DNA of 64,000 nucleotides from Rhodovastum atsumiense (GTDB taxonomy: Bacteria > Pseudomonadota > Alphaproteobacteria > Acetobacterales > Acetobacteraceae): the NCBI RefSeq assembly GCF_937425535.1, contig NZ_OW485601.1, positions 797,001 through 861,000 on the forward strand, in the 5' to 3' direction. Positions 1-64,000 of this stretch are shown here, one piece after another. The number at the start of each line of letters is the position of its first letter. Position 1 is the first letter of the stretch. The position numbers and the translations under genes were made by a program. Below the pieces are notes generated by a model, which ran no database searches, was not told where the DNA came from, and was given only the letters and a program-made list of their open reading frames with translations.

Positions 1-246
1 AACGTCATGCACGTAGCGTCCACGCCCGTCGGGGGCGAGACGGGCGAAGAAGCTTTCGAGATCGGCGCGCACGTCGGGATCGGCATTCTCCTGCACCAGC
101 AGCGAGCAGGAGGTGTGCCGGCACCAGATCGTGAGCAAGCCGGTGGCGATGCCGCGCCCGCCGGCAAAACGGCGCAACGCCGCGGTGATCTCGAAGAAGC
201 CGCGGCCGTGCGTGGCGACGGCGAGGGTTTCCACGACCTGAAGCAT
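1..246 (-). CDS. YjbQ/UPF0047 family protein, 3' part missing
   Basis: The gene runs off the left edge of the window, so only the first 82 residues are visible. They read as the YjbQ (UPF0047) fold, with a TIWCRHTS segment followed by LLVQENADPDV and an FFARLAPDG segment. The family is annotated as secondary thiamine-phosphate synthase, from complementation data; its true substrate is unsettled. The start at 246 is supported by AGGGGAG about five bases upstream. The gene is transcribed away from the SDR gene that starts at 420, so the 170-bp gap holds two divergent promoters. The family call is good; the enzymatic role is weak. Confidence 0.85.
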   Translation of the reverse strand, partial: MLQVVETLAVATHGRGFFEITAALRRFAGGRGIATGLLTIWCRHTSCSLLVQENADPDVRADLESFFARLAPDGRGRYVHDV

Positions 247-419
247 GGCGTCTCCCCTGGCGTGCGGCGGCGCTTCCATGACGGGACGCCGACGATGGCG
301 GGCATGTTGCACCCCAACGGGCAGGTTGCGCCATGGCCGCATCTCCCTCCCTCGATCGCGCGGTATCATTCCCCTTCAAGATGCTTGCTCCGCCCGGCGC
401 GGGGGGCGACACTCCCAGT

Positions 420-1157
420 ATGGAAACGACACAAACCCTCGTCCTGACCGGCGCCAGTCGAGGCATCGGGCATGCGACGGCCCGCGCCTTCGCCGAGGAC
501 GGCTGGCGCGTCATCACCGTCTCCCGCCAACCGTTCTCGCCGCGCTGTCCGTGGGCGGGCGGACCACAGGACCATGTGCAATGCGACCTCGGCGACCCGG
601 TGTCGCTCGGCGTCGGCATCGCCGAGATCCGCTCGCGGCTGACCAACGGGCGGCTGGACGCGCTGGTCAACAACGCCGGCATCTCGCCCAAAGGCCCCGA
701 CGGGTCGCGGCTGGGCGTGCTGGATACCGACCTCGCGGGCTGGATCAGCGTTTTCAGCGTCAACATCTTCGCCGTGGCCCTGCTCGCCCGCGGGCTGATC
801 GAACCGCTGTCGGCGGCCCAGGGCACGATCGTGAACGTCACCTCGATCGCCGGATCGCGCGTGCACCCCTATGCCGGCGCGGCCTATGCGTGCTCCAAGG
901 CGGCGCTGCTGACGCTAACGCGCGAGATGGCGGCGGAATTCGCCCCGCGCGGGGTGCGGACCAACGCGATCAGCCCGGGCGAGATCGACACCGCGATTCT
1001 CTCGCCGGGCACCGCCGCCTTCGCCGAGCGCGAGGTGCCGATGCGCCGGCTCGGCCGCACCGAGGAAGTGGCGGCGGCCATCCGTTTCCTGTGCGGGCCG
1101 CAGGCAAGCTACGTCAACGGGGCGGAACTGCACATCAACGGCGGCCAGCACGTCTGA
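420..1157 (+). CDS. SDR family oxidoreductase
   Basis: A 245-residue classical short-chain dehydrogenase/reductase, an NAD(P)-dependent oxidoreductase of unknown substrate. Visible motifs are TGASRGIG (residues 10-17, cofactor binding), NNAG (84-87), the catalytic Ser near 142, and Tyr156/Lys160 in YACSK. The C-terminus YVNGAELHINGG is typical of FabG-like members. The reading frame is open further upstream, but the ATG at 420 puts the first beta strand at the usual distance. The 3' end overlaps the convergent EEP-family gene by 49 bp. The neighbours do not indicate a substrate. Confidence 0.88.
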   Translation: METTQTLVLTGASRGIGHATARAFAEDGWRVITVSRQPFSPRCPWAGGPQDHVQCDLGDPVSLGVGIAEIRSRLTNGRLDALVNNAGISPKGPDGSRLGVLDTDLAGWISVFSVNIFAVALLARGLIEPLSAAQGTIVNVTSIAGSRVHPYAGAAYACSKAALLTLTREMAAEFAPRGVRTNAISPGEIDTAILSPGTAAFAEREVPMRRLGRTEEVAAAIRFLCGPQASYVNGAELHINGGQHV

Positions 1158-1840
1158 AGGCGGATCTCGCCGAGCAACGGCAGGTGGTCGGAGGCGCCGG
1201 CGGCGCCACGGTCGACCTGCCAGCCCGCGAGCAGCCCGGCGGGACGGGCGAAGATGCGATCGAGCGGCAGGATCGGGAAGGCGGCAGGGAAGGTGCGCGC
1301 CCGCGTCCATGCCGGCAGCACCCGGCGCAGCCGGCGCCAGACCGGGCCGCGCCCGATCCAGTCATTGAGATCACCCAGCAGCAGCAACGGATCCGGCGTC
1401 GCCGCCGCCAGCCGCGCGAGCATGTCGCCCTGGCATCGCCGCTCCGCCGCGGCGAGGCCGAGATGGGTCGACAGCACGTGCAGCGGCCCGACCGGCGTCG
1501 CGATCCGGGCCGCGAGCACGCAGCGCGGCTCCCGCCCCGGCACCGACAGGTCATGGATCCGCGTGTCGTGGATCGGCCAGCGGCTGGCCAGGAGATGGCC
1601 ATAGCCGCCCGTCCCTTCCCACATGGTCACGGCGGTGGCGGCATGGCGGCCGCAGGCCTCGCACAGCGTGGCAAAGACACCGGGACGCGCACGCCCTTCG
1701 ACTTCCTGCAAGGCGACGATCTCGGAGTCATGGTGCCGGACGGTGGCGATGATCCGCTCCAGGTCGAACCGGTCGTCGAGCCCGACGCCGCCATGGATGT
1801 TCCAGGTCAGGACGCGCACCGTCCCTGGGTCCCGCGTCAC
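1109..1840 (-). CDS. endonuclease/exonuclease/phosphatase (EEP) family protein
   Basis: A 243-residue EEP-fold metal-dependent phosphoesterase. It opens with the strand VRVLTWNIHGG, then IVALQEVE (the metal-binding Glu), STHLGL, LLLGDLNDW (Asp/Asn pair) and a final ASDHLPL with the catalytic His. There is no signal peptide, so it is probably cytoplasmic. The start is a GTG whose bases overlap the stop of the upstream phospholipase D/TVP38 gene (GTGA), which indicates translational coupling. Such EEP proteins often sit beside cardiolipin-synthase-like PLD genes; a role in phospholipid or nucleotide hydrolysis is inference. The last 16 codons overlap the SDR gene on the other strand. Confidence 0.85.
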   Translation of the reverse strand: MTRDPGTVRVLTWNIHGGVGLDDRFDLERIIATVRHHDSEIVALQEVEGRARPGVFATLCEACGRHAATAVTMWEGTGGYGHLLASRWPIHDTRIHDLSVPGREPRCVLAARIATPVGPLHVLSTHLGLAAAERRCQGDMLARLAAATPDPLLLLGDLNDWIGRGPVWRRLRRVLPAWTRARTFPAAFPILPLDRIFARPAGLLAGWQVDRGAAGASDHLPLLGEIRLQTCWPPLMCSSAPLT

Positions 1841-4005
1841 ACCTTCCGCCGCAGCCGGCCGAGCAGGCGCTGCAGCCCCCAGGACAGCCCGCCCCAGGTC
1901 CCCAGCAGGAGCAGGAAGATGCCGATGTCGCCCGCGCCGGGATCGGTGACGATGCGGGTCAGGCGGTCGCCGAGCAAGGACATCAGCAGGATGCCGGGCA
2001 GCAGACCGAGCGCGGTGCCGAGCATGTAGTCGATGAAGGGCACGCGGATGGCGCCGGCCGCCAGGTTGACCAGCGTGAACGGCGCCACCGGCAGCAGCCG
2101 CACCATGGTCACCGCCACCACACCGTTGCTGTCGATGCGGCGAATGACACGATTGATGCGCGGCCCGAGGACGCCGCGCAGCAGCGACGGGCCGAGACGA
2201 CGGCCGGCGATGTAGGTGGCGGCGGCGCTGACCAGCCCGCCCGCCGCCGCATAGGCCAATCCGGGCCAGGCGCCGAAGGCCGCGGCGGTGCCAAGGATCA
2301 GCACGTTGAGCGGGAAGAACAGGAAGCCGAGCAACAGGAAGGCGATGAGCGCCAGCCCCGCCCCCCAGGCCCCGTCGGCCCGCAGCAGCAGGTCGCGCAC
2401 CGAGTCGGGCTGCAGCAGGTCCCGCAGCGGGGTGAAGCGCCAGGCCGCCAGCAACAGTCCCGTCGCCAGCAGCAGCAGGACGGCGCGCAACCAGGGGCGG
2501 TGCGAACCGGGCGGCTCGGCAGTGATGTCGGCCAGCAGATCCGAGGACGCGATGGGGCGGCCAGGATCGGCTACCGCCTCGATGGCGGGAAAGGTCTCGG
2601 CAGGATCCAGCTCTCCGTCCTCGATCGGGCGCAGGCAGCGGGCGCGGTCTCGGTTGATCGCGTCGAGCCCGCCGAACAGCGATCCCGCGCGGACGATCGC
2701 GGCGGCGACGGCCGCTTCGGTGCTGCCGCAATGCTCGGCGAGCAGGCGGTTGCGCACGCCGATGACGGCGGCCCGCCCGGCATCGCCGCATGCCTCGATG
2801 ACGAGGTCGCACTCGGTGTCGGTGCCCATCGAACGGTTGTTGAGATTGGCCGAGCCGACACGCAGCAGGCGATCATCCACCACCATCAGCTTGGCATGCA
2901 CCATCACCTCGGCCGTGCCGCCGCGGCCCTGCACCTGCGGATGCACCAGCCGCACCCGGTCTTCGTGCATCCCGCCCTGGCGCAGCATCCGCATGAAGCG
3001 GATGCGGCCGGCGAGCATGGTGCGGTGTTCGAGCCAGGTATGGTGCGTCCGCGGCGCGACGATCAGCACCTGCAGCGCGGGGCACTCGCGCAGGCGCTGC
3101 AGCAGGGCCTGGGCGAAGCGGCCGCTGGTGAGGAACTGGTTCTCGACATAGATCGCGCGTTCGGCAACGGCGACCATGTCGGCGAACAGCGCCTGCACTT
3201 CGCGGATCCCGGGCCGGTCGCGATGCGCCGGGCCGGTGCGGGCGATGCCGAGCGTGACATGCTCGAACTGCGCGGCGACACAGACGGGCCAGAGCCGGCC
3301 CTGCGCTTCGGGCGCCACCACCGGCGGCAGGGTCTCGCAGGCGGCCTGGGCCCAGCGCTCGCGGGCAAGGTCGGCCAGCGCCGCGGCGGCGGGTCCGTCC
3401 ACCATCATCTGGATGTCATGGAATGGATTGTAGGGCCTGCCCGCGGGATCGACGCGATGCGGATTCCACGGCGCGTGCGCCGGCGTGTCCCAGCGCCGGA
3501 TGGTCAGGTCGAGCCCGCCGCAGAAGGCGAGCGCGTCGTCGATCACCACCAGCTTCTGATGATGCGAGGCCCCGGGCGGGGCGGTGTCGTCGAGGCAGAG
3601 CTCGACCTGCGGGGGAGTCCGCCAGTGCAGCGCGAGCGCCGGCATCGTCTCCCGCTCGAGCGTGTAGAGCATGGCGAAGTCCCACAGCAGCAGCCTGATC
3701 GACAGTTCCGGCCGGGCCGCGGCGAGGCCGGCGAGAAAGGCCCCGAGCGTCTCGGGCAGCCCGTCCTCTGCCCGCCCCGCGGGACCGACCAACCGGGTGC
3801 GGCTGTCGATGTCCCAGCCAATGATGACGATGCTGTGCCGGGCGGCGCGCAGCGCGGCGCGCAACGCCGCGTAATAGGCGGCGGCGTCCACCAGCACTGC
3901 GGCCCGCCGGGCCTCGGCAATGCGCCAGACATTGCGGCCGGGAACCAGAACCGGTGACGGGGCTGCATGCCGAGGCGAAGGCGCCGACAGGGCGAGGTCG
4001 CTCAG
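1837..4005 (-). CDS. phospholipase D-like protein fused to a TVP38/DedA membrane domain
   Basis: About 720 residues with two parts. The N-terminal part has two HKD phosphatidyltransferase motifs: HHQKLVVIDD near residue 149, followed by FCGGLDL, and VHAKLMVVDD near residue 368, followed by GSANLNNRS. This is the cardiolipin synthase/PLD arrangement. The last 180 residues are a hydrophobic TVP38/TMEM64 (VTT, DedA-like) domain with several membrane segments and a PVAPFTLVNLAAG motif. The PLD-TVP38 fusion occurs in other proteobacteria and probably acts on phospholipids at the inner membrane. The start is uncertain: the frame stays open to 4278 with no good ATG. I placed it at a CTG behind GGGGGGAAG. 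The downstream EEP gene overlaps by 4 bp. Confidence 0.85.
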   Translation of the reverse strand: MSDLALSAPSPRHAAPSPVLVPGRNVWRIAEARRAAVLVDAAAYYAALRAALRAARHSIVIIGWDIDSRTRLVGPAGRAEDGLPETLGAFLAGLAAARPELSIRLLLWDFAMLYTLERETMPALALHWRTPPQVELCLDDTAPPGASHHQKLVVIDDALAFCGGLDLTIRRWDTPAHAPWNPHRVDPAGRPYNPFHDIQMMVDGPAAAALADLARERWAQAACETLPPVVAPEAQGRLWPVCVAAQFEHVTLGIARTGPAHRDRPGIREVQALFADMVAVAERAIYVENQFLTSGRFAQALLQRLRECPALQVLIVAPRTHHTWLEHRTMLAGRIRFMRMLRQGGMHEDRVRLVHPQVQGRGGTAEVMVHAKLMVVDDRLLRVGSANLNNRSMGTDTECDLVIEACGDAGRAAVIGVRNRLLAEHCGSTEAAVAAAIVRAGSLFGGLDAINRDRARCLRPIEDGELDPAETFPAIEAVADPGRPIASSDLLADITAEPPGSHRPWLRAVLLLLATGLLLAAWRFTPLRDLLQPDSVRDLLLRADGAWGAGLALIAFLLLGFLFFPLNVLILGTAAAFGAWPGLAYAAAGGLVSAAATYIAGRRLGPSLLRGVLGPRINRVIRRIDSNGVVAVTMVRLLPVAPFTLVNLAAGAIRVPFIDYMLGTALGLLPGILLMSLLGDRLTRIVTDPGAGDIGIFLLLLGTWGGLSWGLQRLLGRLRRKV

Positions 4006-4231
4006 GGCTTCCCCCCGTGCGGCGTGTTGTCGTCGCGATTCCGTGCCAACGCCATGGCGTCGTTCCCCTTTTGCGCTTTGTCGCAGCAGCGAACGCAAAC
4101 AGGTCGGGGAGTGTTCCGGGACACCGTGGGTGACGCCCTGCAACCGCGGCCACGCTCGGCCGTTGCCATGGCCGCCCGCGCCGTCCTGGCGGCGGGGCCG
4201 GCGGAGGAGAGGACACGCGGATGGGCGCAGG

Positions 4232-5314
4232 ATGAAGCTGGTCATCTTCGGCCTGTCCGTCAGTTCCTCCTGGGGCAACGGCCATGCCGCGTTGTGGCGC
4301 GGACTGATCGGCGCGCTGCTGCGCGACGGACACCGGGTCGTGTTCTTCGAACGCGACGAGCCCTGGTATCGCTACAACCGCGACCTGCACGAACTGCCCG
4401 AAGGCGGCAGGCTGGTTTTGTACCGGCACTGGCAGGAAGTGGCCGGGCCGGCGCAGGCCGCGCTCGACGACGCCGATGCCGGCATGGTGACCTCCTACTG
4501 CCCGGACGGAGTGGCGGCCGCGCATCTGCTCTTGGACAGCCGCGCACGGGTGCGCTGCTTCTACGACCTCGATACGCCGGTGACGCTGGCGCAACTGGAA
4601 GCCGGCCAGACCGTTCCCTATCTGCTTCCGGAGGGGCTCGGCGGCTTCGACCTGGTGCTGAGCTTCACCGGCGGGCAGGCACTCGACGAGATACGGATAC
4701 GCCTGGGGGGAAGGCACGTGGCGCCGCTGTACGGGTCGGTCGATCCCGACCTGCACCGGCCGGCGGCGCCACGGCCACAATACCAGGCGGTGCTCTCCTG
4801 GCTCGGCACCTACGCCGAGGACCGGCAGGCAGCACTGGACGCGCTGTTCCTGCAGCCCGCGCGACGACGACCCGGGGATCGCTTCGTGTTGGCGGGCGCG
4901 CAGTACCCGGACGGTTTTCCCTGGACGGCCAACCTCTATTACGTGCGGCATCTGCCGCCATCAGAGCACGCGGCCTTCTACGCCTCGGCGCGGCTGACCC
5001 TGAACGTGACGCGCGGGGCGATGGCACGCATGGGATTCTGCCCGTCCGGACGGCTGTTCGAGGCCGCCGCCTGCGGCGCGCCGCTGCTCACCGATTCCTG
5101 GGAAGGGCTCGACCATTTCTTCACCCCGGGCGAGGAAGTCCTCGTGGCCGGCGACACCGCGACGGCGCTCGCGGCACTCGACACGCCGGCGGCGACGCTG
5201 GCCGCGATCGCACGACGGGCGCGCGAACGGACATTGGCGCAGCATTCGGCGACGCAGCGGGCCCGCGAACTGGTGGGGCTGCTGGCGCAGGCCGCGGCCC
5301 CGGCGGAGGCCTGA
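4232..5314 (+). CDS. CgeB-like glycosyltransferase
   Basis: A 360-residue protein that begins MKLVIFGLSVSSSWGNGHA, a GT-B-type N-terminal Rossmann start. It ends in a CgeB/DUF3880-like domain with LTLNVTRGAMARMGFCPSG, then LFEAAACGAPLLTD and HFFTPGEEVLVA, the usual donor-binding region. It should transfer a sugar from a nucleotide donor; the donor and acceptor are unknown. It is the first gene of a run continuing to 11520. The next gene begins five bases after its stop. The ATG at 4232 is preferred because it places the first beta strand at the terminus. The leader region 4006-4231 contains the divergent promoters. Confidence 0.82.
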   Translation: MKLVIFGLSVSSSWGNGHAALWRGLIGALLRDGHRVVFFERDEPWYRYNRDLHELPEGGRLVLYRHWQEVAGPAQAALDDADAGMVTSYCPDGVAAAHLLLDSRARVRCFYDLDTPVTLAQLEAGQTVPYLLPEGLGGFDLVLSFTGGQALDEIRIRLGGRHVAPLYGSVDPDLHRPAAPRPQYQAVLSWLGTYAEDRQAALDALFLQPARRRPGDRFVLAGAQYPDGFPWTANLYYVRHLPPSEHAAFYASARLTLNVTRGAMARMGFCPSGRLFEAAACGAPLLTDSWEGLDHFFTPGEEVLVAGDTATALAALDTPAATLAAIARRARERTLAQHSATQRARELVGLLAQAAAPAEA

Positions 5315-5319
5315 ACCGG

Positions 5320-6114
5320 ATGTGGGGCATCATCCCGGCCGCCGGGAACGGCACCCGCATCCAGCCTCTGGCTTTCTCGAAGGAATTGCTGCCGGTGGGC
5401 AGCCGCATCGATGACCGCGACACCGAACGCCCGCGCGCCATCAGCGAATACCTGGTCGAGCGCATGCTTGCCGCCGGTGCCGGCAAGCTCTGCTTCGTGA
5501 TCTCGCCCTGGAAATCCGACATCCCCCAATATTTCGGCGGCGCCTATGGCGAGGCGAGCATCGTCTACGCGGTGCAGGACGCGCCGCGCGGCCTCTGCGA
5601 CGCCATCTTCCGCGCCTTGCCGGTGGTGGCGGCCGACGAGGACGTGGTGATTGGCCTGCCCGACACGATCTGGTTCCCCGAGGACGCGCTGGCGCGCTTG
5701 CCGGCCGGGCGCTTCTCCTTCCTGCTGTTCCCGGTGGAGCGGCCCGAGTTGTTCGACGCGGTGGAGACCGACGCCGACGGGCGCGTGCGCGAGGTGGTGG
5801 TGAAGTCTCCACGCGCCCGCTCACACTGGATCTGGGGGGCGCTGCGACTGCCGGGGGCCGTGCTGCACGCCCTGCATGCGCTGTGGCAGGCCCGCGGACG
5901 CCAGGACGAATATCTCGGCACGCTGGTCAATGCCTGGCTTGCCGCCGGCGGCGAGGCCTTCGGCGTGCGCGCCGGCACCTCCTACGTGGATGTCGGCACG
6001 CTGCACGGCTGGAAGACGGCGATGGCACTGCTGGACGGCGGCACGCCGGCCGGGCCGGCCGCCTTCGCGGGCAAGCGCGCCGCTCCGCCCCGGCTGCCGG
6101 GGGCCCGGCCATGA
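5320..6114 (+). CDS. sugar-phosphate nucleotidyltransferase-like protein
   Basis: A 264-residue nucleotidyltransferase of the RmlA/GlmU superfamily. The N-terminus MWGIIPAAGNGTRIQPL carries the GxGTR nucleotide-binding loop, followed by FSKELLPVG in place of the common PKxxxPV motif. A typical metal-binding aspartate region (VVIGLPDTIW) follows. It would activate a sugar phosphate or polyol phosphate with an NTP. Given the inositol-phosphate synthase nearby, an activated inositol is one possible product, but an ordinary hexose is equally possible. It overlaps the following methyltransferase by ATGA. Confidence 0.85.
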   Translation: MWGIIPAAGNGTRIQPLAFSKELLPVGSRIDDRDTERPRAISEYLVERMLAAGAGKLCFVISPWKSDIPQYFGGAYGEASIVYAVQDAPRGLCDAIFRALPVVAADEDVVIGLPDTIWFPEDALARLPAGRFSFLLFPVERPELFDAVETDADGRVREVVVKSPRARSHWIWGALRLPGAVLHALHALWQARGRQDEYLGTLVNAWLAAGGEAFGVRAGTSYVDVGTLHGWKTAMALLDGGTPAGPAAFAGKRAAPPRLPGARP

Positions 6115-6884
6115 ACCCCACGCTGGCCTGGACCGAAGCACGCATCCGCGCCCGCGTGCGCGAACTCGGCCCCTGGTTCCACAACATGGAGCTGGGCGGC
6201 GTGCGCACGGCGCCGGAGCATTTCCTCGGCGACTATCCGAACGTCAAATGGCAGCGCTTCGCACCGGCATTGCCGCTGGACCTGAGCGGGCTGAGCGTGC
6301 TCGACATCGGCTGCAACGCCGGATTCTACAGCCTGGAAATGAAACGTCGCGGCGCGGCGCGGGTGCTCGGCATCGACAGCGATCCCGATTACCTGGCGCA
6401 GGCGCGCTTCGCCGCCGAGGTCAGCGGGCTCGCCGTCGAATACAGGCAGCTTTCGGTCTACGACGTGGGAGCGCTGCGCGAACGCTTCGACATCGTGCTG
6501 TTCATCGGGGTGCTGTACCACCTGCGCCACCCGCTGCTGGCGCTCGACCTGATCCACGCCCATGTCGCCCGCGACCTGCTGGTGTTCCAGTCGATGCAGC
6601 GCGGCAGCGCCGCCGCGCATGATCCGGGCGCCGACCACGACTTCACGGAAACCGAGATCTTCGACGATTCTGCCTGGCCCCGGCTGCATTTCGTCGAGCA
6701 CAGCTACGCCCATGATCCCACCAACTGGTGGGTGCCGAACCGCGCCTGTTCCGAGGCGATGCTGCGCAGCGCCGGCTTCATCATCGAACGCCACCCCGAG
6801 GACGAGGTGTTCATCTGCCGCCGGGTGGCACGCGACGCGGGCGAATGGGGGGCGGTCTATCCGGCGCGCGGGGAAGAACGATGA
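6111..6884 (+). CDS. SAM-dependent methyltransferase (Rta_06860/TIGR04290-like)
   Basis: A 257-residue class I methyltransferase. Motif I is VLDIGCNAGFYS, the acidic motif II is VLGIDSD, and the region after motif III is FDIVLFIGVLYHLRHPLLALD. The N-terminal segment LGPWFHNMELGGVRT and the C-terminal TNWWVPNRACSEAMLRSAGF resemble the tRNA cmo5U-carboxymethyltransferase-like group. Members of that group sit in glycan gene clusters and were given the TIGR04290 name; the family link is from memory. It probably methylates a sugar or the cluster's final product. ATG overlaps the preceding stop, and its own stop overlaps the next start by ATGA. Confidence 0.83.
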   Translation: MNPTLAWTEARIRARVRELGPWFHNMELGGVRTAPEHFLGDYPNVKWQRFAPALPLDLSGLSVLDIGCNAGFYSLEMKRRGAARVLGIDSDPDYLAQARFAAEVSGLAVEYRQLSVYDVGALRERFDIVLFIGVLYHLRHPLLALDLIHAHVARDLLVFQSMQRGSAAAHDPGADHDFTETEIFDDSAWPRLHFVEHSYAHDPTNWWVPNRACSEAMLRSAGFIIERHPEDEVFICRRVARDAGEWGAVYPARGEER

Positions 6885-7801
6885 TCGAAGCGGCGATGAT
6901 CTGGAACGAGCCCAACAACAAATCCCACTGGGATTTCGAGAACGATCCGGACTGGGGCTGCTTCGCGCGCATGGCAATCCTGGCCGCCCAGGCCATCGCC
7001 GCCGAGGCCCCGGGCCTGCCGCGCGTGCTCGGCGGCATCTCGCCGATCGATCCGGCGTTCATCCGGCTGATGGACCGGCAGGGCGTGCTCTCCCACATGG
7101 ATGCGGTCGCCGTGCACGGGTTTCCGCTCGACTGGAATCACTGGCTGATTCATGACTGGCCGGCGAAGCTCGACGAGATCCGCGCGGTGACCGCGCTGCC
7201 GATCTGGGTTTCCGAAGTCGGCGTCTCGACCTTTGGCGCCGAGGAAGTGCAGGACTGGGGGTTGCGCCGCAGCTTCGAGCTGCTGCGCGGACGGGCCCCG
7301 CGGATCCATTGGTACAGCCTGTTCGACCTGCCCGCCGCCTGGCCGGCGACGACACGCCACAAGGAAGCCGAAGGCAGCTCCTACTACCGGCATTTCCACA
7401 TGGGGCTGTTCGACGAACACAACCGTCCGAAGCTGGCGGCCCGCAGCTTCGCCGACTGTACCCCGGCGTTCGGCCTCTGCCAGTGGTTCCATTTCGAGGA
7501 CCCGCGGCTGGACGCGGCCATCGCGCGGATGCGCGAGCTGGGCGTCACCACGCTGCGCACGGGCCTGTCCTGGGCGGACTGGCTGCGGCCGAATGCCGAG
7601 GCCTGGTTCGACCGACAGATGCGCGCCCTGGAGGAATTCGACGTGACCCTGACCTTCTGCTTCACGCCCGAGGAAGAAGGCGTCTGGCCGCACTACACCG
7701 CCGTGCCGAAGGCGCCCGAACGTTTCGCCGAGTTCTGCGCGGCGATGATCCGCCGCTATGCACCGGGGCGAGCCCCGGCCGACATATTGGTGATGGAGTG
7801 A
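6881..7801 (+). CDS. glycosidase-like protein, apparently circularly permuted
   Basis: A 306-residue protein with clan GH-A features in an unusual order. It starts directly at the acid/base motif IWNEPNN (Glu10), followed by GGISPIDPAF, AVAVHGFP and IWVSEVGVST with the candidate nucleophile Glu112. After the last barrel-like strands (HWYSLFDLP) comes residue range ~180-306. This reads like the first strands of a family barrel (GVTTLRTGLSWADW, LTFCFTPEEEG, AEFCAAMIRRYAPG) that would normally precede the NEP motif. Both acids are present, so activity is plausible, perhaps as beta-xylosidase or transglycosidase. No signal peptide is seen. It overlaps both neighbours by 4 bp. Confidence 0.75.
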   Translation: MIEAAMIWNEPNNKSHWDFENDPDWGCFARMAILAAQAIAAEAPGLPRVLGGISPIDPAFIRLMDRQGVLSHMDAVAVHGFPLDWNHWLIHDWPAKLDEIRAVTALPIWVSEVGVSTFGAEEVQDWGLRRSFELLRGRAPRIHWYSLFDLPAAWPATTRHKEAEGSSYYRHFHMGLFDEHNRPKLAARSFADCTPAFGLCQWFHFEDPRLDAAIARMRELGVTTLRTGLSWADWLRPNAEAWFDRQMRALEEFDVTLTFCFTPEEEGVWPHYTAVPKAPERFAEFCAAMIRRYAPGRAPADILVME

Positions 7802-8871
7802 CGCAAGCAACAGAAGAGGCGCGACCGATCCGTTCGCCGGCGCGCATGACGATCGTCAGCGTGGCCTACCCGCTCGCACCGGTCGGACCCGATGCGGTCG
7901 GAGGCGTGGAACAGGTACTCCACACCCTCGACCGCGCCCTGGTGGCGGCGGGGCACCGCTCGATCGTGATCGCACGCGCGGATTCCCGGATCGCGGGAGA
8001 ACTGGTGCCGATCCCGGTCATGCCGGTGGATGAGGATTGCCGCGGCGCCGTGCACGCGACGGTGCGCGAGGCCCTCGCCGGCGTGATGGCGCAGGCCGAT
8101 GTCGTGCACATGCACGGGATCGACTTCGCCGCCACCCTGCCGCCGCCGGGACCACCCGTGCTGGCGACACTGCACCTGCCGCCATCCTGGTACCCACCGG
8201 CAGCCCTGGCACCGACACGGCCCGACACCTGGCTCAACTGCGTCTCCCTCTCGCAGCAGGAAACCTGCCCGCCCGGCGCGCCGCTGCTGGCGCCGGTGCC
8301 GAACGGCGTCGACGTGGCGACGCTGGGCGCGACCCGCCACGCGCGGCGGGGCTTCGCGCTGATGCTGGGCCGGATCTGCCCGGAAAAAGGCCAGCATCTG
8401 GCGCTGGCGGCAGCGCATGTCGCGGGCGTGCCGTTGCTGGTGGCGGGAACGGCCTTTCCCTATCCGTCCCATCTCGACTACCTCAACCAGCGGGTGCGCC
8501 CCTTGCTGGATCGGTGCCGGCGCTGGATCGGGCCACTTGGGATCGCGCGCAAGCGGCGATTGCTTGCCGCCGCGCACTGCGTGCTGCTGCCGAGCCTCGC
8601 CCCCGAAACCAGCTCGCTGGTGGCGATGGAAGCGGCAGCCTGCGGCACGCCCGTGGTGGCCTTCCCGGCCGGAGCGATCCCCGACATCGTCGAGCACAGC
8701 CGCACCGGATTCCTGGTGCGCGACGCCGCGGAGATGGCCGCCGCCATTTCCCGCGCCGGCGACATCGACCCGGAAGCCTGCCGTGCCGTGGCGCGCGCGC
8801 GGTTCGGCATGGACCGGATGGTGGCGGGATACCTCGCGCATTACCGCCAGCTCGCCACGATCCCGGCGTGA
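7798..8871 (+). CDS. glycosyltransferase family 4
   Basis: A GT-B glycosyltransferase of 357 residues from the GTG at 7798, which overlaps the previous stop as GTGA; an internal ATG at 7846 would give 341. The N-terminal YPLAPVGPDAVGGVEQVL is the usual GT4 glycine-rich acceptor loop. The donor site is LMLGRICPEKGQHLAL and then APETSSLVAMEAAACGTPVVAF, the EX7E-type motif. It then shows a typical IVEHSRTGFLV ending. Donor and acceptor are unknown. It belongs to the same translationally coupled string as its neighbours and overlaps the next gene by GTGA. Confidence 0.88.
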   Translation: MTQATEEARPIRSPARMTIVSVAYPLAPVGPDAVGGVEQVLHTLDRALVAAGHRSIVIARADSRIAGELVPIPVMPVDEDCRGAVHATVREALAGVMAQADVVHMHGIDFAATLPPPGPPVLATLHLPPSWYPPAALAPTRPDTWLNCVSLSQQETCPPGAPLLAPVPNGVDVATLGATRHARRGFALMLGRICPEKGQHLALAAAHVAGVPLLVAGTAFPYPSHLDYLNQRVRPLLDRCRRWIGPLGIARKRRLLAAAHCVLLPSLAPETSSLVAMEAAACGTPVVAFPAGAIPDIVEHSRTGFLVRDAAEMAAAISRAGDIDPEACRAVARARFGMDRMVAGYLAHYRQLATIPA

Positions 8872-9821
8872 CCTGCCGCCGGCACGGCGCGGCCACGCTC
8901 TCCACCGAATGCCTGGACGACCCCGCCGCGCTCGGCGAACCCTGGCAGCATCTGTGGCGGCGGGTGCGTGCGCCGTTCGCGGCTCCTGCCTGGGTGCTGG
9001 CGTGGTGGCGTTGGTTCGGCACCACGCGCGCCCGGGTGGCGGTGCTGCGGGACGGGACGGACCTGCTCGGTGTGCTGCCGCTCTACGAATTGCCGGAGGC
9101 GGGCAAGATCCTGCCGATCGGGGCGGGGCTTGCGGATTTCCAGGACGCCCTGCTCGCCCCCGAGGCCCCGGCCGACGCGGCGGAGCGGCTGTTGCGCACC
9201 GCCCTCGCCGGTGCCTCCCTGCCCTGCCATCTCTGCGACCTGCCGCCCGGCGCGGCGCTGCGCGACGCGGCGCCGCCGGAGGGCTGGCGGACGGACCTGC
9301 GCAAGAGCGATCCCTGCCCGCTGCTGCGCCTGCCCGCCGACGTGCCGCCGGGCCAGCAGCGCAAATTGCGGATGGCGCGGCACCGTGCCGCACGGGCGGG
9401 CGGCTGGTCGATGGAGGAAGCGGATGCCACGGGGCTCAAGATGCTGCTGTGGCTGCACGCCGCCCGCTGGTGCGATGGTGGCGTGCTGGCCGACGCGCGC
9501 GTCCACGGTTTCCTGCAGGACGCCGCGCCAGCACTGATACGGGAGGGCGCGGCGCGACTGTTCCTGCTGCGGCTTGGCGGCGCGCCGGCCGCCGCCTGCC
9601 TAGCCCTGGTCGCCCCCGGGCAGTTGCTGCTCTACATGCAGGGCTACGATCCCACCTACCGCTTCGAGAGCCCGGGCACCTTGCTGCTCGGGGCCATCCT
9701 GGAGCACGCGACCGCTGCCGGCCTGCGCGAGCTGCATCTGCTGCGCGGCGACGAAGCCTATAAGCGGAGCTGGGGTGCGGTGCCGGTGCGCAACGCACTC
9801 CGCGTGCTGACACCGCCATGA
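8868..9821 (+). CDS. GNAT/BioF2-like (CelD-type) acyltransferase
   Basis: A 317-residue protein resembling the BioF2-like/CelD group of the GNAT superfamily. The features are PAWVLAWWRWFG near the N-terminus, DLRKSDPCPLLRLP in the middle, a basic helix QQRKLRMARHRAARAGG, and the late segments FLLRLGGAPAAACLAL and YDPTYRFESPGTLLLGAILEHA. It ends in a KRSWGAVPVRN segment typical of the fold. Members are found in polysaccharide clusters, where they probably acylate sugars. The GTG start overlaps the preceding stop by 4 bp, and its stop overlaps the next gene as ATGA. The fold assignment is fairly firm; the substrate is unknown. Confidence 0.78.
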   Translation: MTCRRHGAATLSTECLDDPAALGEPWQHLWRRVRAPFAAPAWVLAWWRWFGTTRARVAVLRDGTDLLGVLPLYELPEAGKILPIGAGLADFQDALLAPEAPADAAERLLRTALAGASLPCHLCDLPPGAALRDAAPPEGWRTDLRKSDPCPLLRLPADVPPGQQRKLRMARHRAARAGGWSMEEADATGLKMLLWLHAARWCDGGVLADARVHGFLQDAAPALIREGAARLFLLRLGGAPAAACLALVAPGQLLLYMQGYDPTYRFESPGTLLLGAILEHATAAGLRELHLLRGDEAYKRSWGAVPVRNALRVLTPP

Positions 9822-10615
9822 CGGCGCTGGACGCATGGCGCGCCGGTCGGATCTCCGCCGAAGTCGCGGTGGCGCGACTGGTGCTGGCGGGCGAGCAGGA
9901 CGCGATCGCCGCCGTACCGGAGTTGGCCAGTGTGGCGAAGCGGCACGGGCTGGCGGCGTTGCAGGCGGTCCGGACGGCGGTGAACCACGCCATGCCGGCC
10001 ACGCCGGCCGCGATCGGGCGCATGTTCGATGCGGCGGTGGCAGCGAGCCCGGAGGCGAGCGTCGCCGCCTGCTCGCTCGGCGACGCCACGCTGCTGGCGC
10101 GGGCGAGCGCGGAACTGCGCTCCTGGCTGTGCCATGAGGACCTGCTGCAGCCAGGGGCCACGGTGCTGGATCTGGGCTGCGGCATCGGCCGTATGACGGC
10201 AACACTCGCACCGGTCGCGACATCGGTACTGGGGCTGGACGTCTCTCCCGGCATGATCGCGACGGCACGGCAGCGCTGCACCGTGGCCAATGCACGCTTC
10301 GCGCTGACCGATGGCACGGGACTGGGAGAGTTGCCCGATGCCGGCTTCGATCTTGTGCTCGCAGCCGACAGCTTCCCCTATCTGGTGCAGGCGGGGGTGG
10401 CGGAGCGGCACGTCATCGACGCCGCGCGGGTGCTGCGGCCGGGCGGAGCGCTGGTGGTGCTGAACTGGTCCTATCGCAGTCTCGATCAGGATCGCGCCGA
10501 AGCCGACACATGGGCGGCACGCCATGGCTTCGCGCTGCGCGCCGCCGGCACGGCCCCGTTCAGCCTGTGGGATGGCACGGCCTTCGTCCTGATCGCAGCG
10601 CGCCGTTCCTGCTGA
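9818..10615 (+). CDS. class I SAM-dependent methyltransferase
   Basis: A 265-residue methyltransferase with a 110-residue N-terminal extension of helical character and then a clear SAM domain. Motif I is TVLDLGCGIGRMTATLAP, motif II VLGLDVSPGMI, with FDLVLAADSFPYL and VLRPGGALVVLNWSY later. It is the second methyltransferase of the cluster, so the final product may be doubly methylated. It is coupled to the preceding gene by ATGA; the next start lies 20 bases past its stop. Confidence 0.85.
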   Translation: MTALDAWRAGRISAEVAVARLVLAGEQDAIAAVPELASVAKRHGLAALQAVRTAVNHAMPATPAAIGRMFDAAVAASPEASVAACSLGDATLLARASAELRSWLCHEDLLQPGATVLDLGCGIGRMTATLAPVATSVLGLDVSPGMIATARQRCTVANARFALTDGTGLGELPDAGFDLVLAADSFPYLVQAGVAERHVIDAARVLRPGGALVVLNWSYRSLDQDRAEADTWAARHGFALRAAGTAPFSLWDGTAFVLIAARRSC

Positions 10616-10635
10616 CATCAGGCCGAACCCGCGCC

Positions 10636-11520
10636 GTGCCCGGGGCCAACGATCCCTGGACAGAAGCCATGCTGGCGGGCGACCTCGCCACCGCCTGGGC
10701 GATCAGCGATGCCGTGCTGGACGCGCGCGATCCGGCGACCCGGGACGATCCCCGCCTGCCCTATCACCTGCGCTGGGTGTGGGACGGACGCCCGGTGGAC
10801 GGACGGCAGGTGCTGGTGCGGTGCTATCACGGGCTGGGCGACACGCTGCAGTTCTGTCGCTTCCTGCCGGCGTTGCGCCGGCGCGCCGCCGCGGTGACGC
10901 TGGAGGTGCAGCCGGCGCTGGCGCCGCTGCTGGCGGGGCTCGCGGACCGGGTCGTGCCGTTCGACCTGCGCGTGCCCCTGCCGCCGGCCGAGTGCGACAT
11001 CGAGATCATGGAACTGGCGCATGCCTTGCGGCTACCGCCGGATCAGCCCGCGCCGGCACTGGCCGTGCCAGCGCCAGGACCATCCGGGATCGGGCTGTGC
11101 TGGCAGGCGGGCGAATGGAACAGGACACGCTCGGTGTCCCTGGAAGCCGTCCTGCAGGCCCTTCCCGCCGGGTTGAGGCTGGTGTCGCTGCAGCGTGGGC
11201 CGGCGGCATCCGAGGCAGTGTCCGGCCGCTTCATCAACCCGCACGACGCAGACGAGAACGTGCTGCGGACAGCCTCGCTGATCCTGGGCGCCACGCTTGT
11301 CATCACGGTGGACACCATGGTCGCGCATCTCGCCGGCGTGCTGGGACGGCCGGGCCTGGTGCTGCTGCCGCACGCGGCGGACTGGCGCTGGATGCGCGGC
11401 AAGCGCTGCGCCTGGTATCCGTCGCTGCGCCTGCTGCGACAGGCGCGACCGGGCGATTGGCAGGCCCCGCTGGCATCGCTGCGTGACGCCCTGGCCGCCG
11501 GTCTGCCGCCACTGGCCTAA
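10636..11520 (+). CDS. GT9-like (ADP-heptose transferase-type) glycosyltransferase
   Basis: About 294 residues from a GTG at 10636; an ATG at 10669 is the alternative. The protein has LVRCYHGLGDTLQFCRFLPAL, the N-terminal motif of GT9/TPR-associated glycosyltransferases, and SLILGATLVITVDTMVAHLAGVLGRP, the matching C-terminal donor-site motif. IGLCWQAGEW sits at the interdomain position. It ends PHAADWRWMRGKRCAWYPSL, typical of this group. It lacks the TPR repeats that precede this domain in many homologues. It is the last gene of the operon and meets the histidine phosphatase gene tail to tail with a 4-bp overlap, so no terminator fits between them. Confidence 0.8.
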   Translation: MPGANDPWTEAMLAGDLATAWAISDAVLDARDPATRDDPRLPYHLRWVWDGRPVDGRQVLVRCYHGLGDTLQFCRFLPALRRRAAAVTLEVQPALAPLLAGLADRVVPFDLRVPLPPAECDIEIMELAHALRLPPDQPAPALAVPAPGPSGIGLCWQAGEWNRTRSVSLEAVLQALPAGLRLVSLQRGPAASEAVSGRFINPHDADENVLRTASLILGATLVITVDTMVAHLAGVLGRPGLVLLPHAADWRWMRGKRCAWYPSLRLLRQARPGDWQAPLASLRDALAAGLPPLA

Positions 11521-12113
11521 CCCGGCGGCAGGTTGAGCGCCTCGACCCGCACATCCGCCTCGTACAGCACCAGCACGCTGCGATGCGCCGGGGCGATGTC
11601 GAAGCGCCTTGCCAGATCGAGCGGCACCGCCAGGAAATGCGCGAGCACCGCTCGCAGCACGTCGCCATGGCTGACGATGGCGATGTCCGCATCCGGATGC
11701 AGGGCGGCCCACCGGCACACCGCGGCAACGGCACGCGCCTGCACGGCAAGCGCCGTCTCTCCCCCTGGAATCGGCGCGGTGCTGCGGAAGACATTGAAGG
11801 CATGCCAGTCCGGGGAACCGTCGAGACTGGTGAAGGCGGCACCGGTCCAGTCGCCGAAATCGAGTTCCTCGAAGCCGGGATCGACCTGCACGGTCAGTCC
11901 CTGGCGCGCGGCCAAAGGCCCGGCGGTCTGCACCGCACGCTCGCGGGGGCTGGACACCACCGCCGCAAGCCGCGTGGCTGCGAGCCCGGCGGCAACTGCC
12001 CCGGCCTGGCGCCGGCCATGCGCGTTCAGAGGCACGCCCGGGGCACGGCCGGCCAGGGCATGGCCGACCATGTCGGTCTCGCCGTGGCGGATCAGATGGA
12101 AGGTGACGGGCAT
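11517..12113 (-). CDS. histidine phosphatase family protein
   Basis: A 198-residue member of the phosphoglycerate-mutase-like histidine phosphatases. The phospho-acceptor motif is [10 protein letters not shown] at residues 5-14, followed by [11 protein letters not shown], the acidic [11 protein letters not shown], and the second catalytic histidine in [14 protein letters not shown]. The start overlaps the end of the inositol-phosphate synthase gene by 22 bp, so the two are co-translated. Because the synthase makes inositol 1-phosphate, this enzyme may remove the phosphate to give free inositol; that is inference from position only. The usual inositol monophosphatase belongs to another family. 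Confidence 0.87.
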
Positions 12114-13198
12114 TCGCCGCGGATGAAGGCTTCCGTGCGCAGCCGGGCCTCCTCATCTGGCATTTGCTGTGGAGGGCTTTTCATGAACCACGCCGCGGGA
12201 CCGGTGAGCGCGCCGCCAATTCCGCGGTCGAGCGCGAGCCTGGCGCAGCGCACGGCATCGATGACCACTCCGGCGGAATTGGGCGAATCCCAAACTTCCA
12301 GTTTCATCTCACAGGCAATCGGCACATTGCCGAAGGCCGTGCCTTCCAGGCGGATATAGGCCCATTTGCGGTCATCGAGCCAGGGCACGTGGTCGGAGGG
12401 GCCGACATGCACCGCCCCTGCCGGCAGTTCGGCGCCGATCTGGCTGGTGACCGCCCGGGTCTTGGAGAGCTTCTTCGATTCCAGCCGCTCGCGCTCCAGC
12501 ATGTTGAGGAAGTCGGTGTTGCCGCCGAAATTGAGCTGGTAGGTACGGTCAAGGCGCAAGCCGCGCTCGCGGAACAAGGCCACGAGCGCGCGATGCAGGA
12601 TGGTGGCACCGAGCTGGCTTTTGATGTCGTCGCCGATCAGCGGCAGGCCGCGCGCAGCGAAGCGCCGGCGCCACGCCGGATCGGAGGCGATGAAGACGGG
12701 AATGCAATTGACGAAGGCACAGCCCGCGGCCAGCGCCTGTTCGGCATAGAAGCGCGTGGCATGCTCCGAGCCAACCGGAAGGTAGGATACCACCACCTCC
12801 GCCCTCGCCTCGCGCAGCCCCCGGGCGACATCGACCGGTTGCTCCGGCGCCTCGGCGACGACACCTTCGAGATAGCGGCCCAGGCCATCGAGCGTGGGGC
12901 CGCGGCGGACAGTGACGCCGCTGGCAGGCGGCGGGGCGAAGTTTCTCGTGTTGTTGGGGGCCGCGAGGACCGCTTCCGAGAGATCACGACCAACCTTGCC
13001 GAGGGCGACATCGAAGGCGGCGACGAAAGCGATGTCGCGGACATGATAGCCGCCAAGGTCGACATGCATGAGGCCCGGCACCGGCTCGGCTGCGGATGCA
13101 TCGCGATAGAAATGCCGCCCCTGCACCAGCGAAGAAGCACAGTTGCCGACGCCGACGATCGCCACCCGTATCTCTGCCAAGCCCTGCCCTCCGTGCAC
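12092..13198 (-). CDS. ino1: inositol-3-phosphate synthase
   Basis: A 368-residue myo-inositol-1-phosphate synthase that converts glucose 6-phosphate to inositol phosphate with NAD. The motifs are [16 protein letters not shown] (Rossmann), [54 protein letters not shown] (conserved Asp, Lys) and [12 protein letters not shown]. The length matches the short actinobacterial/archaeal form rather than the long eukaryotic one. It is the first gene of the inositol pair; 74 bp upstream of its start lies a hairpin repeat. The inositol probably feeds the glycoconjugate cluster that faces it. The start could also be a few codons further downstream. Confidence 0.93.
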
Positions 13199-13272
13199 GG
13201 TCGGCGAACGAACGCAACCGAACGGCCACGGTTGCCCTCCGGTGGAATCCGGGTCCCGCTCCCTGGAACCGG

Positions 13273-13352
13273 CAACATGGGATCCAAGGGCCTCCGGCCC
13301 TTGGCCCGGTCCAGGGGCGGAGCCCCTGGCGGGGGCGGGGCAGCGCCCCGCG
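13273..13352. repeat. intergenic hairpin repeat, copy R1
   Basis: About 80 bp of back-to-back hairpins directly after the korB stop: CCAAGGGC/GCCCTTGG, CCAGGGGC/GCCCCTGG and a GGGGC/GCCCC stem. The order is that of the R2 copy near 20.8 kb, but the non-palindromic core is missing, so this is a short copy. It lies between the 3' end of korB and the 5' end of ino1. Confidence 0.85.
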
Positions 13353-14408
13353 CTAGCGCAAGGTCGCGTTCAGCGCCTCCAGCGCGCCCGCCCCCGGACA
13401 AAGCTCATTTTCATCCATCGCGTTCAGTGGCTTCGTGGCGGTCTTCAGGTAGCTGTGCAGATCGGGCGCATCGGGATCGACATAGAGCAGGCCGGTGACG
13501 ATCTCGCCCCGGGCGTGGTGGCGGGTAATGAAATCCATGGCGGCGATGCGGTCGGTGACGTCGTATTCGTCGGCGAGCTTGCGCAGCTTCAGGATGGATC
13601 CGTCATGCTGCCGCACGATTTCCACCGTGCCCGGTGCGTAGTCCACGGTGATCTCGGGCTGGCCGATGATGACGTCGAGCCGGTTCACCGCGGCGTTGTG
13701 TGCGCGCACGTGGTCGAAGCTCTTGGTCGAGCCGTCATGGTTGTTGAAGGCCACGCAGGGGCTGATGCAGTCGATGAAGGCGGCCCCCTTGTGCGTCAGC
13801 GCGGCCTTGATCAGCGGCACGAGCTGGGCCTTGTCGCCGGAGAAGCTGCGGGCGACGAAGGTGGCGCCGAGATGCAGTGCCATGCCGACGAGGTCGATCG
13901 GCTCGTCGAGGTTGGCGACGCCGCGCTTGTTGCGGGCCCCTTTGTCGGCGGTCGCGGAGAACTGCCCCTTGGTGAGGCCGTACACGCCGTTGTTCTCGAC
14001 GATGTAGACCATATCGATGCCGCGGCGCATGGCGTGGGCGAACTGGCCGAGCCCGATCGAGGCGGAATCGCCATCGCCGGAAACGCCGAGATAGATCAGG
14101 TCGCGATTGGCCAGATAGGCGCCGGTCAGCACGCTCGGCATGCGGCCATGCACGGAGTTGAAGCCATGGCTGTTGCCAAGGAAGTAGGTTGGCGTCTTGG
14201 ACGAGCAGCCGATGCCGGAAAGCTTGGCGATACGGTGCGGCGGCAGTGACAGCTCGAAGCAGGCGCGCACGATCGCGGCACTGATGGAATCGTGGCCGCA
14301 GCCGGCACAGAGGGTGGAGATCGATCCCTCGTAGTCGCGGCGGGTGAGCCCGAGCTCGTTCACCGCGAGTTCGGGATGATGCAGCCGGGGCTTGGGCAGG
14401 TAGGTCAT
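13353..14408 (-). CDS. korB: 2-oxoacid:ferredoxin oxidoreductase, beta subunit
   Basis: A 351-residue TPP-binding beta subunit. It carries [12 protein letters not shown] near the N-terminus, [18 protein letters not shown], the TPP/Mg motif [13 protein letters not shown] and [13 protein letters not shown]. The closest named family is 2-oxoglutarate:ferredoxin oxidoreductase KorB, which interconverts 2-oxoglutarate and succinyl-CoA + CO2; pyruvate or another oxoacid is not excluded. The beta subunit has no separate [4Fe-4S] ferredoxin domain; that function seems to lie in the flavoprotein two genes upstream. It follows korA after 9 bp. Confidence 0.92.
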
Positions 14409-14417
14409 GGCACCCTT

Positions 14418-16265
14418 CTATTCGGCGGCCGGCACGGGGCGGCGCAGGGGCACGATCCGCATCTCGGCGGCAAGCTCGGCGATCGGCCCGGCGATGTGCC
14501 GCGCCGTGATCGGCGTGCCGTCGTAGTGCAGCACGCGCACAAGTTTCTTCGGGTCGATCTCAAGCTCGTTGACCAGCATCGAGCGCAGCTGGCCGTCGCG
14601 GTTCTGTTCGATCACGAAGACGCGTTCATGAGCGGCGATGAAGGCCGCGACGTCGTCGTGGAAGGGGAAGGCGCGGATGCGCATCCGGTCGAGCGCCACG
14701 CCCTCGGCGGCGAGCAGCGCGGCGGCCTCGTCCATGGCCGGGCCGGTCGAGCCGTAGCAGATCGCGCCGAGCCGGGCCGGGGTGGCGGCGTCGTTGCGCA
14801 CCGGTGCAGGCACCAGTTTGCGGGCGGTGGCGAATTTCCGCAGCAGGCGCTCCATGTTGCGCAGATAGGGGGCGCCGTCCTCGGTGTAGCGGGCGTATTC
14901 GTCACGGCTGGTGCCGCGGGTGAAGAAGCCGCCGCGCGAGGGATGCGTGCCGGGATAGGTGCGGTACGGGATGCCATCGCCATCCACGTCGAGGTAACGG
15001 CCGAAATCGCGGCCGGCTTCCAGCTCGGCAGCCGTCATCACCTTGCCACGGTCCATGCGCTTTGCATCATCCCAGGCGAAGGGCCGGCACAGGCGCTCGT
15101 TCATGCCGATGTCGAGGTCGAGCATGACGAACACCGGCGTCTGCAGCCGGTCGGCAAGATCGAAGGCCTGGGCCGCCATTTCGAAGCATTCGTGCGGGTC
15201 TTCGGGAAGGAGCAGCACGTGCTTGGTGTCGCCATGGCTCGCATAGGCCGCCGAGAGCAGGTCGCATTGCTGGGTACGGGTGGGCATGCCGGTGGAGGGG
15301 CCGGCCCGCTGCACGTCGAAGATCACCGCCGGGATCTCGGCGAAATAGGCCAGGCCGAGGAATTCCTGCATCAGGCTGACGCCCGGCCCGGAGGTCGCGG
15401 TGAAGGCACGCGCACCGTTCCAGGCGGCCCCGATCACCATGCCGATGGAGGCCAGTTCGTCCTCGGCCTGCAGGATGCCGAAGCGCTTCTCGCCGGTCGC
15501 GGGATCGATGCGGAAGCGGTTGCAGTACCGGATGAACGCCTCGGCCAGCGAGGTGGAGGGCGTGATCGGGTACCAGGCACAGACCGTGGCCCCGCCATAG
15601 ACCGCGCCGAGCCCCGCCGCGGTGTTGCCATCGATGAAGATGCGGTCGCCCACCGTCCCGGCCCGGCGCACCCGCAGCCCGATCGGACAGGGCAGGTTCT
15701 CCTGCGCCCAGCGCCGGCCGAGCTCGAAGGCGTGCAGGTTCGGCGCGACCAGCTTTTCCTTGGCGTGGAACTGCTCGGAGAGCAGTTGCGCGACTGCCTC
15801 TGGATCGATCTCCAGCAGGACGGACAGCGCGCCAACATAGATGATGTTGCGGAAGAGCTGGCGCTGGCGGGGATCGGAATACTCGGCGTTGCACATCGCC
15901 GTCAGCGGCACGCCGAGCACGGTGATGTCCGGACGGAACCGCGTGGCCGGCAGCGGCTTCGTGCTGTCGTAGAACAGGTATCCCCCGGGGAGGATGGACT
16001 GCACGTCCCGCTCCCAGGTCTGCGGGTTCATCGCCACCATCAGGTCGACGCCGTCGCGGGCGCCGAGCCAGCCGGCTTCCGAGACGCGCACCTCGTACCA
16101 GGTGGGCAGGCCCTGGATGTTGCTCGGGAAGATGTTGCGCGGCGTCGCCGGCACGCCCATGCGCATGATGGCGCGCGCGAACAACGCGTTGGCGCTCGCC
16201 GAGCCCGAGCCGTTGACATTGGCGAAGCGGATGACGAAGTCGTTGACGCGCTCGATCGGTTTCAT
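14418..16265 (-). CDS. korA: 2-oxoacid:acceptor oxidoreductase, fused gamma-alpha subunit
   Basis: A 615-residue subunit in which the gamma domain (FANVNGSGSASANALFARAI, then FPSNIQGLPTWYEVRVSE) precedes the alpha/pyrimidine-binding domain (CAWYPITPSTSLAEAF, FTATSGPGVSLMQEFLGL, DVQRAGPSTGMPTRTQQCD). The gamma-alpha fusion is usual for KorA in proteobacteria. It partners with KorB. Its ATG at 16265 overlaps the stop of the upstream flavoprotein gene as ATGA, so all three subunits are co-translated. The frame stays open further upstream, but that stretch belongs to the ferredoxin end of the flavoprotein gene. Confidence 0.92.
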   Translation of the reverse strand: MKPIERVNDFVIRFANVNGSGSASANALFARAIMRMGVPATPRNIFPSNIQGLPTWYEVRVSEAGWLGARDGVDLMVAMNPQTWERDVQSILPGGYLFYDSTKPLPATRFRPDITVLGVPLTAMCNAEYSDPRQRQLFRNIIYVGALSVLLEIDPEAVAQLLSEQFHAKEKLVAPNLHAFELGRRWAQENLPCPIGLRVRRAGTVGDRIFIDGNTAAGLGAVYGGATVCAWYPITPSTSLAEAFIRYCNRFRIDPATGEKRFGILQAEDELASIGMVIGAAWNGARAFTATSGPGVSLMQEFLGLAYFAEIPAVIFDVQRAGPSTGMPTRTQQCDLLSAAYASHGDTKHVLLLPEDPHECFEMAAQAFDLADRLQTPVFVMLDLDIGMNERLCRPFAWDDAKRMDRGKVMTAAELEAGRDFGRYLDVDGDGIPYRTYPGTHPSRGGFFTRGTSRDEYARYTEDGAPYLRNMERLLRKFATARKLVPAPVRNDAATPARLGAICYGSTGPAMDEAAALLAAEGVALDRMRIRAFPFHDDVAAFIAAHERVFVIEQNRDGQLRSMLVNELEIDPKKLVRVLHYDGTPITARHIAGPIAELAAEMRIVPLRRPVPAAE

Positions 16266-18166
16266 GCCGGAACCCTCTCGCAGACAGGGCGAGGCGTCAC
16301 CTGTGCCAGATCGAGCAGGAAACGCTGCATGTCCCACGCCCCGGTCGGGCAGCGCTCGGCGCACAGGCCGCAATGCAGGCAGACATCCTCGTCCTTGACC
16401 ATGACGCGGCCGGTCTTCAGGCCGTCCTGCACATAAAGCGCTTGGGCGAGGTTATGCGCGGGCGCGCTCAGGCGGGCGCGCAGTTCCGGTTCGTCCCCGT
16501 CGGCGGTGAAGGTGATGCAGTCGACCGGACAGATATCGGCGCAGGCGTCGCATTCGATGCAGAGCCGCGCAGTGAACACCGTCTCCACGTCGCAGTTCAG
16601 GCAGCGCTGGGCTTCCTTGTAGGCCAGGGCGGCGTCATAGCCGAGCTCCACCTCGGCGGAGAGATCGGCCAGCGCCACCGCCTTGTCGCGTTGCGGCACC
16701 TTATAGCGGAGGTCGATGGAGACGGCGTTGTCGTAGCTCCATTCATGGATGCCCATCTTCTGCGACACCAGCGTCGCCTGCGGGGGCGGCCGTTGGCTCA
16801 GGTCCTGACCATGGCAGAGCAGGTCGATGGAGATCGCCGCCTGATGGCCATGCGCCACCGCCCAGATGATGTTCTTCGGCCCGAAGGCGGCGTCGCCGCC
16901 GAAGAAGACGCGCGGATGGGTAGAGCCAAGGGTCAGCGGATCGACCACCGGCATGCCGCGCCGGTCGAAATCAATGCCGATGTCGCGCTCGATCCAGGGG
17001 AACGCATTCTCCTGCCCGATCGCCACCAGCACGTCGTCGCAGGCGAGTTGCAGCGTCGCCCCGGTGGGCAGCAGGCGGCGGTTGCCCACCCCGTCGTGCT
17101 CGGCCCGGACCTGCTCGAATTCCATGCCGACCAACCGACCGTCCTGGTGCAGGACGCGCTTCGGCACGAGGTCATTCAGGATGGGAATATCCTCGTGCAT
17201 GGCGTCCTCCTTCTCCCAGGGGGACGCCTTCATCTCGGCGAAGCCGCTGCGCACCACCACCTTCACGTCCTGGCCGCCGAGGCGGCGGGCGGTGCGACAG
17301 CAATCCATGGCGGTATTGCCGCCCCCCAGCACCAGCACCCGCCGGCCGATGCGGCGGACATGGCCGAAGGACACCGAGGCCAGCCAGTCGAGACCGATAT
17401 GGATGTTGGCGGCGGCCTCCTGCCGGCCGGGAACGTCGAGATCGCGGCCGCGCGGCGCGCCGGAACCGACGAACACGGCATCGTAGCCCTCCGCCAGCAA
17501 GGTCTTCAGGCTGCTGACCCAGGTGCCGCAGCGCAGCTCCACCCCGAGCGACTCGATATAGCCGACTTCCTCGTCGATGACTTCCTCGGGCAGACGGAAC
17601 CGCGGGATCTGGCTGCGGATCATGCCGCCCGCGCGGGCAAAGCCGTCGAACACCGTCACCTGGTACCCGGCGAGGGCAAGGTCGCGCGCCACGGTCAGAC
17701 TGGCGGGACCGGCGCCGACACAGGCGACGCGCCGGCCGTTGGGCGCGGCGGACACGGGCAGACGGGTGCGGATATCGCCCTTGTGGTCCGCGGCGACACG
17801 CTTGAGGCGACAGATCGCGACCGGTTCCTGCTCCACGCGGCCACGCCGGCAGGCGGGCTCACAGGGCCGGTCGCAAGTGCGGCCAAGTATTCCGGGAAAA
17901 ACATTCGACGCCCAGTTCACCATATAGGCGTCGGCGTAGCGCCCGGCGGCGATCAGGCGGATATATTCGGGAACGGGCGTATGCGCGGGGCACGCCCACT
18001 GGCAATCCACGACCTTATGAAAATAGTCGGGATCGCCGACATTGGTCGGCTGCAAGCGTTCTACTCCCTGAACCCACCGTTCCGGCGGGACATCCAATTT
18101 ATGTTTGGCTGCAACTATGGCACCCGCCTCTGGCCTGGAACAGGCTCTTCCGCGGTGAGCTCCCAT
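16262..18166 (-). CDS. GltD-like FAD oxidoreductase with two 4Fe-4S clusters
   Basis: About 634 residues. The N-terminal region has the cysteine pairs CQWACPAHTPVPEY and CDRPCEPACRRG, the iron-sulfur part of glutamate-synthase small subunits. Then come an FAD site (ACVGAGPASLTVARDL), an NAD(P) site (VLVLGGGNTAMDCCRTA) and a final FAD aspartate (VFFGGDAAFG). The C-terminus holds two [4Fe-4S] motifs, CIECDACADICPVDC and CLHCGLCAERCPTGA. It probably passes electrons between the Kor enzyme and NAD(P)H, replacing a separate ferredoxin. The start is unsettled: ATG 18166 leaves only 16 bp to the divergent gene and has no clear ribosome site. A TTG at 18097 is an alternative. Confidence 0.88.
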   Translation of the reverse strand: MGAHRGRACSRPEAGAIVAAKHKLDVPPERWVQGVERLQPTNVGDPDYFHKVVDCQWACPAHTPVPEYIRLIAAGRYADAYMVNWASNVFPGILGRTCDRPCEPACRRGRVEQEPVAICRLKRVAADHKGDIRTRLPVSAAPNGRRVACVGAGPASLTVARDLALAGYQVTVFDGFARAGGMIRSQIPRFRLPEEVIDEEVGYIESLGVELRCGTWVSSLKTLLAEGYDAVFVGSGAPRGRDLDVPGRQEAAANIHIGLDWLASVSFGHVRRIGRRVLVLGGGNTAMDCCRTARRLGGQDVKVVVRSGFAEMKASPWEKEDAMHEDIPILNDLVPKRVLHQDGRLVGMEFEQVRAEHDGVGNRRLLPTGATLQLACDDVLVAIGQENAFPWIERDIGIDFDRRGMPVVDPLTLGSTHPRVFFGGDAAFGPKNIIWAVAHGHQAAISIDLLCHGQDLSQRPPPQATLVSQKMGIHEWSYDNAVSIDLRYKVPQRDKAVALADLSAEVELGYDAALAYKEAQRCLNCDVETVFTARLCIECDACADICPVDCITFTADGDEPELRARLSAPAHNLAQALYVQDGLKTGRVMVKDEDVCLHCGLCAERCPTGAWDMQRFLLDLAQVTPRPVCERVPA

Positions 18167-18182
18167 GCCGGAGAGTGGCGGC

Positions 18183-19037
18183 ATGATGCGGATTTTCGCC
18201 ATCTTGATCGGCTTGCTGATCAGCTTCGCGCCAGCGTCGGCGGCCGAGCTGAAACTCGCCACCTGGAACCTGGACTGGCTGACCCTGCGCCCACAGGGGG
18301 ATCCGGCCCTGCCACCGGACGTGCAACCACGGCACGCGGAAGATCTCGATAGGCTGCGCTGGTACGCGCTTGCCCTGGATGCCGACGTCGTGGCGCTGCA
18401 GGAAGTGGATGGACCGGACGTGGCCGCGCGCGTGTTCCCACCCGACCGCTATGGATTTCATTTCACTTCAGATCCGGTTGTGCAGCGCGTCGGCTTCGCG
18501 GTCCGGCGCGGCCTGAAGGTGACGGCGAATCCGGACCTCGTTGGGCTCGAATTGCCCGGCACACGGCTGCGCAGCGGCGCCGACGTGACGCTCGACCTGC
18601 CGGAAGGGCGGCTGCGCCTGCTCGCGGTGCATCTCAAGCAGGGGTGCCGGCAAGACCGGCTGACCGATACCCGCCGCGTCGCCTGTCCGCAGTTGCGGGC
18701 GCAACTCGCGGTGCTGCAGGGTTGGGTGGCGCAGCGGCGCGCCGAGGGCGTGCCCTTCGTGCTGATGGGCGACTTCAATCGCTGGATGGATGGGCGGGAT
18801 GCGTTCTCCGCGGCGCTGCAGGAAGCAGCACCGCTGCTGCGCGTCACCGCCGGCCGGTCGAGCCCGTGCTGGGGCGGCGGCGGCTTCATCGACCACATCA
18901 TCGCCGGCGGCGCCGCCACCGCCTGGATCACGACGGAGACTTTGCGGGTGCTGGTGTACCGTGAAACCGACGAAGCGGCGCGCGCACGGCTCTCCGATCA
19001 CTGCCCGGTCTCGGTCAGGATGCGCCTGCCGGATTAG
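18183..19037 (+). CDS. secreted EEP-family phosphoesterase
   Basis: A 284-residue EEP-fold protein that starts with a short cleavable signal peptide, MMRIFAILIGLLISFAPASA. The mature part opens LKLATWNLDWL, then VVALQEVDGPD (metal Glu), VHLKQGC, FVLMGDFNRW (Asp/Asn) and a final LSDHCPVSVRM with the catalytic His. It should act in the periplasm or outside the cell on a phosphodiester, which could be nucleic acid or phospholipid; I cannot choose. The start is supported by GGAGAG about eight bases upstream. It is unrelated in context to the cytoplasmic EEP gene near 1.1 kb. Confidence 0.86.
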   Translation: MMRIFAILIGLLISFAPASAAELKLATWNLDWLTLRPQGDPALPPDVQPRHAEDLDRLRWYALALDADVVALQEVDGPDVAARVFPPDRYGFHFTSDPVVQRVGFAVRRGLKVTANPDLVGLELPGTRLRSGADVTLDLPEGRLRLLAVHLKQGCRQDRLTDTRRVACPQLRAQLAVLQGWVAQRRAEGVPFVLMGDFNRWMDGRDAFSAALQEAAPLLRVTAGRSSPCWGGGGFIDHIIAGGAATAWITTETLRVLVYRETDEAARARLSDHCPVSVRMRLPD

Positions 19038-19137
19038 GAACGACCCCTCCGGGCACCATTGATGCGCCAAAGTGGCGACAGGTTGCCTTCAGGGAAGCGC
19101 TGTGCCGGGATAACCATCCGACTCGAAGGAGATTCCC

Positions 19138-19893
19138 ATGGCTCTGACAGCTCTGGTCACCGGCGCCTCGGCCGGGTTCGGTGATGCCATCGCCCGCCGC
19201 CTGGTGCGGGACGGCTACCGCGTGATCGCCGCGGCCCGGCGGGTGGAGCGCCTGGAAGCCCTGGCGCGCGATCTCGGCCCGGCGTTGTGTCCCTTCCCGC
19301 TGGACGTGGCCGAAGCTACTGCGGTTGCCTCCCTGCCGGACTCCCTGCCCGATGGCTGGCGGGAAGTGGACGTGCTGGTCAACAACGCCGGCCTCGCTCT
19401 GGGCCTCGATCCGGCCTGGCAGGTCTCGCTGGATGAATGGGAGACAATGGTCGCCACCAACGTGTCGGGGCTGATGCGGCTGACGCGGGCCCTGCTGCCG
19501 GGCATGGTGGCGCGTAACCGGGGCCATGTGGTCAACCTCAGCAGCGTCGCCGGAACCTACCCCTATCCCGGCGGCAACGTGTACGGCGCGTCCAAGGCCT
19601 TCGTGACCCAGTTCACGCTGAACCTGAAATCCGACCTGATCGGCACCAATGTGCGGGTAACCAGCATCGAGCCCGGCCTGTGCGGCGGCACCGAGTTCAG
19701 CAATGTCCGGTTCGGCGGCGATGATTCACGGGCAGCCGCGGTCTATGCCGGCACCGAGCCGCTGACCGCCACCGACATCGCCGAGGCGGTGGGCTGGGTG
19801 GTCGGCCAGCCGGCGCATGTGAACATCAACCGCATCGAGATGATGCCGACCTGCCAGGCGCCCGGACCGCTCGCGGTCAAACGGGCCGGGTAG
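19138..19893 (+). CDS. SDR family oxidoreductase (YdfG-like)
   Basis: A 251-residue short-chain dehydrogenase closest to YdfG, the NADP-dependent 3-hydroxy acid (L-allo-threonine/serine) dehydrogenase. Motifs: TGASAGFG at residues 8-15, ARR for NADP preference, NNAG, NLSSVAG, and the catalytic YGASK. The ending INRIEMMPTCQAPGPL is characteristic of YdfG (usually NRIEMMP). A clear GAAGGAG ribosome site sits before the ATG at 19138. The next gene begins 2 bases after the stop, so it is co-transcribed with PPK2. Confidence 0.9.
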   Translation: MALTALVTGASAGFGDAIARRLVRDGYRVIAAARRVERLEALARDLGPALCPFPLDVAEATAVASLPDSLPDGWREVDVLVNNAGLALGLDPAWQVSLDEWETMVATNVSGLMRLTRALLPGMVARNRGHVVNLSSVAGTYPYPGGNVYGASKAFVTQFTLNLKSDLIGTNVRVTSIEPGLCGGTEFSNVRFGGDDSRAAAVYAGTEPLTATDIAEAVGWVVGQPAHVNINRIEMMPTCQAPGPLAVKRAG

Positions 19894-19894
19894 G

Positions 19895-20788
19895 ATGGGC
19901 CGCAAGGACATCCGCGCCCTGCTCGACCGCTACCGGATCACCTCGGGCAAGGGATTCCGCCTCAAGGATCACGATCCCGCGGATACCGCCGAACGCCTCG
20001 TCGACAAGGACGAGGCGGAGGCCCTGCTGGCCGACGGGGTGGCGCGGCTGTCGCGGCTGCAGGAACTGCTCTACCCGCACGCGTCCTGGGCCGTGCTGTG
20101 CATCTTCCAGGCCATGGACGCGGCGGGCAAGGACAGCACGATCAAGCACGTGATGTCGGGGGTGAACCCGCAGGGCGTGCAGGTGACCAGCTTCAAGACG
20201 CCGGGGCCGGAAGAACTGGCCCACGACTTCCTCTGGCGCATCGTCGGCAAGCTGCCCGAGCGCGGATATATCGGCATCTTCAACCGCAGCCACTATGAAG
20301 AAGTGCTGGTGGTGCGGGTGCATCCGGAGATCCTGGAGAAGCAGCGCCTGCCCGCGGCGCTGAACGGCAAGAAGATCTGGAAACACCGGCTGGAGGATAT
20401 CGCCGCCTTCGAACAGCACCTCGCCCGGCAAGGTACGGTGGTGCTGAAGTTCTTCCTCAACGTCTCCAAGGCCGAGCAAAAGCGCCGCTTCTTCGAACGA
20501 CTGGAAGACCCCGGCAAGAACTGGAAATTCAGCGCCTCCGACATTGCCGAACGGCAACATTGGGACGCCTACATGAAGGCGTACGAAGACGCGATCACCG
20601 CGACGGCGGCCGAACACGCACCCTGGTACGTCGTGCCGGCCGACAACAAATGGTTCACCCGCCTCGTGGTGATGGAGGCGATCATCGCCGCGATCGAGGC
20701 GCTGGACCTGAAAGCCAAGGAAATGCCGGCCCCTGACCGCATCCGCCTGGCAGAGGCGCGTCAGTTACTCGAAGCAGAAGAAAGCTAA
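19895..20788 (+). CDS. ppk2: polyphosphate kinase 2 family protein
   Basis: A 297-residue single-domain PPK2, which moves phosphate between polyphosphate and nucleotides. The Walker A motif is FQAMDAAGKDSTIKHV, the Walker B region FNRSHYEEVLVVRVHPE, and the lid region contains KFFLNVSKAEQKRRFFERLEDP and WKFSASDIAER. The single-domain form usually phosphorylates NMP or NDP at the cost of polyphosphate; the residue that separates the classes cannot be judged by eye. It lies two bases after the SDR stop. The 3' end abuts the R2 hairpin repeat. Confidence 0.93.
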   Translation: MGRKDIRALLDRYRITSGKGFRLKDHDPADTAERLVDKDEAEALLADGVARLSRLQELLYPHASWAVLCIFQAMDAAGKDSTIKHVMSGVNPQGVQVTSFKTPGPEELAHDFLWRIVGKLPERGYIGIFNRSHYEEVLVVRVHPEILEKQRLPAALNGKKIWKHRLEDIAAFEQHLARQGTVVLKFFLNVSKAEQKRRFFERLEDPGKNWKFSASDIAERQHWDAYMKAYEDAITATAAEHAPWYVVPADNKWFTRLVVMEAIIAAIEALDLKAKEMPAPDRIRLAEARQLLEAEES

Positions 20789-20944
20789 AGGCGAGGGCTC
20801 CGCCCTCGACCCGGCAGGGGCCACAAGGCCCCTGCACCCCAATCTCGCTGCGCGGCACAGAAAATCGGGTTCCAAGGGCGAAGCCCTTGGTGGAGGTCCA
20901 GGAGGCAAAGCCTCCTGGTGGGGCGTGGGGCAACGCCCCGCCAC
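20789..20944. repeat. intergenic hairpin repeat, copy R2 (full length)
   Basis: A full-length copy of about 155 bp in the convergent gap between ppk2 and clpA. It contains five stems: GAGGGC/GCCCTC, CAGGGGCC/GGCCCCTG, CCAAGGGC/GCCCTTGG, CCAGGAGGC/GCCTCCTGG and GGGGC/GCCCC. A non-palindromic core, CCCCAATCTCGCTGCGCGGC, separates the second and third. The same core appears in reverse in R3 and R5. Confidence 0.9.
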
Positions 20945-20954
20945 CCCGGCCGGA

Positions 20955-23300
20955 TCACTCGGCGGTTTCGGGTTCCTTCTCCGACCCACCCTCGTCGCCA
21001 TCGCCCTCGGGGCGCGGCAACGCCGGCACGGCGGCCTCGATGAACTCGAAATCGAGCTTCTTCTCCTTGAGCGTCACCTTCACGGCACCGCCCTTGGTCA
21101 ACCGGCCGAACAGCAGCTCCTCGGCCAGCGGCTTCTTGATGTGCTCCTGGATGATGCGGGACAGCGGCCGCGCCCCGTAGAGCTTGTCGTAGCCCCGTTC
21201 GGCCAGCCATTCCTTGGCCGCGCTGGACAGTTCGATCGTCACGTTGCGGTCGGCGAGCTGCGCCTCGAGCTGCATGACGAACTTCTCGACCACCCGGCCG
21301 ACGATCTCCGGGGTCAGATGGCCGAAGGCGATGGTCGCATCCAGGCGGTTGCGGAACTCCGGCGTGAACAGGCGCTTGACCGCGTCGTCGTCCTCGCCCG
21401 CGCGGTCCTCGCGGCCGAAACCGATGGCGTTCTTGGCCAGATCGGCCGCCCCCGCATTGGTCGTCATGATGAGGATGATGTTGCGGAAATCGACGGTCTT
21501 GCCGTTGTGGTCGGTCAGCTTGCCGTGGTCCATCACCTGCAACAGGATGTTGAACAGGTCCGGATGGGCCTTCTCGATCTCGTCGAGCAACAGCACCGCA
21601 TGCGGATGCTGGTCGATCGCGTCGGTCAGCAGGCCGCCCTGGTCGAAGCCCACATAGCCCGGCGGGGCACCGATCAGGCGCGACACCGAATGCCGCTCCA
21701 TGTACTCGGACATGTCGAAGCGGATCAGCTCGATGCCCAGCGTATTGGCGAGCTGGCGGGCCACTTCCGTCTTGCCGACGCCGGTCGGGCCGCTGAACAG
21801 GTAGTTGCCGATCGGCTTTTCAATGTCGCGCAGCCCGGCCCGGGACAGCTTGATCGCGGCCGACAACGCCTCGATGGCCTTGTCCTGGCCGAACACCATC
21901 GCCTTGAGGTCGCGCTCGAGGTTGCGCAGCGTCTCCTTGTCGTCGGCCGAGACCGACTTCGGGGGAATGCGCGCGATCTTCGCCACGATCTCTTCCACAT
22001 CGCGCAACGTCACGGTCTTGCGACGCTTGTGCTCGGGCTGGAGCATGCGCGAGGCGCCGACCTCGTCGATCACGTCGATCGCCTTGTCCGGCAGCTTGCG
22101 GTCGTGGATGTACTTGGCCGACAGCTCCACCGCAGCCCGGATCGCCTCGTCGGTGTAGCGGACCTTGTGGTGCTTCTCGTAGTTCGCCTTCAGACCGCGC
22201 AGGATCTTGACCGCGTCCTCGGTGGAGGGCTCGTTCACGTCGATCTTCTGGAAGCGACGGACCAGCGCGCGGTCCTTCTCGAAGTAGTTGCGGAATTCCT
22301 TGTAGGTGGTGCTGCCGATGCAGCGCAGCGTGCCGGAGGCGAGCGCGGGCTTGAGCAGGTTGGACGCGTCCATCGCCCCGCCCGAGGTGGCGCCGGCCCC
22401 GATCACCGTATGGATCTCGTCGATGAACAGCACCGCGTGTGGCTGGGCTTCCAGCTCGGTCACCACCGCCTTCAGCCGTTCCTCGAAGTCGCCGCGGTAG
22501 CGGGTGCCGGCCAGCAGCGCCCCCATGTCGAGGGCATAGATGGTCGCCTTGGACAGCACTTCCGGCACGTCGCCTTCGACGATCCGCTTGGCCAGGCCCT
22601 CGGCGATGGCGGTCTTGCCGACACCGGGGTCACCCACGAACAGCGGATTGTTCTTGGTGCGACGGCACAGGATCTGGATGGTGCGTTCGATCTCGGTGTC
22701 GCGGCCGATCAGGGGGTCGATCTTCCCCTGCATCGCCTTCTTGTTCAGGTTCACGCAGTAATTCGACAGCGCGTCCTGGCCACGGCGCGAGGGCTTCTCC
22801 TCGCGTTCCTGCTCGGTGTGGTTCTCCGGGCCCGAACCCTGCACCGGGCGCGGCTGGCTGCGGCCGGGGGCCTTGGCGATGCCGTGGCTGATGAAGTTGA
22901 CGGCATCCAGGCGCGTCATGTCCTGGGTCTGCAGGAAGTAGACGGCATGGCTCTCGCGCTCGCTGAACAGCGCGACCAGCACATTGGCGCCGGTGACCTC
23001 ATCGCGGCCGGAGGACTGGACATGGATCGCGGCCCGCTGCACAACGCGCTGGAAGCCGGCGGTTGGCTTGGGATCACCGGGGCGGTCGGTCGCGAGGCCG
23101 GCCAGGTCCTTATCGAGGAACTCGGTCAGGTCGGTGCGCAACTTGTCCAGGTCGACGCCACAGGCTCGCAGCACGGTGGCCGCATCGGTGTCGTCGGTCA
23201 GGCCGAGCAACAGATGCTCAAGGGTCGCGTATTCGTGGCGACGTTCGCTGGCGAGCGAAAGAGCCCGGTGGAGCGTCTGTTCGAGGTTCCGTGACAACAT
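20955..23300 (-). CDS. clpA: ATP-dependent Clp protease ATP-binding subunit ClpA
   Basis: A 781-residue AAA+ unfoldase that feeds substrates to ClpP. It has the N-terminal double Clp-N domain ([15 protein letters not shown], then [11 protein letters not shown]-like sequence). The first AAA domain has GDPGVGKTA and VLFIDEIHT; the second has GPTGVGKTE and [10 protein letters not shown]. An AIGFGRE loop matches the IGF/L ClpP-docking tripeptide. The length is normal for ClpA. The adaptor gene clpS lies upstream in the same direction but 309 bp away, so clpA may have its own promoter. Confidence 0.97.
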
Positions 23301-23609
23301 GGTGCAACGCTCCTCAGCTCAATGGTCGTCAATGGTCCCGCATGGTGCCCGTACCACGCTACTCTGCGGTCTCGACTACGCGCATGGCGAGCAAACGTTA
23401 CGCTGACCGTATCCACGCGCCATCATTCTTTCTCGATCAGCGGCCCGGCGCACCAGCAAAATATCAACTTCTTTGACTTAAAATGCGGATAGTGGGTTCG
23501 TAGCCGGGCATATGGCGGGGTTGTGCCCCCCCGGATGCCCCCAACCGGCACCGATGCCCCCGGGCCGGACCGAAGACCGGACCCGCGGCATGGATGAGCT
23601 GCCGGAACG
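23301..23609. other. gap between clpS and clpA
   Basis: 309 bp with no convincing gene. The stretch 23400-23500 is less GC-rich and, read on the minus strand, contains TTGATATTTTGC about 180 bp upstream of clpA, which could be part of a promoter; this is weak. I see no strong terminator hairpin for clpS here. Confidence 0.4.
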
Positions 23610-24029
23610 TCACTCCTTCTCGATCGTGCATTGCAGCGGGTGCTGGTTCTGCCGTGCGAGGTCCATCACCTGGGTGACCTTGGTCTCGGCCACCTCGTAG
23701 GTGAAGACGCCGCAGACGCCGACACCGCGCCGGTGCACATGCAGCATGATGCGGGTCGCTTCCTCCCGGGTTTTCTGGAAAAAGCGCTCCAACACATGAA
23801 CGACGAACTCCATCGGCGTGTAGTCGTCATTCAGCATCAACACTTTGTACATGGCAGGCTTGCGGGTCTTCGGCCGGGCCTTCACCACGACACCGGTATT
23901 CGGGTTCTCGCCGCCGCCGTCGGTCCGTCCGTCATTGCCGCGCCCGCCGGAATCCGGCGGCGTGGTCATGCATGGGACCGGCGGGCCGGCCCCTGTCCAG
24001 ATCTGCTCGCGCCTGTCGCTCTCGCTCAT
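23610..24029 (-). CDS. clpS: ClpS adaptor protein
   Basis: The 139-residue reading ends in the conserved ClpS domain: [20 protein letters not shown], then a histidine-rich [24 protein letters not shown], the N-degron-binding core. ClpS delivers N-end-rule substrates to ClpA and inhibits other ClpA substrates. About 50 poorly conserved, proline- and glycine-rich residues precede the domain. The start at 24029 (MSESDRRE) is one choice; an ATG at 23969 (MTTPPDSGG) gives a more usual length of 119. Neither has a strong ribosome site. Confidence 0.93.
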
Positions 24030-24374
24030 CGTTCGCAATCGCCCATTCCTGGCCGCCCCGGGCCGAGCATCGGCACCCGTAGGCACGGCCCGCCCTGTGC
24101 GCCCGTCCGGCCCTTCCAAGGTGAACATATCGGAAAGCCCGGCGCCGATGAAAGGGCGTCAGCAGGTTCCATGATGGGATTATGGGCATGCCAGCCGCGC
24201 TGGCCAAGGCGGCAACCGCTCCGGAAGGCTCCGGCCGGGCACTGCCGTCAGGCAACCGGGGTTGCCAGGCAAGAAACGCGAGACCCGTACAGGCGAAGGC
24301 CCGGGAGGGGGGGGCCCGGGCCTTCTGTAGCTACCCCTCCGCCTGCGCGGAGGGGCCCGGTACGACCGGCTGCC
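24030..24374. other. gap between the phasin and clpS genes
   Basis: 345 bp without a gene. It holds the phasin terminator-like hairpin at 24296-24324; the remaining sequence upstream of clpS shows no recognisable operator. Confidence 0.4.
24296..24324 (-). terminator. GC-rich hairpin downstream of the phasin gene
   Basis: AAGGCCCGGG and CCCGGGCCTT form a perfect 10-bp stem around a 9-base G-rich loop, 51-79 bases past the phasin stop. No T-run follows on the minus strand, so intrinsic termination is likely but not certain. Confidence 0.6.
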
Positions 24375-24974
24375 TCAGGCAGCGCGGCCGAACTTCTCGA
24401 CGGCGAGCGTCACGCGGGCATTGATCGGCGCCCAGCTCTGCTCGGCCAGCTTCAGGCTGGCGTCGGTCAGCTTGCTGGTCTCGGCGACGACCTTCTCGAC
24501 ATGCGAACGCGCCAGGCCGGTCTGCAGGTCAACCGCTTCCTTGAGCGACTTGACGCCGGCCAGCGCCTTCACCGTCGCCACGGTCGCGTCGATCTGGGCC
24601 TGCGCGGTGGCAGCCACCGCCTTGGACAGGTCCTGCACGCCGGCGAACCAGATCTGCCCGGACTTAACGAAAGCCTCGAAGTTGCCCTGGTTGAATGCCA
24701 CCAGGTCCTCGACCGTCTTGAATGCCTTGTCGACCATGTTCGTCTTCACCTCTGCCTGGATCTTCGGGATCCCGGTCACCACCGGGGTTGCCTCGGGAGT
24801 GGCTCGCACCGATGGCGCCACATTCGCCGCCGGAGCGCTCGCGGCGACCGTCACCACCGCCTTGGGGGCCTCTGCGATCTCAACCTTTGCCTCGGCCGGT
24901 TTCGCCTCGGCCGGCCCGGAGGCAGCCGGCGTCTCGGGCGCCGGCGCAACGTTGTCCTCGCTCTTTTTCGCCAT
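24375..24974 (-). CDS. phasin family protein
   Basis: A 199-residue phasin. The N-terminal third is a low-complexity Ala/Pro/Glu/Lys segment; the phasin domain follows, with TVEDLVAFNQGNFEAFVKSG, VQDLSKAVAATAQAQID and a long amphipathic helical stretch with VDLQTGLARSHVEKVVAE. Phasins coat polyhydroxyalkanoate granules. The start at 24974 has GGAGGAG a few bases upstream; the frame is open further upstream. Two palindromes of the PhaR type lie 107-181 bp upstream of the start, which suggests repression lifted by PHA accumulation. Confidence 0.92.
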   Translation of the reverse strand: MAKKSEDNVAPAPETPAASGPAEAKPAEAKVEIAEAPKAVVTVAASAPAANVAPSVRATPEATPVVTGIPKIQAEVKTNMVDKAFKTVEDLVAFNQGNFEAFVKSGQIWFAGVQDLSKAVAATAQAQIDATVATVKALAGVKSLKEAVDLQTGLARSHVEKVVAETSKLTDASLKLAEQSWAPINARVTLAVEKFGRAA

Positions 24975-25080
24975 CTCCCACTCCTCCGTCTGGTGCCCGT
25001 CGGTCCCGACAGGCCCCGCACCGCCGCTCTCGGTAGACCACGATCCGTCGTTCGTGGTTAAGTCTGTGTGCAACTGTTTT

Positions 25081-25097
25081 TTGCTGCACTGCAGCAA
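25081..25097. promoter_or_regulatory. PhaR-type operator 1
   Basis: TTGCTGCACTGCAGCAA, a perfect 17-bp palindrome with a central C. It contains CTGC-N3-GCAG, the pattern reported for PhaR of Rhodobacter sphaeroides and close to the TGC-rich sites of Paracoccus. It lies 107 bp upstream of the phasin start. Confidence 0.75.
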
Positions 25098-25136
25098 GAA
25101 CGGTATACGTGCTTCGCCGGACCCTGGTCAAGCGAC

Positions 25137-25155
25137 TTTTGTGCAGTGCACAAAA
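25137..25155. promoter_or_regulatory. PhaR-type operator 2
   Basis: TTTTGTGCAGTGCACAAAA, a perfect 19-bp palindrome with a central G, centred 57 bp from operator 1. It has GTGC-N3-GCAC, a variant of the first site. The two together suggest cooperative binding by the PHA-sensing repressor. Confidence 0.7.
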
Positions 25156-25323
25156 GGCCGCGTTTCCAGCGAAATCAATTCACGAGCGCGACCAGAGGTG
25201 CCGTCCATTCTGAGCAACGCGGAATAAGCCGTTCAAAACACAACCTTTCACCGAGGATTCAGTCTGGACAGGGTTGAGTCTCTGCTTGTAGGGTTGCAAC
25301 CGCCGAGCTTGGAGAGACGCCGG

Positions 25324-26532
25324 ATGCCCGACCTCTGGCATAAATTTCGCGACCATGTGATGCCAATTCGTTCCGGAACCGCATGGGTCAGCCTGGCCCT
25401 GTTGATCGTCGCGCCCTGCCTGCTCGCGCGGGCCGCGCAGGCTCAGATCGGGTCGAGCCGCTACAGTTCGATCGTCATCGAGGCCGCGAGCGGCAATGTG
25501 CTGTCGGCGGTGAACGCCGATGAACTGCGCCATCCGGCCAGCCTGACCAAGATGATGACCCTTTACCTGGCGTTCGAGGCGCTGCGCGACCGCCGGATCG
25601 GACTCTACCAGCCCGTGCCCGTCTCTGCCCACGCGGCGTCAATGAGCCCGTCCAAGCTCGGGCTGATGCCGGGCACGCGCCTCACCGTCGAGGAAGCGAT
25701 CCTCGGCCTGGTCACCAAATCGGCCAACGATGCCGCGGCAGCGCTCGGCGAACTGCTCGGCGGCGACGAGGAGCGGTTTGCCCAGATGATGACGCTGCGG
25801 GCGCGCGCGCTGGGCATGACCCGCACCGTGTTCCGCAACGCCTCGGGCCTGCCCGACCCGGCCCAGGTCACCACCGCGCGCGACCTGGCGACGCTGGGGC
25901 GACACCTGATCCGCGATTTCCCGCTCGAGTACCGTTACTTCTCCACCCCGACCTTCACCTGGCGCGGCCGCACCATCTTCAACCATGACCGGCTGCTGCA
26001 GACCTATCCCGGCGCCGACGGCATCAAGACCGGCTATATTGATGCTTCCGGCCACAACCTGGTGACCTCGGCCGTGCGCGGCGACGTGCGGCTGGTCGGC
26101 GTGGTGCTGGGGGCCGCCTCCAATCCGGAACGCGACATCCACATGTCGAACCTGCTCGACCAGGGCTTCGAGCGGATGGACGTTCCGGTGGCGCCGCGCA
26201 TCGCCGCGCCCAGCCACCTGCCGGCGCTGGTGCCGGTCGCCAACGCGGCTCCGCTCGCCCGTCCCCGCCCGCAACTGGCCCGCTGGAGCGTGCAGGTGGG
26301 CGCCTTCGGCACGTTGGCCGCCGCGCGGCAGGCCGCCGCGAACGCACGCCGCGCCGCCGATGACGGCGACATCCGGGTCGAGCAGGCATCGGTCAGGGGG
26401 CGCAAGACCTGGCGCGCGCAACTGACGGGATTGAGCCAGAGCGAGGCCGCACAGGCCTGCGCCACCCTGGCGCGCCACCGCATTCCCTGCACGCCGCTGC
26501 GCCCCGAAGGGGGGCAGATGGCCAGTCGCTAG
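25324..26532 (+). CDS. D-alanyl-D-alanine carboxypeptidase with SPOR domain
   Basis: A 402-residue penicillin-binding protein of the S11 family. After a signal segment (residues ~17-40, VSLALLIVAPCLLARAAQA) come the three active-site motifs: SLTK (Ser73/Lys76), SAN, and KTG in GIKTGYI. The last ~80 residues form a SPOR domain (WSVQVGAFGTLAAARQAAAN), which binds denuded peptidoglycan at the division site. It should trim pentapeptides in the periplasm. GGAGAG lies seven bases before the ATG at 25324. A very strong hairpin follows the stop. Confidence 0.94.
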   Translation: MPDLWHKFRDHVMPIRSGTAWVSLALLIVAPCLLARAAQAQIGSSRYSSIVIEAASGNVLSAVNADELRHPASLTKMMTLYLAFEALRDRRIGLYQPVPVSAHAASMSPSKLGLMPGTRLTVEEAILGLVTKSANDAAAALGELLGGDEERFAQMMTLRARALGMTRTVFRNASGLPDPAQVTTARDLATLGRHLIRDFPLEYRYFSTPTFTWRGRTIFNHDRLLQTYPGADGIKTGYIDASGHNLVTSAVRGDVRLVGVVLGAASNPERDIHMSNLLDQGFERMDVPVAPRIAAPSHLPALVPVANAAPLARPRPQLARWSVQVGAFGTLAAARQAAANARRAADDGDIRVEQASVRGRKTWRAQLTGLSQSEAAQACATLARHRIPCTPLRPEGGQMASR

Positions 26533-26581
26533 ACCCGATCCCGGTCGGCCCGCCGCCCGGCCTCCCCTCAAAACGAACACT

Positions 26582-26620
26582 CCAGAACGCCCCGGCCGTT
26601 CCACGGCCGGGGCGTTCTGG
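26582..26620 (+). terminator. hairpin terminator after the carboxypeptidase gene
   Basis: CCAGAACGCCCCGGCCGT and its exact complement form a perfect 18-bp stem with a 3-base TCC loop, 50 bases past the stop. No T-run follows. It is well placed to end the upstream transcript. Confidence 0.75.
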
Positions 26621-26737
26621 CAAAGAGGCCCCCCTGCCATGATTGCCGGGGGCGGCACGACGCCCCGCCGAACCGTGATTTGGCCCGCGACAGAAGCGAG
26701 AGTTATTCTTTGCGCCCTCGCCCGGCAGGACGTTTCG

Positions 26738-27175
26738 GTGTTCGACGCGCCATCGCCGCCTCCCTTGCCGCTGGACGCGGCCGACCACGACCTGATCGCC
26801 ACCGCGCGCGCGGTGCTCGAACGGCATTACCAGCCCTTCCGGCACACCGTCGCCGCAGCCCTGCGCAGCCATGACGGGCGTGTGTGGACAGGGGTGCATC
26901 TGGGCGCCACCGTCGGGCGGCTGCAGATCTGCGCCGAAGCCGTGGCACTCGGCCGGGCCGTTCTGGAAGGCGACGGCAGCATCGCCACCGCGGTCGCCGT
27001 CCGCCATCCCAAGCCCGAGGAAGACGAACAGGAGATCGCCGTCGTCTCCCCCTGTGGCGCCTGCCGCGAAATGATCACCGATTACGCCCCGCATGCATTG
27101 GTAATCGTACCGTATGCCGCGGGACTGGTGAAAGTGCTGGTGGGCGCGTTGCTGCCGCTGCCATACCGGCGGTAG
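26738..27175 (+). CDS. cytidine deaminase-like protein
   Basis: A cytidine deaminase superfamily protein, about 145 residues from a GTG at 26738. The frame is open back to 26639. The zinc site reads ICAEAVALG (Cys67, catalytic Glu69) and SPCGACREM (Cys108, Cys111), the three-cysteine pattern of tetrameric cytidine deaminases and blasticidin-S deaminases. Conserved [12 protein letters not shown] sits before the zinc site, where CDAs have a similar VxxGxNxE segment; the usual Asn and Glu are replaced. Nucleoside salvage is likely, but the substrate may differ from cytidine. Confidence 0.83.
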
Positions 27176-27395
27176 CGCCCGGCGCCGCCCATCCGGCGCG
27201 ATCTTGCGTTCCGCCGGTGCATCCCGACATGCTGCATCGCCGCGGAACCGGTGCGCCGGCCGCCGTGCTGTGCCCCGGATGGCCCCTGCCCCACGGCGCC
27301 TCGGGCCCGATCCGGCCGAGGGCCGCGTGACAGGCGGGGGGCACTGCGCTACCTCTCGCCGAAAATCATTCTCCGCCCCAGGATCCTCCCAAGCC

Positions 27396-30032
<2,637 letters not shown>

Positions 30033-30175
30033 CTCGGGGCGTTGCCCCGAACCCGACCAGGAGGCTTCGCCTCCTGGACCTCCACCAAGGGCTTCGCCCT
30101 TGGATCCCGCCGCGCAGCGAGACTGGGGTGCAGGGGCCTTGTGGCCCCTGCCGGGTCCAGGGCAGAGCCCTGGCC
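30033..30175. repeat. intergenic hairpin repeat, copy R3 (full length)
   Basis: The same element as R2 in the opposite orientation, about 140 bp long, starting at the alaS stop. Stems GGGGCG/TGCCCC, CCAGGAGGC/GCCTCCTGG, CCAAGGGC/GCCCTTGG, CAGGGGCC/GGCCCCTG and CCAGGGC/GCCCTGG flank the core GCCGCGCAGCGAGACTGGGG. Confidence 0.9.
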
Positions 30176-30230
30176 TTCCCCCGTCATCCGCCCGATAGCA
30201 TGACGCCCTGCTCCCCCCACATGATGGGGC

Positions 30231-31127
30231 ATGAGCAGCACAGCCCCCGATCCCTTCGCCGCCTTCTCCGACGCGCTGGAGGCCCACGCCCGTGCCGCCG
30301 CCCCCACCGTCGCCGGCCTCGACTGGGGCCATCACCACACGCTGAGCGGCATTCTCTGGACCGACGATGCCCTCGTCACCTCCGAGCAGTCGCTGCCCGA
30401 CGCGGAGACCTACACGGCCATCCTGCCGGATGGGGCCCGCGTGCCGGCCACGCTCGCCGGCCGTGACCCGGCCACCAATGTCGCGGTCCTGAAGCTGCAG
30501 GCCGGCGCACCGACCCGGGAGGTCGCGGAGGCCGGCGGGGTGGGCAGCCTGGTGCTGGCGCTGGGCAGCGACGGCATGGGCGGCACCACCGCGCGGCTCG
30601 GCCCGGTCGAGGTGCGCGGCCCGGCCTGGCAGTCGCAGCGGGGCGGGCGAATCGACGCGCTGATCCGTATCGGCGTGCGGCTTGGCCCGGCTGCCGAAGG
30701 CGGTCCGGTGATCGACGCGCGGGGCCGGCTGATCGGCATGTCCACCTTCGGCCCGCGCCGTGGCGTGCTGGTCATCCCGGCCGCCACCATCGGCCGCATC
30801 GCCACCGCACTGTTGCAGGACGGGCGCGTCGCCCGGGGCTGGCTCGGCATCGGCCTGCATCCGGTCGCGCTGCCCAAGGAGTTGTCGGAGCGCACCGCCA
30901 CGGCTTCCGGCCTGATGGTTGTCAGCGTCGCCGAGGACTCCCCGGCCGCCACCACCCTGCTGCCCGGCGACATCCTGATCGAGGCGGCGGGGCAGAAGCT
31001 CGCCAATCCCCGGGCCCTCGCCGGCGCGCTGGGGCCGGAGACCATCGGCACCGCCCTGCCGCTGACGCTGCTGCGGGGGGGCCAGACGATGCAGCGCGAC
31101 GTCACCGTCGCGGCGAGGCCGGCATGA
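30231..31127 (+). CDS. HtrA/S1C-like protein with all catalytic residues replaced, plus PDZ domain
   Basis: A 298-residue protein with a trypsin-like HtrA fold (residues ~25-195) and a PDZ domain (~205-295, with GWLGIGLHPV and VAEDSPAATTLLPGDILIEAAG). Alignment to HtrA by eye shows each catalytic position replaced: TNNHVI reads TSEQSL (His to Gln53), KTDLAVLK reads ATNVAVLK (Asp to Asn83), and GNSGGP reads AAEGGP (Ser to Glu156). There is no signal peptide, so it is probably cytoplasmic. It should not be a protease; a binding or sensing role is likely. The stop overlaps the start of the LuxR gene (ATGA). Confidence 0.85.
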   Translation: MSSTAPDPFAAFSDALEAHARAAAPTVAGLDWGHHHTLSGILWTDDALVTSEQSLPDAETYTAILPDGARVPATLAGRDPATNVAVLKLQAGAPTREVAEAGGVGSLVLALGSDGMGGTTARLGPVEVRGPAWQSQRGGRIDALIRIGVRLGPAAEGGPVIDARGRLIGMSTFGPRRGVLVIPAATIGRIATALLQDGRVARGWLGIGLHPVALPKELSERTATASGLMVVSVAEDSPAATTLLPGDILIEAAGQKLANPRALAGALGPETIGTALPLTLLRGGQTMQRDVTVAARPA

Positions 31128-31696
31128 TCGCCCTCGCCGCCGCGGCCAATCCGGGGCACGCCGTCCGCGTGGCCCTGCAGGTTCCTGATCCGCTCCGGCA
31201 CCGCCAGTTGCAGCGCGCCCTGGCGGTGGTGCCGGAGGAGACGGCGGAGGTGCTGGTGGTGGCGCTCGGCCCTGGCGAGGCGTTGCAGCCGCGGGCTCGC
31301 ATGGCGGAGGCAGCCTTGCTGGTGCTGAGCGACGATCCGGCGCTGGCGGCCGACGCCGCGCTGCCGGGCGTGCTGCCGGCAGCGGCCACGCCCGCGCAGG
31401 TGGCGGCGGCGGTGGCAGCCATCGCCGAGGGCCTGAGCGTGCGCGTGCCCGGCGGTTCGCGCGAGTCGCCGGAATTCGTCCCGCCCGAACCGGCCCGGCC
31501 GTTACTGACGCCGCGGGAAGTAGAGATCCTGGCCCTGGTCGGACAGGGACAGAGCAACAAGGCGATTGCCCGGCGGCTCGGCATCAGCGCCCACACGGTG
31601 AAGTATCACCTGGAATCCGTGTTCACGAAGCTCGGTGCCAGCAGCCGGGCGGAAGCGGTGACCACGGGATTGCGGCGCGGCTTGCTGATCGTCTAG
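31124..31696 (+). CDS. LuxR-family DNA-binding regulator
   Basis: A 190-residue regulator. The last 65 residues are a GerE/LuxR helix-turn-helix: LLTPREVEILALVGQGQSNK, IARRLGISAHTVKYHLESVF and KLGASSRAEAV. The N-terminal 120 residues have the alternating hydrophobic and Ala-rich pattern of a receiver-like fold, but I see no clear phospho-acceptor Asp or Lys. The start overlaps the stop of the pseudo-HtrA gene by ATGA, so the two are made together and may interact. Targets are unknown. Confidence 0.88.
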   Translation: MIALAAAANPGHAVRVALQVPDPLRHRQLQRALAVVPEETAEVLVVALGPGEALQPRARMAEAALLVLSDDPALAADAALPGVLPAAATPAQVAAAVAAIAEGLSVRVPGGSRESPEFVPPEPARPLLTPREVEILALVGQGQSNKAIARRLGISAHTVKYHLESVFTKLGASSRAEAVTTGLRRGLLIV

Positions 31697-31716
31697 CGCC
31701 GGGACCGCCCCGCGCT

Positions 31717-32190
31717 TCAGACGATCAGCGACGCCACGATCGCATCGAGCGCCCGGCGCGCCTCGTTCGGATCGAGGTGGACCTGCAATCCCCGCTGGCC
31801 GCCATTGATGAAGACCTGCGGCTCGGCCATGGCCGCGGCTTCGATGGCCGTGGGAACCTTCTTCTTCTGCCCGAACGGGCTGATTCCCCCGACATGGTAG
31901 CCGGTCAACCGTTCCGCGTCGGCCGGGCGCAGCATCTGCGCCGTCTTGCCGCCGAAGGCAGCGGCCAGCTTCTTCATGCTGACCTCGTGATCGGAAGGCA
32001 CGATCACGCAGACCGGCTTGCCGTCCACCTCGGCCATCAGCGTCTTCAGGACCCGATGTGGCGCCTCGCCGAGCGCCTCGGCCGCCTGCAGGCCGACGCG
32101 CTCGGCAGCGGGATCGTAGTCATAGCTATGGAGGGTGAAGGCAACGCCCGCCTTGCTGAGGGCCTGGGTGGCACGGGTGCTTTTCGACAT
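31717..32190 (-). CDS. ybaK: Cys-tRNA(Pro)/Cys-tRNA(Cys) deacylase YbaK
   Basis: A 157-residue YbaK/EbsC-type trans-editing enzyme. Typical segments are STRATQALSKAGVAFTLHSYD, RVLKTLMAEVDGKP, VPSDHEVSMKKLAAAFGGK and the loop GGISPFGQKKKVPT. It hydrolyses Cys mischarged on tRNA(Pro). The ATG at 32190 (MSKSTRAT) gives the usual length; an ATG at 32220 would add 10 residues. It converges with the LuxR gene, 20 bp apart. Confidence 0.93.
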   Translation of the reverse strand: MSKSTRATQALSKAGVAFTLHSYDYDPAAERVGLQAAEALGEAPHRVLKTLMAEVDGKPVCVIVPSDHEVSMKKLAAAFGGKTAQMLRPADAERLTGYHVGGISPFGQKKKVPTAIEAAAMAEPQVFINGGQRGLQVHLDPNEARRALDAIVASLIV

Positions 32191-32245
32191 GATGACGAGC
32201 ATAGCACGACCGCGCCGCAAGGCACCGGCCGCCGGTGTCGGGCGA

Positions 32246-32608
32246 TCAGGGTTTCAGGAAATCCTCCCGGATCGGGGTGAAGCTGTCGACCAGCCGTGCC
32301 GAGGCGGACAGGAGCTGGATCCCGTGCGGAATGCCGGGGGGAACGGCAAACAGATCGCCGGCCTTGAGCCGCACCGGCTGCGCGCCCGCGGAGATGAACA
32401 GGATCTCGCCGCTGGCCACGTAGGTGATCTGCTCGTGCGGATGGGTGTGCATCGGGTCGGGCTCGGCCCAGGGGCCGCCCTGGAAGTCGATCACGACCGT
32501 CATCAGGCCGGCCGTGTGGATGATGCGCCGCTCGCGGCCGCTGCCCAGTTGTTCCGCCGGAACATGATCCTGGTGCAGAATAGTCACGCTCTCGACTTGC
32601 CTGTCCAC
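32246..32608 (-). CDS. KdgF-like cupin
   Basis: A 120-residue single-domain cupin. Metal ligands are seen in HTHPHEQITYVASGE (His-X-His and Glu-like positions) and PPGIPHGIQL. The ending DSFTPIREDFL is characteristic of the KdgF group, which linearises unsaturated uronates from pectin and alginate breakdown. The GTG start at 32608 has AGGAGA six bases upstream. It sits beside the uronate genes and is transcribed away from uxaC, so a role in uronate catabolism is likely; the KdgF call is by eye. Confidence 0.82.
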   Translation of the reverse strand: MDRQVESVTILHQDHVPAEQLGSGRERRIIHTAGLMTVVIDFQGGPWAEPDPMHTHPHEQITYVASGEILFISAGAQPVRLKAGDLFAVPPGIPHGIQLLSASARLVDSFTPIREDFLKP

Positions 32609-33054
32609 ACGACGTCTCCTGGAAGAGAGTAAAGCAACAACAGTTGCACTTTGGCGTCTCTGCGATGGCGCCCGTCGCCAAGGCAAGGGATATCTGATCG
32701 ACGCTGGCATGCCCCCTTCCCCCTGATCACAGGGGCGGTCGAAGGCATGAAGAACAGGACGATGAAGATCCGGATCGTGCCATAAATTCTGATATTTTTA
32801 TTGTTTGAAAACCGATAATTTATTGGTTTATCCATAGATTATAAGTATGATTATCAGTTTTTGTTGAGAATCTCTTTGCAGTTTCGCCAAAATGTTGTTA
32901 GAGGCTGCACCATTGAAATGGCGTGACTCCTTAAAGTTCATGATGTGCAGCCGGGATTCGGCCCGGGAGCCCGACACTGTGCCGCACGCGCCTTGGCTGC
33001 CCGTAACCGGTCCATCGGGCCGGATGTCGTGATTAATCGTTGCGATGGCACCTA

Positions 33055-33068
33055 TTGATCTAGCTCAA
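33055..33068. promoter_or_regulatory. FNR/CRP-type box upstream of uxaC
   Basis: TTGATCTAGCTCAA differs from TTGAT-N4-ATCAA by one base. Its centre lies 42 bp upstream of the centre of the palindrome at 33098-33109, a spacing close to that seen before the kinase gene. Confidence 0.6.
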
Positions 33069-33097
33069 CGCGCCCCCTCTTTCCCGGCAGTATGCGA

Positions 33098-33109
33098 GAA
33101 ACCGGTTTC
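33098..33109. promoter_or_regulatory. LacI-type operator upstream of uxaC
   Basis: GAAACCGGTTTC, a perfect 12-bp palindrome with a central CG typical of LacI-family sites. The same 12 bp recur at 46495-46506. A class II FNR box at 33055 would place the transcription start near 33103, inside this operator. Confidence 0.75.
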
Positions 33110-33184
33110 ATAGATGGCAGCCACCGGCTCCCGTCGTGACCGGGCAGCCCGCACCAGCAGGCCAAACACTGAGGAGACCTCGGT

Positions 33185-34585
33185 ATGTTCATCACGGAAG
33201 ACTTCCTGCTCGACACGGGATGGTCGCGGAAGCTGTACCATGAGATCGCCGCCGACCTGCCGATCATCGATTACCACGCGCACCTGCCGCCGGCCGACAT
33301 CGCCGGCCGCAAGACCTTTCGCAATATCGCCGAACTCTGGCTCGGCCGCGGCAATGCCGGCGACCATTACAAGTGGCGCCTCATGCGCGCGAGCGGCGTT
33401 CCCGAACGCCTGATCACCGGCGACGCCGATGATCGCGACCGCTTCCTCGCCTTCTGTCGCGTGCTGCCGCTTGCTGCGGGCAATCCGATTCTCCATTGGA
33501 GCCATCTCGAGCTGAAGCGCATCTTCGGCATCAATACCGTGATCAACGCTGAAACCGGTCCCCGCCTGTGGGACGAGGTGAACGAGCAGCTCGCGGGCAT
33601 GGATACCTGGTCGTTTCTGACCCAGGCGCGCGTCGAGGTGTCCTGCACGACCGACGATCCCGCCGACGACCTCGCCGCGCATGCGGCGCTCGCGCGTTCG
33701 GATCTGTCCACGCGGGTGCTGCCGGCGTACCGGCCCGACAAGGCGATGCGCATCGATGCGGATGCGTTCCCGGCCTATCTCGAACAGCTCGGCCGCACCG
33801 CCAATGTCGGCATCGACAGCTTCGCGAGCCTGGTGCGCGCGCTGACCGCACGGATCGATTTCTTCCACGACCATGGCGCCCGCGCGAGCGACCATGCGGT
33901 CGATGTTCCCCTCCCCACCACCATCCCCGACGACGCGACCGTGGAGCGGCTGTTCGCCCGCCGCCTCGCCGGCGAGACGCTGACCGCGGAGGAACGCAGC
34001 GGCTACGTGGCGGCGCTGCTGCTGCATCTCGGCCGCGCCTATGCCCGCAAGGGCTGGACGATGTGCCTGCACATCGGCGCGCTGCGCAACACCAACAGCC
34101 GTGGCCTCGCCGTCCGCGGACCCGACACCGGCTATGACGCGATCGCCGAGATGACGATCGCCGCCCCGCTGGCGCGGCTGCTCGATGCCCTCGACAGCGA
34201 AAACCTGCTGCCGAAGACCATGCTGTTCTGCCTCAACCCCACCATGAACGCGATGCTGTCGGTGCTGACCGGCTGCTTCCAGGACGGCTCGGTGGCGGGC
34301 AAGCTGCAGTTCGGCCCGGCCTGGTGGTTCAACGACCACAAGGACGGCAATCTCGAGCAGATGCGTGTGCTCGCCAGCCACGGCGTGCTCGGCACCTTCG
34401 TCGGCATGGTCACCGATTCCCGCAGCTTCGCCTCCTTCCCGCGCCACGACTATTTCCGGCGCCTGCTCTGCCGGCTGCTCGGGCGCTGGGTCGAGGATGG
34501 CGAGTACCCGGCTGATCTCGATGCCCTGGCGACGATCGTGCGCGGCGTCTCCCACGGCAACGCCAAGAGCTACTTCGGGCTGTAA
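33185..34585 (+). CDS. uxaC: uronate isomerase
   Basis: A 466-residue uronate isomerase (amidohydrolase superfamily), converting glucuronate to fructuronate and galacturonate to tagaturonate. Typical parts are IIDYHAHLPPADIA with the metal-binding HxH, HWSHLELKRIFGI, MCLHIGALRNTN, FGPAWWFNDHKDGN and MVTDSRSFASFPRHDYFRR. The length is standard. A ribosome site (GAGGAG region) precedes the ATG. Because UxaA and UxaB are also present, the galacturonate branch is the likely one here. The gene probably heads the transcript continuing into the TRAP transporter. Confidence 0.96.
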   Translation: MFITEDFLLDTGWSRKLYHEIAADLPIIDYHAHLPPADIAGRKTFRNIAELWLGRGNAGDHYKWRLMRASGVPERLITGDADDRDRFLAFCRVLPLAAGNPILHWSHLELKRIFGINTVINAETGPRLWDEVNEQLAGMDTWSFLTQARVEVSCTTDDPADDLAAHAALARSDLSTRVLPAYRPDKAMRIDADAFPAYLEQLGRTANVGIDSFASLVRALTARIDFFHDHGARASDHAVDVPLPTTIPDDATVERLFARRLAGETLTAEERSGYVAALLLHLGRAYARKGWTMCLHIGALRNTNSRGLAVRGPDTGYDAIAEMTIAAPLARLLDALDSENLLPKTMLFCLNPTMNAMLSVLTGCFQDGSVAGKLQFGPAWWFNDHKDGNLEQMRVLASHGVLGTFVGMVTDSRSFASFPRHDYFRRLLCRLLGRWVEDGEYPADLDALATIVRGVSHGNAKSYFGL

Positions 34586-34593
34586 CGCCTTCC

Positions 34594-34613
34594 TTCCGGG
34601 TCCAGGCCCGGAA
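34594..34613 (+). other. hairpin between uxaC and dctP
   Basis: TTCCGGG and CCCGGAA around a 6-base loop, just after the uxaC stop. Without a T-run it may be a weak terminator or a stabilising structure between cistrons. Confidence 0.5.
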
Positions 34614-34648
34614 CGGGCGTGCGGACCATAATAACGGAGAAGACATCA

Positions 34649-35623
34649 GTGATATCCGCGAGGAAGTTCCTCATGACGGCGGTCGCCGGCGCGTTCGCGC
34701 TCGGCGCGTCGCAGCTGCAGGCGCGTGAGTTCCGCTCGGCCGACGTGCAGCCGGCGGACTATCCCACGGTCAAAGCCGTGCAGTTCATGAGCGACCAGCT
34801 CAAGAAGGCCACCGACGGCAAGTACTCGATCAAGGTCTTCGCCAACTCCCAGCTCGGCAGCGAGAAGGACACGATCGAGCAGGTCAAGCTCGGCGCGATC
34901 GACTTCCTGCGCGTCAATTCCGGCACGATCAACACGATCTGCCCGGCCATGATGCTGCCGGTGCTGCCCTTCGTGTTCCGCGACACCGCGCACATGCACG
35001 CCGTGCTCGACGGCCCGATCGGCGATGAGCTTCTCGCCGACTGCACCAGCCACGGGATGGTCGGGCTGGCCTTCTATGACTCCGGCTCGCGCTCCTTCTA
35101 CACCAAGGTGCCGATCCGCAGCATGGCCGACCTGAAGGGCCAGAAGATCCGCGTCCAGCAATCCGACGTGTGGGTCTCCATGATGCGGATGCTCGGGGCC
35201 AACGCCACGCCGATGCCGACCGGCGAGGTCTATACCGGCCTGAAGACCGGCCTGATCGACGGCGCCGAGAACAACTGGCCGACCTACCAGTCCTCGCACC
35301 AGTACGAGGTGGCGAAGTACTACACGCTCACCGAGCACTCGATGGCGCCCGAGGTGCTGCTGATGTCCCAGCGCCTCTACAAGAGCTTCACGCCGGCCGA
35401 GCAGCAGGCCGTCCGCCAGGCCGCCAAGGACTCCGTCCCCTACATGCGCAAGCTCTGGCAGGAGATGGAAACCTCGTCGCGGGAGATCGTCGAGAAATCC
35501 GGCGTGCAGGTCGCGACCATCGACAAGGCCCCGTTCCAGGCGGCGATGAAGCCGGTCTACGACCAGTTCGTCACCGACCCGAAGCTGAAGGCGCTGCTGG
35601 TCCGCATCCAGGAAACGAAATGA
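34649..35623 (+). CDS. dctP: TRAP transporter substrate-binding protein
   Basis: A 324-residue DctP-type periplasmic binding protein. A signal peptide is visible (ISARKFLMTAVAGAFALGAS up to LQA-REF). The core has FANSQLGSEKDTIEQVKLG, VLPFVFRDTAHMHAVLDG, LKGQKIRVQQSDV and PTGEVYTGLKTGLIDGAENN, which includes the Arg that binds the substrate carboxylate. The GTG at 34649, with GGAGAAG upstream, is chosen. It should bind a uronate or related sugar acid, given uxaC upstream and uxaA downstream. A strong hairpin follows it, usual where the binding protein is made in excess. Confidence 0.92.
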   Translation: MISARKFLMTAVAGAFALGASQLQAREFRSADVQPADYPTVKAVQFMSDQLKKATDGKYSIKVFANSQLGSEKDTIEQVKLGAIDFLRVNSGTINTICPAMMLPVLPFVFRDTAHMHAVLDGPIGDELLADCTSHGMVGLAFYDSGSRSFYTKVPIRSMADLKGQKIRVQQSDVWVSMMRMLGANATPMPTGEVYTGLKTGLIDGAENNWPTYQSSHQYEVAKYYTLTEHSMAPEVLLMSQRLYKSFTPAEQQAVRQAAKDSVPYMRKLWQEMETSSREIVEKSGVQVATIDKAPFQAAMKPVYDQFVTDPKLKALLVRIQETK

Positions 35624-35657
35624 TGCCGGCGGCCTGATCCGCGCCCCGGCCCAGGTC

Positions 35658-35691
35658 AGGCCGGCCAGTGTCGTCCGACATTGGCCGGCCT
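35658..35691 (+). other. intercistronic hairpin between dctP and dctQ
   Basis: AGGCCGGCCAGTGTCG pairs with CGACATTGGCCGGCCT with one G-U pair, about 35 bases past the dctP stop. It can protect the dctP message or partly terminate, giving more binding protein than permease. Confidence 0.65.
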
Positions 35692-35756
35692 GCCAAGGGC
35701 ACCGAACCGGGCGAGGCGCGGGGGCCGCATCTGAAAGGCTACGAGGAGATTCTCCG

Positions 35757-36317
35757 TTGGACGCGCATTCGCCGGCCTTGCCTTCGTCAAAGACCCCGAC
35801 CACGGCCGTTGCCCCGGGGTTTCTCTCGCTCTATTTCGGCTTCCACGCCGTCCTCGCCCGGATCTGCCTGAAGATCTCGGTGTTGGGCCTGCTCGTCATC
35901 CTGGCAGCCGTGCTCATCCAGATCTTCGGGCGCTACGTGCTGAATGACTCGCCGGCCTGGACGGAAATCCTGGCGCTGGTGCTGGTGCTCTACGTCACCT
36001 GCCTCGCCGCCGCCGTCGGCGTGCGCGACGGTCGCCATATCGGCATGGAATCGCTGCTCATCTACGCCCCGGAGTCGGTGCGGAAATGGGCGGAGATCGT
36101 GGTCTACGCCGGCATGATCGTCTTCGGCCTGGCCATGAGCTACGGCGGCTCGGTGCTGAGCTTCGAGATGATGGAGTACCTCAACCCCGGCCTGCCGATC
36201 TCACAGGCATGGAGCTACGTGCCCCTCGCCGTGGGGGGCGTGCTCATCGCGCTCTTCGCCATCGAACGGATCGTCGCGCGCCTGCTCAATCTGGAAGTCG
36301 TTCCGTCATGGCACTGA
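35757..36317 (+). CDS. dctQ: TRAP transporter small permease DctQ
   Basis: A 186-residue DctQ-type protein with four membrane segments: ISVLGLLVILAAVLIQIFG, WTEILALVLVLYVTCLAAAV, WAEIVVYAGMIVFGLAM and YVPLAVGGVLIALFAIERIV. The GRYVLN motif after the first segment is typical. The start is a TTG at 35757 behind GAGGAG with an 8-base gap. It forms the small membrane subunit of the tripartite symporter with DctM, whose gene overlaps by 10 bp. Confidence 0.93.
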   Translation: MDAHSPALPSSKTPTTAVAPGFLSLYFGFHAVLARICLKISVLGLLVILAAVLIQIFGRYVLNDSPAWTEILALVLVLYVTCLAAAVGVRDGRHIGMESLLIYAPESVRKWAEIVVYAGMIVFGLAMSYGGSVLSFEMMEYLNPGLPISQAWSYVPLAVGGVLIALFAIERIVARLLNLEVVPSWH

Positions 36318-37588
36318 CACTTCTCTGCGTCACCTTCGTGCTCGGGCTGCTGCTCGGCATGCCGGTGGTCTTCGCCATTGGTCTTTCCTCCCTCGTCACC
36401 GTCTTCTACGAGGGCCTGCCGATCGCCGTCGTGTTCCAGCGCATGGCCGCCGGCATGAACGTCTTCGCCTTCCTCACCATTCCCTTCTTCATCTTCACCG
36501 GCGAGCTGATGATGTATGGCGGCATCGCCGACCGCATCATCCGCGCCTCGAAGGCGATGGTCGGGCATGTGCGGGGCGGCCTGGGCATGACCAACGTGGT
36601 GGCCTGCACCATGTTCGGCGGCGTGTCCGGCTCGCCGGTGGCGGACGTCTCGGCGATGGGCTCGGCGCTGATCCCGCTGATGAAGCGCGAAGGCATCGAG
36701 GCCGACTACGCCGTCAACGTCACCACCTATTCCTCGCTGGTGGGCGCGCTGATGCCGACCAGCCACAACATGATCATCTACTCGCTCGCCGCCGGCGGCA
36801 CGGTGTCGATGAGCTCGCTGATCATGGCGGGCGCGGTGCCGGCGGCGATGCTGACGGTCGCCAACATCGTCGCCGCCTACATGGTGGCGGTCGCGCGCCG
36901 CTACCCGAGCGGCCAGTTCCCCGGCTGGGAAGAAGTCTGGCGCAGCCTCGCGACCGCGCTGCCCGGCCTGTTCATCATGGTGATCATCGTCGGCGGCATC
37001 CTCTCGGGCGTCTTCACCGCGGCGGAAGCCGGCGCGGTGGCGGTGGCCTATGCCCTGCTGCTGACCATCTTCGTCTACCGCAGCCTGACCGTGGAAGCCT
37101 TCCTCAAGGCCGCGGCGAAGGCGGCCAAGACGACCGGCGTGGTGCTGCTGCTGGTCGGCATCTCCACCATGTTCGGCTACCTGATGAGCCTCTACGGCGT
37201 CGCGGAAATGGCCGGTGATGCGCTGAGCAGCATCAGCACCACGCCCTGGGTGATCTTCCTGCTGGTCAACCTGGCGCTGTTCATCTTCGGCATCTTCCTC
37301 GACATGGCCGCGCACATCCTGGTCTGCACCCCGATCTTCCTGCCGATCGTGATGCATTACGGCATGAGCCCGGTGCAGTTCGGCATCATCGTGCTGCTGA
37401 ACTGCACCATCGGCCTGAACACGCCGCCGGTGGGCGCCGCCTTCTATCTCGGCTGCGCCATCGGCGAGGTCTCGGTCGGCAAGGTGGTCCGCTCGATCTG
37501 GCCGTTCATGCTGGCGCTCTGGGTCACCCTGCTGATCGTGACGCTGGTGCCGGAAACCTCGATGTTCGTGCACGACCTGCTGCAGTGA
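36308..37588 (+). CDS. dctM: TRAP transporter large permease DctM
   Basis: A 426-residue DctM-type permease with about 12 hydrophobic segments. Characteristic parts are FLTIPFFIFTGELMMYGGIADR, CTMFGGVSGSPVADVSAMGS, IVGGILSGVFTAAEAGAVAVAYAL split over helices, and NLALFIFGIFLDMAAHILVCTPIFLP. It carries the Na+-driven translocation of the substrate delivered by DctP. It overlaps dctQ by 10 bp. A 12-bp perfect hairpin follows the stop. Confidence 0.95.
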   Translation: MALTLLCVTFVLGLLLGMPVVFAIGLSSLVTVFYEGLPIAVVFQRMAAGMNVFAFLTIPFFIFTGELMMYGGIADRIIRASKAMVGHVRGGLGMTNVVACTMFGGVSGSPVADVSAMGSALIPLMKREGIEADYAVNVTTYSSLVGALMPTSHNMIIYSLAAGGTVSMSSLIMAGAVPAAMLTVANIVAAYMVAVARRYPSGQFPGWEEVWRSLATALPGLFIMVIIVGGILSGVFTAAEAGAVAVAYALLLTIFVYRSLTVEAFLKAAAKAAKTTGVVLLLVGISTMFGYLMSLYGVAEMAGDALSSISTTPWVIFLLVNLALFIFGIFLDMAAHILVCTPIFLPIVMHYGMSPVQFGIIVLLNCTIGLNTPPVGAAFYLGCAIGEVSVGKVVRSIWPFMLALWVTLLIVTLVPETSMFVHDLLQ

Positions 37589-37621
37589 CCGCCCGGTCGC
37601 GCATCCGCAGCAACTGAGACG

Positions 37622-37649
37622 CCGCCGGCGGGGCCTGCCCCGCCGGCGG
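37622..37649 (+). terminator. hairpin terminator after dctM
   Basis: CCGCCGGCGGGG-CCTG-CCCCGCCGGCGG: a perfect 12-bp stem with a 4-base loop, followed by TTCGCCTTCTC. It should end the uxaC-dctPQM transcript. Confidence 0.75.
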
Positions 37650-37723
37650 TTCGCCTTCTCCGCCCAGGGGAAGGCAGGTTTTTCTCCCGCGCCCGGCGCG
37701 GACACTCCGAGGGGGGGTCTCCC

Positions 37724-39232
37724 ATGCTCGCCATCCGCCTGCATCCGGCCGATACCGTTGTCGTCGCCCTGAGTGCCATCGCGGCCGGGACCGGGATTGA
37801 AGACGGCAGGATTTCCGCCCGCGCGCCGATTCCGGCGGGGCACAAGATCGCGACGGCGCCGATGCCGCAGGGCGCCCCGGTCATCAAGTACAACCAGGTG
37901 ATCGGCTTCGCGACCACCGACATCGCCCCGGGTGATCACGTGCACACCCACAATGTCGGCATGGGCGCCTTCGACCGCGACTACGCCTTCGGTGCCGACG
38001 CCCATCCGACCGTGCCGACCGCCACGACCGCGACCTTCGAAGGCTATGTCCGCGCCGATGGGCAGGTGGGCACGCGCAACTACATCGGCATCATCCCGAG
38101 CGTGAACTGCTCGGTGACCGCCGCGCGCCAGATCGCCGACCATTTCCGTGGCGCGGTGATGGCCGAATGGCCGAACGTCGATGGCGTGGTGGCACTGGCG
38201 CATGGCACCGGCTGCGGCACCGGCGCCACCGGTGAGATGCTGGAGACGCTGCGCCGCACCATGGGCGGCTATGCGCGCCATGCCAATTTCCACGCCGTGC
38301 TGATGATCGGGCTGGGCTGCGAGGTCAACCAGATCGCGCCGCTGCTGGAGACGGAAGGGCTGCAGGAAGGCGCGCGCCTGCGCACGATGACCATCCAGGA
38401 GCTCGGCGGCACCGCCCGCACGGTGCGCCAGGGCATCGAGATCGTGCGCGAGATGCTCGCCGCGGCGAACGAAGCCGTGCGCAGCACCGTTCCGGTCAGC
38501 CATCTGCGCATCGGCCTGCAATGTGGCGGCTCGGACGGGTATTCGGGCATCACCGCCAATCCGGCCCTGGGCGCCGCGGTCGATTTGCTGGTGGCGCAGG
38601 GGGGCACGGCAGTGCTGTCGGAAACGCCCGAGATCTACGGCGCCGAGCATTTGCTGACACGCCGCGCCATCAATCGCGAAGTCGGCGAGAAGCTGGTCGC
38701 CCGCATCCGCTGGTGGGAGGAGTACACCACCCGCACCGGGGGTGAGATGAACAACAATCCCTCCCCCGGCAACAAGGCGGGCGGGCTGACCACCATCCTC
38801 GAAAAGTCGCTGGGCGCGGTGGCCAAGGCCGGCACCAGCAATGTGGTGGACGTGCTGAAATTCGCCGAGCGGGTCGGCACGCCCGGACTCGTGTTCATGG
38901 ACACGCCCGGCTACGACCCGGTCTCGGCCACGGGCCAGGTGGCCGGCGGCTGCAACCTGATCTGCTTCACCACCGGACGCGGATCGGTGTTCGGCTGCAA
39001 GCCGACGCCAAGCCTGAAGCTCGCCACCAATTCCGAGCTGTTCCGCCGCATGGAGGACGACATGGATCTCGATTGCGGGCCGATCGCCCGCGGCGAGGTC
39101 AGTGTCGCCGAGATGGGCCGGCGCATCCTGGACCTGGCCATCGCCACCGCATCGGGGCATCGCAGCAAGAGCGAGGCGCTGGGCTTCGGCGCCGATGAAT
39201 TCCAACCCTGGGTGATCGGCGCGGTGATGTAG
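37724..39232 (+). CDS. uxaA: altronate dehydratase
   Basis: A 502-residue UxaA/GarD family dehydratase, converting altronate to 2-keto-3-deoxygluconate. The N-terminal SAF domain contains GDHVHTHNVG; the catalytic part has GYVRADGQVGTRNYIGIIPS, VVALAHGTGCGTG, GLQCGGSDGYSGITANPALG, FMDTPGYDPVSATGQVAGG and ICFTTGRGSVFGC. Length and motif order are standard. The ATG has GAGGGGGGG upstream. It is separated from dctM by a terminator, so it has its own promoter in 37650-37723. It faces uxaB across a shared terminator. Confidence 0.95.
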   Translation: MLAIRLHPADTVVVALSAIAAGTGIEDGRISARAPIPAGHKIATAPMPQGAPVIKYNQVIGFATTDIAPGDHVHTHNVGMGAFDRDYAFGADAHPTVPTATTATFEGYVRADGQVGTRNYIGIIPSVNCSVTAARQIADHFRGAVMAEWPNVDGVVALAHGTGCGTGATGEMLETLRRTMGGYARHANFHAVLMIGLGCEVNQIAPLLETEGLQEGARLRTMTIQELGGTARTVRQGIEIVREMLAAANEAVRSTVPVSHLRIGLQCGGSDGYSGITANPALGAAVDLLVAQGGTAVLSETPEIYGAEHLLTRRAINREVGEKLVARIRWWEEYTTRTGGEMNNNPSPGNKAGGLTTILEKSLGAVAKAGTSNVVDVLKFAERVGTPGLVFMDTPGYDPVSATGQVAGGCNLICFTTGRGSVFGCKPTPSLKLATNSELFRRMEDDMDLDCGPIARGEVSVAEMGRRILDLAIATASGHRSKSEALGFGADEFQPWVIGAVM

Positions 39233-39248
39233 CGCGCCCCGCCGAACG

Positions 39249-39288
39249 GAAAAGGGCCCGGCCGCCGCTCGGCAGCCGGGCCCTTTTC
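39249..39288. terminator. bidirectional terminator between uxaA and uxaB
   Basis: GAAAAGGGCCCGGC and its exact complement form a 14-bp stem with a 12-base loop. The AAAA/TTTT ends give a short T-run in both directions, so it can terminate both convergent genes. Confidence 0.85.
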
Positions 39289-39307
39289 ATGTGCGCGCCG
39301 TGCCGGC

Positions 39308-40810
39308 TCAGCCGGTGGCGACCACCTGCTGCAGCGCCGCCTTCATGCCTTTCGACGCGATCGCCAGCAGCCCTTCCATCACCCGCCCGGAGAAGCCCGG
39401 CAGCGTCGTGAGATCCTCGCCCCACAGGCTGGCATCGCCGAGCAGCAGCGCCGCCGCCTGCGACGGATCGTCGCCTTCCCAGGCGCTCGCCATCTTCGCG
39501 ATCACCGCCGCGTCGTCGCGGATCGGATAGGGGCCGGCCGCGCGCGTGCCGGTATAGGCGCCGTCCACGACCTGGCCGCGATAGAACCACAGCAACGCGG
39601 CGAGCGAGAAGGACAGACCGGCCGGGGCCGCACCACGTTGCGCGGCGAAATCCTTCACCGTCGGCAGCACCCGCACCTTCCACTTGGAGACCGAATTGAG
39701 CGCGATCGAGATCAGCTCGTGCCGGATGAAGGGATTGCCGAAGCGTTCCACGATGGTCGCGGCGTAGCTCTGCCGTTCCGGCTCGGGCAGCGGCACGAAG
39801 GGCACGATCTCCTGGAACATGACCTGGTGCAGGAAGCCCGACACCACCGGGTCCTGCATCATCTGCTGCACCGTATCGAGGCCGGAGCAGTAGGCGGCAA
39901 GCACGCTGGCGGTATGGGCGCCATTGAGGATGCGGACCTTGCGAGTCCGGTACGGCTGCAGGTCGTCGGTCCAGACGACATTCAGCCCGGCCTTGTGCAG
40001 CGGGAACTCATCCGCCAGCGCCCGTGGCCCCTGGATCACCCAGAGATGGAAGGGCTCGGCGGCGACGATGAGCTGGTCGTCATAGCCCCAGGACGCGCGC
40101 AGCGAATCGGCCTCCGCGCCCGGATAGCCAGGCACGATGCGATCGACCAGCGTGTCGAGGAAATGGTTGTTCCGCTCCAGCCAGTCGATGAAGCCGGTGC
40201 CGAGAGCCCAGCGTTGCGCGTGCAGCTTGACGATGCGGCGAAGATTGCTGCCGTTGGCCTCGATCAGCTCGCAGGGGATGAACACCAGTCCCGGCGCCGC
40301 GCTGCCGCCGAGCGCCTGGTAACGGGCATTCAGCAGGGCCGCGACCTTGGCGGGGAAACTGGCCGGGCAGGCTTCCGGCGCGAACGGCTCTTCGAGATCG
40401 GCGATGCCGGCCTCGGTGGTGTTCGAGACGACGAAGCGCAGGTCGGGATCGGCCGCCAGCGCCCGCATCTCGTCCCACTGGTCGTACGGGTTGAGCGCCC
40501 GGTGGACGCAGCTCACCACGCGGCGGGACTGCACCTCCTGCCCGTTCTCGATCCCGCGCAGCAGGACGGTGAACAACCCTTCCTGCGCCTCGATCCGATC
40601 GGCGAGGCCCTGCGGCAAGGGCTGCGCGATCGCCACGCCGCCACGGAACAGCCCCTGGCCGTTGCAGACATCGACCATCCAGTCGACGAAGGCACGCAGG
40701 AAGTTCCCATCCCCGATCTGCAGGATGTTGACGGGATAGACCGGTGCGCCGGGTGTGTGCGGCACGCCGTAGGACCCGGCGGCCAGCCTGCTGCGTTGCA
40801 GGGGTTCCAT
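39308..40810 (-). CDS. uxaB: tagaturonate reductase (altronate oxidoreductase)
   Basis: A 500-residue mannitol-dehydrogenase superfamily protein. ILQIGDGNFLRAFVDWMVD near the N-terminus, VVSNTTEAGI, LVFIPCELIEANGSNLRRIV and WLERNNHFLDTLVDRIVPGYP match the UxaB group rather than mannonate-forming UxuB, in my judgement. VRILNGAHTASVLAAYCSG with the catalytic-Lys region VSKWKVRVLPT follows. It reduces tagaturonate to altronate with NADH, between UxaC and UxaA. It follows the methylglyoxal-synthase-like gene by 26 bp, so they share a transcript. Confidence 0.9.
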   Translation of the reverse strand: MEPLQRSRLAAGSYGVPHTPGAPVYPVNILQIGDGNFLRAFVDWMVDVCNGQGLFRGGVAIAQPLPQGLADRIEAQEGLFTVLLRGIENGQEVQSRRVVSCVHRALNPYDQWDEMRALAADPDLRFVVSNTTEAGIADLEEPFAPEACPASFPAKVAALLNARYQALGGSAAPGLVFIPCELIEANGSNLRRIVKLHAQRWALGTGFIDWLERNNHFLDTLVDRIVPGYPGAEADSLRASWGYDDQLIVAAEPFHLWVIQGPRALADEFPLHKAGLNVVWTDDLQPYRTRKVRILNGAHTASVLAAYCSGLDTVQQMMQDPVVSGFLHQVMFQEIVPFVPLPEPERQSYAATIVERFGNPFIRHELISIALNSVSKWKVRVLPTVKDFAAQRGAAPAGLSFSLAALLWFYRGQVVDGAYTGTRAAGPYPIRDDAAVIAKMASAWEGDDPSQAAALLLGDASLWGEDLTTLPGFSGRVMEGLLAIASKGMKAALQQVVATG

Positions 40811-40836
40811 GCAGTCGTCTCCTTCATCGGCCGCGG

Positions 40837-42129
40837 TCAGGCGACCGCAGATGCGGACTCGAGCGCCGCGGCGGCCTCTTCGGGGGTGAGCACGGCGACG
40901 CCGCCACGGGACAGGGCATCACCGGCGAAGGCGATCGGCGGCGCCGTGCCATCCTGCGCCACCAGCCCGGAGGCATAGCGCCGCAGCGTCTCCTGCGGAC
41001 CGTCATGCGCCACGATCAGGTGGCAGCCGTAACGCTGGCGGAACGCGGTCTCCAGCGTCACCGGCGCCAGCGTCGGATGATCGAGGCAGGCGGTCCAGGC
41101 CGCCGCCCAACTGCGCGCGGTGACGGGATCGTGCAGGCAGACCGTGTCGGCGGTCTGGATGCGGGCCGCGCGCTCCAGCAACTGGATGTCCGCCTCGTGC
41201 TCGCGCGAGACATGCGGGTCCTCGAAAAAGATCACGTGGCGGCAGGCCCCCTCGAGCACGATCTGGGCGATCTGGCCATCGCCGCCCTGCGGCCCGCTGC
41301 GCAACGCGCTCACCCAGGGGCCCGAGACCCCCAGCGCTTCCAGGCGGGCGCGCAGGGCCTGCGTCAGCTCCTGCAGGCGCTCGTGCTCGCGCAGCCGGCG
41401 CGCCAGGCTGTCGGGGGTGAAGCCCAGTCGGGCATAGGCGTCGGCCTCACGCCGCAGCGCCTCGACGCCCTGCTGCAGCCGCGCGGGGATGCCGCCGTTC
41501 AACAGCCCCCCCGTGGTGCCGGTGGCAAGCCGCCGCGGAAACCGCGCCAGCAGGTCGGCGAAATCCGTGGCGAAATGCACCATCTCGGCCTTGCGCGCAT
41601 CATGCGCGATCAGGCCCAGGCTGGTGGAGAAGCCTGGCGGATGCTGGCTGCGCGGGCGCAGGAAACGCGGGGTCAGCGGATGCGGCGCCTGCCGGTCGGC
41701 GGCAAGCCAGTGGGTCACGCACCATTCCAGCGCGGCGGCCTCGGTCGCAAGGAAAGGCTTGGCATTCACCACGCATTCGCGCTTCACCGCCTGGCTCTCG
41801 GGATAGAGCGTGGTCGGGTCAGCGGGATCCATCAGGTAGATCACCCAATCGACCGCGTGATCGGGATCGGAATCCACCAGCCGCGCCGCGAGCGTGACCA
41901 GTCCGCCCTCGCGCCCCGATGGCAGGGCTTCCAGCCCGGCATAGCCATCCAGCACGCCATAGCGGCGCAGGACCCGGTAGCTGCCGCCGATCGCCAGGAT
42001 GCGGGGCTGCAGCACGTGGCGCAGCCAGGGTTCGATGGTCCGCATCAACCGCAGCAACGGACTCAGCGGGCCGGTGCGCAGGGAGCGGCTGGCGAGAACG
42101 GCAATCGTCGGGGGACGGGCATCCTTCAT
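40837..42129 (-). CDS. tandem methylglyoxal-synthase-like protein, first domain degenerate
   Basis: A 430-residue protein with two methylglyoxal-synthase (MGS) folds. Domain 2 (~170-345) keeps the E. coli MgsA residues: IAHD (His176, Asp177), ATGTTG, GPQGGD (Asp284) and REHEAD (His311, Asp314). The spacing Asp284-His311-Asp314 equals that of Asp71-His98-Asp101 in MgsA. A helical insert of about 56 residues (210-270) splits this domain. Domain 1 (~8-140) has the fold pattern (IAVLASR, SGREGGLVTLAARL, VIYLMDP) but not the catalytic residues. MgsA turns dihydroxyacetone phosphate into methylglyoxal. It is co-transcribed with uxaB. Confidence 0.83.
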   Translation of the reverse strand: MKDARPPTIAVLASRSLRTGPLSPLLRLMRTIEPWLRHVLQPRILAIGGSYRVLRRYGVLDGYAGLEALPSGREGGLVTLAARLVDSDPDHAVDWVIYLMDPADPTTLYPESQAVKRECVVNAKPFLATEAAALEWCVTHWLAADRQAPHPLTPRFLRPRSQHPPGFSTSLGLIAHDARKAEMVHFATDFADLLARFPRRLATGTTGGLLNGGIPARLQQGVEALRREADAYARLGFTPDSLARRLREHERLQELTQALRARLEALGVSGPWVSALRSGPQGGDGQIAQIVLEGACRHVIFFEDPHVSREHEADIQLLERAARIQTADTVCLHDPVTARSWAAAWTACLDHPTLAPVTLETAFRQRYGCHLIVAHDGPQETLRRYASGLVAQDGTAPPIAFAGDALSRGGVAVLTPEEAAAALESASAVA

Positions 42130-42303
42130 CTTCCGCTCCTCAGGACGGCGCGGCTTGCGCGGCGGCGGATGACGGCAATGGCGACACGGCGGTGACCTCC
42201 CCCGGACCAGGGGCTGTACCGGTAGCCCACCCGGATGGAGAATACACGCGGGATTGTGATGACGGCTGTCACCGGTTGCCGATGAGGGACGATTGCGCCT
42301 GCC

Positions 42304-43086
42304 TCAGCAGGTCTGCAACCCCCGCGAGGCGAACAGGGCGCGGGCATCATCGGCCTGGGCCGGCGTCGGTGTGGGGGTGTCAGTGAGTTCATAGGACAGC
42401 CCGAGCGCCTGCCATTTATGCGCGCCCATCTGGTGGAAGGGCAGCACCTCGACGCGGTCCACCGCCGGACCGAGGCTCGCCAGGAAGTCGGCGAGTCTGA
42501 GGATATCGTCGTCGCCGTCGGTCCAGCCCGGCACCAGCACGTAGCGGATCCACATGCGCTTGCCCAACCGCACCAGCCGCTGCGCGAAATCCAGCGTCGG
42601 CTGCAGATCCTGCCCGGTCAGGCGGCGGTACTGGCCGGGGTCGCTGTGCTTGATGTCCAGCAGCACGAGGTCGATCGGATCGAACCAGGCATCGTCGAGC
42701 GTGTCATGCAGGAAGCCCTGCGTATCCAGCGCGACGTGCAGCCGCAGCTCCGTCTTGATGCGCCGGGCCAGCGCGCCGACGAAGCCCGCCTGCAGCATCG
42801 GCTCGCCGCCGGAGATGGTGACGCCGCCGGCGAAGCGCAGGAAGCCGGCATAGGGCCGCACCTCCGCCAGCGCTTCATCCAGCGTCACCGCGCGGCCGTT
42901 GTGCAGCTTCCAGGTATCGGGATTGTGGCAGTAGAGGCAGCGGAACAGGCAGCCCGAGGTGAAGAAGATGAAGCGCAGCCCCGGCCCATCCACCGCGCCG
43001 GCGGTCTCGACCGAATGCAGGAACCCCGTGCCGGTGTCGGCGGTGGGATGGGCATGCGAAAGGACGGGACTGGCGGCGTCGAACAT
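42304..43086 (-). CDS. pflA: pyruvate formate-lyase activating enzyme
   Basis: A 260-residue radical SAM enzyme. The cluster motif is CLFRCLYC, followed by HNPDTWKLHNG, GGVTISGGEPMLQ and DLVLLDIKHSD, the typical PflA order. It generates the glycyl radical on PflB under anaerobic conditions using SAM. It lies 63 bp downstream of pflB, behind a very stable UUCG-type hairpin. Confidence 0.95.
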   Translation of the reverse strand: MFDAASPVLSHAHPTADTGTGFLHSVETAGAVDGPGLRFIFFTSGCLFRCLYCHNPDTWKLHNGRAVTLDEALAEVRPYAGFLRFAGGVTISGGEPMLQAGFVGALARRIKTELRLHVALDTQGFLHDTLDDAWFDPIDLVLLDIKHSDPGQYRRLTGQDLQPTLDFAQRLVRLGKRMWIRYVLVPGWTDGDDDILRLADFLASLGPAVDRVEVLPFHQMGAHKWQALGLSYELTDTPTPTPAQADDARALFASRGLQTC

Positions 43087-43117
43087 GGGGCACTCGCGAA
43101 GGAACCAGGGCGGGTGC

Positions 43118-43139
43118 GGCGGGAGCCGAAGCTCCCGCC
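43118..43139 (-). other. stable hairpin between pflB and pflA
   Basis: In the transcript (minus strand) this is GGCGGGAGC-TTCG-GCTCCCGCC, a perfect 9-bp stem with a UUCG tetraloop. It lies right after pflB and can lower pflA expression or stabilise the pflB message. Confidence 0.7.
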
Positions 43140-43149
43140 ACGGGGCAGG

Positions 43150-45408
43150 TTACATGGAGCCGTGGAAGGTGCGGCTGATCACGTCCAGCTGCTGCTCGCG
43201 CGTCAGCTTGACGAAGTTCACCGCGTAGCCGGAGACCCGCACCGTCAGTTGCGGATACAGCTCCGGGTGCTCCATGGCGTCGACCAGCGTGTCGCGATTG
43301 AACACGTTGACGTTGACATGGAAGCCGCCGGCACAGGCGAAGCCATCCAGGCAGTTGGCGAGATTGGCGATCCGGTCCGACGGCGTGTGGCCGAGCCCGT
43401 CCGGGGTCGCCGAGGCGGTCCAGGAGATGCCGTCCAGCGCGCATTCGTAAGGGATCTTGGCCACCGACGCACCGGCCGCGACGAAGCCCTTGATGTCGCG
43501 CCCGTTCATCGGGTTGGCCCCCGGCGCGAAGGGTTCGCCGGCGCGGCGCCCGTCCGGCGTGTTGCCGGTCTTCTTGCCGTACACCACGTTGGAGGTGATG
43601 GTCAGCACCGACTGCGTCGGCATCGCGTTGCGATAGAAATGCGGCTGCGCCTTGACCTTTTCCATGAAGGTCTGCGCCAGCCACACCGCGATCTCGTCGG
43701 CGCGGTCGTCGTTGTTGCCATAGGCCGGGTAGTCGCCCTCGCGCTTGTAGTCGACCGCGAGGCCCTGTTCGTTGCGCACCACGCTGACGCGGCCGTGCTT
43801 GATCGCCGACAGCGAGTCCGCCGCCACCGACAGCCCGGCGATGCCGCAGGCCATGGTGCGCAGGATGTCGCGGTCGTGCAGCGCCATCTCGATCCGCTCG
43901 TAGGCGTATTTGTCGTGCATGTAGTGGATGCAGTTCAACGCCTTGACGTAGGTGGCCGCCAGCCAGTCCATCATGGGATCGAGCCTGGCCATCACCTCGT
44001 CGTAGTCGAGCACGTCGGAGGTAATCGGGGTGAAGCCGCGCGCCACCACCGCGCCCGACTTCTCGTCGACGCCGCCGTTGATTGCGTACAGCATCGCCTT
44101 GGCCAGGTTGGCGCGGGCGCCGAAGAACTGCATCTGCTTGCCGATGCGCATGGCCGAGACGCAGCAGGCGATGCCATAGTCATCGCCCCAGAACGGCCGC
44201 ATGCGGTCGTCGCTCTCGTACTGGATCGCCGAGGTCTCGATCGAGACGCGCGCGCAGAACTTCTTGAACCCGTCCGGCAGTTGCGCGCTCCACAGCACCG
44301 TCAGGTTGGGCTCCGGTGCCGGGCCGAGGTTGAACAGCGTCTGCAGGAAGCGGAAGGAGTTGCGCGTCACCAGCGAGCGTCCGTCCTCGCCCATGCCGCC
44401 GATGCTCTCGGTCACCCAGGTCGGGTCGCCCGAGAACAACTGGTCGTATTCCGGCGTGCGCAGGAAGCGGACGATGCGCAGCTTGATCACCAGGTCGTCG
44501 ATCATCTCCTGCGCGGCCGCTTCGGTCAGCGTGCCGGCCTCGATGTCGCGCTGGATGTAGATGTCGAGGAAGGTGGAGATGCGGCCGATCGACATCGCCG
44601 CGCCGTTCTGCTCCTTCACCGCGGCAAGGTAGCCGAAATAGGTCCACTGCACCGCCTCGCGCGCGTCCTGCGCCGGGCGCGACAGGTCGCAGCCGTACTT
44701 GGCCCCCATCTGCTTCAGCTCGTCGAGCGCCCGCCACTGCTCGGACAGCTCCTCGCGCAGCCGGATCACGTCCTCGGTGAAGGGGACGTTGTCCAGCTCG
44801 TGGAACTCGCGCTGCTTGTCGCGGCGCAGGAAGTCCACGCCATACAGCGCCACCCGGCGATAATCGCCGATGATGCGGCCGCGGCCATAGGCATCCGGCA
44901 GGCCGGTGACCACGCCCGACTTGCGCGCGGCCAGCACGTCGGGGCTGTAGACGTCGAAGACGCCCTGGTTGTGGCTCTTGCGGTACTTGGTCCAGATTTC
45001 CGCGACCACGGGATCGGGCGTGAAGCCGTAGGCCTGCATGCCGGTCTCGACCATGCGCAGACCGCCATTGGGCATGATCGCCCGCTTCAGCGGCGCATCG
45101 GTCTGCAGCCCGACGATGATCTCCAGCCCCTGGTCGATATAGCCCGCGTCATGCGCGGTGATCGAGGAGCCGCGGTCGCCCGAGATGTCCAGCACGCCGC
45201 GCTTGCGTTCCTCGGCCAGCAGCGGCTCGAGCTTCTTCCACACCGCGAGCGTGCGCTCGGTCGGGCCGGCCAGGAAGGAATCGTCGCCGGCATAGGGCGT
45301 GTAGTTGGCCTGGATGAAGGCCCGCACGTCCACACGCTCCCGCCAGCCTTCGCCGGCGAAGTCGCGCCAGGGATCGATCCCCGCCGCAACCGTTGACATC
45401 ACGTTCAT
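43150..45408 (-). CDS. pflB: pyruvate formate-lyase
   Basis: A 752-residue glycyl radical enzyme that cleaves pyruvate with CoA to formate and acetyl-CoA. The adjacent active-site cysteines are seen in [11 protein letters not shown] (Cys415-Cys416). The glycyl radical site is RVSGYAVNF with Gly727, 26 residues from the C-terminus. Typical [17 protein letters not shown] and [16 protein letters not shown] segments confirm PFL rather than glycerol or choline lyases. Oxygen-sensitive activity fits the FNR box before the upstream kinase gene. It is 92 bp downstream of that gene. Confidence 0.97.
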
Positions 45409-45500
45409 TCCCGTCTCCTCGAAGCAATTCCGAAACGACGCGGCGCCTCACCGCCCCGCGCGCGATGCCGCCATGCCAGCGGCCGCCGCGAGGCGTGTCG

Positions 45501-46508
45501 TCACGCCGGAACCCGCAGCAGTGCCGTCTGGCCGAGTTGCGCGCGCGTGGGCAGGCCGTCCATGTCGCCGATCACCTGGATGGCGCAGGCCCCCACGCGA
45601 TTGCCGCGCGCCACCGCCTCCTCGATGCTCTCGCCTTCCAGCAGCGCGCTGATCAGGCCCGCGGCGAAGCCGTCGCCGGCACCCACGGTATCCACGACCT
45701 GCTCGACCCGCGCCGCCGGCACGATGCCCTCCTGCGTGGGCGTGCGGAAATAGGCCCCCTCGGCACCAAGCTTGACCACCACCAGTTCCACGCCGCAGTC
45801 CAGGTAGAAGGCCGCGATGTCACGGGGTTGGCGGTAGCCGGTCAGGATCACGCCCTCGGACAGTCCCGGCAGCACCCAATGGGCGCGCCCGGCGAGGCTG
45901 TTGATCTGCTCGATCATGACGTCGCGGCTCGGCCACAGCGAGGGACGCAGGTTGGGATCGAAACAGACGGTCCGCCCCCAGGCCCGCATCTCGCAGATGG
46001 CGTGCAGCGCGAGCGCCATGCTGCCGGAGGACAGCGCGGCGGCAACGCCGGTCGCATGCAGCAGACGGGCGCCACGGAAATAGGCCGGGTCGAAATCGGC
46101 AGGGCTCAACTGGCTCGCCGCCGATCCCTTGCGGGCATAATGGATGGTGGGATCGCTGCCGTCCGGCGTCTTCGCCTTGAACATCCTGCCGGTCGATCGC
46201 ACCGGATCGGTCGCCACATGCGAACAATCCACGCCTTCGGCGGCCAGGGTCGCGCGCACGAAGTCACCGAACGGATCAAGGCCCAGCCGGCTCACCCAGC
46301 CGACCTGCAACCCCAGGCGGGCCAACCCGACCGCCACGTTGGTCTCGCACCCGGCCAGGCGCCGGGTGAACCGCTCCACGTCGGCCAGGTCGCCGCAGGT
46401 TTCGGCCACGAGCAAGGCCATGGCCTCGCCGAAGGTCACGACATCCAGCCGGGTCGCTGCTTCCCCCGATACCGGAACAAGTTGGGTTTTGTATGAAACC
46501 GGTTTCAT
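45501..46508 (-). CDS. kdgK: PfkB-family sugar kinase, probably 2-keto-3-deoxygluconate kinase
   Basis: A PfkB/ribokinase-type kinase of up to 335 residues. The N-terminal FGEAMALLVAE and GCETNVAVGLARLG, the KAKTPDGSDPTIHYARKGSA substrate region and the signature DTVGAGDGFAAGLISAL (catalytic Asp) match KdgK. It would make KDPG from the product of UxaA. The annotated ATG (46508) lies inside the LacI-type palindrome and within a base of the transcription start predicted from the FNR box, so the message may be leaderless or the true start may be downstream near 46439-46448. Confidence 0.9.
   Translation of the reverse strand: MKPVSYKTQLVPVSGEAATRLDVVTFGEAMALLVAETCGDLADVERFTRRLAGCETNVAVGLARLGLQVGWVSRLGLDPFGDFVRATLAAEGVDCSHVATDPVRSTGRMFKAKTPDGSDPTIHYARKGSAASQLSPADFDPAYFRGARLLHATGVAAALSSGSMALALHAICEMRAWGRTVCFDPNLRPSLWPSRDVMIEQINSLAGRAHWVLPGLSEGVILTGYRQPRDIAAFYLDCGVELVVVKLGAEGAYFRTPTQEGIVPAARVEQVVDTVGAGDGFAAGLISALLEGESIEEAVARGNRVGACAIQVIGDMDGLPTRAQLGQTALLRVPA
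46493..46508. promoter_or_regulatory. LacI-type operator at the start of kdgK
   Basis: ATGAAACCGGTTTCAT, a perfect 16-bp palindrome sharing its central 12 bp with the site upstream of uxaC. It covers the annotated kdgK start codon. The LacI-family gene next door is the obvious candidate regulator. Confidence 0.82.
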
Positions 46509-46541
46509 GTCGTCACATTAGCCGGCACCCGGACAGTGGCA

Positions 46542-46555
46542 TTGATCCATATCAA
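46542..46555. promoter_or_regulatory. FNR box upstream of kdgK-pflB-pflA
   Basis: TTGATCCATATCAA, an exact match to the FNR consensus TTGAT-N4-ATCAA. It is centred 40.5 bp upstream of the kdgK ATG and 48 bp upstream of the operator centre, a class II position if transcription starts near 46507. Confidence 0.8.
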
Positions 46556-46714
46556 CCGCCGATGACCGGCCACCGCAGGATTGGCGCCCCCTGCGCCAGA
46601 AAATGAAATGCCCGGTTCCATCGGCGCAGCTTTCGCGCGCAGCCGTGCGCCGGTCAGGTTTATTATTGCGCCGCCGGGTGAATGCCGGGCCCGACCCGAC
46701 GGAATATCAGAATT

Positions 46715-47803
46715 TCATCCCTCGCCTGCCGGCCGCACATGGCGGGCCGCACCGGCGGGCGCGGACGACCCACGCACGACCAGCCGCCCGGTGAAGATGG
46801 TGCTGCGCGGCTCGGTCATGTTGTGCGTGGCCAGCCGCGCCAACAGGCTGCGCACCACTGCGATGCCGATATCATAGGTCGGCTGCGCGATGGTCGTGAT
46901 GCCGGGCCCGACCAGCGACGACCATTCGAGTTCGTCGAATCCCACCACTGCGAGATCGCCGGGCATGCGCAGGCCCAGGGCCTGCATGGCCTGCACGGTC
47001 CGCAGCGTCACCAGGCCACTGGCGGCGATCACCGCCCTGGGCCCGCGATCCGGGCCGGCCATGAACCGCGCCAGCGCCGCGCCCATGGCGCCCTCCTGGC
47101 GCAGATCGACCTCGCAGACCTCGCCGCTGCAGCCGGCCGCCGCCACCGCCTCGCGGAAGCCCAGGCCCCGTTCGATGCGCACGCTGACCCCGCGCAACGG
47201 CTCGGCCAGCAGCATGAGATCCCGATATCCGTTGCCGACCAAGTGGCGTGTTGCCTCGCCCATGGCGGCGATGTTGTCGAGCCCGACGAAATCGAACCGG
47301 CCGGCGGGCAGGTGCCGGTCCAGCAACACCACCGGCAGGTCCGCCGGCATCGCCTCGGGCACTTTTTCACCGCCCGGGCCGGCAAGGTTCAGGATCAGGC
47401 CCTCGATGCGATAGGCACGCAGCCCGGCGAGCAGCAGCTGTTCCTTCTCGGGACTGCCACCGCTGTTGCACAGGGCCAGCATGTAGCCGGCGCGCTGGCA
47501 TTCGTCCTCGGCGCCTTTCAGCACGGCGACCGAGTAGGGGTTGGTGACATCGGCGACCACCATGCCGATCAGCCGCGTATGCCCGCCTTTCAGGCTGCGC
47601 GCGATCTGGCTGGGCCTGTAGTTGAGCGCGGCGACCGCGTCCTCGATCTGCTTCCAGGTCGCCTCGGAGAGGACTTCGGATTTGCCGCTCAGATAGCGGG
47701 AGACGGTGGCTTTCGAGACCCCTGCCCGCTCCGCGACATCCACGATGGTTGTCGCGCGGCCAACGGGAATGCGGTACTCCTCGGCAGGCGATCCGCGTGA
47801 CAT
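46715..47803 (-). CDS. LacI-family transcriptional regulator
   Basis: A 362-residue LacI/GalR regulator. The DNA-binding head reads TIVDVAERAGVSKATVSRYL and VLSEATWKQIEDAVAALNYRPSQIARSLK with the hinge. The periplasmic-binding-like core follows (LIGMVVADVTNPYSVAVLKG, GLILNLAG, VVLLDRH, VVGFDELEWSSL). It resembles KdgR-type regulators of uronate genes. It lies directly upstream of kdgK in the same direction. The GAAACCGGTTTC sites before uxaC and kdgK are its likely operators; the ligand may be KDG or a uronate. An FNR-like box lies 60-73 bp upstream of its start. Confidence 0.92.
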   Translation of the reverse strand: MSRGSPAEEYRIPVGRATTIVDVAERAGVSKATVSRYLSGKSEVLSEATWKQIEDAVAALNYRPSQIARSLKGGHTRLIGMVVADVTNPYSVAVLKGAEDECQRAGYMLALCNSGGSPEKEQLLLAGLRAYRIEGLILNLAGPGGEKVPEAMPADLPVVLLDRHLPAGRFDFVGLDNIAAMGEATRHLVGNGYRDLMLLAEPLRGVSVRIERGLGFREAVAAAGCSGEVCEVDLRQEGAMGAALARFMAGPDRGPRAVIAASGLVTLRTVQAMQALGLRMPGDLAVVGFDELEWSSLVGPGITTIAQPTYDIGIAVVRSLLARLATHNMTEPRSTIFTGRLVVRGSSAPAGAARHVRPAGEG

Positions 47804-47862
47804 TTTGGCTCCGTCGGCATCAGGCGCGTGAGCTCATCTTGCCGCAGGGCAGTATTCGCGCG

Positions 47863-47876
47863 TTGACCTCGATCAA
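47863..47876. promoter_or_regulatory. FNR-like box upstream of the LacI-type regulator gene
   Basis: TTGACCTCGATCAA matches TTGAT-N4-ATCAA except for one base. It lies 60-73 bp upstream of the regulator's start. Confidence 0.55.
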
Positions 47877-48005
47877 TCGATGCACAGGACATCACTGCCC
47901 CGCGAAGTATTGCCAGCGCGCCCGCATCGGCAGGCAAGCAGCACGCCCATGGCGGATGGAAGACAGATCAGCCGGTCCGGACACCGGGATGCATGAACAG
48001 CCCAA

Positions 48006-48042
48006 GGCCCCCGCTACGTCATCCAGACGTCGCTCGGGGGCC
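48006..48042. other. stem-loop with two nested arms
   Basis: GGCCCCCG/CGGGGGCC (8 bp) encloses ACGTC/GACGT around ATCCA. It has no T-run. It may terminate the flavoprotein gene, whose stop is 212 bases upstream on the minus strand. Confidence 0.45.
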
Positions 48043-48253
48043 CCTGAGGATGAAGCGACTGTTCCGGTGCATCCACCAGACGACAGTTCGACGATTTCTT
48101 AGCCACCCACACCAAATCAGGCGGCAACCAGGAAGAAACCAGGTGGAATCATGTTTGTTACCCACCCTCCTGTATTCTTTTGAACGCTCGGAATGTTGCG
48201 CCAATACATGGGCGGTGTCAAGAGAATGTTGCGGTGGCAGCACCCCGGCGCGA

Positions 48254-49222
48254 TCACCCCGGATGGGCGTCAGCCGCCTCCGGTTCGTCCTCGGTTGGCA
48301 GCCCACAGCGGTTATGCACATGGGTGGCGGCTGCGGCGGCATGGGCCATCCCGACCACGATCTGGTCCAGCCCACGCACGATGTCGCCGGCCGCGTACAG
48401 CCCCGGCACGCTGGTCTGGGCATGGGCGTCGGTGATCAGGGCCCCCGAAGGGTCATGCGCCGCCCCCAGCGCGACGGCGAGCCCGGAACGATAGGTCAGC
48501 CCCAGCGCCGAATAGAGCACATCGAAACGATGCTCCGCGCCGTCCCCCATCCGGATCGCCGCGATCATGCCATCGCGCTGTTCCAGCGCCGCCACGGGCT
48601 GCTCGATCACCCGGATCCGGTGCCGCGCCACGATCTCCTGCTGCCGTGCATCCAGCCGCAACGGTTGCCCGAGCGTGAGCAACGTCACGTCCTCGGCATA
48701 GCTGCGGGCGATGAAGGCCGCCTCGCCGAGGCCGCGCGCGCCATGGCCGATGACCGCGATCCGCCGGTCACGCGATTCGAAGCCATCGCAGATCGGGCAG
48801 TAGCGCACCAGGCCGCGGCGCACCGCATCCGGCAGGTCGGGCAAGGCCGGCTCGACATCGACCGACCCGGTGGCCAGCACCACCCGCTCCGCCCGTATCT
48901 CGCAGCGCGTCCCGTCCTCGCGCGCAATCCCGGCGGCGAACAGGCCGCCCGTCCGGCGCAGTTGCGTCACCTCACCGGGCAGGATCGCCACGCCGTAGCG
49001 CCGCACCGCCGCACGGGCCCGCTCCAGGATCTCGGGACCGGGAATTCCCGCGGCGAAAAGCGGAATGTTGTGGCTCTTCGGGATCCAGGCGGCCCGCGGC
49101 GCGCCGGCATCGACCACCACCACGCGCCGCCGGAAGCGCGCCAGGTACAGCGCCGCCGTCAACCCGGCCGGTCCGCCACCGACGACCAGGCAGTCGAGGG
49201 TCTCATTGCCGACGTCCTGCAT
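48254..49222 (-). CDS. thioredoxin reductase-like FAD/NAD(P) oxidoreductase
   Basis: A 322-residue flavoprotein of the thioredoxin reductase family. The FAD site is DCLVVGGGPAGLTAALYLARF, the NAD(P) site IAVIGHGARGLGEAAFIARS (GxGxxG altered to GHGARG), the redox motif YCPICDGFE (CPIC, usual CATC) and the FAD tail GLYAAGDIVRGLDQIVVGMAHA. Length is standard. The ATG at 49222 is chosen; one at 49246 is equally possible. The redox partner is unknown. No thioredoxin gene is nearby. Confidence 0.87.
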   Translation of the reverse strand: MQDVGNETLDCLVVGGGPAGLTAALYLARFRRRVVVVDAGAPRAAWIPKSHNIPLFAAGIPGPEILERARAAVRRYGVAILPGEVTQLRRTGGLFAAGIAREDGTRCEIRAERVVLATGSVDVEPALPDLPDAVRRGLVRYCPICDGFESRDRRIAVIGHGARGLGEAAFIARSYAEDVTLLTLGQPLRLDARQQEIVARHRIRVIEQPVAALEQRDGMIAAIRMGDGAEHRFDVLYSALGLTYRSGLAVALGAAHDPSGALITDAHAQTSVPGLYAAGDIVRGLDQIVVGMAHAAAAATHVHNRCGLPTEDEPEAADAHPG

Positions 49223-49656
49223 CCTTCCCCGCCCTTCCGGCTGCATGCCTCCCAGACCAACGCAGGAGAGCAACGCCCGGGGGCAACGCGCCGGCGAGGC
49301 CAACAGCTTCGTGCGACCGCCCGTGATCCGGCACGGGCGGAGAGGCACCGCATGCAGGATAATGCAAAATAAACTAGCCCATAATTTACTGAATCCTACC
49401 AACAACCCTCAATATTGAATTGAATCTGTATAAAATGCCTTAGTGGAAATCCCTGTAAAGGCCATCACAAATAAGTGATTTGGCTACAAAATCATGCTAT
49501 ATTGCTTCTGCATCCGCTGTATGAGGTGAAGAGGTCAACCAGGACGTGAGGCAGCCGAGTCCCGCCGCGGTTTCGACGGCTCACCTGCCGCCCAACCGGA
49601 TCACCCCGGGTCCTCCGTTGGCCATTCGCAGGCGAGCCTTCCAGCGGAGCGGCATC
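49223..49656. other. AT-rich divergent promoter region
   Basis: 434 bp between divergent genes. The part 49362-49515 is clearly AT-rich. No inverted repeat of note is seen; it should carry the promoters of the flavoprotein and histidine kinase genes. Confidence 0.5.
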
Positions 49657-51759
49657 ATGCAGTCCTACCCGAGAGAACCCGGTCGTGCAGGACCGTGCCG
49701 GCCGCGCACAGACGAGCAGCGCGCGGTGGCCTGGGCTCCCTCCCCAGCCAGCGTCCCCCCGGTCAGCGTCCCCCCGGTCAGCGTCATGGGGCGTCCTACC
49801 GGTTCGCTCCGACCGCAGCCACAGGCACGCCCGGGGACGCACCATGCCCGCTCCCGCCCGGTCAAATGGCTCGGCGCGACGGCATGTCCGCTGGCCTGGC
49901 TGGCCTGGCTGGCCTGGAGCGGGACGGCCATGCCGCCGCTTGCAGCCGTGGAATTCAGGATCTGGCTGTACGGCGCGGCCACGGCCGGGTTGTTCGCCTG
50001 GACGGTGGCCCGGCTTTCCTGGCGGACAGAGCCGGGCCTGCTGCAACCGGCCGCCCCCACGCATGTCCCGCGCCCCGATGGCCGCATCCCGCTCGATCCG
50101 CCCCCATCGCCGCAACCGCTCGCTTCCCCCATCACGGCACCGGACCCTCCCATGGAGCGCGGCAATGTCGGGCTCGACGAAGCAGTGCGGCAGCGGATCG
50201 CCGAACTCGCCGCCAGCGAAGCCGGATACCGGACGTTCTTTGACCACGCCGAGGACAGCCTCTGCGAGATCGAGGTCACGGCGGACGGACGGTTTCTCTG
50301 CCGCAACATCAATCCCCACGCCGAGCACATCATGGGTGTCAGCGCCGCCGCCATCCGCGGCATGACCGCCGAGCAGATCCTCGGCGCCGATGCCGGCGCC
50401 CGCATCATCGCGGCGCTGCAACGCTGCGTCGCCGAAGGCGCGCTGCGCTACGAGGAAACCTGGCCGACGCCGCAGGGCCCGCGCATCACCGATACCAGCA
50501 TGGTGCCGCTGCGCGACGGTCCGGACGGCCGGGTGTCACGCGTGCTGTGCAGCATGCGCGACATCACCGAGCGGCGCGATCTGGAGCAGCGCCTGGCGCA
50601 GGCGCAGAAGATGCAGGCGCTCGGCCAGCTCGCGGGCGGCATCGCGCATGACTTCAACAATGTCCTGCAGGCGATCGAGGGCGGCGCCAGCCTGATCCTG
50701 CGCCAGTCCGGCCAGCGCGAAACGGTCGAGCGGCTCGCGCGCATCGTGGTCGACGCCGCCGGCCGGGGCTCAGCAATCACCCGCCGCCTGCTCGCCTTTG
50801 CCCGCCGGGGCGAGTTACGCGCCGAGCCGGTCGAGGCCGCGCTGCTGCTCGCGGAACTGCGCGAGGTGCTGGCCCCTACCCTGGGGGCGGCGATCACGGT
50901 GTGCGCCGAGGTGGCCCCCGGCCTGCCCGCGCTGCTGGCCGACAAGGGCCAGCTGGAAACGGTGCTGGTCAACCTGGCCACCAATGCCCGCGACGCCATG
51001 CCGGAAGGTGGCAGGCTGACGCTGACGGCGCAGCCGGAAACAGCCGGCACGGCGCATCCGGCCGGGCTGCAGCCCGGCCACTACGTCCGGCTCCAGGTCA
51101 CCGATACCGGCTGCGGCATGGACGCCCAGACCCTCGCCCGCGTGGGCGAACCTTTCTTCACCACCAAGCCCGCGGGCAAAGGCACCGGCCTTGGCCTTTC
51201 GATGGCCCGGGGCTTTGCCGAACAGTCCGGAGGCGCAATGGCGGTCCACAGCACACCCGGCCTGGGCACGACGGTCACGCTCTGGCTGCCCTCTCCCCCA
51301 CCGGCCGCGACGACCGGGTCTGCCGCCACGCCCCAGGACGAACCCCTGCCGGCACAGGCCCCCGTCGCCGCGCACCGCATCCTGGTCGTGGACGACGATC
51401 CGCTGGTGCGGGAAATGCTGTGCGCGAGCCTCGAGGATCTCGGCTACGCGGTGCAGGCCGAAGCCGATGCCGCCGCGGCATTGGCGCGGCTCGACACCGG
51501 ACTGGCCGTCGACGTCCTGCTGACCGATTTCTGCATGCCCGGGACCGATGGGCTGGCGCTGATCCGCGAGGCCCGGCTGCGCCGCCCCGACCTGCCGGCC
51601 GTGCTCTCGACGGGATATGCCGGCGACAGCGCGCCGCCATTCTCCGGTGGCGGCGTGCCACCGCGTTGCACCCTGCTGCAGAAGCCGTTCTCGCTGGAGA
51701 CGTTGCGTGACCGGCTCGCCACCGTCCTGGGCGACGGCACCACCCGGCCGCCGAGCTGA
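49657..51759 (+). CDS. hybrid sensor histidine kinase
   Basis: A 700-residue hybrid kinase from the ATG at 49657 (AGCGGAG upstream). Residues 1-65 are Pro/Arg-rich and encoded partly by 15-bp tandem repeats. Then come two membrane segments (ACPLAWLAWLAW and WLYGAATAGLFAWTV), a PAS domain (~185-310), HisKA with GGIAHDFNNVLQA (His331), HATPase (ATNARDAMP, DTGCGMD, GKGTGLGLSMA) and a C-terminal receiver with LLTDFCMPG (Asp624). The signal is unknown. It lies tail to tail with the rpfF-type gene, so it could sense DSF, though it lacks the five-helix input of RpfC. Confidence 0.9.
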   Translation: MQSYPREPGRAGPCRPRTDEQRAVAWAPSPASVPPVSVPPVSVMGRPTGSLRPQPQARPGTHHARSRPVKWLGATACPLAWLAWLAWSGTAMPPLAAVEFRIWLYGAATAGLFAWTVARLSWRTEPGLLQPAAPTHVPRPDGRIPLDPPPSPQPLASPITAPDPPMERGNVGLDEAVRQRIAELAASEAGYRTFFDHAEDSLCEIEVTADGRFLCRNINPHAEHIMGVSAAAIRGMTAEQILGADAGARIIAALQRCVAEGALRYEETWPTPQGPRITDTSMVPLRDGPDGRVSRVLCSMRDITERRDLEQRLAQAQKMQALGQLAGGIAHDFNNVLQAIEGGASLILRQSGQRETVERLARIVVDAAGRGSAITRRLLAFARRGELRAEPVEAALLLAELREVLAPTLGAAITVCAEVAPGLPALLADKGQLETVLVNLATNARDAMPEGGRLTLTAQPETAGTAHPAGLQPGHYVRLQVTDTGCGMDAQTLARVGEPFFTTKPAGKGTGLGLSMARGFAEQSGGAMAVHSTPGLGTTVTLWLPSPPPAATTGSAATPQDEPLPAQAPVAAHRILVVDDDPLVREMLCASLEDLGYAVQAEADAAAALARLDTGLAVDVLLTDFCMPGTDGLALIREARLRRPDLPAVLSTGYAGDSAPPFSGGGVPPRCTLLQKPFSLETLRDRLATVLGDGTTRPPS

Positions 51760-51822
51760 CGCCGGCGGCGCACGGGATGAGGGGGCGCCGGCGAGGGAAA
51801 CCTCCGGACCGGCCCGCCCGCT

Positions 51823-52824
51823 TCAGGCGTGCGCCAACGGGGCGGCCTCGGCGCAGCGCCGATCCTGGGCGGCGACCAGCCGCTGCATCCTGCGCAGATC
51901 CGCTTCCTCGAGGTTCAGCGCCGCATCGACCCAGATATCGACGACATCGAGCAATTCCTGCAGCGACACCGGGTTGACCCGGCGACGGACATGGGAAATG
52001 GCCTGGAAGGCATTCTGCCGGCGCCCCTGCCGGGCGATCAGCTCACGCACCGCCTGCTCGCCCTGTCCGTCTTCCACCAGCACGTCGATCACGCCCATGG
52101 CGTGCAACTCCTCGGCGGTATGGATCTGCCCGCTGCTGATCATCCGCCCGGCCTCGGCCGGGGCGATGCGGCGCGACAGATAGCTGTAGGCGCCCATGCC
52201 CGGAAACAGGTTGAACAGGATCTCGGGGAAGCCCAGGCGGGCCCGCCTCTCGGCCACGATCAGGTCGAAGGCCAGGGCACATTCGAAGCCACCGCCCAGG
52301 GCATCGCCCTGCACCAGGGCGATGGTGATCGCGCCGGCATCGTAGCCACGCGTGTTCTCGTGCAGGGCCCGCACCGCGCCATGGCCATACTGGCGCAGGG
52401 CGGCCCGGTCGCGCGCGCGGATCGCCCTGGCGAACAAGGCGAGGTCGCCGCCGAGATTGAAGACGCCCGGCCGGCGCGAGGCCATGACGAAATAACGCAA
52501 CTTCGTGCCGCCCGCGTCGAGCCCGACCTTGCCCATGTGGCGCACCGCCGCCTGCATGCGCGCGATGTCGGCCATCAGTTGCGGGGTGAAGCTGGCGCGT
52601 CCCTCCGGGCGCATGAAGCACCAGCAGGTTCCGGAAGCGGCGTCGAGTTCGAGATCAAGCGAGTCGTAGCAAGGAAACGGCAGGACGGCCGGAGAACGCA
52701 GGGTGATCAACCGCTCTCCCTCCTGCGCCGGCTCCGGCGTGACCTTGCGCAGGGCCGCCCCGGCCAGGAGCTGTGGGGGCACGGCCTGCGGCAGCACATC
52801 GGGGCTGGCGGGATGGAGCGACAT
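51823..52824 (-). CDS. rpfF: RpfF-type DSF synthase (crotonase family)
   Basis: A 333-residue crotonase-fold protein that matches RpfF of Xanthomonas, the synthase of the fatty-acid signal DSF. Key parts are RYFVMASRRPGVFNLGGDLA, ALVQGDALGGGFECALAFD with Glu181 and GFPEILFNLFPGMGAYSYLS with Glu201. These are 20 residues apart, like the catalytic Glu141 and Glu161 of Xanthomonas RpfF. It ends LVAAQDRR, also RpfF-like. The first 50 residues are extra compared with RpfF. The ATG at 52824 has AAAGGA upstream. It should act on acyl-ACP in the cytoplasm. Confidence 0.87.
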   Translation of the reverse strand: MSLHPASPDVLPQAVPPQLLAGAALRKVTPEPAQEGERLITLRSPAVLPFPCYDSLDLELDAASGTCWCFMRPEGRASFTPQLMADIARMQAAVRHMGKVGLDAGGTKLRYFVMASRRPGVFNLGGDLALFARAIRARDRAALRQYGHGAVRALHENTRGYDAGAITIALVQGDALGGGFECALAFDLIVAERRARLGFPEILFNLFPGMGAYSYLSRRIAPAEAGRMISSGQIHTAEELHAMGVIDVLVEDGQGEQAVRELIARQGRRQNAFQAISHVRRRVNPVSLQELLDVVDIWVDAALNLEEADLRRMQRLVAAQDRRCAEAAPLAHA

Positions 52825-53174
52825 CGGACCAAATCCTTTCTGGGCACTAAGCGCCGCCAGATCACATGAAGGGAATTGCTTATCAGTTAATTCGCGCGCC
52901 ATCCCGTGATCCGGCATCCATATCAACAGCGCGTGATGTATCCTGGAGTTTACAGCTGGCTCAAGTTGATAAATATTGAATGTTTTCTTGATAATTATTT
53001 CTGCTTCATTTGATTATATTTGCTTTGAAACATAATTTGGTTCGTAACAACACCGAACCTCCACCACCTGCGGTGGCAATCCCCGCAAATCTTTCGCGAG
53101 CCGGTGACGAGGCGTTGTTTGCCGCCCGCCATGGCGCTACGCAGTCGGCAATGTCCGCCCCGAGGAGTGCCGCC
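52825..53174. other. AT-rich divergent region between rpfF and gpmI
   Basis: 350 bp without a gene. The part 52925-53060 is AT-rich and contains TTGATAAATATTGAA, a weak half-match to an FNR box. The region should carry divergent promoters for rpfF and gpmI. Confidence 0.5.
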
Positions 53175-54698
53175 ATGCCCAACCTGCCCCGCCCCGTCAT
53201 GCTTGTCGTCCTGGACGGTTGGGGCTGGCGGGAGGATCCCGCCGACAACGCCGTGCGGGACGCCCAGACCCCCGTCTTCGACCGGCTCTGGGCCAGCTCC
53301 CCGCACGCCTTCCTGCGCACCTCCGGCCTCGATGTCGGGCTGCCCGACGGCCAGATGGGCAATTCCGAGGTCGGCCACATGAATATCGGCGCCGGCCGCG
53401 TGGTCATGCAGGACCTGCCGCGCATCGGCGCCGCCGTCGCCGACGGCTCGATCGGCACCATCCCCGCCCTGACCGACTTCATCACCACGCTGAAGGCCAG
53501 CGGCGGCACCTGCCACCTCATGGGACTGGTCTCGCCCGGCGGCGTGCACTCCCACCAGGACCATGCCATCGCGCTCGCCCGCCTGATCACCGCGGCCGGC
53601 GTCCCGGTGGCGGCCCACGCCTTCATGGACGGCCGCGACACCCCACCCCAGTCAGGCGGTGACGACATCCGCCGCTTCCAGGCCGACCTGCCGGCCGGGG
53701 CGCGCATCGCCACCGTGTCCGGACGCTACTACGCGATGGACCGCGACAAGCGCTGGGACCGCGTGGCCAAGGCCTACATGGCGATCGCCGAAGCCCAGGC
53801 ACCGGCCTTCGCCGATCCCCCGAGCGTGCTGGATGCCGCCTACGCCAACCAGATCACCGACGAATTCGTCGTCCCCGCCGTGGTCGCGGGCTATCGCGGC
53901 ATGAAGGACGGCGACGGCGTGCTGTGCTTCAATTTCCGCGCCGACCGCGCGCGCGAGATCCTCGGCGCCTTCACCGACCCCGCCTTCCCAGGCTTCGACC
54001 GCCCCCGCGCCCTGCGCTTCGCCGCCGTGCTCGGCATGACCCGCTACAGCGACGAACTGGCCCCCCGGATGTCCGCCCTGTTCCCGCCGCAGGTCATGGA
54101 CAACCTGCTCGGCGAGGTGGTGTCCGCCGCCGGCCGCACCCAGATCCGCATGGCGGAGACGGAAAAATACCCGCACGTCACCTACTTCCTCAACGGCGGC
54201 GAGGAAAAGCAGTACCCGGGCGAGGACCGCATCCTGGTGCCCTCCCCCAAGGTCGCCACCTACGACCTGCAGCCGGAAATGTCGGCCCCGGAACTGACCG
54301 ACAAGGCCGTGGCGGCGATCGAATCCGGGAAATACGACCTGATCGTGCTGAATTTCGCCAATCCCGACATGGTCGGCCATACCGGGATCCTGGAGGCCGC
54401 GATCACGGCGGTGCAGACAGTGGATGCCAGCCTGGGACGCATCCTGGCCGCGGTGGAGGCACAGGGCGGCGCCGTGGTGATCACCGCCGACCACGGCAAT
54501 TGCGAAATGATGCGCGACCCCGAGACCGGCGGACCACATACCGCCCATACCACCAACCCGGTGCCGGTGGTGCTGGCGGGACGGCCGGGCGTGAAACTGC
54601 GGGACGGGCGACTGGCCGATATCGCGCCGACCCTGCTGCAACTGATGGGGCTGCCGCAGCCGGCGGAAATGACCGGGCACTCGCTGATCGAGGCGTGA
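53175..54698 (+). CDS. gpmI: 2,3-bisphosphoglycerate-independent phosphoglycerate mutase
   Basis: A 507-residue GpmI. The motifs are VMLVVLDGWGWRE, MGNSEVGHMNIGAGRVV with the phospho-acceptor Ser, HAFMDGRDTPPQSG, FNFRADRAREI, LNFANPDMVGHTG and VVITADHGNCEMM for the two metal sites. It interconverts 3- and 2-phosphoglycerate with Mn2+. The ATG at 53175 has GAGGAG eight bases upstream. It starts the conserved block gpmI-envC-ctpA. The R4 repeat follows. Confidence 0.97.
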   Translation: MPNLPRPVMLVVLDGWGWREDPADNAVRDAQTPVFDRLWASSPHAFLRTSGLDVGLPDGQMGNSEVGHMNIGAGRVVMQDLPRIGAAVADGSIGTIPALTDFITTLKASGGTCHLMGLVSPGGVHSHQDHAIALARLITAAGVPVAAHAFMDGRDTPPQSGGDDIRRFQADLPAGARIATVSGRYYAMDRDKRWDRVAKAYMAIAEAQAPAFADPPSVLDAAYANQITDEFVVPAVVAGYRGMKDGDGVLCFNFRADRAREILGAFTDPAFPGFDRPRALRFAAVLGMTRYSDELAPRMSALFPPQVMDNLLGEVVSAAGRTQIRMAETEKYPHVTYFLNGGEEKQYPGEDRILVPSPKVATYDLQPEMSAPELTDKAVAAIESGKYDLIVLNFANPDMVGHTGILEAAITAVQTVDASLGRILAAVEAQGGAVVITADHGNCEMMRDPETGGPHTAHTTNPVPVVLAGRPGVKLRDGRLADIAPTLLQLMGLPQPAEMTGHSLIEA

Positions 54699-54715
54699 TG
54701 GCGGCCACTCCGTCT

Positions 54716-54790
54716 TGGGGCGTTGCCCCAAACCCCACCAGGAGGCTTTGCCTCCTGGACCTCCACCAAGGGCCTTGAGGCCCTTGGATC
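54716..54790. repeat. intergenic hairpin repeat, copy R4 (short)
   Basis: About 75 bp: GGGGCG/TGCCCC, CCAGGAGGC/GCCTCCTGG and CCAAGGGCC/GGCCCTTGG stems in the orientation of R3, without the core. It ends two bases before the envC start codon, so its stems lie in that gene's 5' leader. Confidence 0.85.
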
Positions 54791-54792
54791 CC

Positions 54793-56028
54793 ATGCCGAA
54801 GGGACTCCGCAACGGGATCGGGGGAGGGTTGCTCATCCTGGGGATGCTGGCGGGGACCGCCCTGGGCCAGACCCCCCAGGATGTGCAGGAAGCCGAACGC
54901 GCCCGCGCCGCCCATGCCGCGGCCCGGGCCGAGGCCGAGGCACGCAGCGCTGCCGCCCGGGCGCAGGAACAGCGCCTCGCCACGGACCGCGTGGCCGCGG
55001 CCGCCCGGCTGCGCGGGCTCGAACAAACCACCGCCGAGACGGCGGAGCGCATCGCCGCGCTGCGCGCGCGCCAGCAGGCCGCGCAAGCCAGGATCGCCGA
55101 GCGCGCCGCGACCCTCGCGCCGATGCTGCCGGTGATGGAACGCCTGGCCCTCTATCCCGCCGAAACGCTGCTTGCGGTGCCCCTGCCGCCGGAACAGGCG
55201 GTGCGTGGCCTGCTGGTGCTCGGCGGGCTCAGCCGCCGGCTTGAACGGGAAGCCGTTGCATTGCGGGACGCACAGGCCCAGGCGATGCAGGCGCGCCGCG
55301 AGACCGAGGCCGAACTGCCCAGGCTCGCCGCCGCCCAGACCGCCCAGGCCCGCGAAGCGGCGGCGCTCGATTCCCGGATCGAGGCAGCGCGGCAATCGCG
55401 CAAACAGGCCGAGGACGAGGCCGCGGACGCCGCTCGCCAGGCCGCCGCGGCGGCATCCCGCGCGGACAGCCTGCGCGCCGCCATCGCCCGCATCGAGGCG
55501 GAACGCCGCGCCGCCGAGGCACGCGCCCGGGCCGAGGCGGCGGCAGCCCTGCGGGCCAGGCGCGAGGCCGAGGCAGAGGCGGCGAAGCGCCGGCAGGAAG
55601 CCCTCGCCCGCCCGGCGGGACGCGGGCTTTCAGCCGCGAATTCCCGCCTGACCGTACCGGTGACGGGCCAGCTTGTCCGCGGCTTCGGTGACGCGTCCGA
55701 TGGCGGGCCCAGCAGCGGCATGACCTGGACACCCGTTCCCGGCGCCCGCGTCGTCGCCCCCTGCGGCGGCCGGGTCGCCTTCGCCGATCGCTTCCGCAGC
55801 TACGGGCTGTTGCTGATCCTGGACTGCGGCGGCGGCTGGCACGCGGTGCTCGGCGGGCTGGAACGGCTGGACGCGCAGGTGGGCGAAAATGTGCAGCAGG
55901 GCGAACCGGTCGGCGCGATGCTGCCGGAGTCACAGCAAGCTGGCAGCGGACGCGGGACGCTCTATATGGAACTGCGCCGCTCCGGCAGGCCCGTCGATCC
56001 CGCGCCCTACCTGCGCGCCCGGGGGTGA
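54793..56028 (+). CDS. envC: EnvC-like murein hydrolase activator
   Basis: A 411-residue protein with a signal peptide (LLILGMLAGTALG, cut near QTPQDVQEA), a long Ala/Arg/Glu-rich coiled coil (~30-275) and a C-terminal LytM/M23 domain (~285-405). The LytM domain lacks the zinc ligands: the usual HLHFEI is LYMELR and the position of the first HxH is altered, so it activates amidases rather than cutting murein, like EnvC. The leader of the gene is the R4 repeat, and I see no normal ribosome site (it has GATCCC just before ATG), so the start is somewhat uncertain. Confidence 0.88.
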   Translation: MPKGLRNGIGGGLLILGMLAGTALGQTPQDVQEAERARAAHAAARAEAEARSAAARAQEQRLATDRVAAAARLRGLEQTTAETAERIAALRARQQAAQARIAERAATLAPMLPVMERLALYPAETLLAVPLPPEQAVRGLLVLGGLSRRLEREAVALRDAQAQAMQARRETEAELPRLAAAQTAQAREAAALDSRIEAARQSRKQAEDEAADAARQAAAAASRADSLRAAIARIEAERRAAEARARAEAAAALRARREAEAEAAKRRQEALARPAGRGLSAANSRLTVPVTGQLVRGFGDASDGGPSSGMTWTPVPGARVVAPCGGRVAFADRFRSYGLLLILDCGGGWHAVLGGLERLDAQVGENVQQGEPVGAMLPESQQAGSGRGTLYMELRRSGRPVDPAPYLRARG

Positions 56029-56150
56029 TCGGCCAGGGCGTCGCCGTTATGCCTTCCCCGCGGGCGGGATCTGAGGGAAACTCTGGTTTTCGGGTGACAT
56101 CCCGTCGAAAGTGACCACGTTTGCGCGCATACGCGCATGAGGACGCATCC

Positions 56151-57530
56151 ATGAAGCTTCGCACGGGCCTGCTGCTGGGAGCCGCCTTCAGCGCCGGTGT
56201 GGCGATCGGCCCAATCACGCGCCATGTCGCGCCGAACCTGCAATTCCTTCCCTATGCCCTCGCGCAGGATTCCGGGCGGGCCGAAACCTATCGCCTGCTG
56301 ACCCTGTTCGGCGACGTGTTCGAACGCGTACGCGCCGAATATGTCGAGCCGGTCGGCGATCGCGACCTCGTCGAGAACGCCATCAATGGCATGCTGACCG
56401 GGCTGGACCCGCACAGCAACTACATGAACGCGAAGTCCTTCCGCGACATGCAGGTGCAGACGCGCGGCGAGTTCGGCGGACTCGGCATCGAGGTGACGCA
56501 GGACAACGGCTTCATCAAGGTGATCAGCCCGATCGACGACACCCCGGCCAGCAAGGCCGGCATCAAGGCGGGCGACCTGATCCTGGCGCTGGACGGCCAG
56601 ACCGTGCAGGGCCTGTCGCTGAACGAGGCGGTCGACAAGATGCGCGGCCCGCCGAACTCGAAGATCAAGCTGACCATCCGCCGCGAAGGCAACGACGCGC
56701 CGCTCGAGGTGGGGCTGACCCGCGAGGTCATCCACATCCAGGTGGTGAAGTCGCGGCTGGAGCAGGGCGACATCGCCTATCTGCGCGTGACCAGCTTCAA
56801 CGAACAGACCGATGCCGGACTGCGCAAGGCGATCGCGACGCTGAAGGCACAGGCCGGCGACAAGCTGCGCGGCATCGTGCTGGACCTGCGCAACAACCCG
56901 GGCGGCCTGCTCGACCAGGCGGTGGCGGTGTCCGACGACTTCATCGAACAGGGCGAGATCGTCTCCACCCGCGCCCGCCACGCCGAGGACAGCCAGCGCT
57001 GGAACGCCAAGGGCGGCGACATCAGCGGCGGCCTGCCCATGGTGGTGCTGATCAATGGCGGCTCGGCCTCGGCCAGCGAGATCGTGGCCGGCGCGCTGCA
57101 GGATCACCGGCGAGCGATCGTTCTGGGCACCCGCAGCTTCGGCAAGGGATCGGTGCAGACCGTCATCCCGCTGCCCGGCAACGGCGCGATGCGCCTGACC
57201 ACGGCCCGCTACTACACGCCCTCGGGGCGCTCCATCCAGGGCCTGGGCATCACCCCCGACGTGGAAGTGGCGGCCACCCGCGAGGAGAAGCCGCATTTCC
57301 TGCCCGATCGCGAGGCCGACCTGAACCGGGCCCTGCGCAACTCGGGCGGCACGCCGCAGCAGGCCGCGCCGCCGCGCAACGACCTGCCGCCGATCGTGCG
57401 CGACCTTCCCAAGCTGCCGCCGGAAGGCTTCCCGACCTTCGACGCGACCAAGCCGGAGACCGACTTCCAGTTGCAGCAGGGCCTGACGCTGCTGCGCGCC
57501 ATGCCGACCAGCAAGCGCGCCTCTCGTTAA
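56151..57530 (+). CDS. ctpA: S41 C-terminal processing peptidase
   Basis: A 459-residue CtpA-type protease. Residues 1-45 include a signal or anchor segment. The PDZ domain (~100-185) has GGLGIEVTQDNGFIKVISP and GIKAGDLILALDGQ. The catalytic Ser is in LINGGSASASEIVAGAL and the Lys in GTRSFGKGSVQTV, the family's Ser-Lys dyad. A long C-terminal tail (~390-459) is Pro-rich. It works in the periplasm on envelope proteins. GAGGA is eight bases before the ATG at 56151. Confidence 0.94.
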   Translation: MKLRTGLLLGAAFSAGVAIGPITRHVAPNLQFLPYALAQDSGRAETYRLLTLFGDVFERVRAEYVEPVGDRDLVENAINGMLTGLDPHSNYMNAKSFRDMQVQTRGEFGGLGIEVTQDNGFIKVISPIDDTPASKAGIKAGDLILALDGQTVQGLSLNEAVDKMRGPPNSKIKLTIRREGNDAPLEVGLTREVIHIQVVKSRLEQGDIAYLRVTSFNEQTDAGLRKAIATLKAQAGDKLRGIVLDLRNNPGGLLDQAVAVSDDFIEQGEIVSTRARHAEDSQRWNAKGGDISGGLPMVVLINGGSASASEIVAGALQDHRRAIVLGTRSFGKGSVQTVIPLPGNGAMRLTTARYYTPSGRSIQGLGITPDVEVAATREEKPHFLPDREADLNRALRNSGGTPQQAAPPRNDLPPIVRDLPKLPPEGFPTFDATKPETDFQLQQGLTLLRAMPTSKRASR

Positions 57531-57603
57531 TCCGGCCCCTGCCCCCCGATCCCTGCCCCCATGGGGGGCCGCGAGTCGGCACAAGGCGCCGCCCGATCAA
57601 ACA

Positions 57604-57649
57604 GCCGGGGCATTTTCCGTCAGCCACAGCGAACGGAAAATGCCCCGGC
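57604..57649 (+). terminator. hairpin terminator after ctpA
   Basis: GCCGGGGCATTTTCCGT and its exact complement give a 17-bp stem around a 12-base loop, 74 bases past the ctpA stop. Confidence 0.75.
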
Positions 57650-57759
57650 GGTGCGATGGGAACCGACCCGTTCGTTGCCATAATGCCACAAATCGCCTGG
57701 ACTACCCCCGGACAGGGCGGGTCGGGTAATCTCGGCGTTGCCGGAACGGTCTGGCGGCG

Positions 57760-58890
57760 ATGGGAGCGCATGTGGTGAATCGTGGCAATGCAAGCGGAAG
57801 CGACCAGCGCCCATGGGCCTGGATCATCCTCGGCTGGTTCTGGGTGGTGATCCTGGCATGCCTGATCGGCGGCGGGATCGCCCTGCAGGTGCTGGGGCCA
57901 CCGACGCCGACCGCGCCCCGGATGCCGCTGGCCGGCCCTGATCGGCCGAGGCCGTCGCAGGCGGGTGCCCCGGGACCGTCCTCTCCCGCGACATCTCCGG
58001 CTCCCCCGGTGTCCGCGGCTGCCATCGCCATCCCATCCCAGCCCGCCACGGGCCGGGGCGGCCTGGCACCGGCGGATATGGCGCTGCTGGAGCCCGGCCC
58101 AGAAGACGGCATCCTGCCGCGCATCGGCCCCGATGGGCGGATGCCGATGCAGGTCTATGCCGCGCCCTTCGACCCCACCGATCCACGCCCGCGTGTCGCC
58201 GTGCTGCTCGGCGGCATCGGCATGGCCGAGATGGACAGCGAGGAGGCGATCCGCGCCACGCCCCCCGCCATCTCGCTCGCCATCTCCCCCTACGCGGCCC
58301 GGCCGGCCCGCCTGCAGGAAATGGCGCGGGCCGCCGGACACGAGACACTGATCTCGATCCCGATGGAACCCGCCGGCTATCCGCTGGACGACCCGGGCAA
58401 CCGGGCGCTGCTGACCGGGCTGCCGGCCGCACAGAATCAGGAACGCCTGCTCTGGGCGCTGTCGCGCATCGCCGGCTATGTCGGCGCCACCGGCAGCAAC
58501 AACGGCCTGCGCGGCGAACGCTTCGCGGCAAGCGGACAGATGCCCCAGGTGCTGAACGAGCTTGCCAGGCGGGGTGTGCTGTACATCGATGCCCGGCCCA
58601 CCGCCGCCCGGACGACGGCAGCGCCACAGGATCGGCGCCCCGGCCTGCGTGCGGTGGACGTGACCATCGACGACCCGCCGGTGCGCGCGGAGATCGAGGC
58701 GAAGCTGTCGCGCCTCGAACAGATTTCCCGTGACCGCGGCGCGGCGATTGGCCTCGCCAGCCTGCCGGGACCCGTCACCGTCGAACGCCTGGCAGCCTGG
58801 GCGGCGAAACTGCCGGGCCGCGGCGTGGTGCTGGTGCCGGTCAGCGCGCTGGTATCCCCCCTTCCCCTCCCCACCGAGACCCGTCGATGA
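57760..58890 (+). CDS. divergent polysaccharide deacetylase family protein
   Basis: A 376-residue membrane-anchored protein. A single membrane segment (WIILGWFWVVILACLIGGGIAL, residues ~20-42, here split for brevity) is followed by a Pro/Ala-rich linker and a DUF610-type divergent polysaccharide deacetylase domain: RVAVLLGGIGMAEMDSEEA, ISLAISPYA, ETLISIPMEPAGYP and GYVGATGSNNGLRGERFA. Members lack several metal ligands, and their substrate is unclear. They often stand next to ctpA and rppH, as here. The stop overlaps rppH as ATGA. Confidence 0.88.
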   Translation: MGAHVVNRGNASGSDQRPWAWIILGWFWVVILACLIGGGIALQVLGPPTPTAPRMPLAGPDRPRPSQAGAPGPSSPATSPAPPVSAAAIAIPSQPATGRGGLAPADMALLEPGPEDGILPRIGPDGRMPMQVYAAPFDPTDPRPRVAVLLGGIGMAEMDSEEAIRATPPAISLAISPYAARPARLQEMARAAGHETLISIPMEPAGYPLDDPGNRALLTGLPAAQNQERLLWALSRIAGYVGATGSNNGLRGERFAASGQMPQVLNELARRGVLYIDARPTAARTTAAPQDRRPGLRAVDVTIDDPPVRAEIEAKLSRLEQISRDRGAAIGLASLPGPVTVERLAAWAAKLPGRGVVLVPVSALVSPLPLPTETRR

Positions 58891-59393
58891 GCCAGTCCCT
58901 GCGTGACCGTCTTCCCTACCGCCCCAATGTCGGGGCAGTCCTGTTCAATCCCCAGGGCCGCATCTTCGTCGCCCGTCGCGCCGACCTGCCGAACGCCGAG
59001 GGCGCCCCGGGGGGCTGGCAGTTGCCGCAGGGCGGCATCGACGAAGCGGAGGATCCGGCCACCGCGGTGCTGCGCGAGCTCGCCGAGGAAATCGGCACCG
59101 ACCGCGCCGAAATCATGGGCGAACACCCGGACTGGCTGACCTACGACCTGCCGGATGAATTGCTGGGCGTGGCCCTGGGCGGGCGCTACCGCGGGCAGAA
59201 GCAACGCTGGTACGCGCTGCGCTTCCTCGGCACGGACGCGGATGTGCGGCTGGACGCCGACCCGCATCCCGAATTCGACGCCTGGCGCTGGGCCGACCTG
59301 GCCGAACTTCCCGCGCTGGCAGTGGCGTTCAAGCGACCGATCTACGAAATCCTGGCGGTGTCCTTCGCCCGCTTCGCGCGCCCGCAGCCCTGA
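58887..59393 (+). CDS. rppH: RNA pyrophosphohydrolase RppH
   Basis: A 168-residue Nudix hydrolase. The N-terminus has LPYRPNVGAVLFNPQGRIFV and the Nudix box GGIDEAEDPATAVLRELAEEIG. QRWYALRFLG and FDAWRWADL follow, all typical of RppH. It removes pyrophosphate from the 5' end of mRNA, starting decay. The start overlaps the deacetylase gene by 4 bp. Confidence 0.94.
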   Translation: MSQSLRDRLPYRPNVGAVLFNPQGRIFVARRADLPNAEGAPGGWQLPQGGIDEAEDPATAVLRELAEEIGTDRAEIMGEHPDWLTYDLPDELLGVALGGRYRGQKQRWYALRFLGTDADVRLDADPHPEFDAWRWADLAELPALAVAFKRPIYEILAVSFARFARPQP

Positions 59394-59407
59394 CGTTCCG
59401 GCGAGGG

Positions 59408-59596
59408 TCAGGCCTCGCCGTCGCGTTCGATCCGTGCGCCATCCTGGGCGCGCTGCAACCGCTCGGCGTCCCGCCGGTCCGCCTGCTTCTGCGCGCCGGT
59501 GCGGCCATGGCGAATCCGGTTTTCCGCGGCTTCCGCCTGCTGCTGCGCGCGTGCAAGCCGCTTCTTCACCTGCCGGAGATTAACGATCTCACCCAT
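59408..59596 (-). CDS. DUF4169 family small protein
   Basis: A 62-residue basic protein: MGEIVNLRQVKKRLARAQQQ and then an Ala/Glu/Arg-rich helix with NRIRHGRTGAQKQADRRDAE. The opening and the NRxxHGRT segment match DUF4169, a family of short proteins found in alphaproteobacteria. The function is unknown. It converges with rppH, 14 bp apart. Confidence 0.85.
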   Translation of the reverse strand: MGEIVNLRQVKKRLARAQQQAEAAENRIRHGRTGAQKQADRRDAERLQRAQDGARIERDGEA

Positions 59597-59760
59597 GCCG
59601 CCATCCTGACGGGACGGGATGGCCGGATGCAAGGGGGCACAGGGATGCAGGCAATCCCGCGAATGTGCCCGGAGGGTTTTCGTGCCAGGCGTGACTGACT
59701 GAAACGGTCCACCGATCCGAACGTTTTCGCCCGCAGGTTCACGAGCGAAAAGGTTACGCA

Positions 59761-59913
59761 ATGGGCACAATACTGCTGGTTATCCTGATCATCCTGCTAC
59801 TGGGCGCCCTCCCAACCTGGCCTTACAGCTCGGCATGGGGGTATTACCCGTCAGGCGGCCTGGGATTACTGCTGTTGATCGTCGTGGTGCTGTTGGTGCT
59901 GAGGCGAATTTAG
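59761..59913 (+). CDS. DUF3309 family small membrane protein
   Basis: A 50-residue protein: a hydrophobic segment (GTILLVILIILLLGALPTW), a short loop PYSSAWGYYPSGG, and a second hydrophobic segment ending LRRI. This is the typical two-helix pattern of DUF3309, a small protein of unknown function. A weak AAAGG lies before the ATG. The R5 repeat starts right after the stop. Confidence 0.85.
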   Translation: MGTILLVILIILLLGALPTWPYSSAWGYYPSGGLGLLLLIVVVLLVLRRI

Positions 59914-60061
59914 CGGCGGGGCGTTGCCCCGCGCCCCACCAGGGCTTCGCCCTGGACCGACCAAGGGCTGCGCCCTTGGAACCCATTCTGTGCCGCGCAG
60001 CGAGACTGGGGTGCAGGGGCCTTATGGCCCCTGCCGGGTCCAGGGCAGCGCCCTGGCCTTG
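59914..60061. repeat. intergenic hairpin repeat, copy R5 (full length)
   Basis: A full copy of about 148 bp in the convergent gap between the DUF3309 gene and mtnP. It has the stems GGGGCG/TGCCCC, CCAGGGC/GCCCTGG, CCAAGGGC/GCCCTTGG, CAGGGGCC/GGCCCCTG and CCAGGGC/GCCCTGG, and the core GCCGCGCAGCGAGACTGGGG shared with R3. Confidence 0.9.
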
Positions 60062-60067
60062 CTTGCT

Positions 60068-60955
60068 TTACTTCCCCAGTACCCGTCCCGCCACCGCGTC
60101 CAGTTTCGCCACCAGGGCGGGATCGCGCTTCGCCGGTGCGGTGATGATGGCGTGGTCCAGTGCATGGTCGCAGCCCGCGGAGCAGGCCCCCCGCGGCTTG
60201 CCGAGTTCCGGCACCACGTGCCGCACCAGGGTGCGGGCATTGTCGGCGTTCTGCAGCAGCACCTTGACGATCATGTCCACCGTGACGTGATCGTGGTCGG
60301 GGTGCCAGCAATCGTAATCCGTCACCATGGCGACGGTCGCGTAGCAGAGCTCCGCCTCGCGGGCGAGCTTGGCCTCCGGCATGTTGGTCATGCCGATCAC
60401 GCTGCACCCCCAGGAGCGGTACAGCTCGCTTTCCGCGACGGTAGAGAATTGCGGCCCTTCCATCACCAGGTAGGTGCCGCCGCGGGTCACGGACAGGCCG
60501 ATGTCGCGGCAGGCGCCTTCCAGCGCGTCGCCCAGGCGCGCGCAGACCGGATGGCCCATCGAGACATGCGCCACCACGCCCTCGCCGAAGAAGCTTTTCT
60601 CGCGGGCGAAGCTGCGGTCGATGAACTGGTCGACGATGACGAAATGCCCCGGCGGCAGTTCTTCCTTCAGGCTGCCCACCGCGGAGAGGGAGATCACGTC
60701 GGTGCAGCCGAGGCGCTTGAGCGCGTCGATATTGGCGCGATAGTTCAGGTGGGTGGGCGAGAGCGGATGGCCGCGCCCGTGCCGCGGCAGGAACACGCAG
60801 CGCACGCCGCCGAGCCGGCCTTCCAGCAATTCGTCGGAGGGATCGCCCCACGGCGTCGTCACCCGGCGCCAGGTCTTGTCCTCCAGCCCGTCCACGTCAT
60901 AGAGCCCGGAGCCGCCGATGATGCCGATCACCGGTTGGTTGGTCTGCTCGGACAT
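60068..60955 (-). CDS. mtnP: S-methyl-5'-thioadenosine phosphorylase
   Basis: A 295-residue purine nucleoside phosphorylase of the MTAP group. Conserved parts are IGIIGGSGLYDVDGL, VTTPWGDPSDELLEG, FLPRHGRGHPLSPTHLNYRA, TYLVMEGPQFSTVAES, GMTNMPEAKLAREAELCYA and MVTDYDCWH. It splits methylthioadenosine into adenine and methylthioribose 1-phosphate for methionine salvage. Length is normal. GAGGAGAGGA precedes the ATG at 60955. Confidence 0.95.
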   Translation of the reverse strand: MSEQTNQPVIGIIGGSGLYDVDGLEDKTWRRVTTPWGDPSDELLEGRLGGVRCVFLPRHGRGHPLSPTHLNYRANIDALKRLGCTDVISLSAVGSLKEELPPGHFVIVDQFIDRSFAREKSFFGEGVVAHVSMGHPVCARLGDALEGACRDIGLSVTRGGTYLVMEGPQFSTVAESELYRSWGCSVIGMTNMPEAKLAREAELCYATVAMVTDYDCWHPDHDHVTVDMIVKVLLQNADNARTLVRHVVPELGKPRGACSAGCDHALDHAIITAPAKRDPALVAKLDAVAGRVLGK

Positions 60956-61055
60956 CGCTGTCCTCTCCTCGTCAAACGTCAGGATCCCGAAACGCGACCG
61001 CCGCGCCCCCGGGCGGGGACGCGGCGGCCGGTCAGTCGCGCGGGCGGCGGTGGCT

Positions 61056-61086
61056 CATACTGGCCGGCCAAAGTTCGGCCAGTATG
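61056..61086 (-). terminator. hairpin downstream of the cytochrome bc1 operon
   Basis: CATACTGGCCG and CGGCCAGTATG form an 11-bp perfect stem with a 9-base loop, about 70 bases past the petC stop. A T-rich tract follows only on the plus strand, so it is a likely but not typical terminator. Confidence 0.55.
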
Positions 61087-61156
61087 TCTTTGTTTTCGCG
61101 CGCGGCCGCCCCACCATCCCCGCGCGCATACCGGTCAGCCCTTCGGGCTGCCGGTA

Positions 61157-61927
61157 TCAGTGCACGCCGGCCCAGAGCTTCCGCTTCACCGAGTAGCTGA
61201 GGCCGGTGAGCAGCAGCAGGAACAGCACCACCTTCACGCCCATCCGGTGCCGTTCCTCGAGCTCGGGATTGGCGATGAAGGCGAGGAAGGTGACCACGTC
61301 CCGGGCTTGCTGATCGAGCGTCGGCTTGGTGCCGTCCGTGTACTCGACGGTGTCGTCGCGCAGGGGCTGCGGCATGCCGATCTGGTTGCCGGGGAAGAAG
61401 TGGTTGTAGTTCATCCCGTCCATCAGCTTGAAGCCGGCGGGCGGGTCGGCGTAGCCGGTGAGCACGCCATAGACGTAGTTCGCCCCGCCCTCGCGCGCCT
61501 TGACGATGACCGACAGGTCGGGCGGCAGGGCGCCGTTGTTGGCGGCGCGGGCGGCGAGGTCGTTGGGGAACGGCGAGCGGAAGTGATCCGACGGCAGCGC
61601 CGGACGCTCGCCCACCGACCCGTCGTCCTTGAGGGTCGGCACGGTCTTGTTGGCCGCGATCATCTTGACCTGCTCGTCGGTCAGGCCGATGCCGGTCAGG
61701 TTGCGGTAGTATGCTTGCTTCAGCGAATGACAGGCCGAGCAGACATTGTTGTAGACCTGGAAGCCGCGCTGGGCCGAGGCACGGTCGAACGAGCCGAACA
61801 GGCCGCCGAAGCTCCAGTTGACGTTCGGCAGTTCCGCCCCGCCCTCAGAAGCACGCGCGGGGGTCATGGCGAGCGGGGCGGCGAGCAGGGCCGCCCCGAA
61901 CAGGGCGGCGAAGCGCAGGGTACGCAT
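61157..61927 (-). CDS. petC: cytochrome c1
   Basis: A 256-residue cytochrome c1 of the bc1 complex. A signal peptide (LRFAALFGAALLAAPLAMTP) is followed by the heme c site NVCSACHSLK (CxxCH), YRNLTGIGLTDEQ, PPDLSVIVKAREGG, GMNYNHFFPGNQIGMPQPL with the axial Met region, and the C-terminal anchor KVVLFLLLLTGLSYSVKRK. The ATG at 61927 shares one base with the stop of petB (TGATG), so it is co-translated. Confidence 0.96.
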   Translation of the reverse strand: MRTLRFAALFGAALLAAPLAMTPARASEGGAELPNVNWSFGGLFGSFDRASAQRGFQVYNNVCSACHSLKQAYYRNLTGIGLTDEQVKMIAANKTVPTLKDDGSVGERPALPSDHFRSPFPNDLAARAANNGALPPDLSVIVKAREGGANYVYGVLTGYADPPAGFKLMDGMNYNHFFPGNQIGMPQPLRDDTVEYTDGTKPTLDQQARDVVTFLAFIANPELEERHRMGVKVVLFLLLLTGLSYSVKRKLWAGVH

Positions 61928-63192
61928 CAGGCCTTCTCCATCGGCTTGGCGGCAGCGCCTGTGGGCAGCGGTCCTCCGCCCAGCACGGCCTGGCTGATGC
62001 TTTCCGGCAGCGGCCGGGGACGCTCCAGCTTGCCGAGGATCGGCAGGATCAGCAGGAAGTGGGCGAAATAATAAGCGGTGGCGAACTGACCGACCGGCAC
62101 CCAGATGCCTTCGGGCGGCTTGGCGCCGACCACGCCGAGCACGAGGCAGGCAACCACGAGGCACCAGAAGAAGATCCGGTAGATCGGACGGAAGCTGGTG
62201 CTGCGGACCTTGCTGGTATCCAGCCAGGGCAGCAGGAACAGCACGATGATGGCGCCGAACATCAGGGCCACGCCGCCGAGCTTGGAGGGAACGGCGCGCA
62301 GGATGGCGTAGAACGGCAGGAAGTACCATTCCGGCACGATATGCGCGGGCGTGACCAGCGGGTTGGCGGGGATGTAGTTGTCCGGGTGGCCGAGATAGTT
62401 CGGATAGAAGAACACCAGGATGGCGAACACGATGAAGTAGACGCAGATCGCCACGCTGTCCTTGACCGTGTAGTACGGATGGAACGGCAGCGTATCCTGT
62501 GGGCCCTTCGGTTCGATGCCGAGCGGGTTGTTGGACCCGGTGATGTGCAGCGCCACGACGTGCAGGAACACCACGCCGAAGATGGCGAAGGGCAACAGGT
62601 AGTGCAGGCTGAAGAAGCGGTTCAGCGTGGGATTGTCCACCGAGAACCCGCCCCACAGCCAGTGCACGATCGGCTCGCCGACCACGGGGATGGCGGAGAA
62701 CAGGTTGGTGATGACGGTGGCGCCCCAGAAGGACATCTGGCCCCAGGGCAGCACGTAGCCCATGAAGGCGGTCGCCATCATCAGCAGCAGGATCACCACG
62801 CCGAGCATCCACAGCAGCTCGCGCGGCGCCTTGTACGACCCGTAGTAAAGCCCGCGGAAGGTGTGGATGTACACCACGATGAAGAACATCGAGGCGCCGT
62901 TGGCGTGAGCGTAGCGCAGCAGCCAGCCGAAATTCACGTCGCGCATGATGCGTTCGACGGAATCGAACGCCATGCTGACATGCGGGGTATAGGCCATCGC
63001 CAGAAAGATGCCGGTGGCGATCATGATCATCAGATTGACCATGGCCAGGCCGCCGAAGGCCCAGAAGTAATTGAAATTCTTCGGCGTCGGGAAAACCCCA
63101 TATTCCTTCTGCATCATCGTGACGATAGGAAGACGGGTATCAACCCATCGGAGGATGGGATTTTCTATTTCGCTTTTGAACAGGCCAACCAT
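61927..63192 (-). CDS. petB: cytochrome b
   Basis: A 421-residue cytochrome b, eight membrane helices. Quinone and heme segments are visible: [40 protein letters not shown] with the bL/bH histidine spacing, [10 protein letters not shown], and the PEWY motif in [16 protein letters not shown]. It carries the two b hemes and the Qo/Qi sites. It lies between the Rieske gene and petC, 27 bp from petA. Confidence 0.97.
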
Positions 63193-63219
63193 TGGTATTG
63201 CTCCGCGGGCTGATCCGAC

Positions 63220-63792
63220 TCAGCCGATCTTGATCTTCGTGTCGTTCAGGAACGCATAGGGCGGAACGGGCAGATTGGCCGGGGCCGGGCCCTTCCGGAT
63301 GCGGCCGGAGGTGTCGTACTGGCTGCCGTGGCAGGGGCAGAACCAGCCGCCGAACTCGCCGCGCGGGTCGGTCGGCTTGGCACCGAGCGGAATGCAACCG
63401 AGATGGGTGCAGACGGCGCTGACGATGAGCCACTCCTCGTGGCCCTTCTTGACGCGCGCCTCGTCGGTTTGCGGATCCTTCAGATCCGCCATCGGCGCGG
63501 ACTCGGCTTCCTTGATCTCGGTTGCGGTGCGATGGCGGACGAACACCGGGGAGCCGCGCCAGGAAACGATGATCGCCTGGCCGGCAGCGATCGGGGCAAG
63601 GTCGACCTCGAGTTCCGACAGCGCCAGCACGTCCTTCGACGGATTCATGCTGTCAACCAGCGGCCAGGCGATGGCCCCCACCCCGATGGCGGCCGAAGCG
63701 CCAGCGACCAGCTTCAGGAAGTCGCGTTTATTGACATCCTGCCCGGAGCCATGACCGGAAGCATGAGCGGTCCCAGACATCGTATCGGCCAT
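63220..63792 (-). CDS. petA: ubiquinol-cytochrome c reductase Rieske iron-sulfur subunit
   Basis: A 190-residue Rieske protein. It has a Tat-type twin region (KRDFLKLVAGASAAIGVGAI), then the [2Fe-2S] motifs CTHLGCIPLGA and CPCHGSQYD. It carries electrons from ubiquinol to cytochrome c1. The start is either ATG 63792 or ATG 63780; neither has an ideal ribosome site. It is the first gene of petABC; the promoter should lie in 63793-64000, where I see no other gene. Confidence 0.95.
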   Translation of the reverse strand: MADTMSGTAHASGHGSGQDVNKRDFLKLVAGASAAIGVGAIAWPLVDSMNPSKDVLALSELEVDLAPIAAGQAIIVSWRGSPVFVRHRTATEIKEAESAPMADLKDPQTDEARVKKGHEEWLIVSAVCTHLGCIPLGAKPTDPRGEFGGWFCPCHGSQYDTSGRIRKGPAPANLPVPPYAFLNDTKIKIG

Positions 63793-64000
63793 CCCTCTGT
63801 AATGAACCCCCTTCGCGGGGCTGCGATTTGCATGACGCGAGGCCACGCCCGTTCACCCGCAGATACGGGCGGGCGCGGCCCTCCGGCCGGCGGCTTAGCG
63901 TAAAGCCTTTCCGGGGTCCATCCCTACACTTCGCCTCTGCAACGCCAAATCCCTCCGGTCTAGGCTGCACCGGCCATCCGGGGGACGTCAGCAGATGCCG

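Follow-up and report, generated by a model that had tools for sequence, protein, structure and literature searches.

A putative circularly permuted clan GH-A-like glycosidase in a conserved glycan-biosynthesis cluster of Rhodovastum atsumiense

The window analysed here is a stretch of 64,000 nucleotides of Rhodovastum atsumiense DNA (contig NZ_OW485601.1, positions 797,001 to 861,000) and includes a run of genes with predicted roles in glycan synthesis. The gene of interest and its neighbours are as follows, with the supporting evidence in brackets.

4232..5314, + strand: glycosyltransferase (Pfam Glyco_trans_1_2), presumably CgeB-like
5320..6114, + strand: nucleotidyltransferase (Pfam NTP_transferase)
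6111..6884, + strand: TIGR04290 family methyltransferase, overlapping the glycosidase gene by 4 bases (NCBIfam, 378 bits, cut-off 300)
6881..7801, + strand: gene of the putative circularly permuted GH-A-like glycosidase, 306 aa (homologues, rotated profile, model)
6881..7453, + strand: residues 1-191, beta4 to beta8, which come last in an ordinary barrel (alignment to ordinary-order relatives, model strands)
6908..6910, + strand: Glu10 codon, putative acid/base on beta4 in WNEPNN (invariant; aligns with a PslG catalytic Glu)
7214..7216, + strand: Glu112 codon, putative nucleophile on beta7 (invariant; aligns with a PslG catalytic Glu)
7454..7762, + strand: residues 192-294, beta1 to beta3 and helix alpha3, which come first in an ordinary barrel (best rotation at cuts 190-196, model strands)
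7763..7798, + strand: residues 295-306, variable tail ending in DILVME, outside the conserved core (homologue tails, pLDDT)
7846..8871, + strand: group 1 glycosyltransferase (Pfam)
8868..9821, + strand: GNAT acetyltransferase (Pfam Acetyltransf_6)
9818..10615, + strand: second methyltransferase (Pfam)
12095..13147, - strand: inositol-3-phosphate synthase-like gene, a recurrent neighbour, start approximate (Pfam Inos-1-P_synth)

The inositol-3-phosphate synthase-like gene scores 517 bits against TIGR03450, below the cut-off of 638. Elsewhere in the window, the ORFs between 33185 and 47803 presumably encode a uronate isomerase, a hexuronate oxidoreductase and a pyruvate formate-lyase with its activase.

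The 306-residue product of the ORF at 6881-7801 (+) has the N-terminus MIEAAMIWNEPNNK (also given as MIEAAMIWNEPNN). An initial annotation had described it as a barrel of clan GH-A opened immediately ahead of the catalytic acid, with the missing front strands in its second half. The landmarks on which this description rested are all present in the translation, with Glu10 (in WNEPNN) and Glu112 at the positions claimed for them and with GVTTLRTGLSWADW, LTFCFTPEEEG, AEFCAAMIRRYAPG and the terminal DILVME. An ATGA sequence holds both the start codon and the stop codon of the methyltransferase gene just upstream. A scan of a genome collection returned at least 581 confirmed relatives among at least 596 stretches, of which the best 80 were kept for analysis. 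The exact 4-base overlap with the upstream ORF recurs in 51 of these 80 and the distance to the upstream ORF end stays within 30 bases in 74. The alignment opens on M or V (GTG) in 79, and in L014 a start is found one residue before it. In-frame translation 5' of the start has no conservation visible by eye among the 80 homologues, and a longer conserved N-terminus supplying the missing strands, which had been weighed as the alternative to a permutation, is absent from all 80 homologues examined. Judged from these alignments, the start of the permuted protein is real. The terminal DILVME, by contrast, is not conserved: the tails after the last RY vary from 1 to 42 residues, 76 of 80 are distinct, none of the 80 contains ILV, LVME, LWN or WNE, and residues 301-306 have a pLDDT of 41 in the AlphaFold model. 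A reading of DILVME as the remnant of a duplicated beta4 was dropped, as no such piece occurs in the 80 homologue tails.

Relatives in which the two parts of the protein stand in the opposite order are encoded in other genomes. Of 299 genomes searched in the phylum, 13 had a match, made up of nine permuted forms (the window's own included) and four others. Genome G265 encodes an ordinary-order protein in a single frame of 784 aa, in which the counterpart of residues 195-294 is followed directly by that of residues 7-191 and then by an SDR domain. A PslG-like protein of G190 has the same swap at lower similarity, with the counterpart of residues 202-293 before that of residues 2-194 (E 0.02 and 8e-9). 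When 385 genomes of the class were searched with the G265 barrel, 14 had a match and six further full-length ordinary-order proteins were obtained in frames of 703 to 1104 codons, the SDR fusion being present in 6/6 translations. A sample of 100 relatives held 13 permuted and four ordinary forms, two of the latter being new (G709 and G711, with frames of 703 and 688 codons according to the search rows). These genome counts come from drawn samples that overlap between searches. The full-length ordinary form is found in nine genomes, and its catalytic residues were read in seven. A natural circular permutation calls for a homologue with swapped order in one chain, and G265 and six genomes carry such a homologue in full. 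The ordinary relatives read ...ADFVDHVLTRHGRHFPRIELWNEPNN..., so that the homologue of the window protein's end directly adjoins the homologue of its start, just as the initial annotation had expected when it wrote that such an end runs into WNEPNN.

The GH-SDR fusions of Alphaproteobacteria resemble the permuted family in sequence, with a mean identity of approximately 34% and 45 positions invariant in both, and differ from it in their ordinary strand order and in the SDR domain fused at their C-terminus. A Pfam scan of seven ordinary sisters gave no relevant match. None of the nine genomes with the ordinary form yielded a permuted copy in these searches, four of the nine having been searched with an ordinary-order query only. 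G619 encodes a permuted copy (L126) together with an SDR-fused ordinary barrel that lacks the WNEPNN and nucleophile motifs (L101/L127, C1:4041903-4042667), and G484 has a permuted copy and an ordinary fragment at a contig end. Because both forms are present in G619 and G484, they are not strictly exclusive. A possible account of the pair in G619 is a hand-over of catalysis.

The position of the junction can be read from a rotation scan, in which the alignment of permuted proteins (A1, 57 rows, consisting of the window protein and 56 of the 80 loci) was cut at 36 points, the two parts were swapped and the profile was rebuilt each time, with the ordinary relatives and 220 shuffled sequences as targets. 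Each of the seven ordinary sisters scores best at cuts 190-196, rising from 90-115 bits in native order to 140-172 bits at the best cut (112 to 172 for L098), and has its lowest scores at cuts around 20-40. The PslG-like proteins L092 and L093, to which the permuted family is approximately 28% identical, rise from 28 to 52 and from 25 to 53 bits with a plateau from about 186 to 200; the outgroups L091 (35 to 58 bits) and L111 (36 to 44 bits) gain along broad plateaus from which no cut can be placed. The shuffled controls score at most 1.9 bits and, set against the rise in 7/7 ordinary relatives, they exclude chance.

A rotated alignment (A2) was made from 10 of 14 rotated sequences, and in hhalign it extends over 280 columns (E 4.1e-45), against 180 columns (E 3.5e-30) for the 57-row native alignment. 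In searches of the PDB, the rotated 10-row profile finds PslG of Pseudomonas aeruginosa, presumably a GH39 member, in one collinear stretch (E 1.4e-11), while the native-order 57-row profile finds it in two swapped stretches (E 1e-7) that jointly cover one PslG barrel and do not overlap. PslG, of which 5bx9 is a structure, is thus the best solved relative for rotated and native profiles alike. Since the rotated alignment has 10 rows and the native one 57 in these PDB and hhalign runs, the rotation scan is the fair control. The initial annotation had named GH39, GH5 and GH30 barrels for comparison; the nearest solved structure is PslG, GH39 beta-xylosidases match the rotated profile only weakly around WNEPN (E ~0.06, partial and non-significant), and no GH5 or GH30 chain is named among its 10 PDB matches.

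The AlphaFold model built with 57 sequences is a single domain (mean pLDDT 88.6, pTM 0.89) with exactly eight strands at residues 4-7, 48-53, 75-80, 108-113, 142-145, 198-200, 224-230 and 254-260 and helices between them, which predicts the (beta/alpha)8 barrel of clan GH-A; the two separate domains that could have replaced it are not seen. By alignment to the ordinary relatives, these strands are beta4 to beta8 followed by beta1 to beta3, and the last helix (279-293) is alpha3. In strand content the model matches the unpermuted relatives, and the two lines of evidence support a barrel of clan GH-A that was opened immediately ahead of the catalytic acid. As its order is beta4-beta8, beta1-beta3, and the clan runs from beta1 to beta8 from N- to C-terminus, the window protein is filed as a permuted variant of clan GH-A, outside ordinary membership. 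Foldseek, which depends on strand order, gave no good match to the PDB among the 50 matches listed (best TMq 0.47), a poor result that fits a permutation of the modelled fold and is no proof of one. Residues 151-170 are poorly modelled (blocks with pLDDT 61 and 50) and yet mostly invariant. The segment encoded by 7334-7405 (residues 152-175) has a nearly invariant W-ATTRH-EAEGSSYYRHF, in place of which the ordinary sisters are shorter and read QEG..FD.RHYH; it is perhaps a substrate lid.

Clan GH-A enzymes have an Arg on beta2, an Asn-Glu pair on beta4 whose Glu is the acid/base, and a nucleophile Glu on beta7. In the permuted proteins N9-E10 on beta4 and E112 on beta7 are invariant, and Glu10, Glu112 and the surrounding active-site residues are invariant in the 57 aligned permuted members. 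A wider comparison of 59 permuted, six intact ordinary and four outgroup proteins leaves W8, N9, E10, N12, H79, P82, W109, E112, G114, R226 and W231 invariant. Counted on the alignment, the partners of E10 and E112 in the crystallised PslG chain are residues 139 and 250, which, given an offset of 26, would be E165 and E276. An excerpt of PMC9075953 names E165 and E276 as key catalytic residues of PslG, so that the window protein and PslG would have an aligned catalytic pair.

In family libraries the window protein scores 13.6 bits against PF11790 (Glyco_hydro_cc), or 15.1 bits when rotated, with a gathering cut-off of 21 bits. Among native-order members, 56/57 have a PF11790 match of some strength (best E 1.5e-6), and some probably pass its cut-off; all ten rotated members match (best E 2.7e-5), with no clear gain from rotation. 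These 56 matches speak against a family that libraries fail to recognise. An NCBIfam scan of the window protein gave no match. Pfam Glyco_hydro_39 matches 1/57 native-order members, at E 0.11, and 0/10 rotated ones, which does not place the family in GH39. Homologues of Sinorhizobium meliloti are called beta-xylosidase where annotated, a name that is not supported as an indication of their substrate.

The neighbourhood of the permuted gene was counted in loci longer than 6000 bases (87, including the first 16 kb of the window). In 68 of the 81 loci that contain it, the window included, the gene lies directly 3' of a TIGR04290 methyltransferase gene (counted by eye), and its recurrent partners are genes for Glyco_trans_1_2, nucleotidyltransferase, group 1 glycosyltransferase, GNAT acetyltransferase, a second methyltransferase and inositol-3-phosphate synthase. 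The last of these is present in 61/87 scanned loci, and its recurrence hints at an inositol-containing product of the cluster. The clusters of the GH-SDR fusions resemble those of the permuted gene in having SDR2, three Glyco_trans_1_2 genes and often TIGR04290, and differ in that an inositol-phosphate synthase gene is found in 0/6 stretches. In 8/80 loci, stand-alone SDR genes close to the permuted gene share 50-60% identity with the SDR domain of G265, and a fragment of a G265-type SDR lies at one end of L041. On pSymB of S. meliloti 1021 the cluster has the same SDR (71% identical) and a second SDR (75%), and this pair adjoins three Glyco_trans_1_2 genes and an inositol-phosphate synthase gene. 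No such SDR pair occurs in the first 16 kb of the window. This absence, along with the lack of inositol-phosphate synthase in the six ordinary-form stretches, is a reason not to equate the two types of cluster outright.

The permuted family is strongly conserved, with a mean identity of 73.5% (range 57.9-100%) among 59 sequences. By record title the best 80 loci are mostly from Alphaproteobacteria, a few being from Ramlibacter, Steroidobacteraceae, Sorangium, Kofleriaceae, Bryobacteraceae and Acidiferrales, and the permuted form is also present in the laboratory symbiont S. meliloti 1021, on pSymB at NC_003078 257009-257893. None of six genomes of the same genus as the window (G654-G659) matches either form of the enzyme. 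This patchy presence and the spread over several phyla suggest horizontal transfer with loss. As the order is ordinary in the sister family and in PslG, the permuted order is probably the derived one. A tree of 70 rotated sequences was computed from A1, L088 and L089, six intact ordinary proteins, one degenerate one and four outgroups; L097, a near copy of L096, was left out, which is why six of the seven intact ordinary proteins appear. The permuted proteins form one group with moderate support (89 unrooted, 65 re-rooted), and the simplest reading of this tree would be a single permutation event. The loci read, outside any dedicated search, include no tandem or duplicated intermediate. Domain atrophy of the kind reported for GH10, for which part of PMC4432964 was the source, was rejected as a rival reading, as strands are lost there and are moved in the permuted glycosidase.

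Taken jointly, the protein is read as a circularly permuted clan GH-A-like barrel glycosidase or transglycosidase that is cytoplasmic and belongs to a conserved glycan-biosynthesis cluster, with a probability of roughly 85%. Seen on its own, the window protein starts oddly and reaches its Pfam family only below threshold, which might point to a gene that is truncated, wrongly assembled or wrongly annotated, with its true front end either lost or overlooked. The chance of this is negligible, and the homologues already refute it: all 80 have the same start and 51 of them the 4-base upstream overlap, the strong conservation of the family is not that of a broken gene, and the front strands are found at the C-terminal side. 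It is also highly improbable that the protein consists of the back half of a GH-A barrel joined to a second domain that merely resembles the front half. The native-order profile does align to PslG as two stretches, as such a two-part protein would; these are, however, swapped, non-overlapping parts of one PslG barrel to which the rotated profile aligns collinearly, both parts are contiguous in the ordinary sisters, and the model gives a single eight-stranded domain with a pTM of 0.89.

A different question is whether a genuine permuted barrel might serve the cluster as a non-catalytic binding or regulatory protein. The ordinary sister L101 of G619 lost both its WNEPNN and its nucleophile motif, so that such forms can persist, but the invariance of Glu10, Glu112 and the residues around them throughout the aligned permuted members makes this role distinctly unlikely for the window protein.

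For the permuted glycosidase, comparison of the sequences documents the start, the rotated order, the homology, the conserved catalytic residues and the neighbourhood, and the single barrel is predicted by the model. In the proposed course of events, the original C- and N-termini would have been connected through a short linker near residue 192 and the chain opened anew between alpha3 and beta4, immediately ahead of the catalytic acid, leaving a stand-alone protein coupled to the methyltransferase by the 4-base overlap. The enzyme would most likely be a retaining beta-glycosidase or transglycosidase of the cytoplasm, with Glu10 as acid/base and Glu112 as nucleophile. The N-terminus of the window protein is strand beta4 and carries no visible signal peptide, and the sister form is fused to a presumably cytoplasmic SDR, so that a cytoplasmic enzyme acting during synthesis is suggested. 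It may trim or remodel a glycan or glycolipid intermediate of its cluster, as PslG may in Psl synthesis. Excerpts of PMC9075953 place the PslG gene in the psl polysaccharide-synthesis cluster with a role in Psl synthesis, and the protein chiefly at the inner membrane, a portion being periplasmic. PslG differs from the window protein in this location and in its ordinary strand order, and no sign of membrane binding was seen in the window protein. A more specific version is speculative and unlikely, namely that the enzyme is a cytoplasmic biosynthetic transglycosidase and no degrading hydrolase, acting on an inositol- or lipid-linked intermediate, that the ordinary SDR-fused form is exchangeable with it within one pathway, and that the permutation was kept for the freedom from the SDR and the coupling to the methyltransferase that it brought.

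Few catalytic barrels are known to have undergone circular permutation in nature, and GH70 is one of them. Its order relative to GH13, as given in an excerpt of PMC11046441, is alpha3-beta4-...-beta8-beta1-beta2-beta3, and non-permuted GH70 forms still exist according to part of PMC11299179. GH70 and the permuted GH-A family thus share a natural circular permutation of a glycosidase barrel at nearly the same cut point, the GH70 chain starting with alpha3 and the permuted GH-A chain having alpha3 last, which places its cut one helix later. GH70 enzymes differ in belonging to clan GH-H and in being large, multidomain and extracellular. In the open-licence literature of PubMed Central, judged mostly from listings, no permuted clan GH-A glycosidase and no report on this family was found, which is no proof of absence. 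Profiles and fold searches that depend on order blur the permuted family, as in the case of the window protein, which stays under the Pfam cut-off and matches nothing in NCBIfam. The repetition of nearly the cut point of GH70 in another clan hints that the alpha3/beta4 boundary may be a preferred opening site, an idea drawn from these two cases. As both chain orders have been kept as sister families in similar clusters, the origin of the permutation, its folding and its functional effect become testable.
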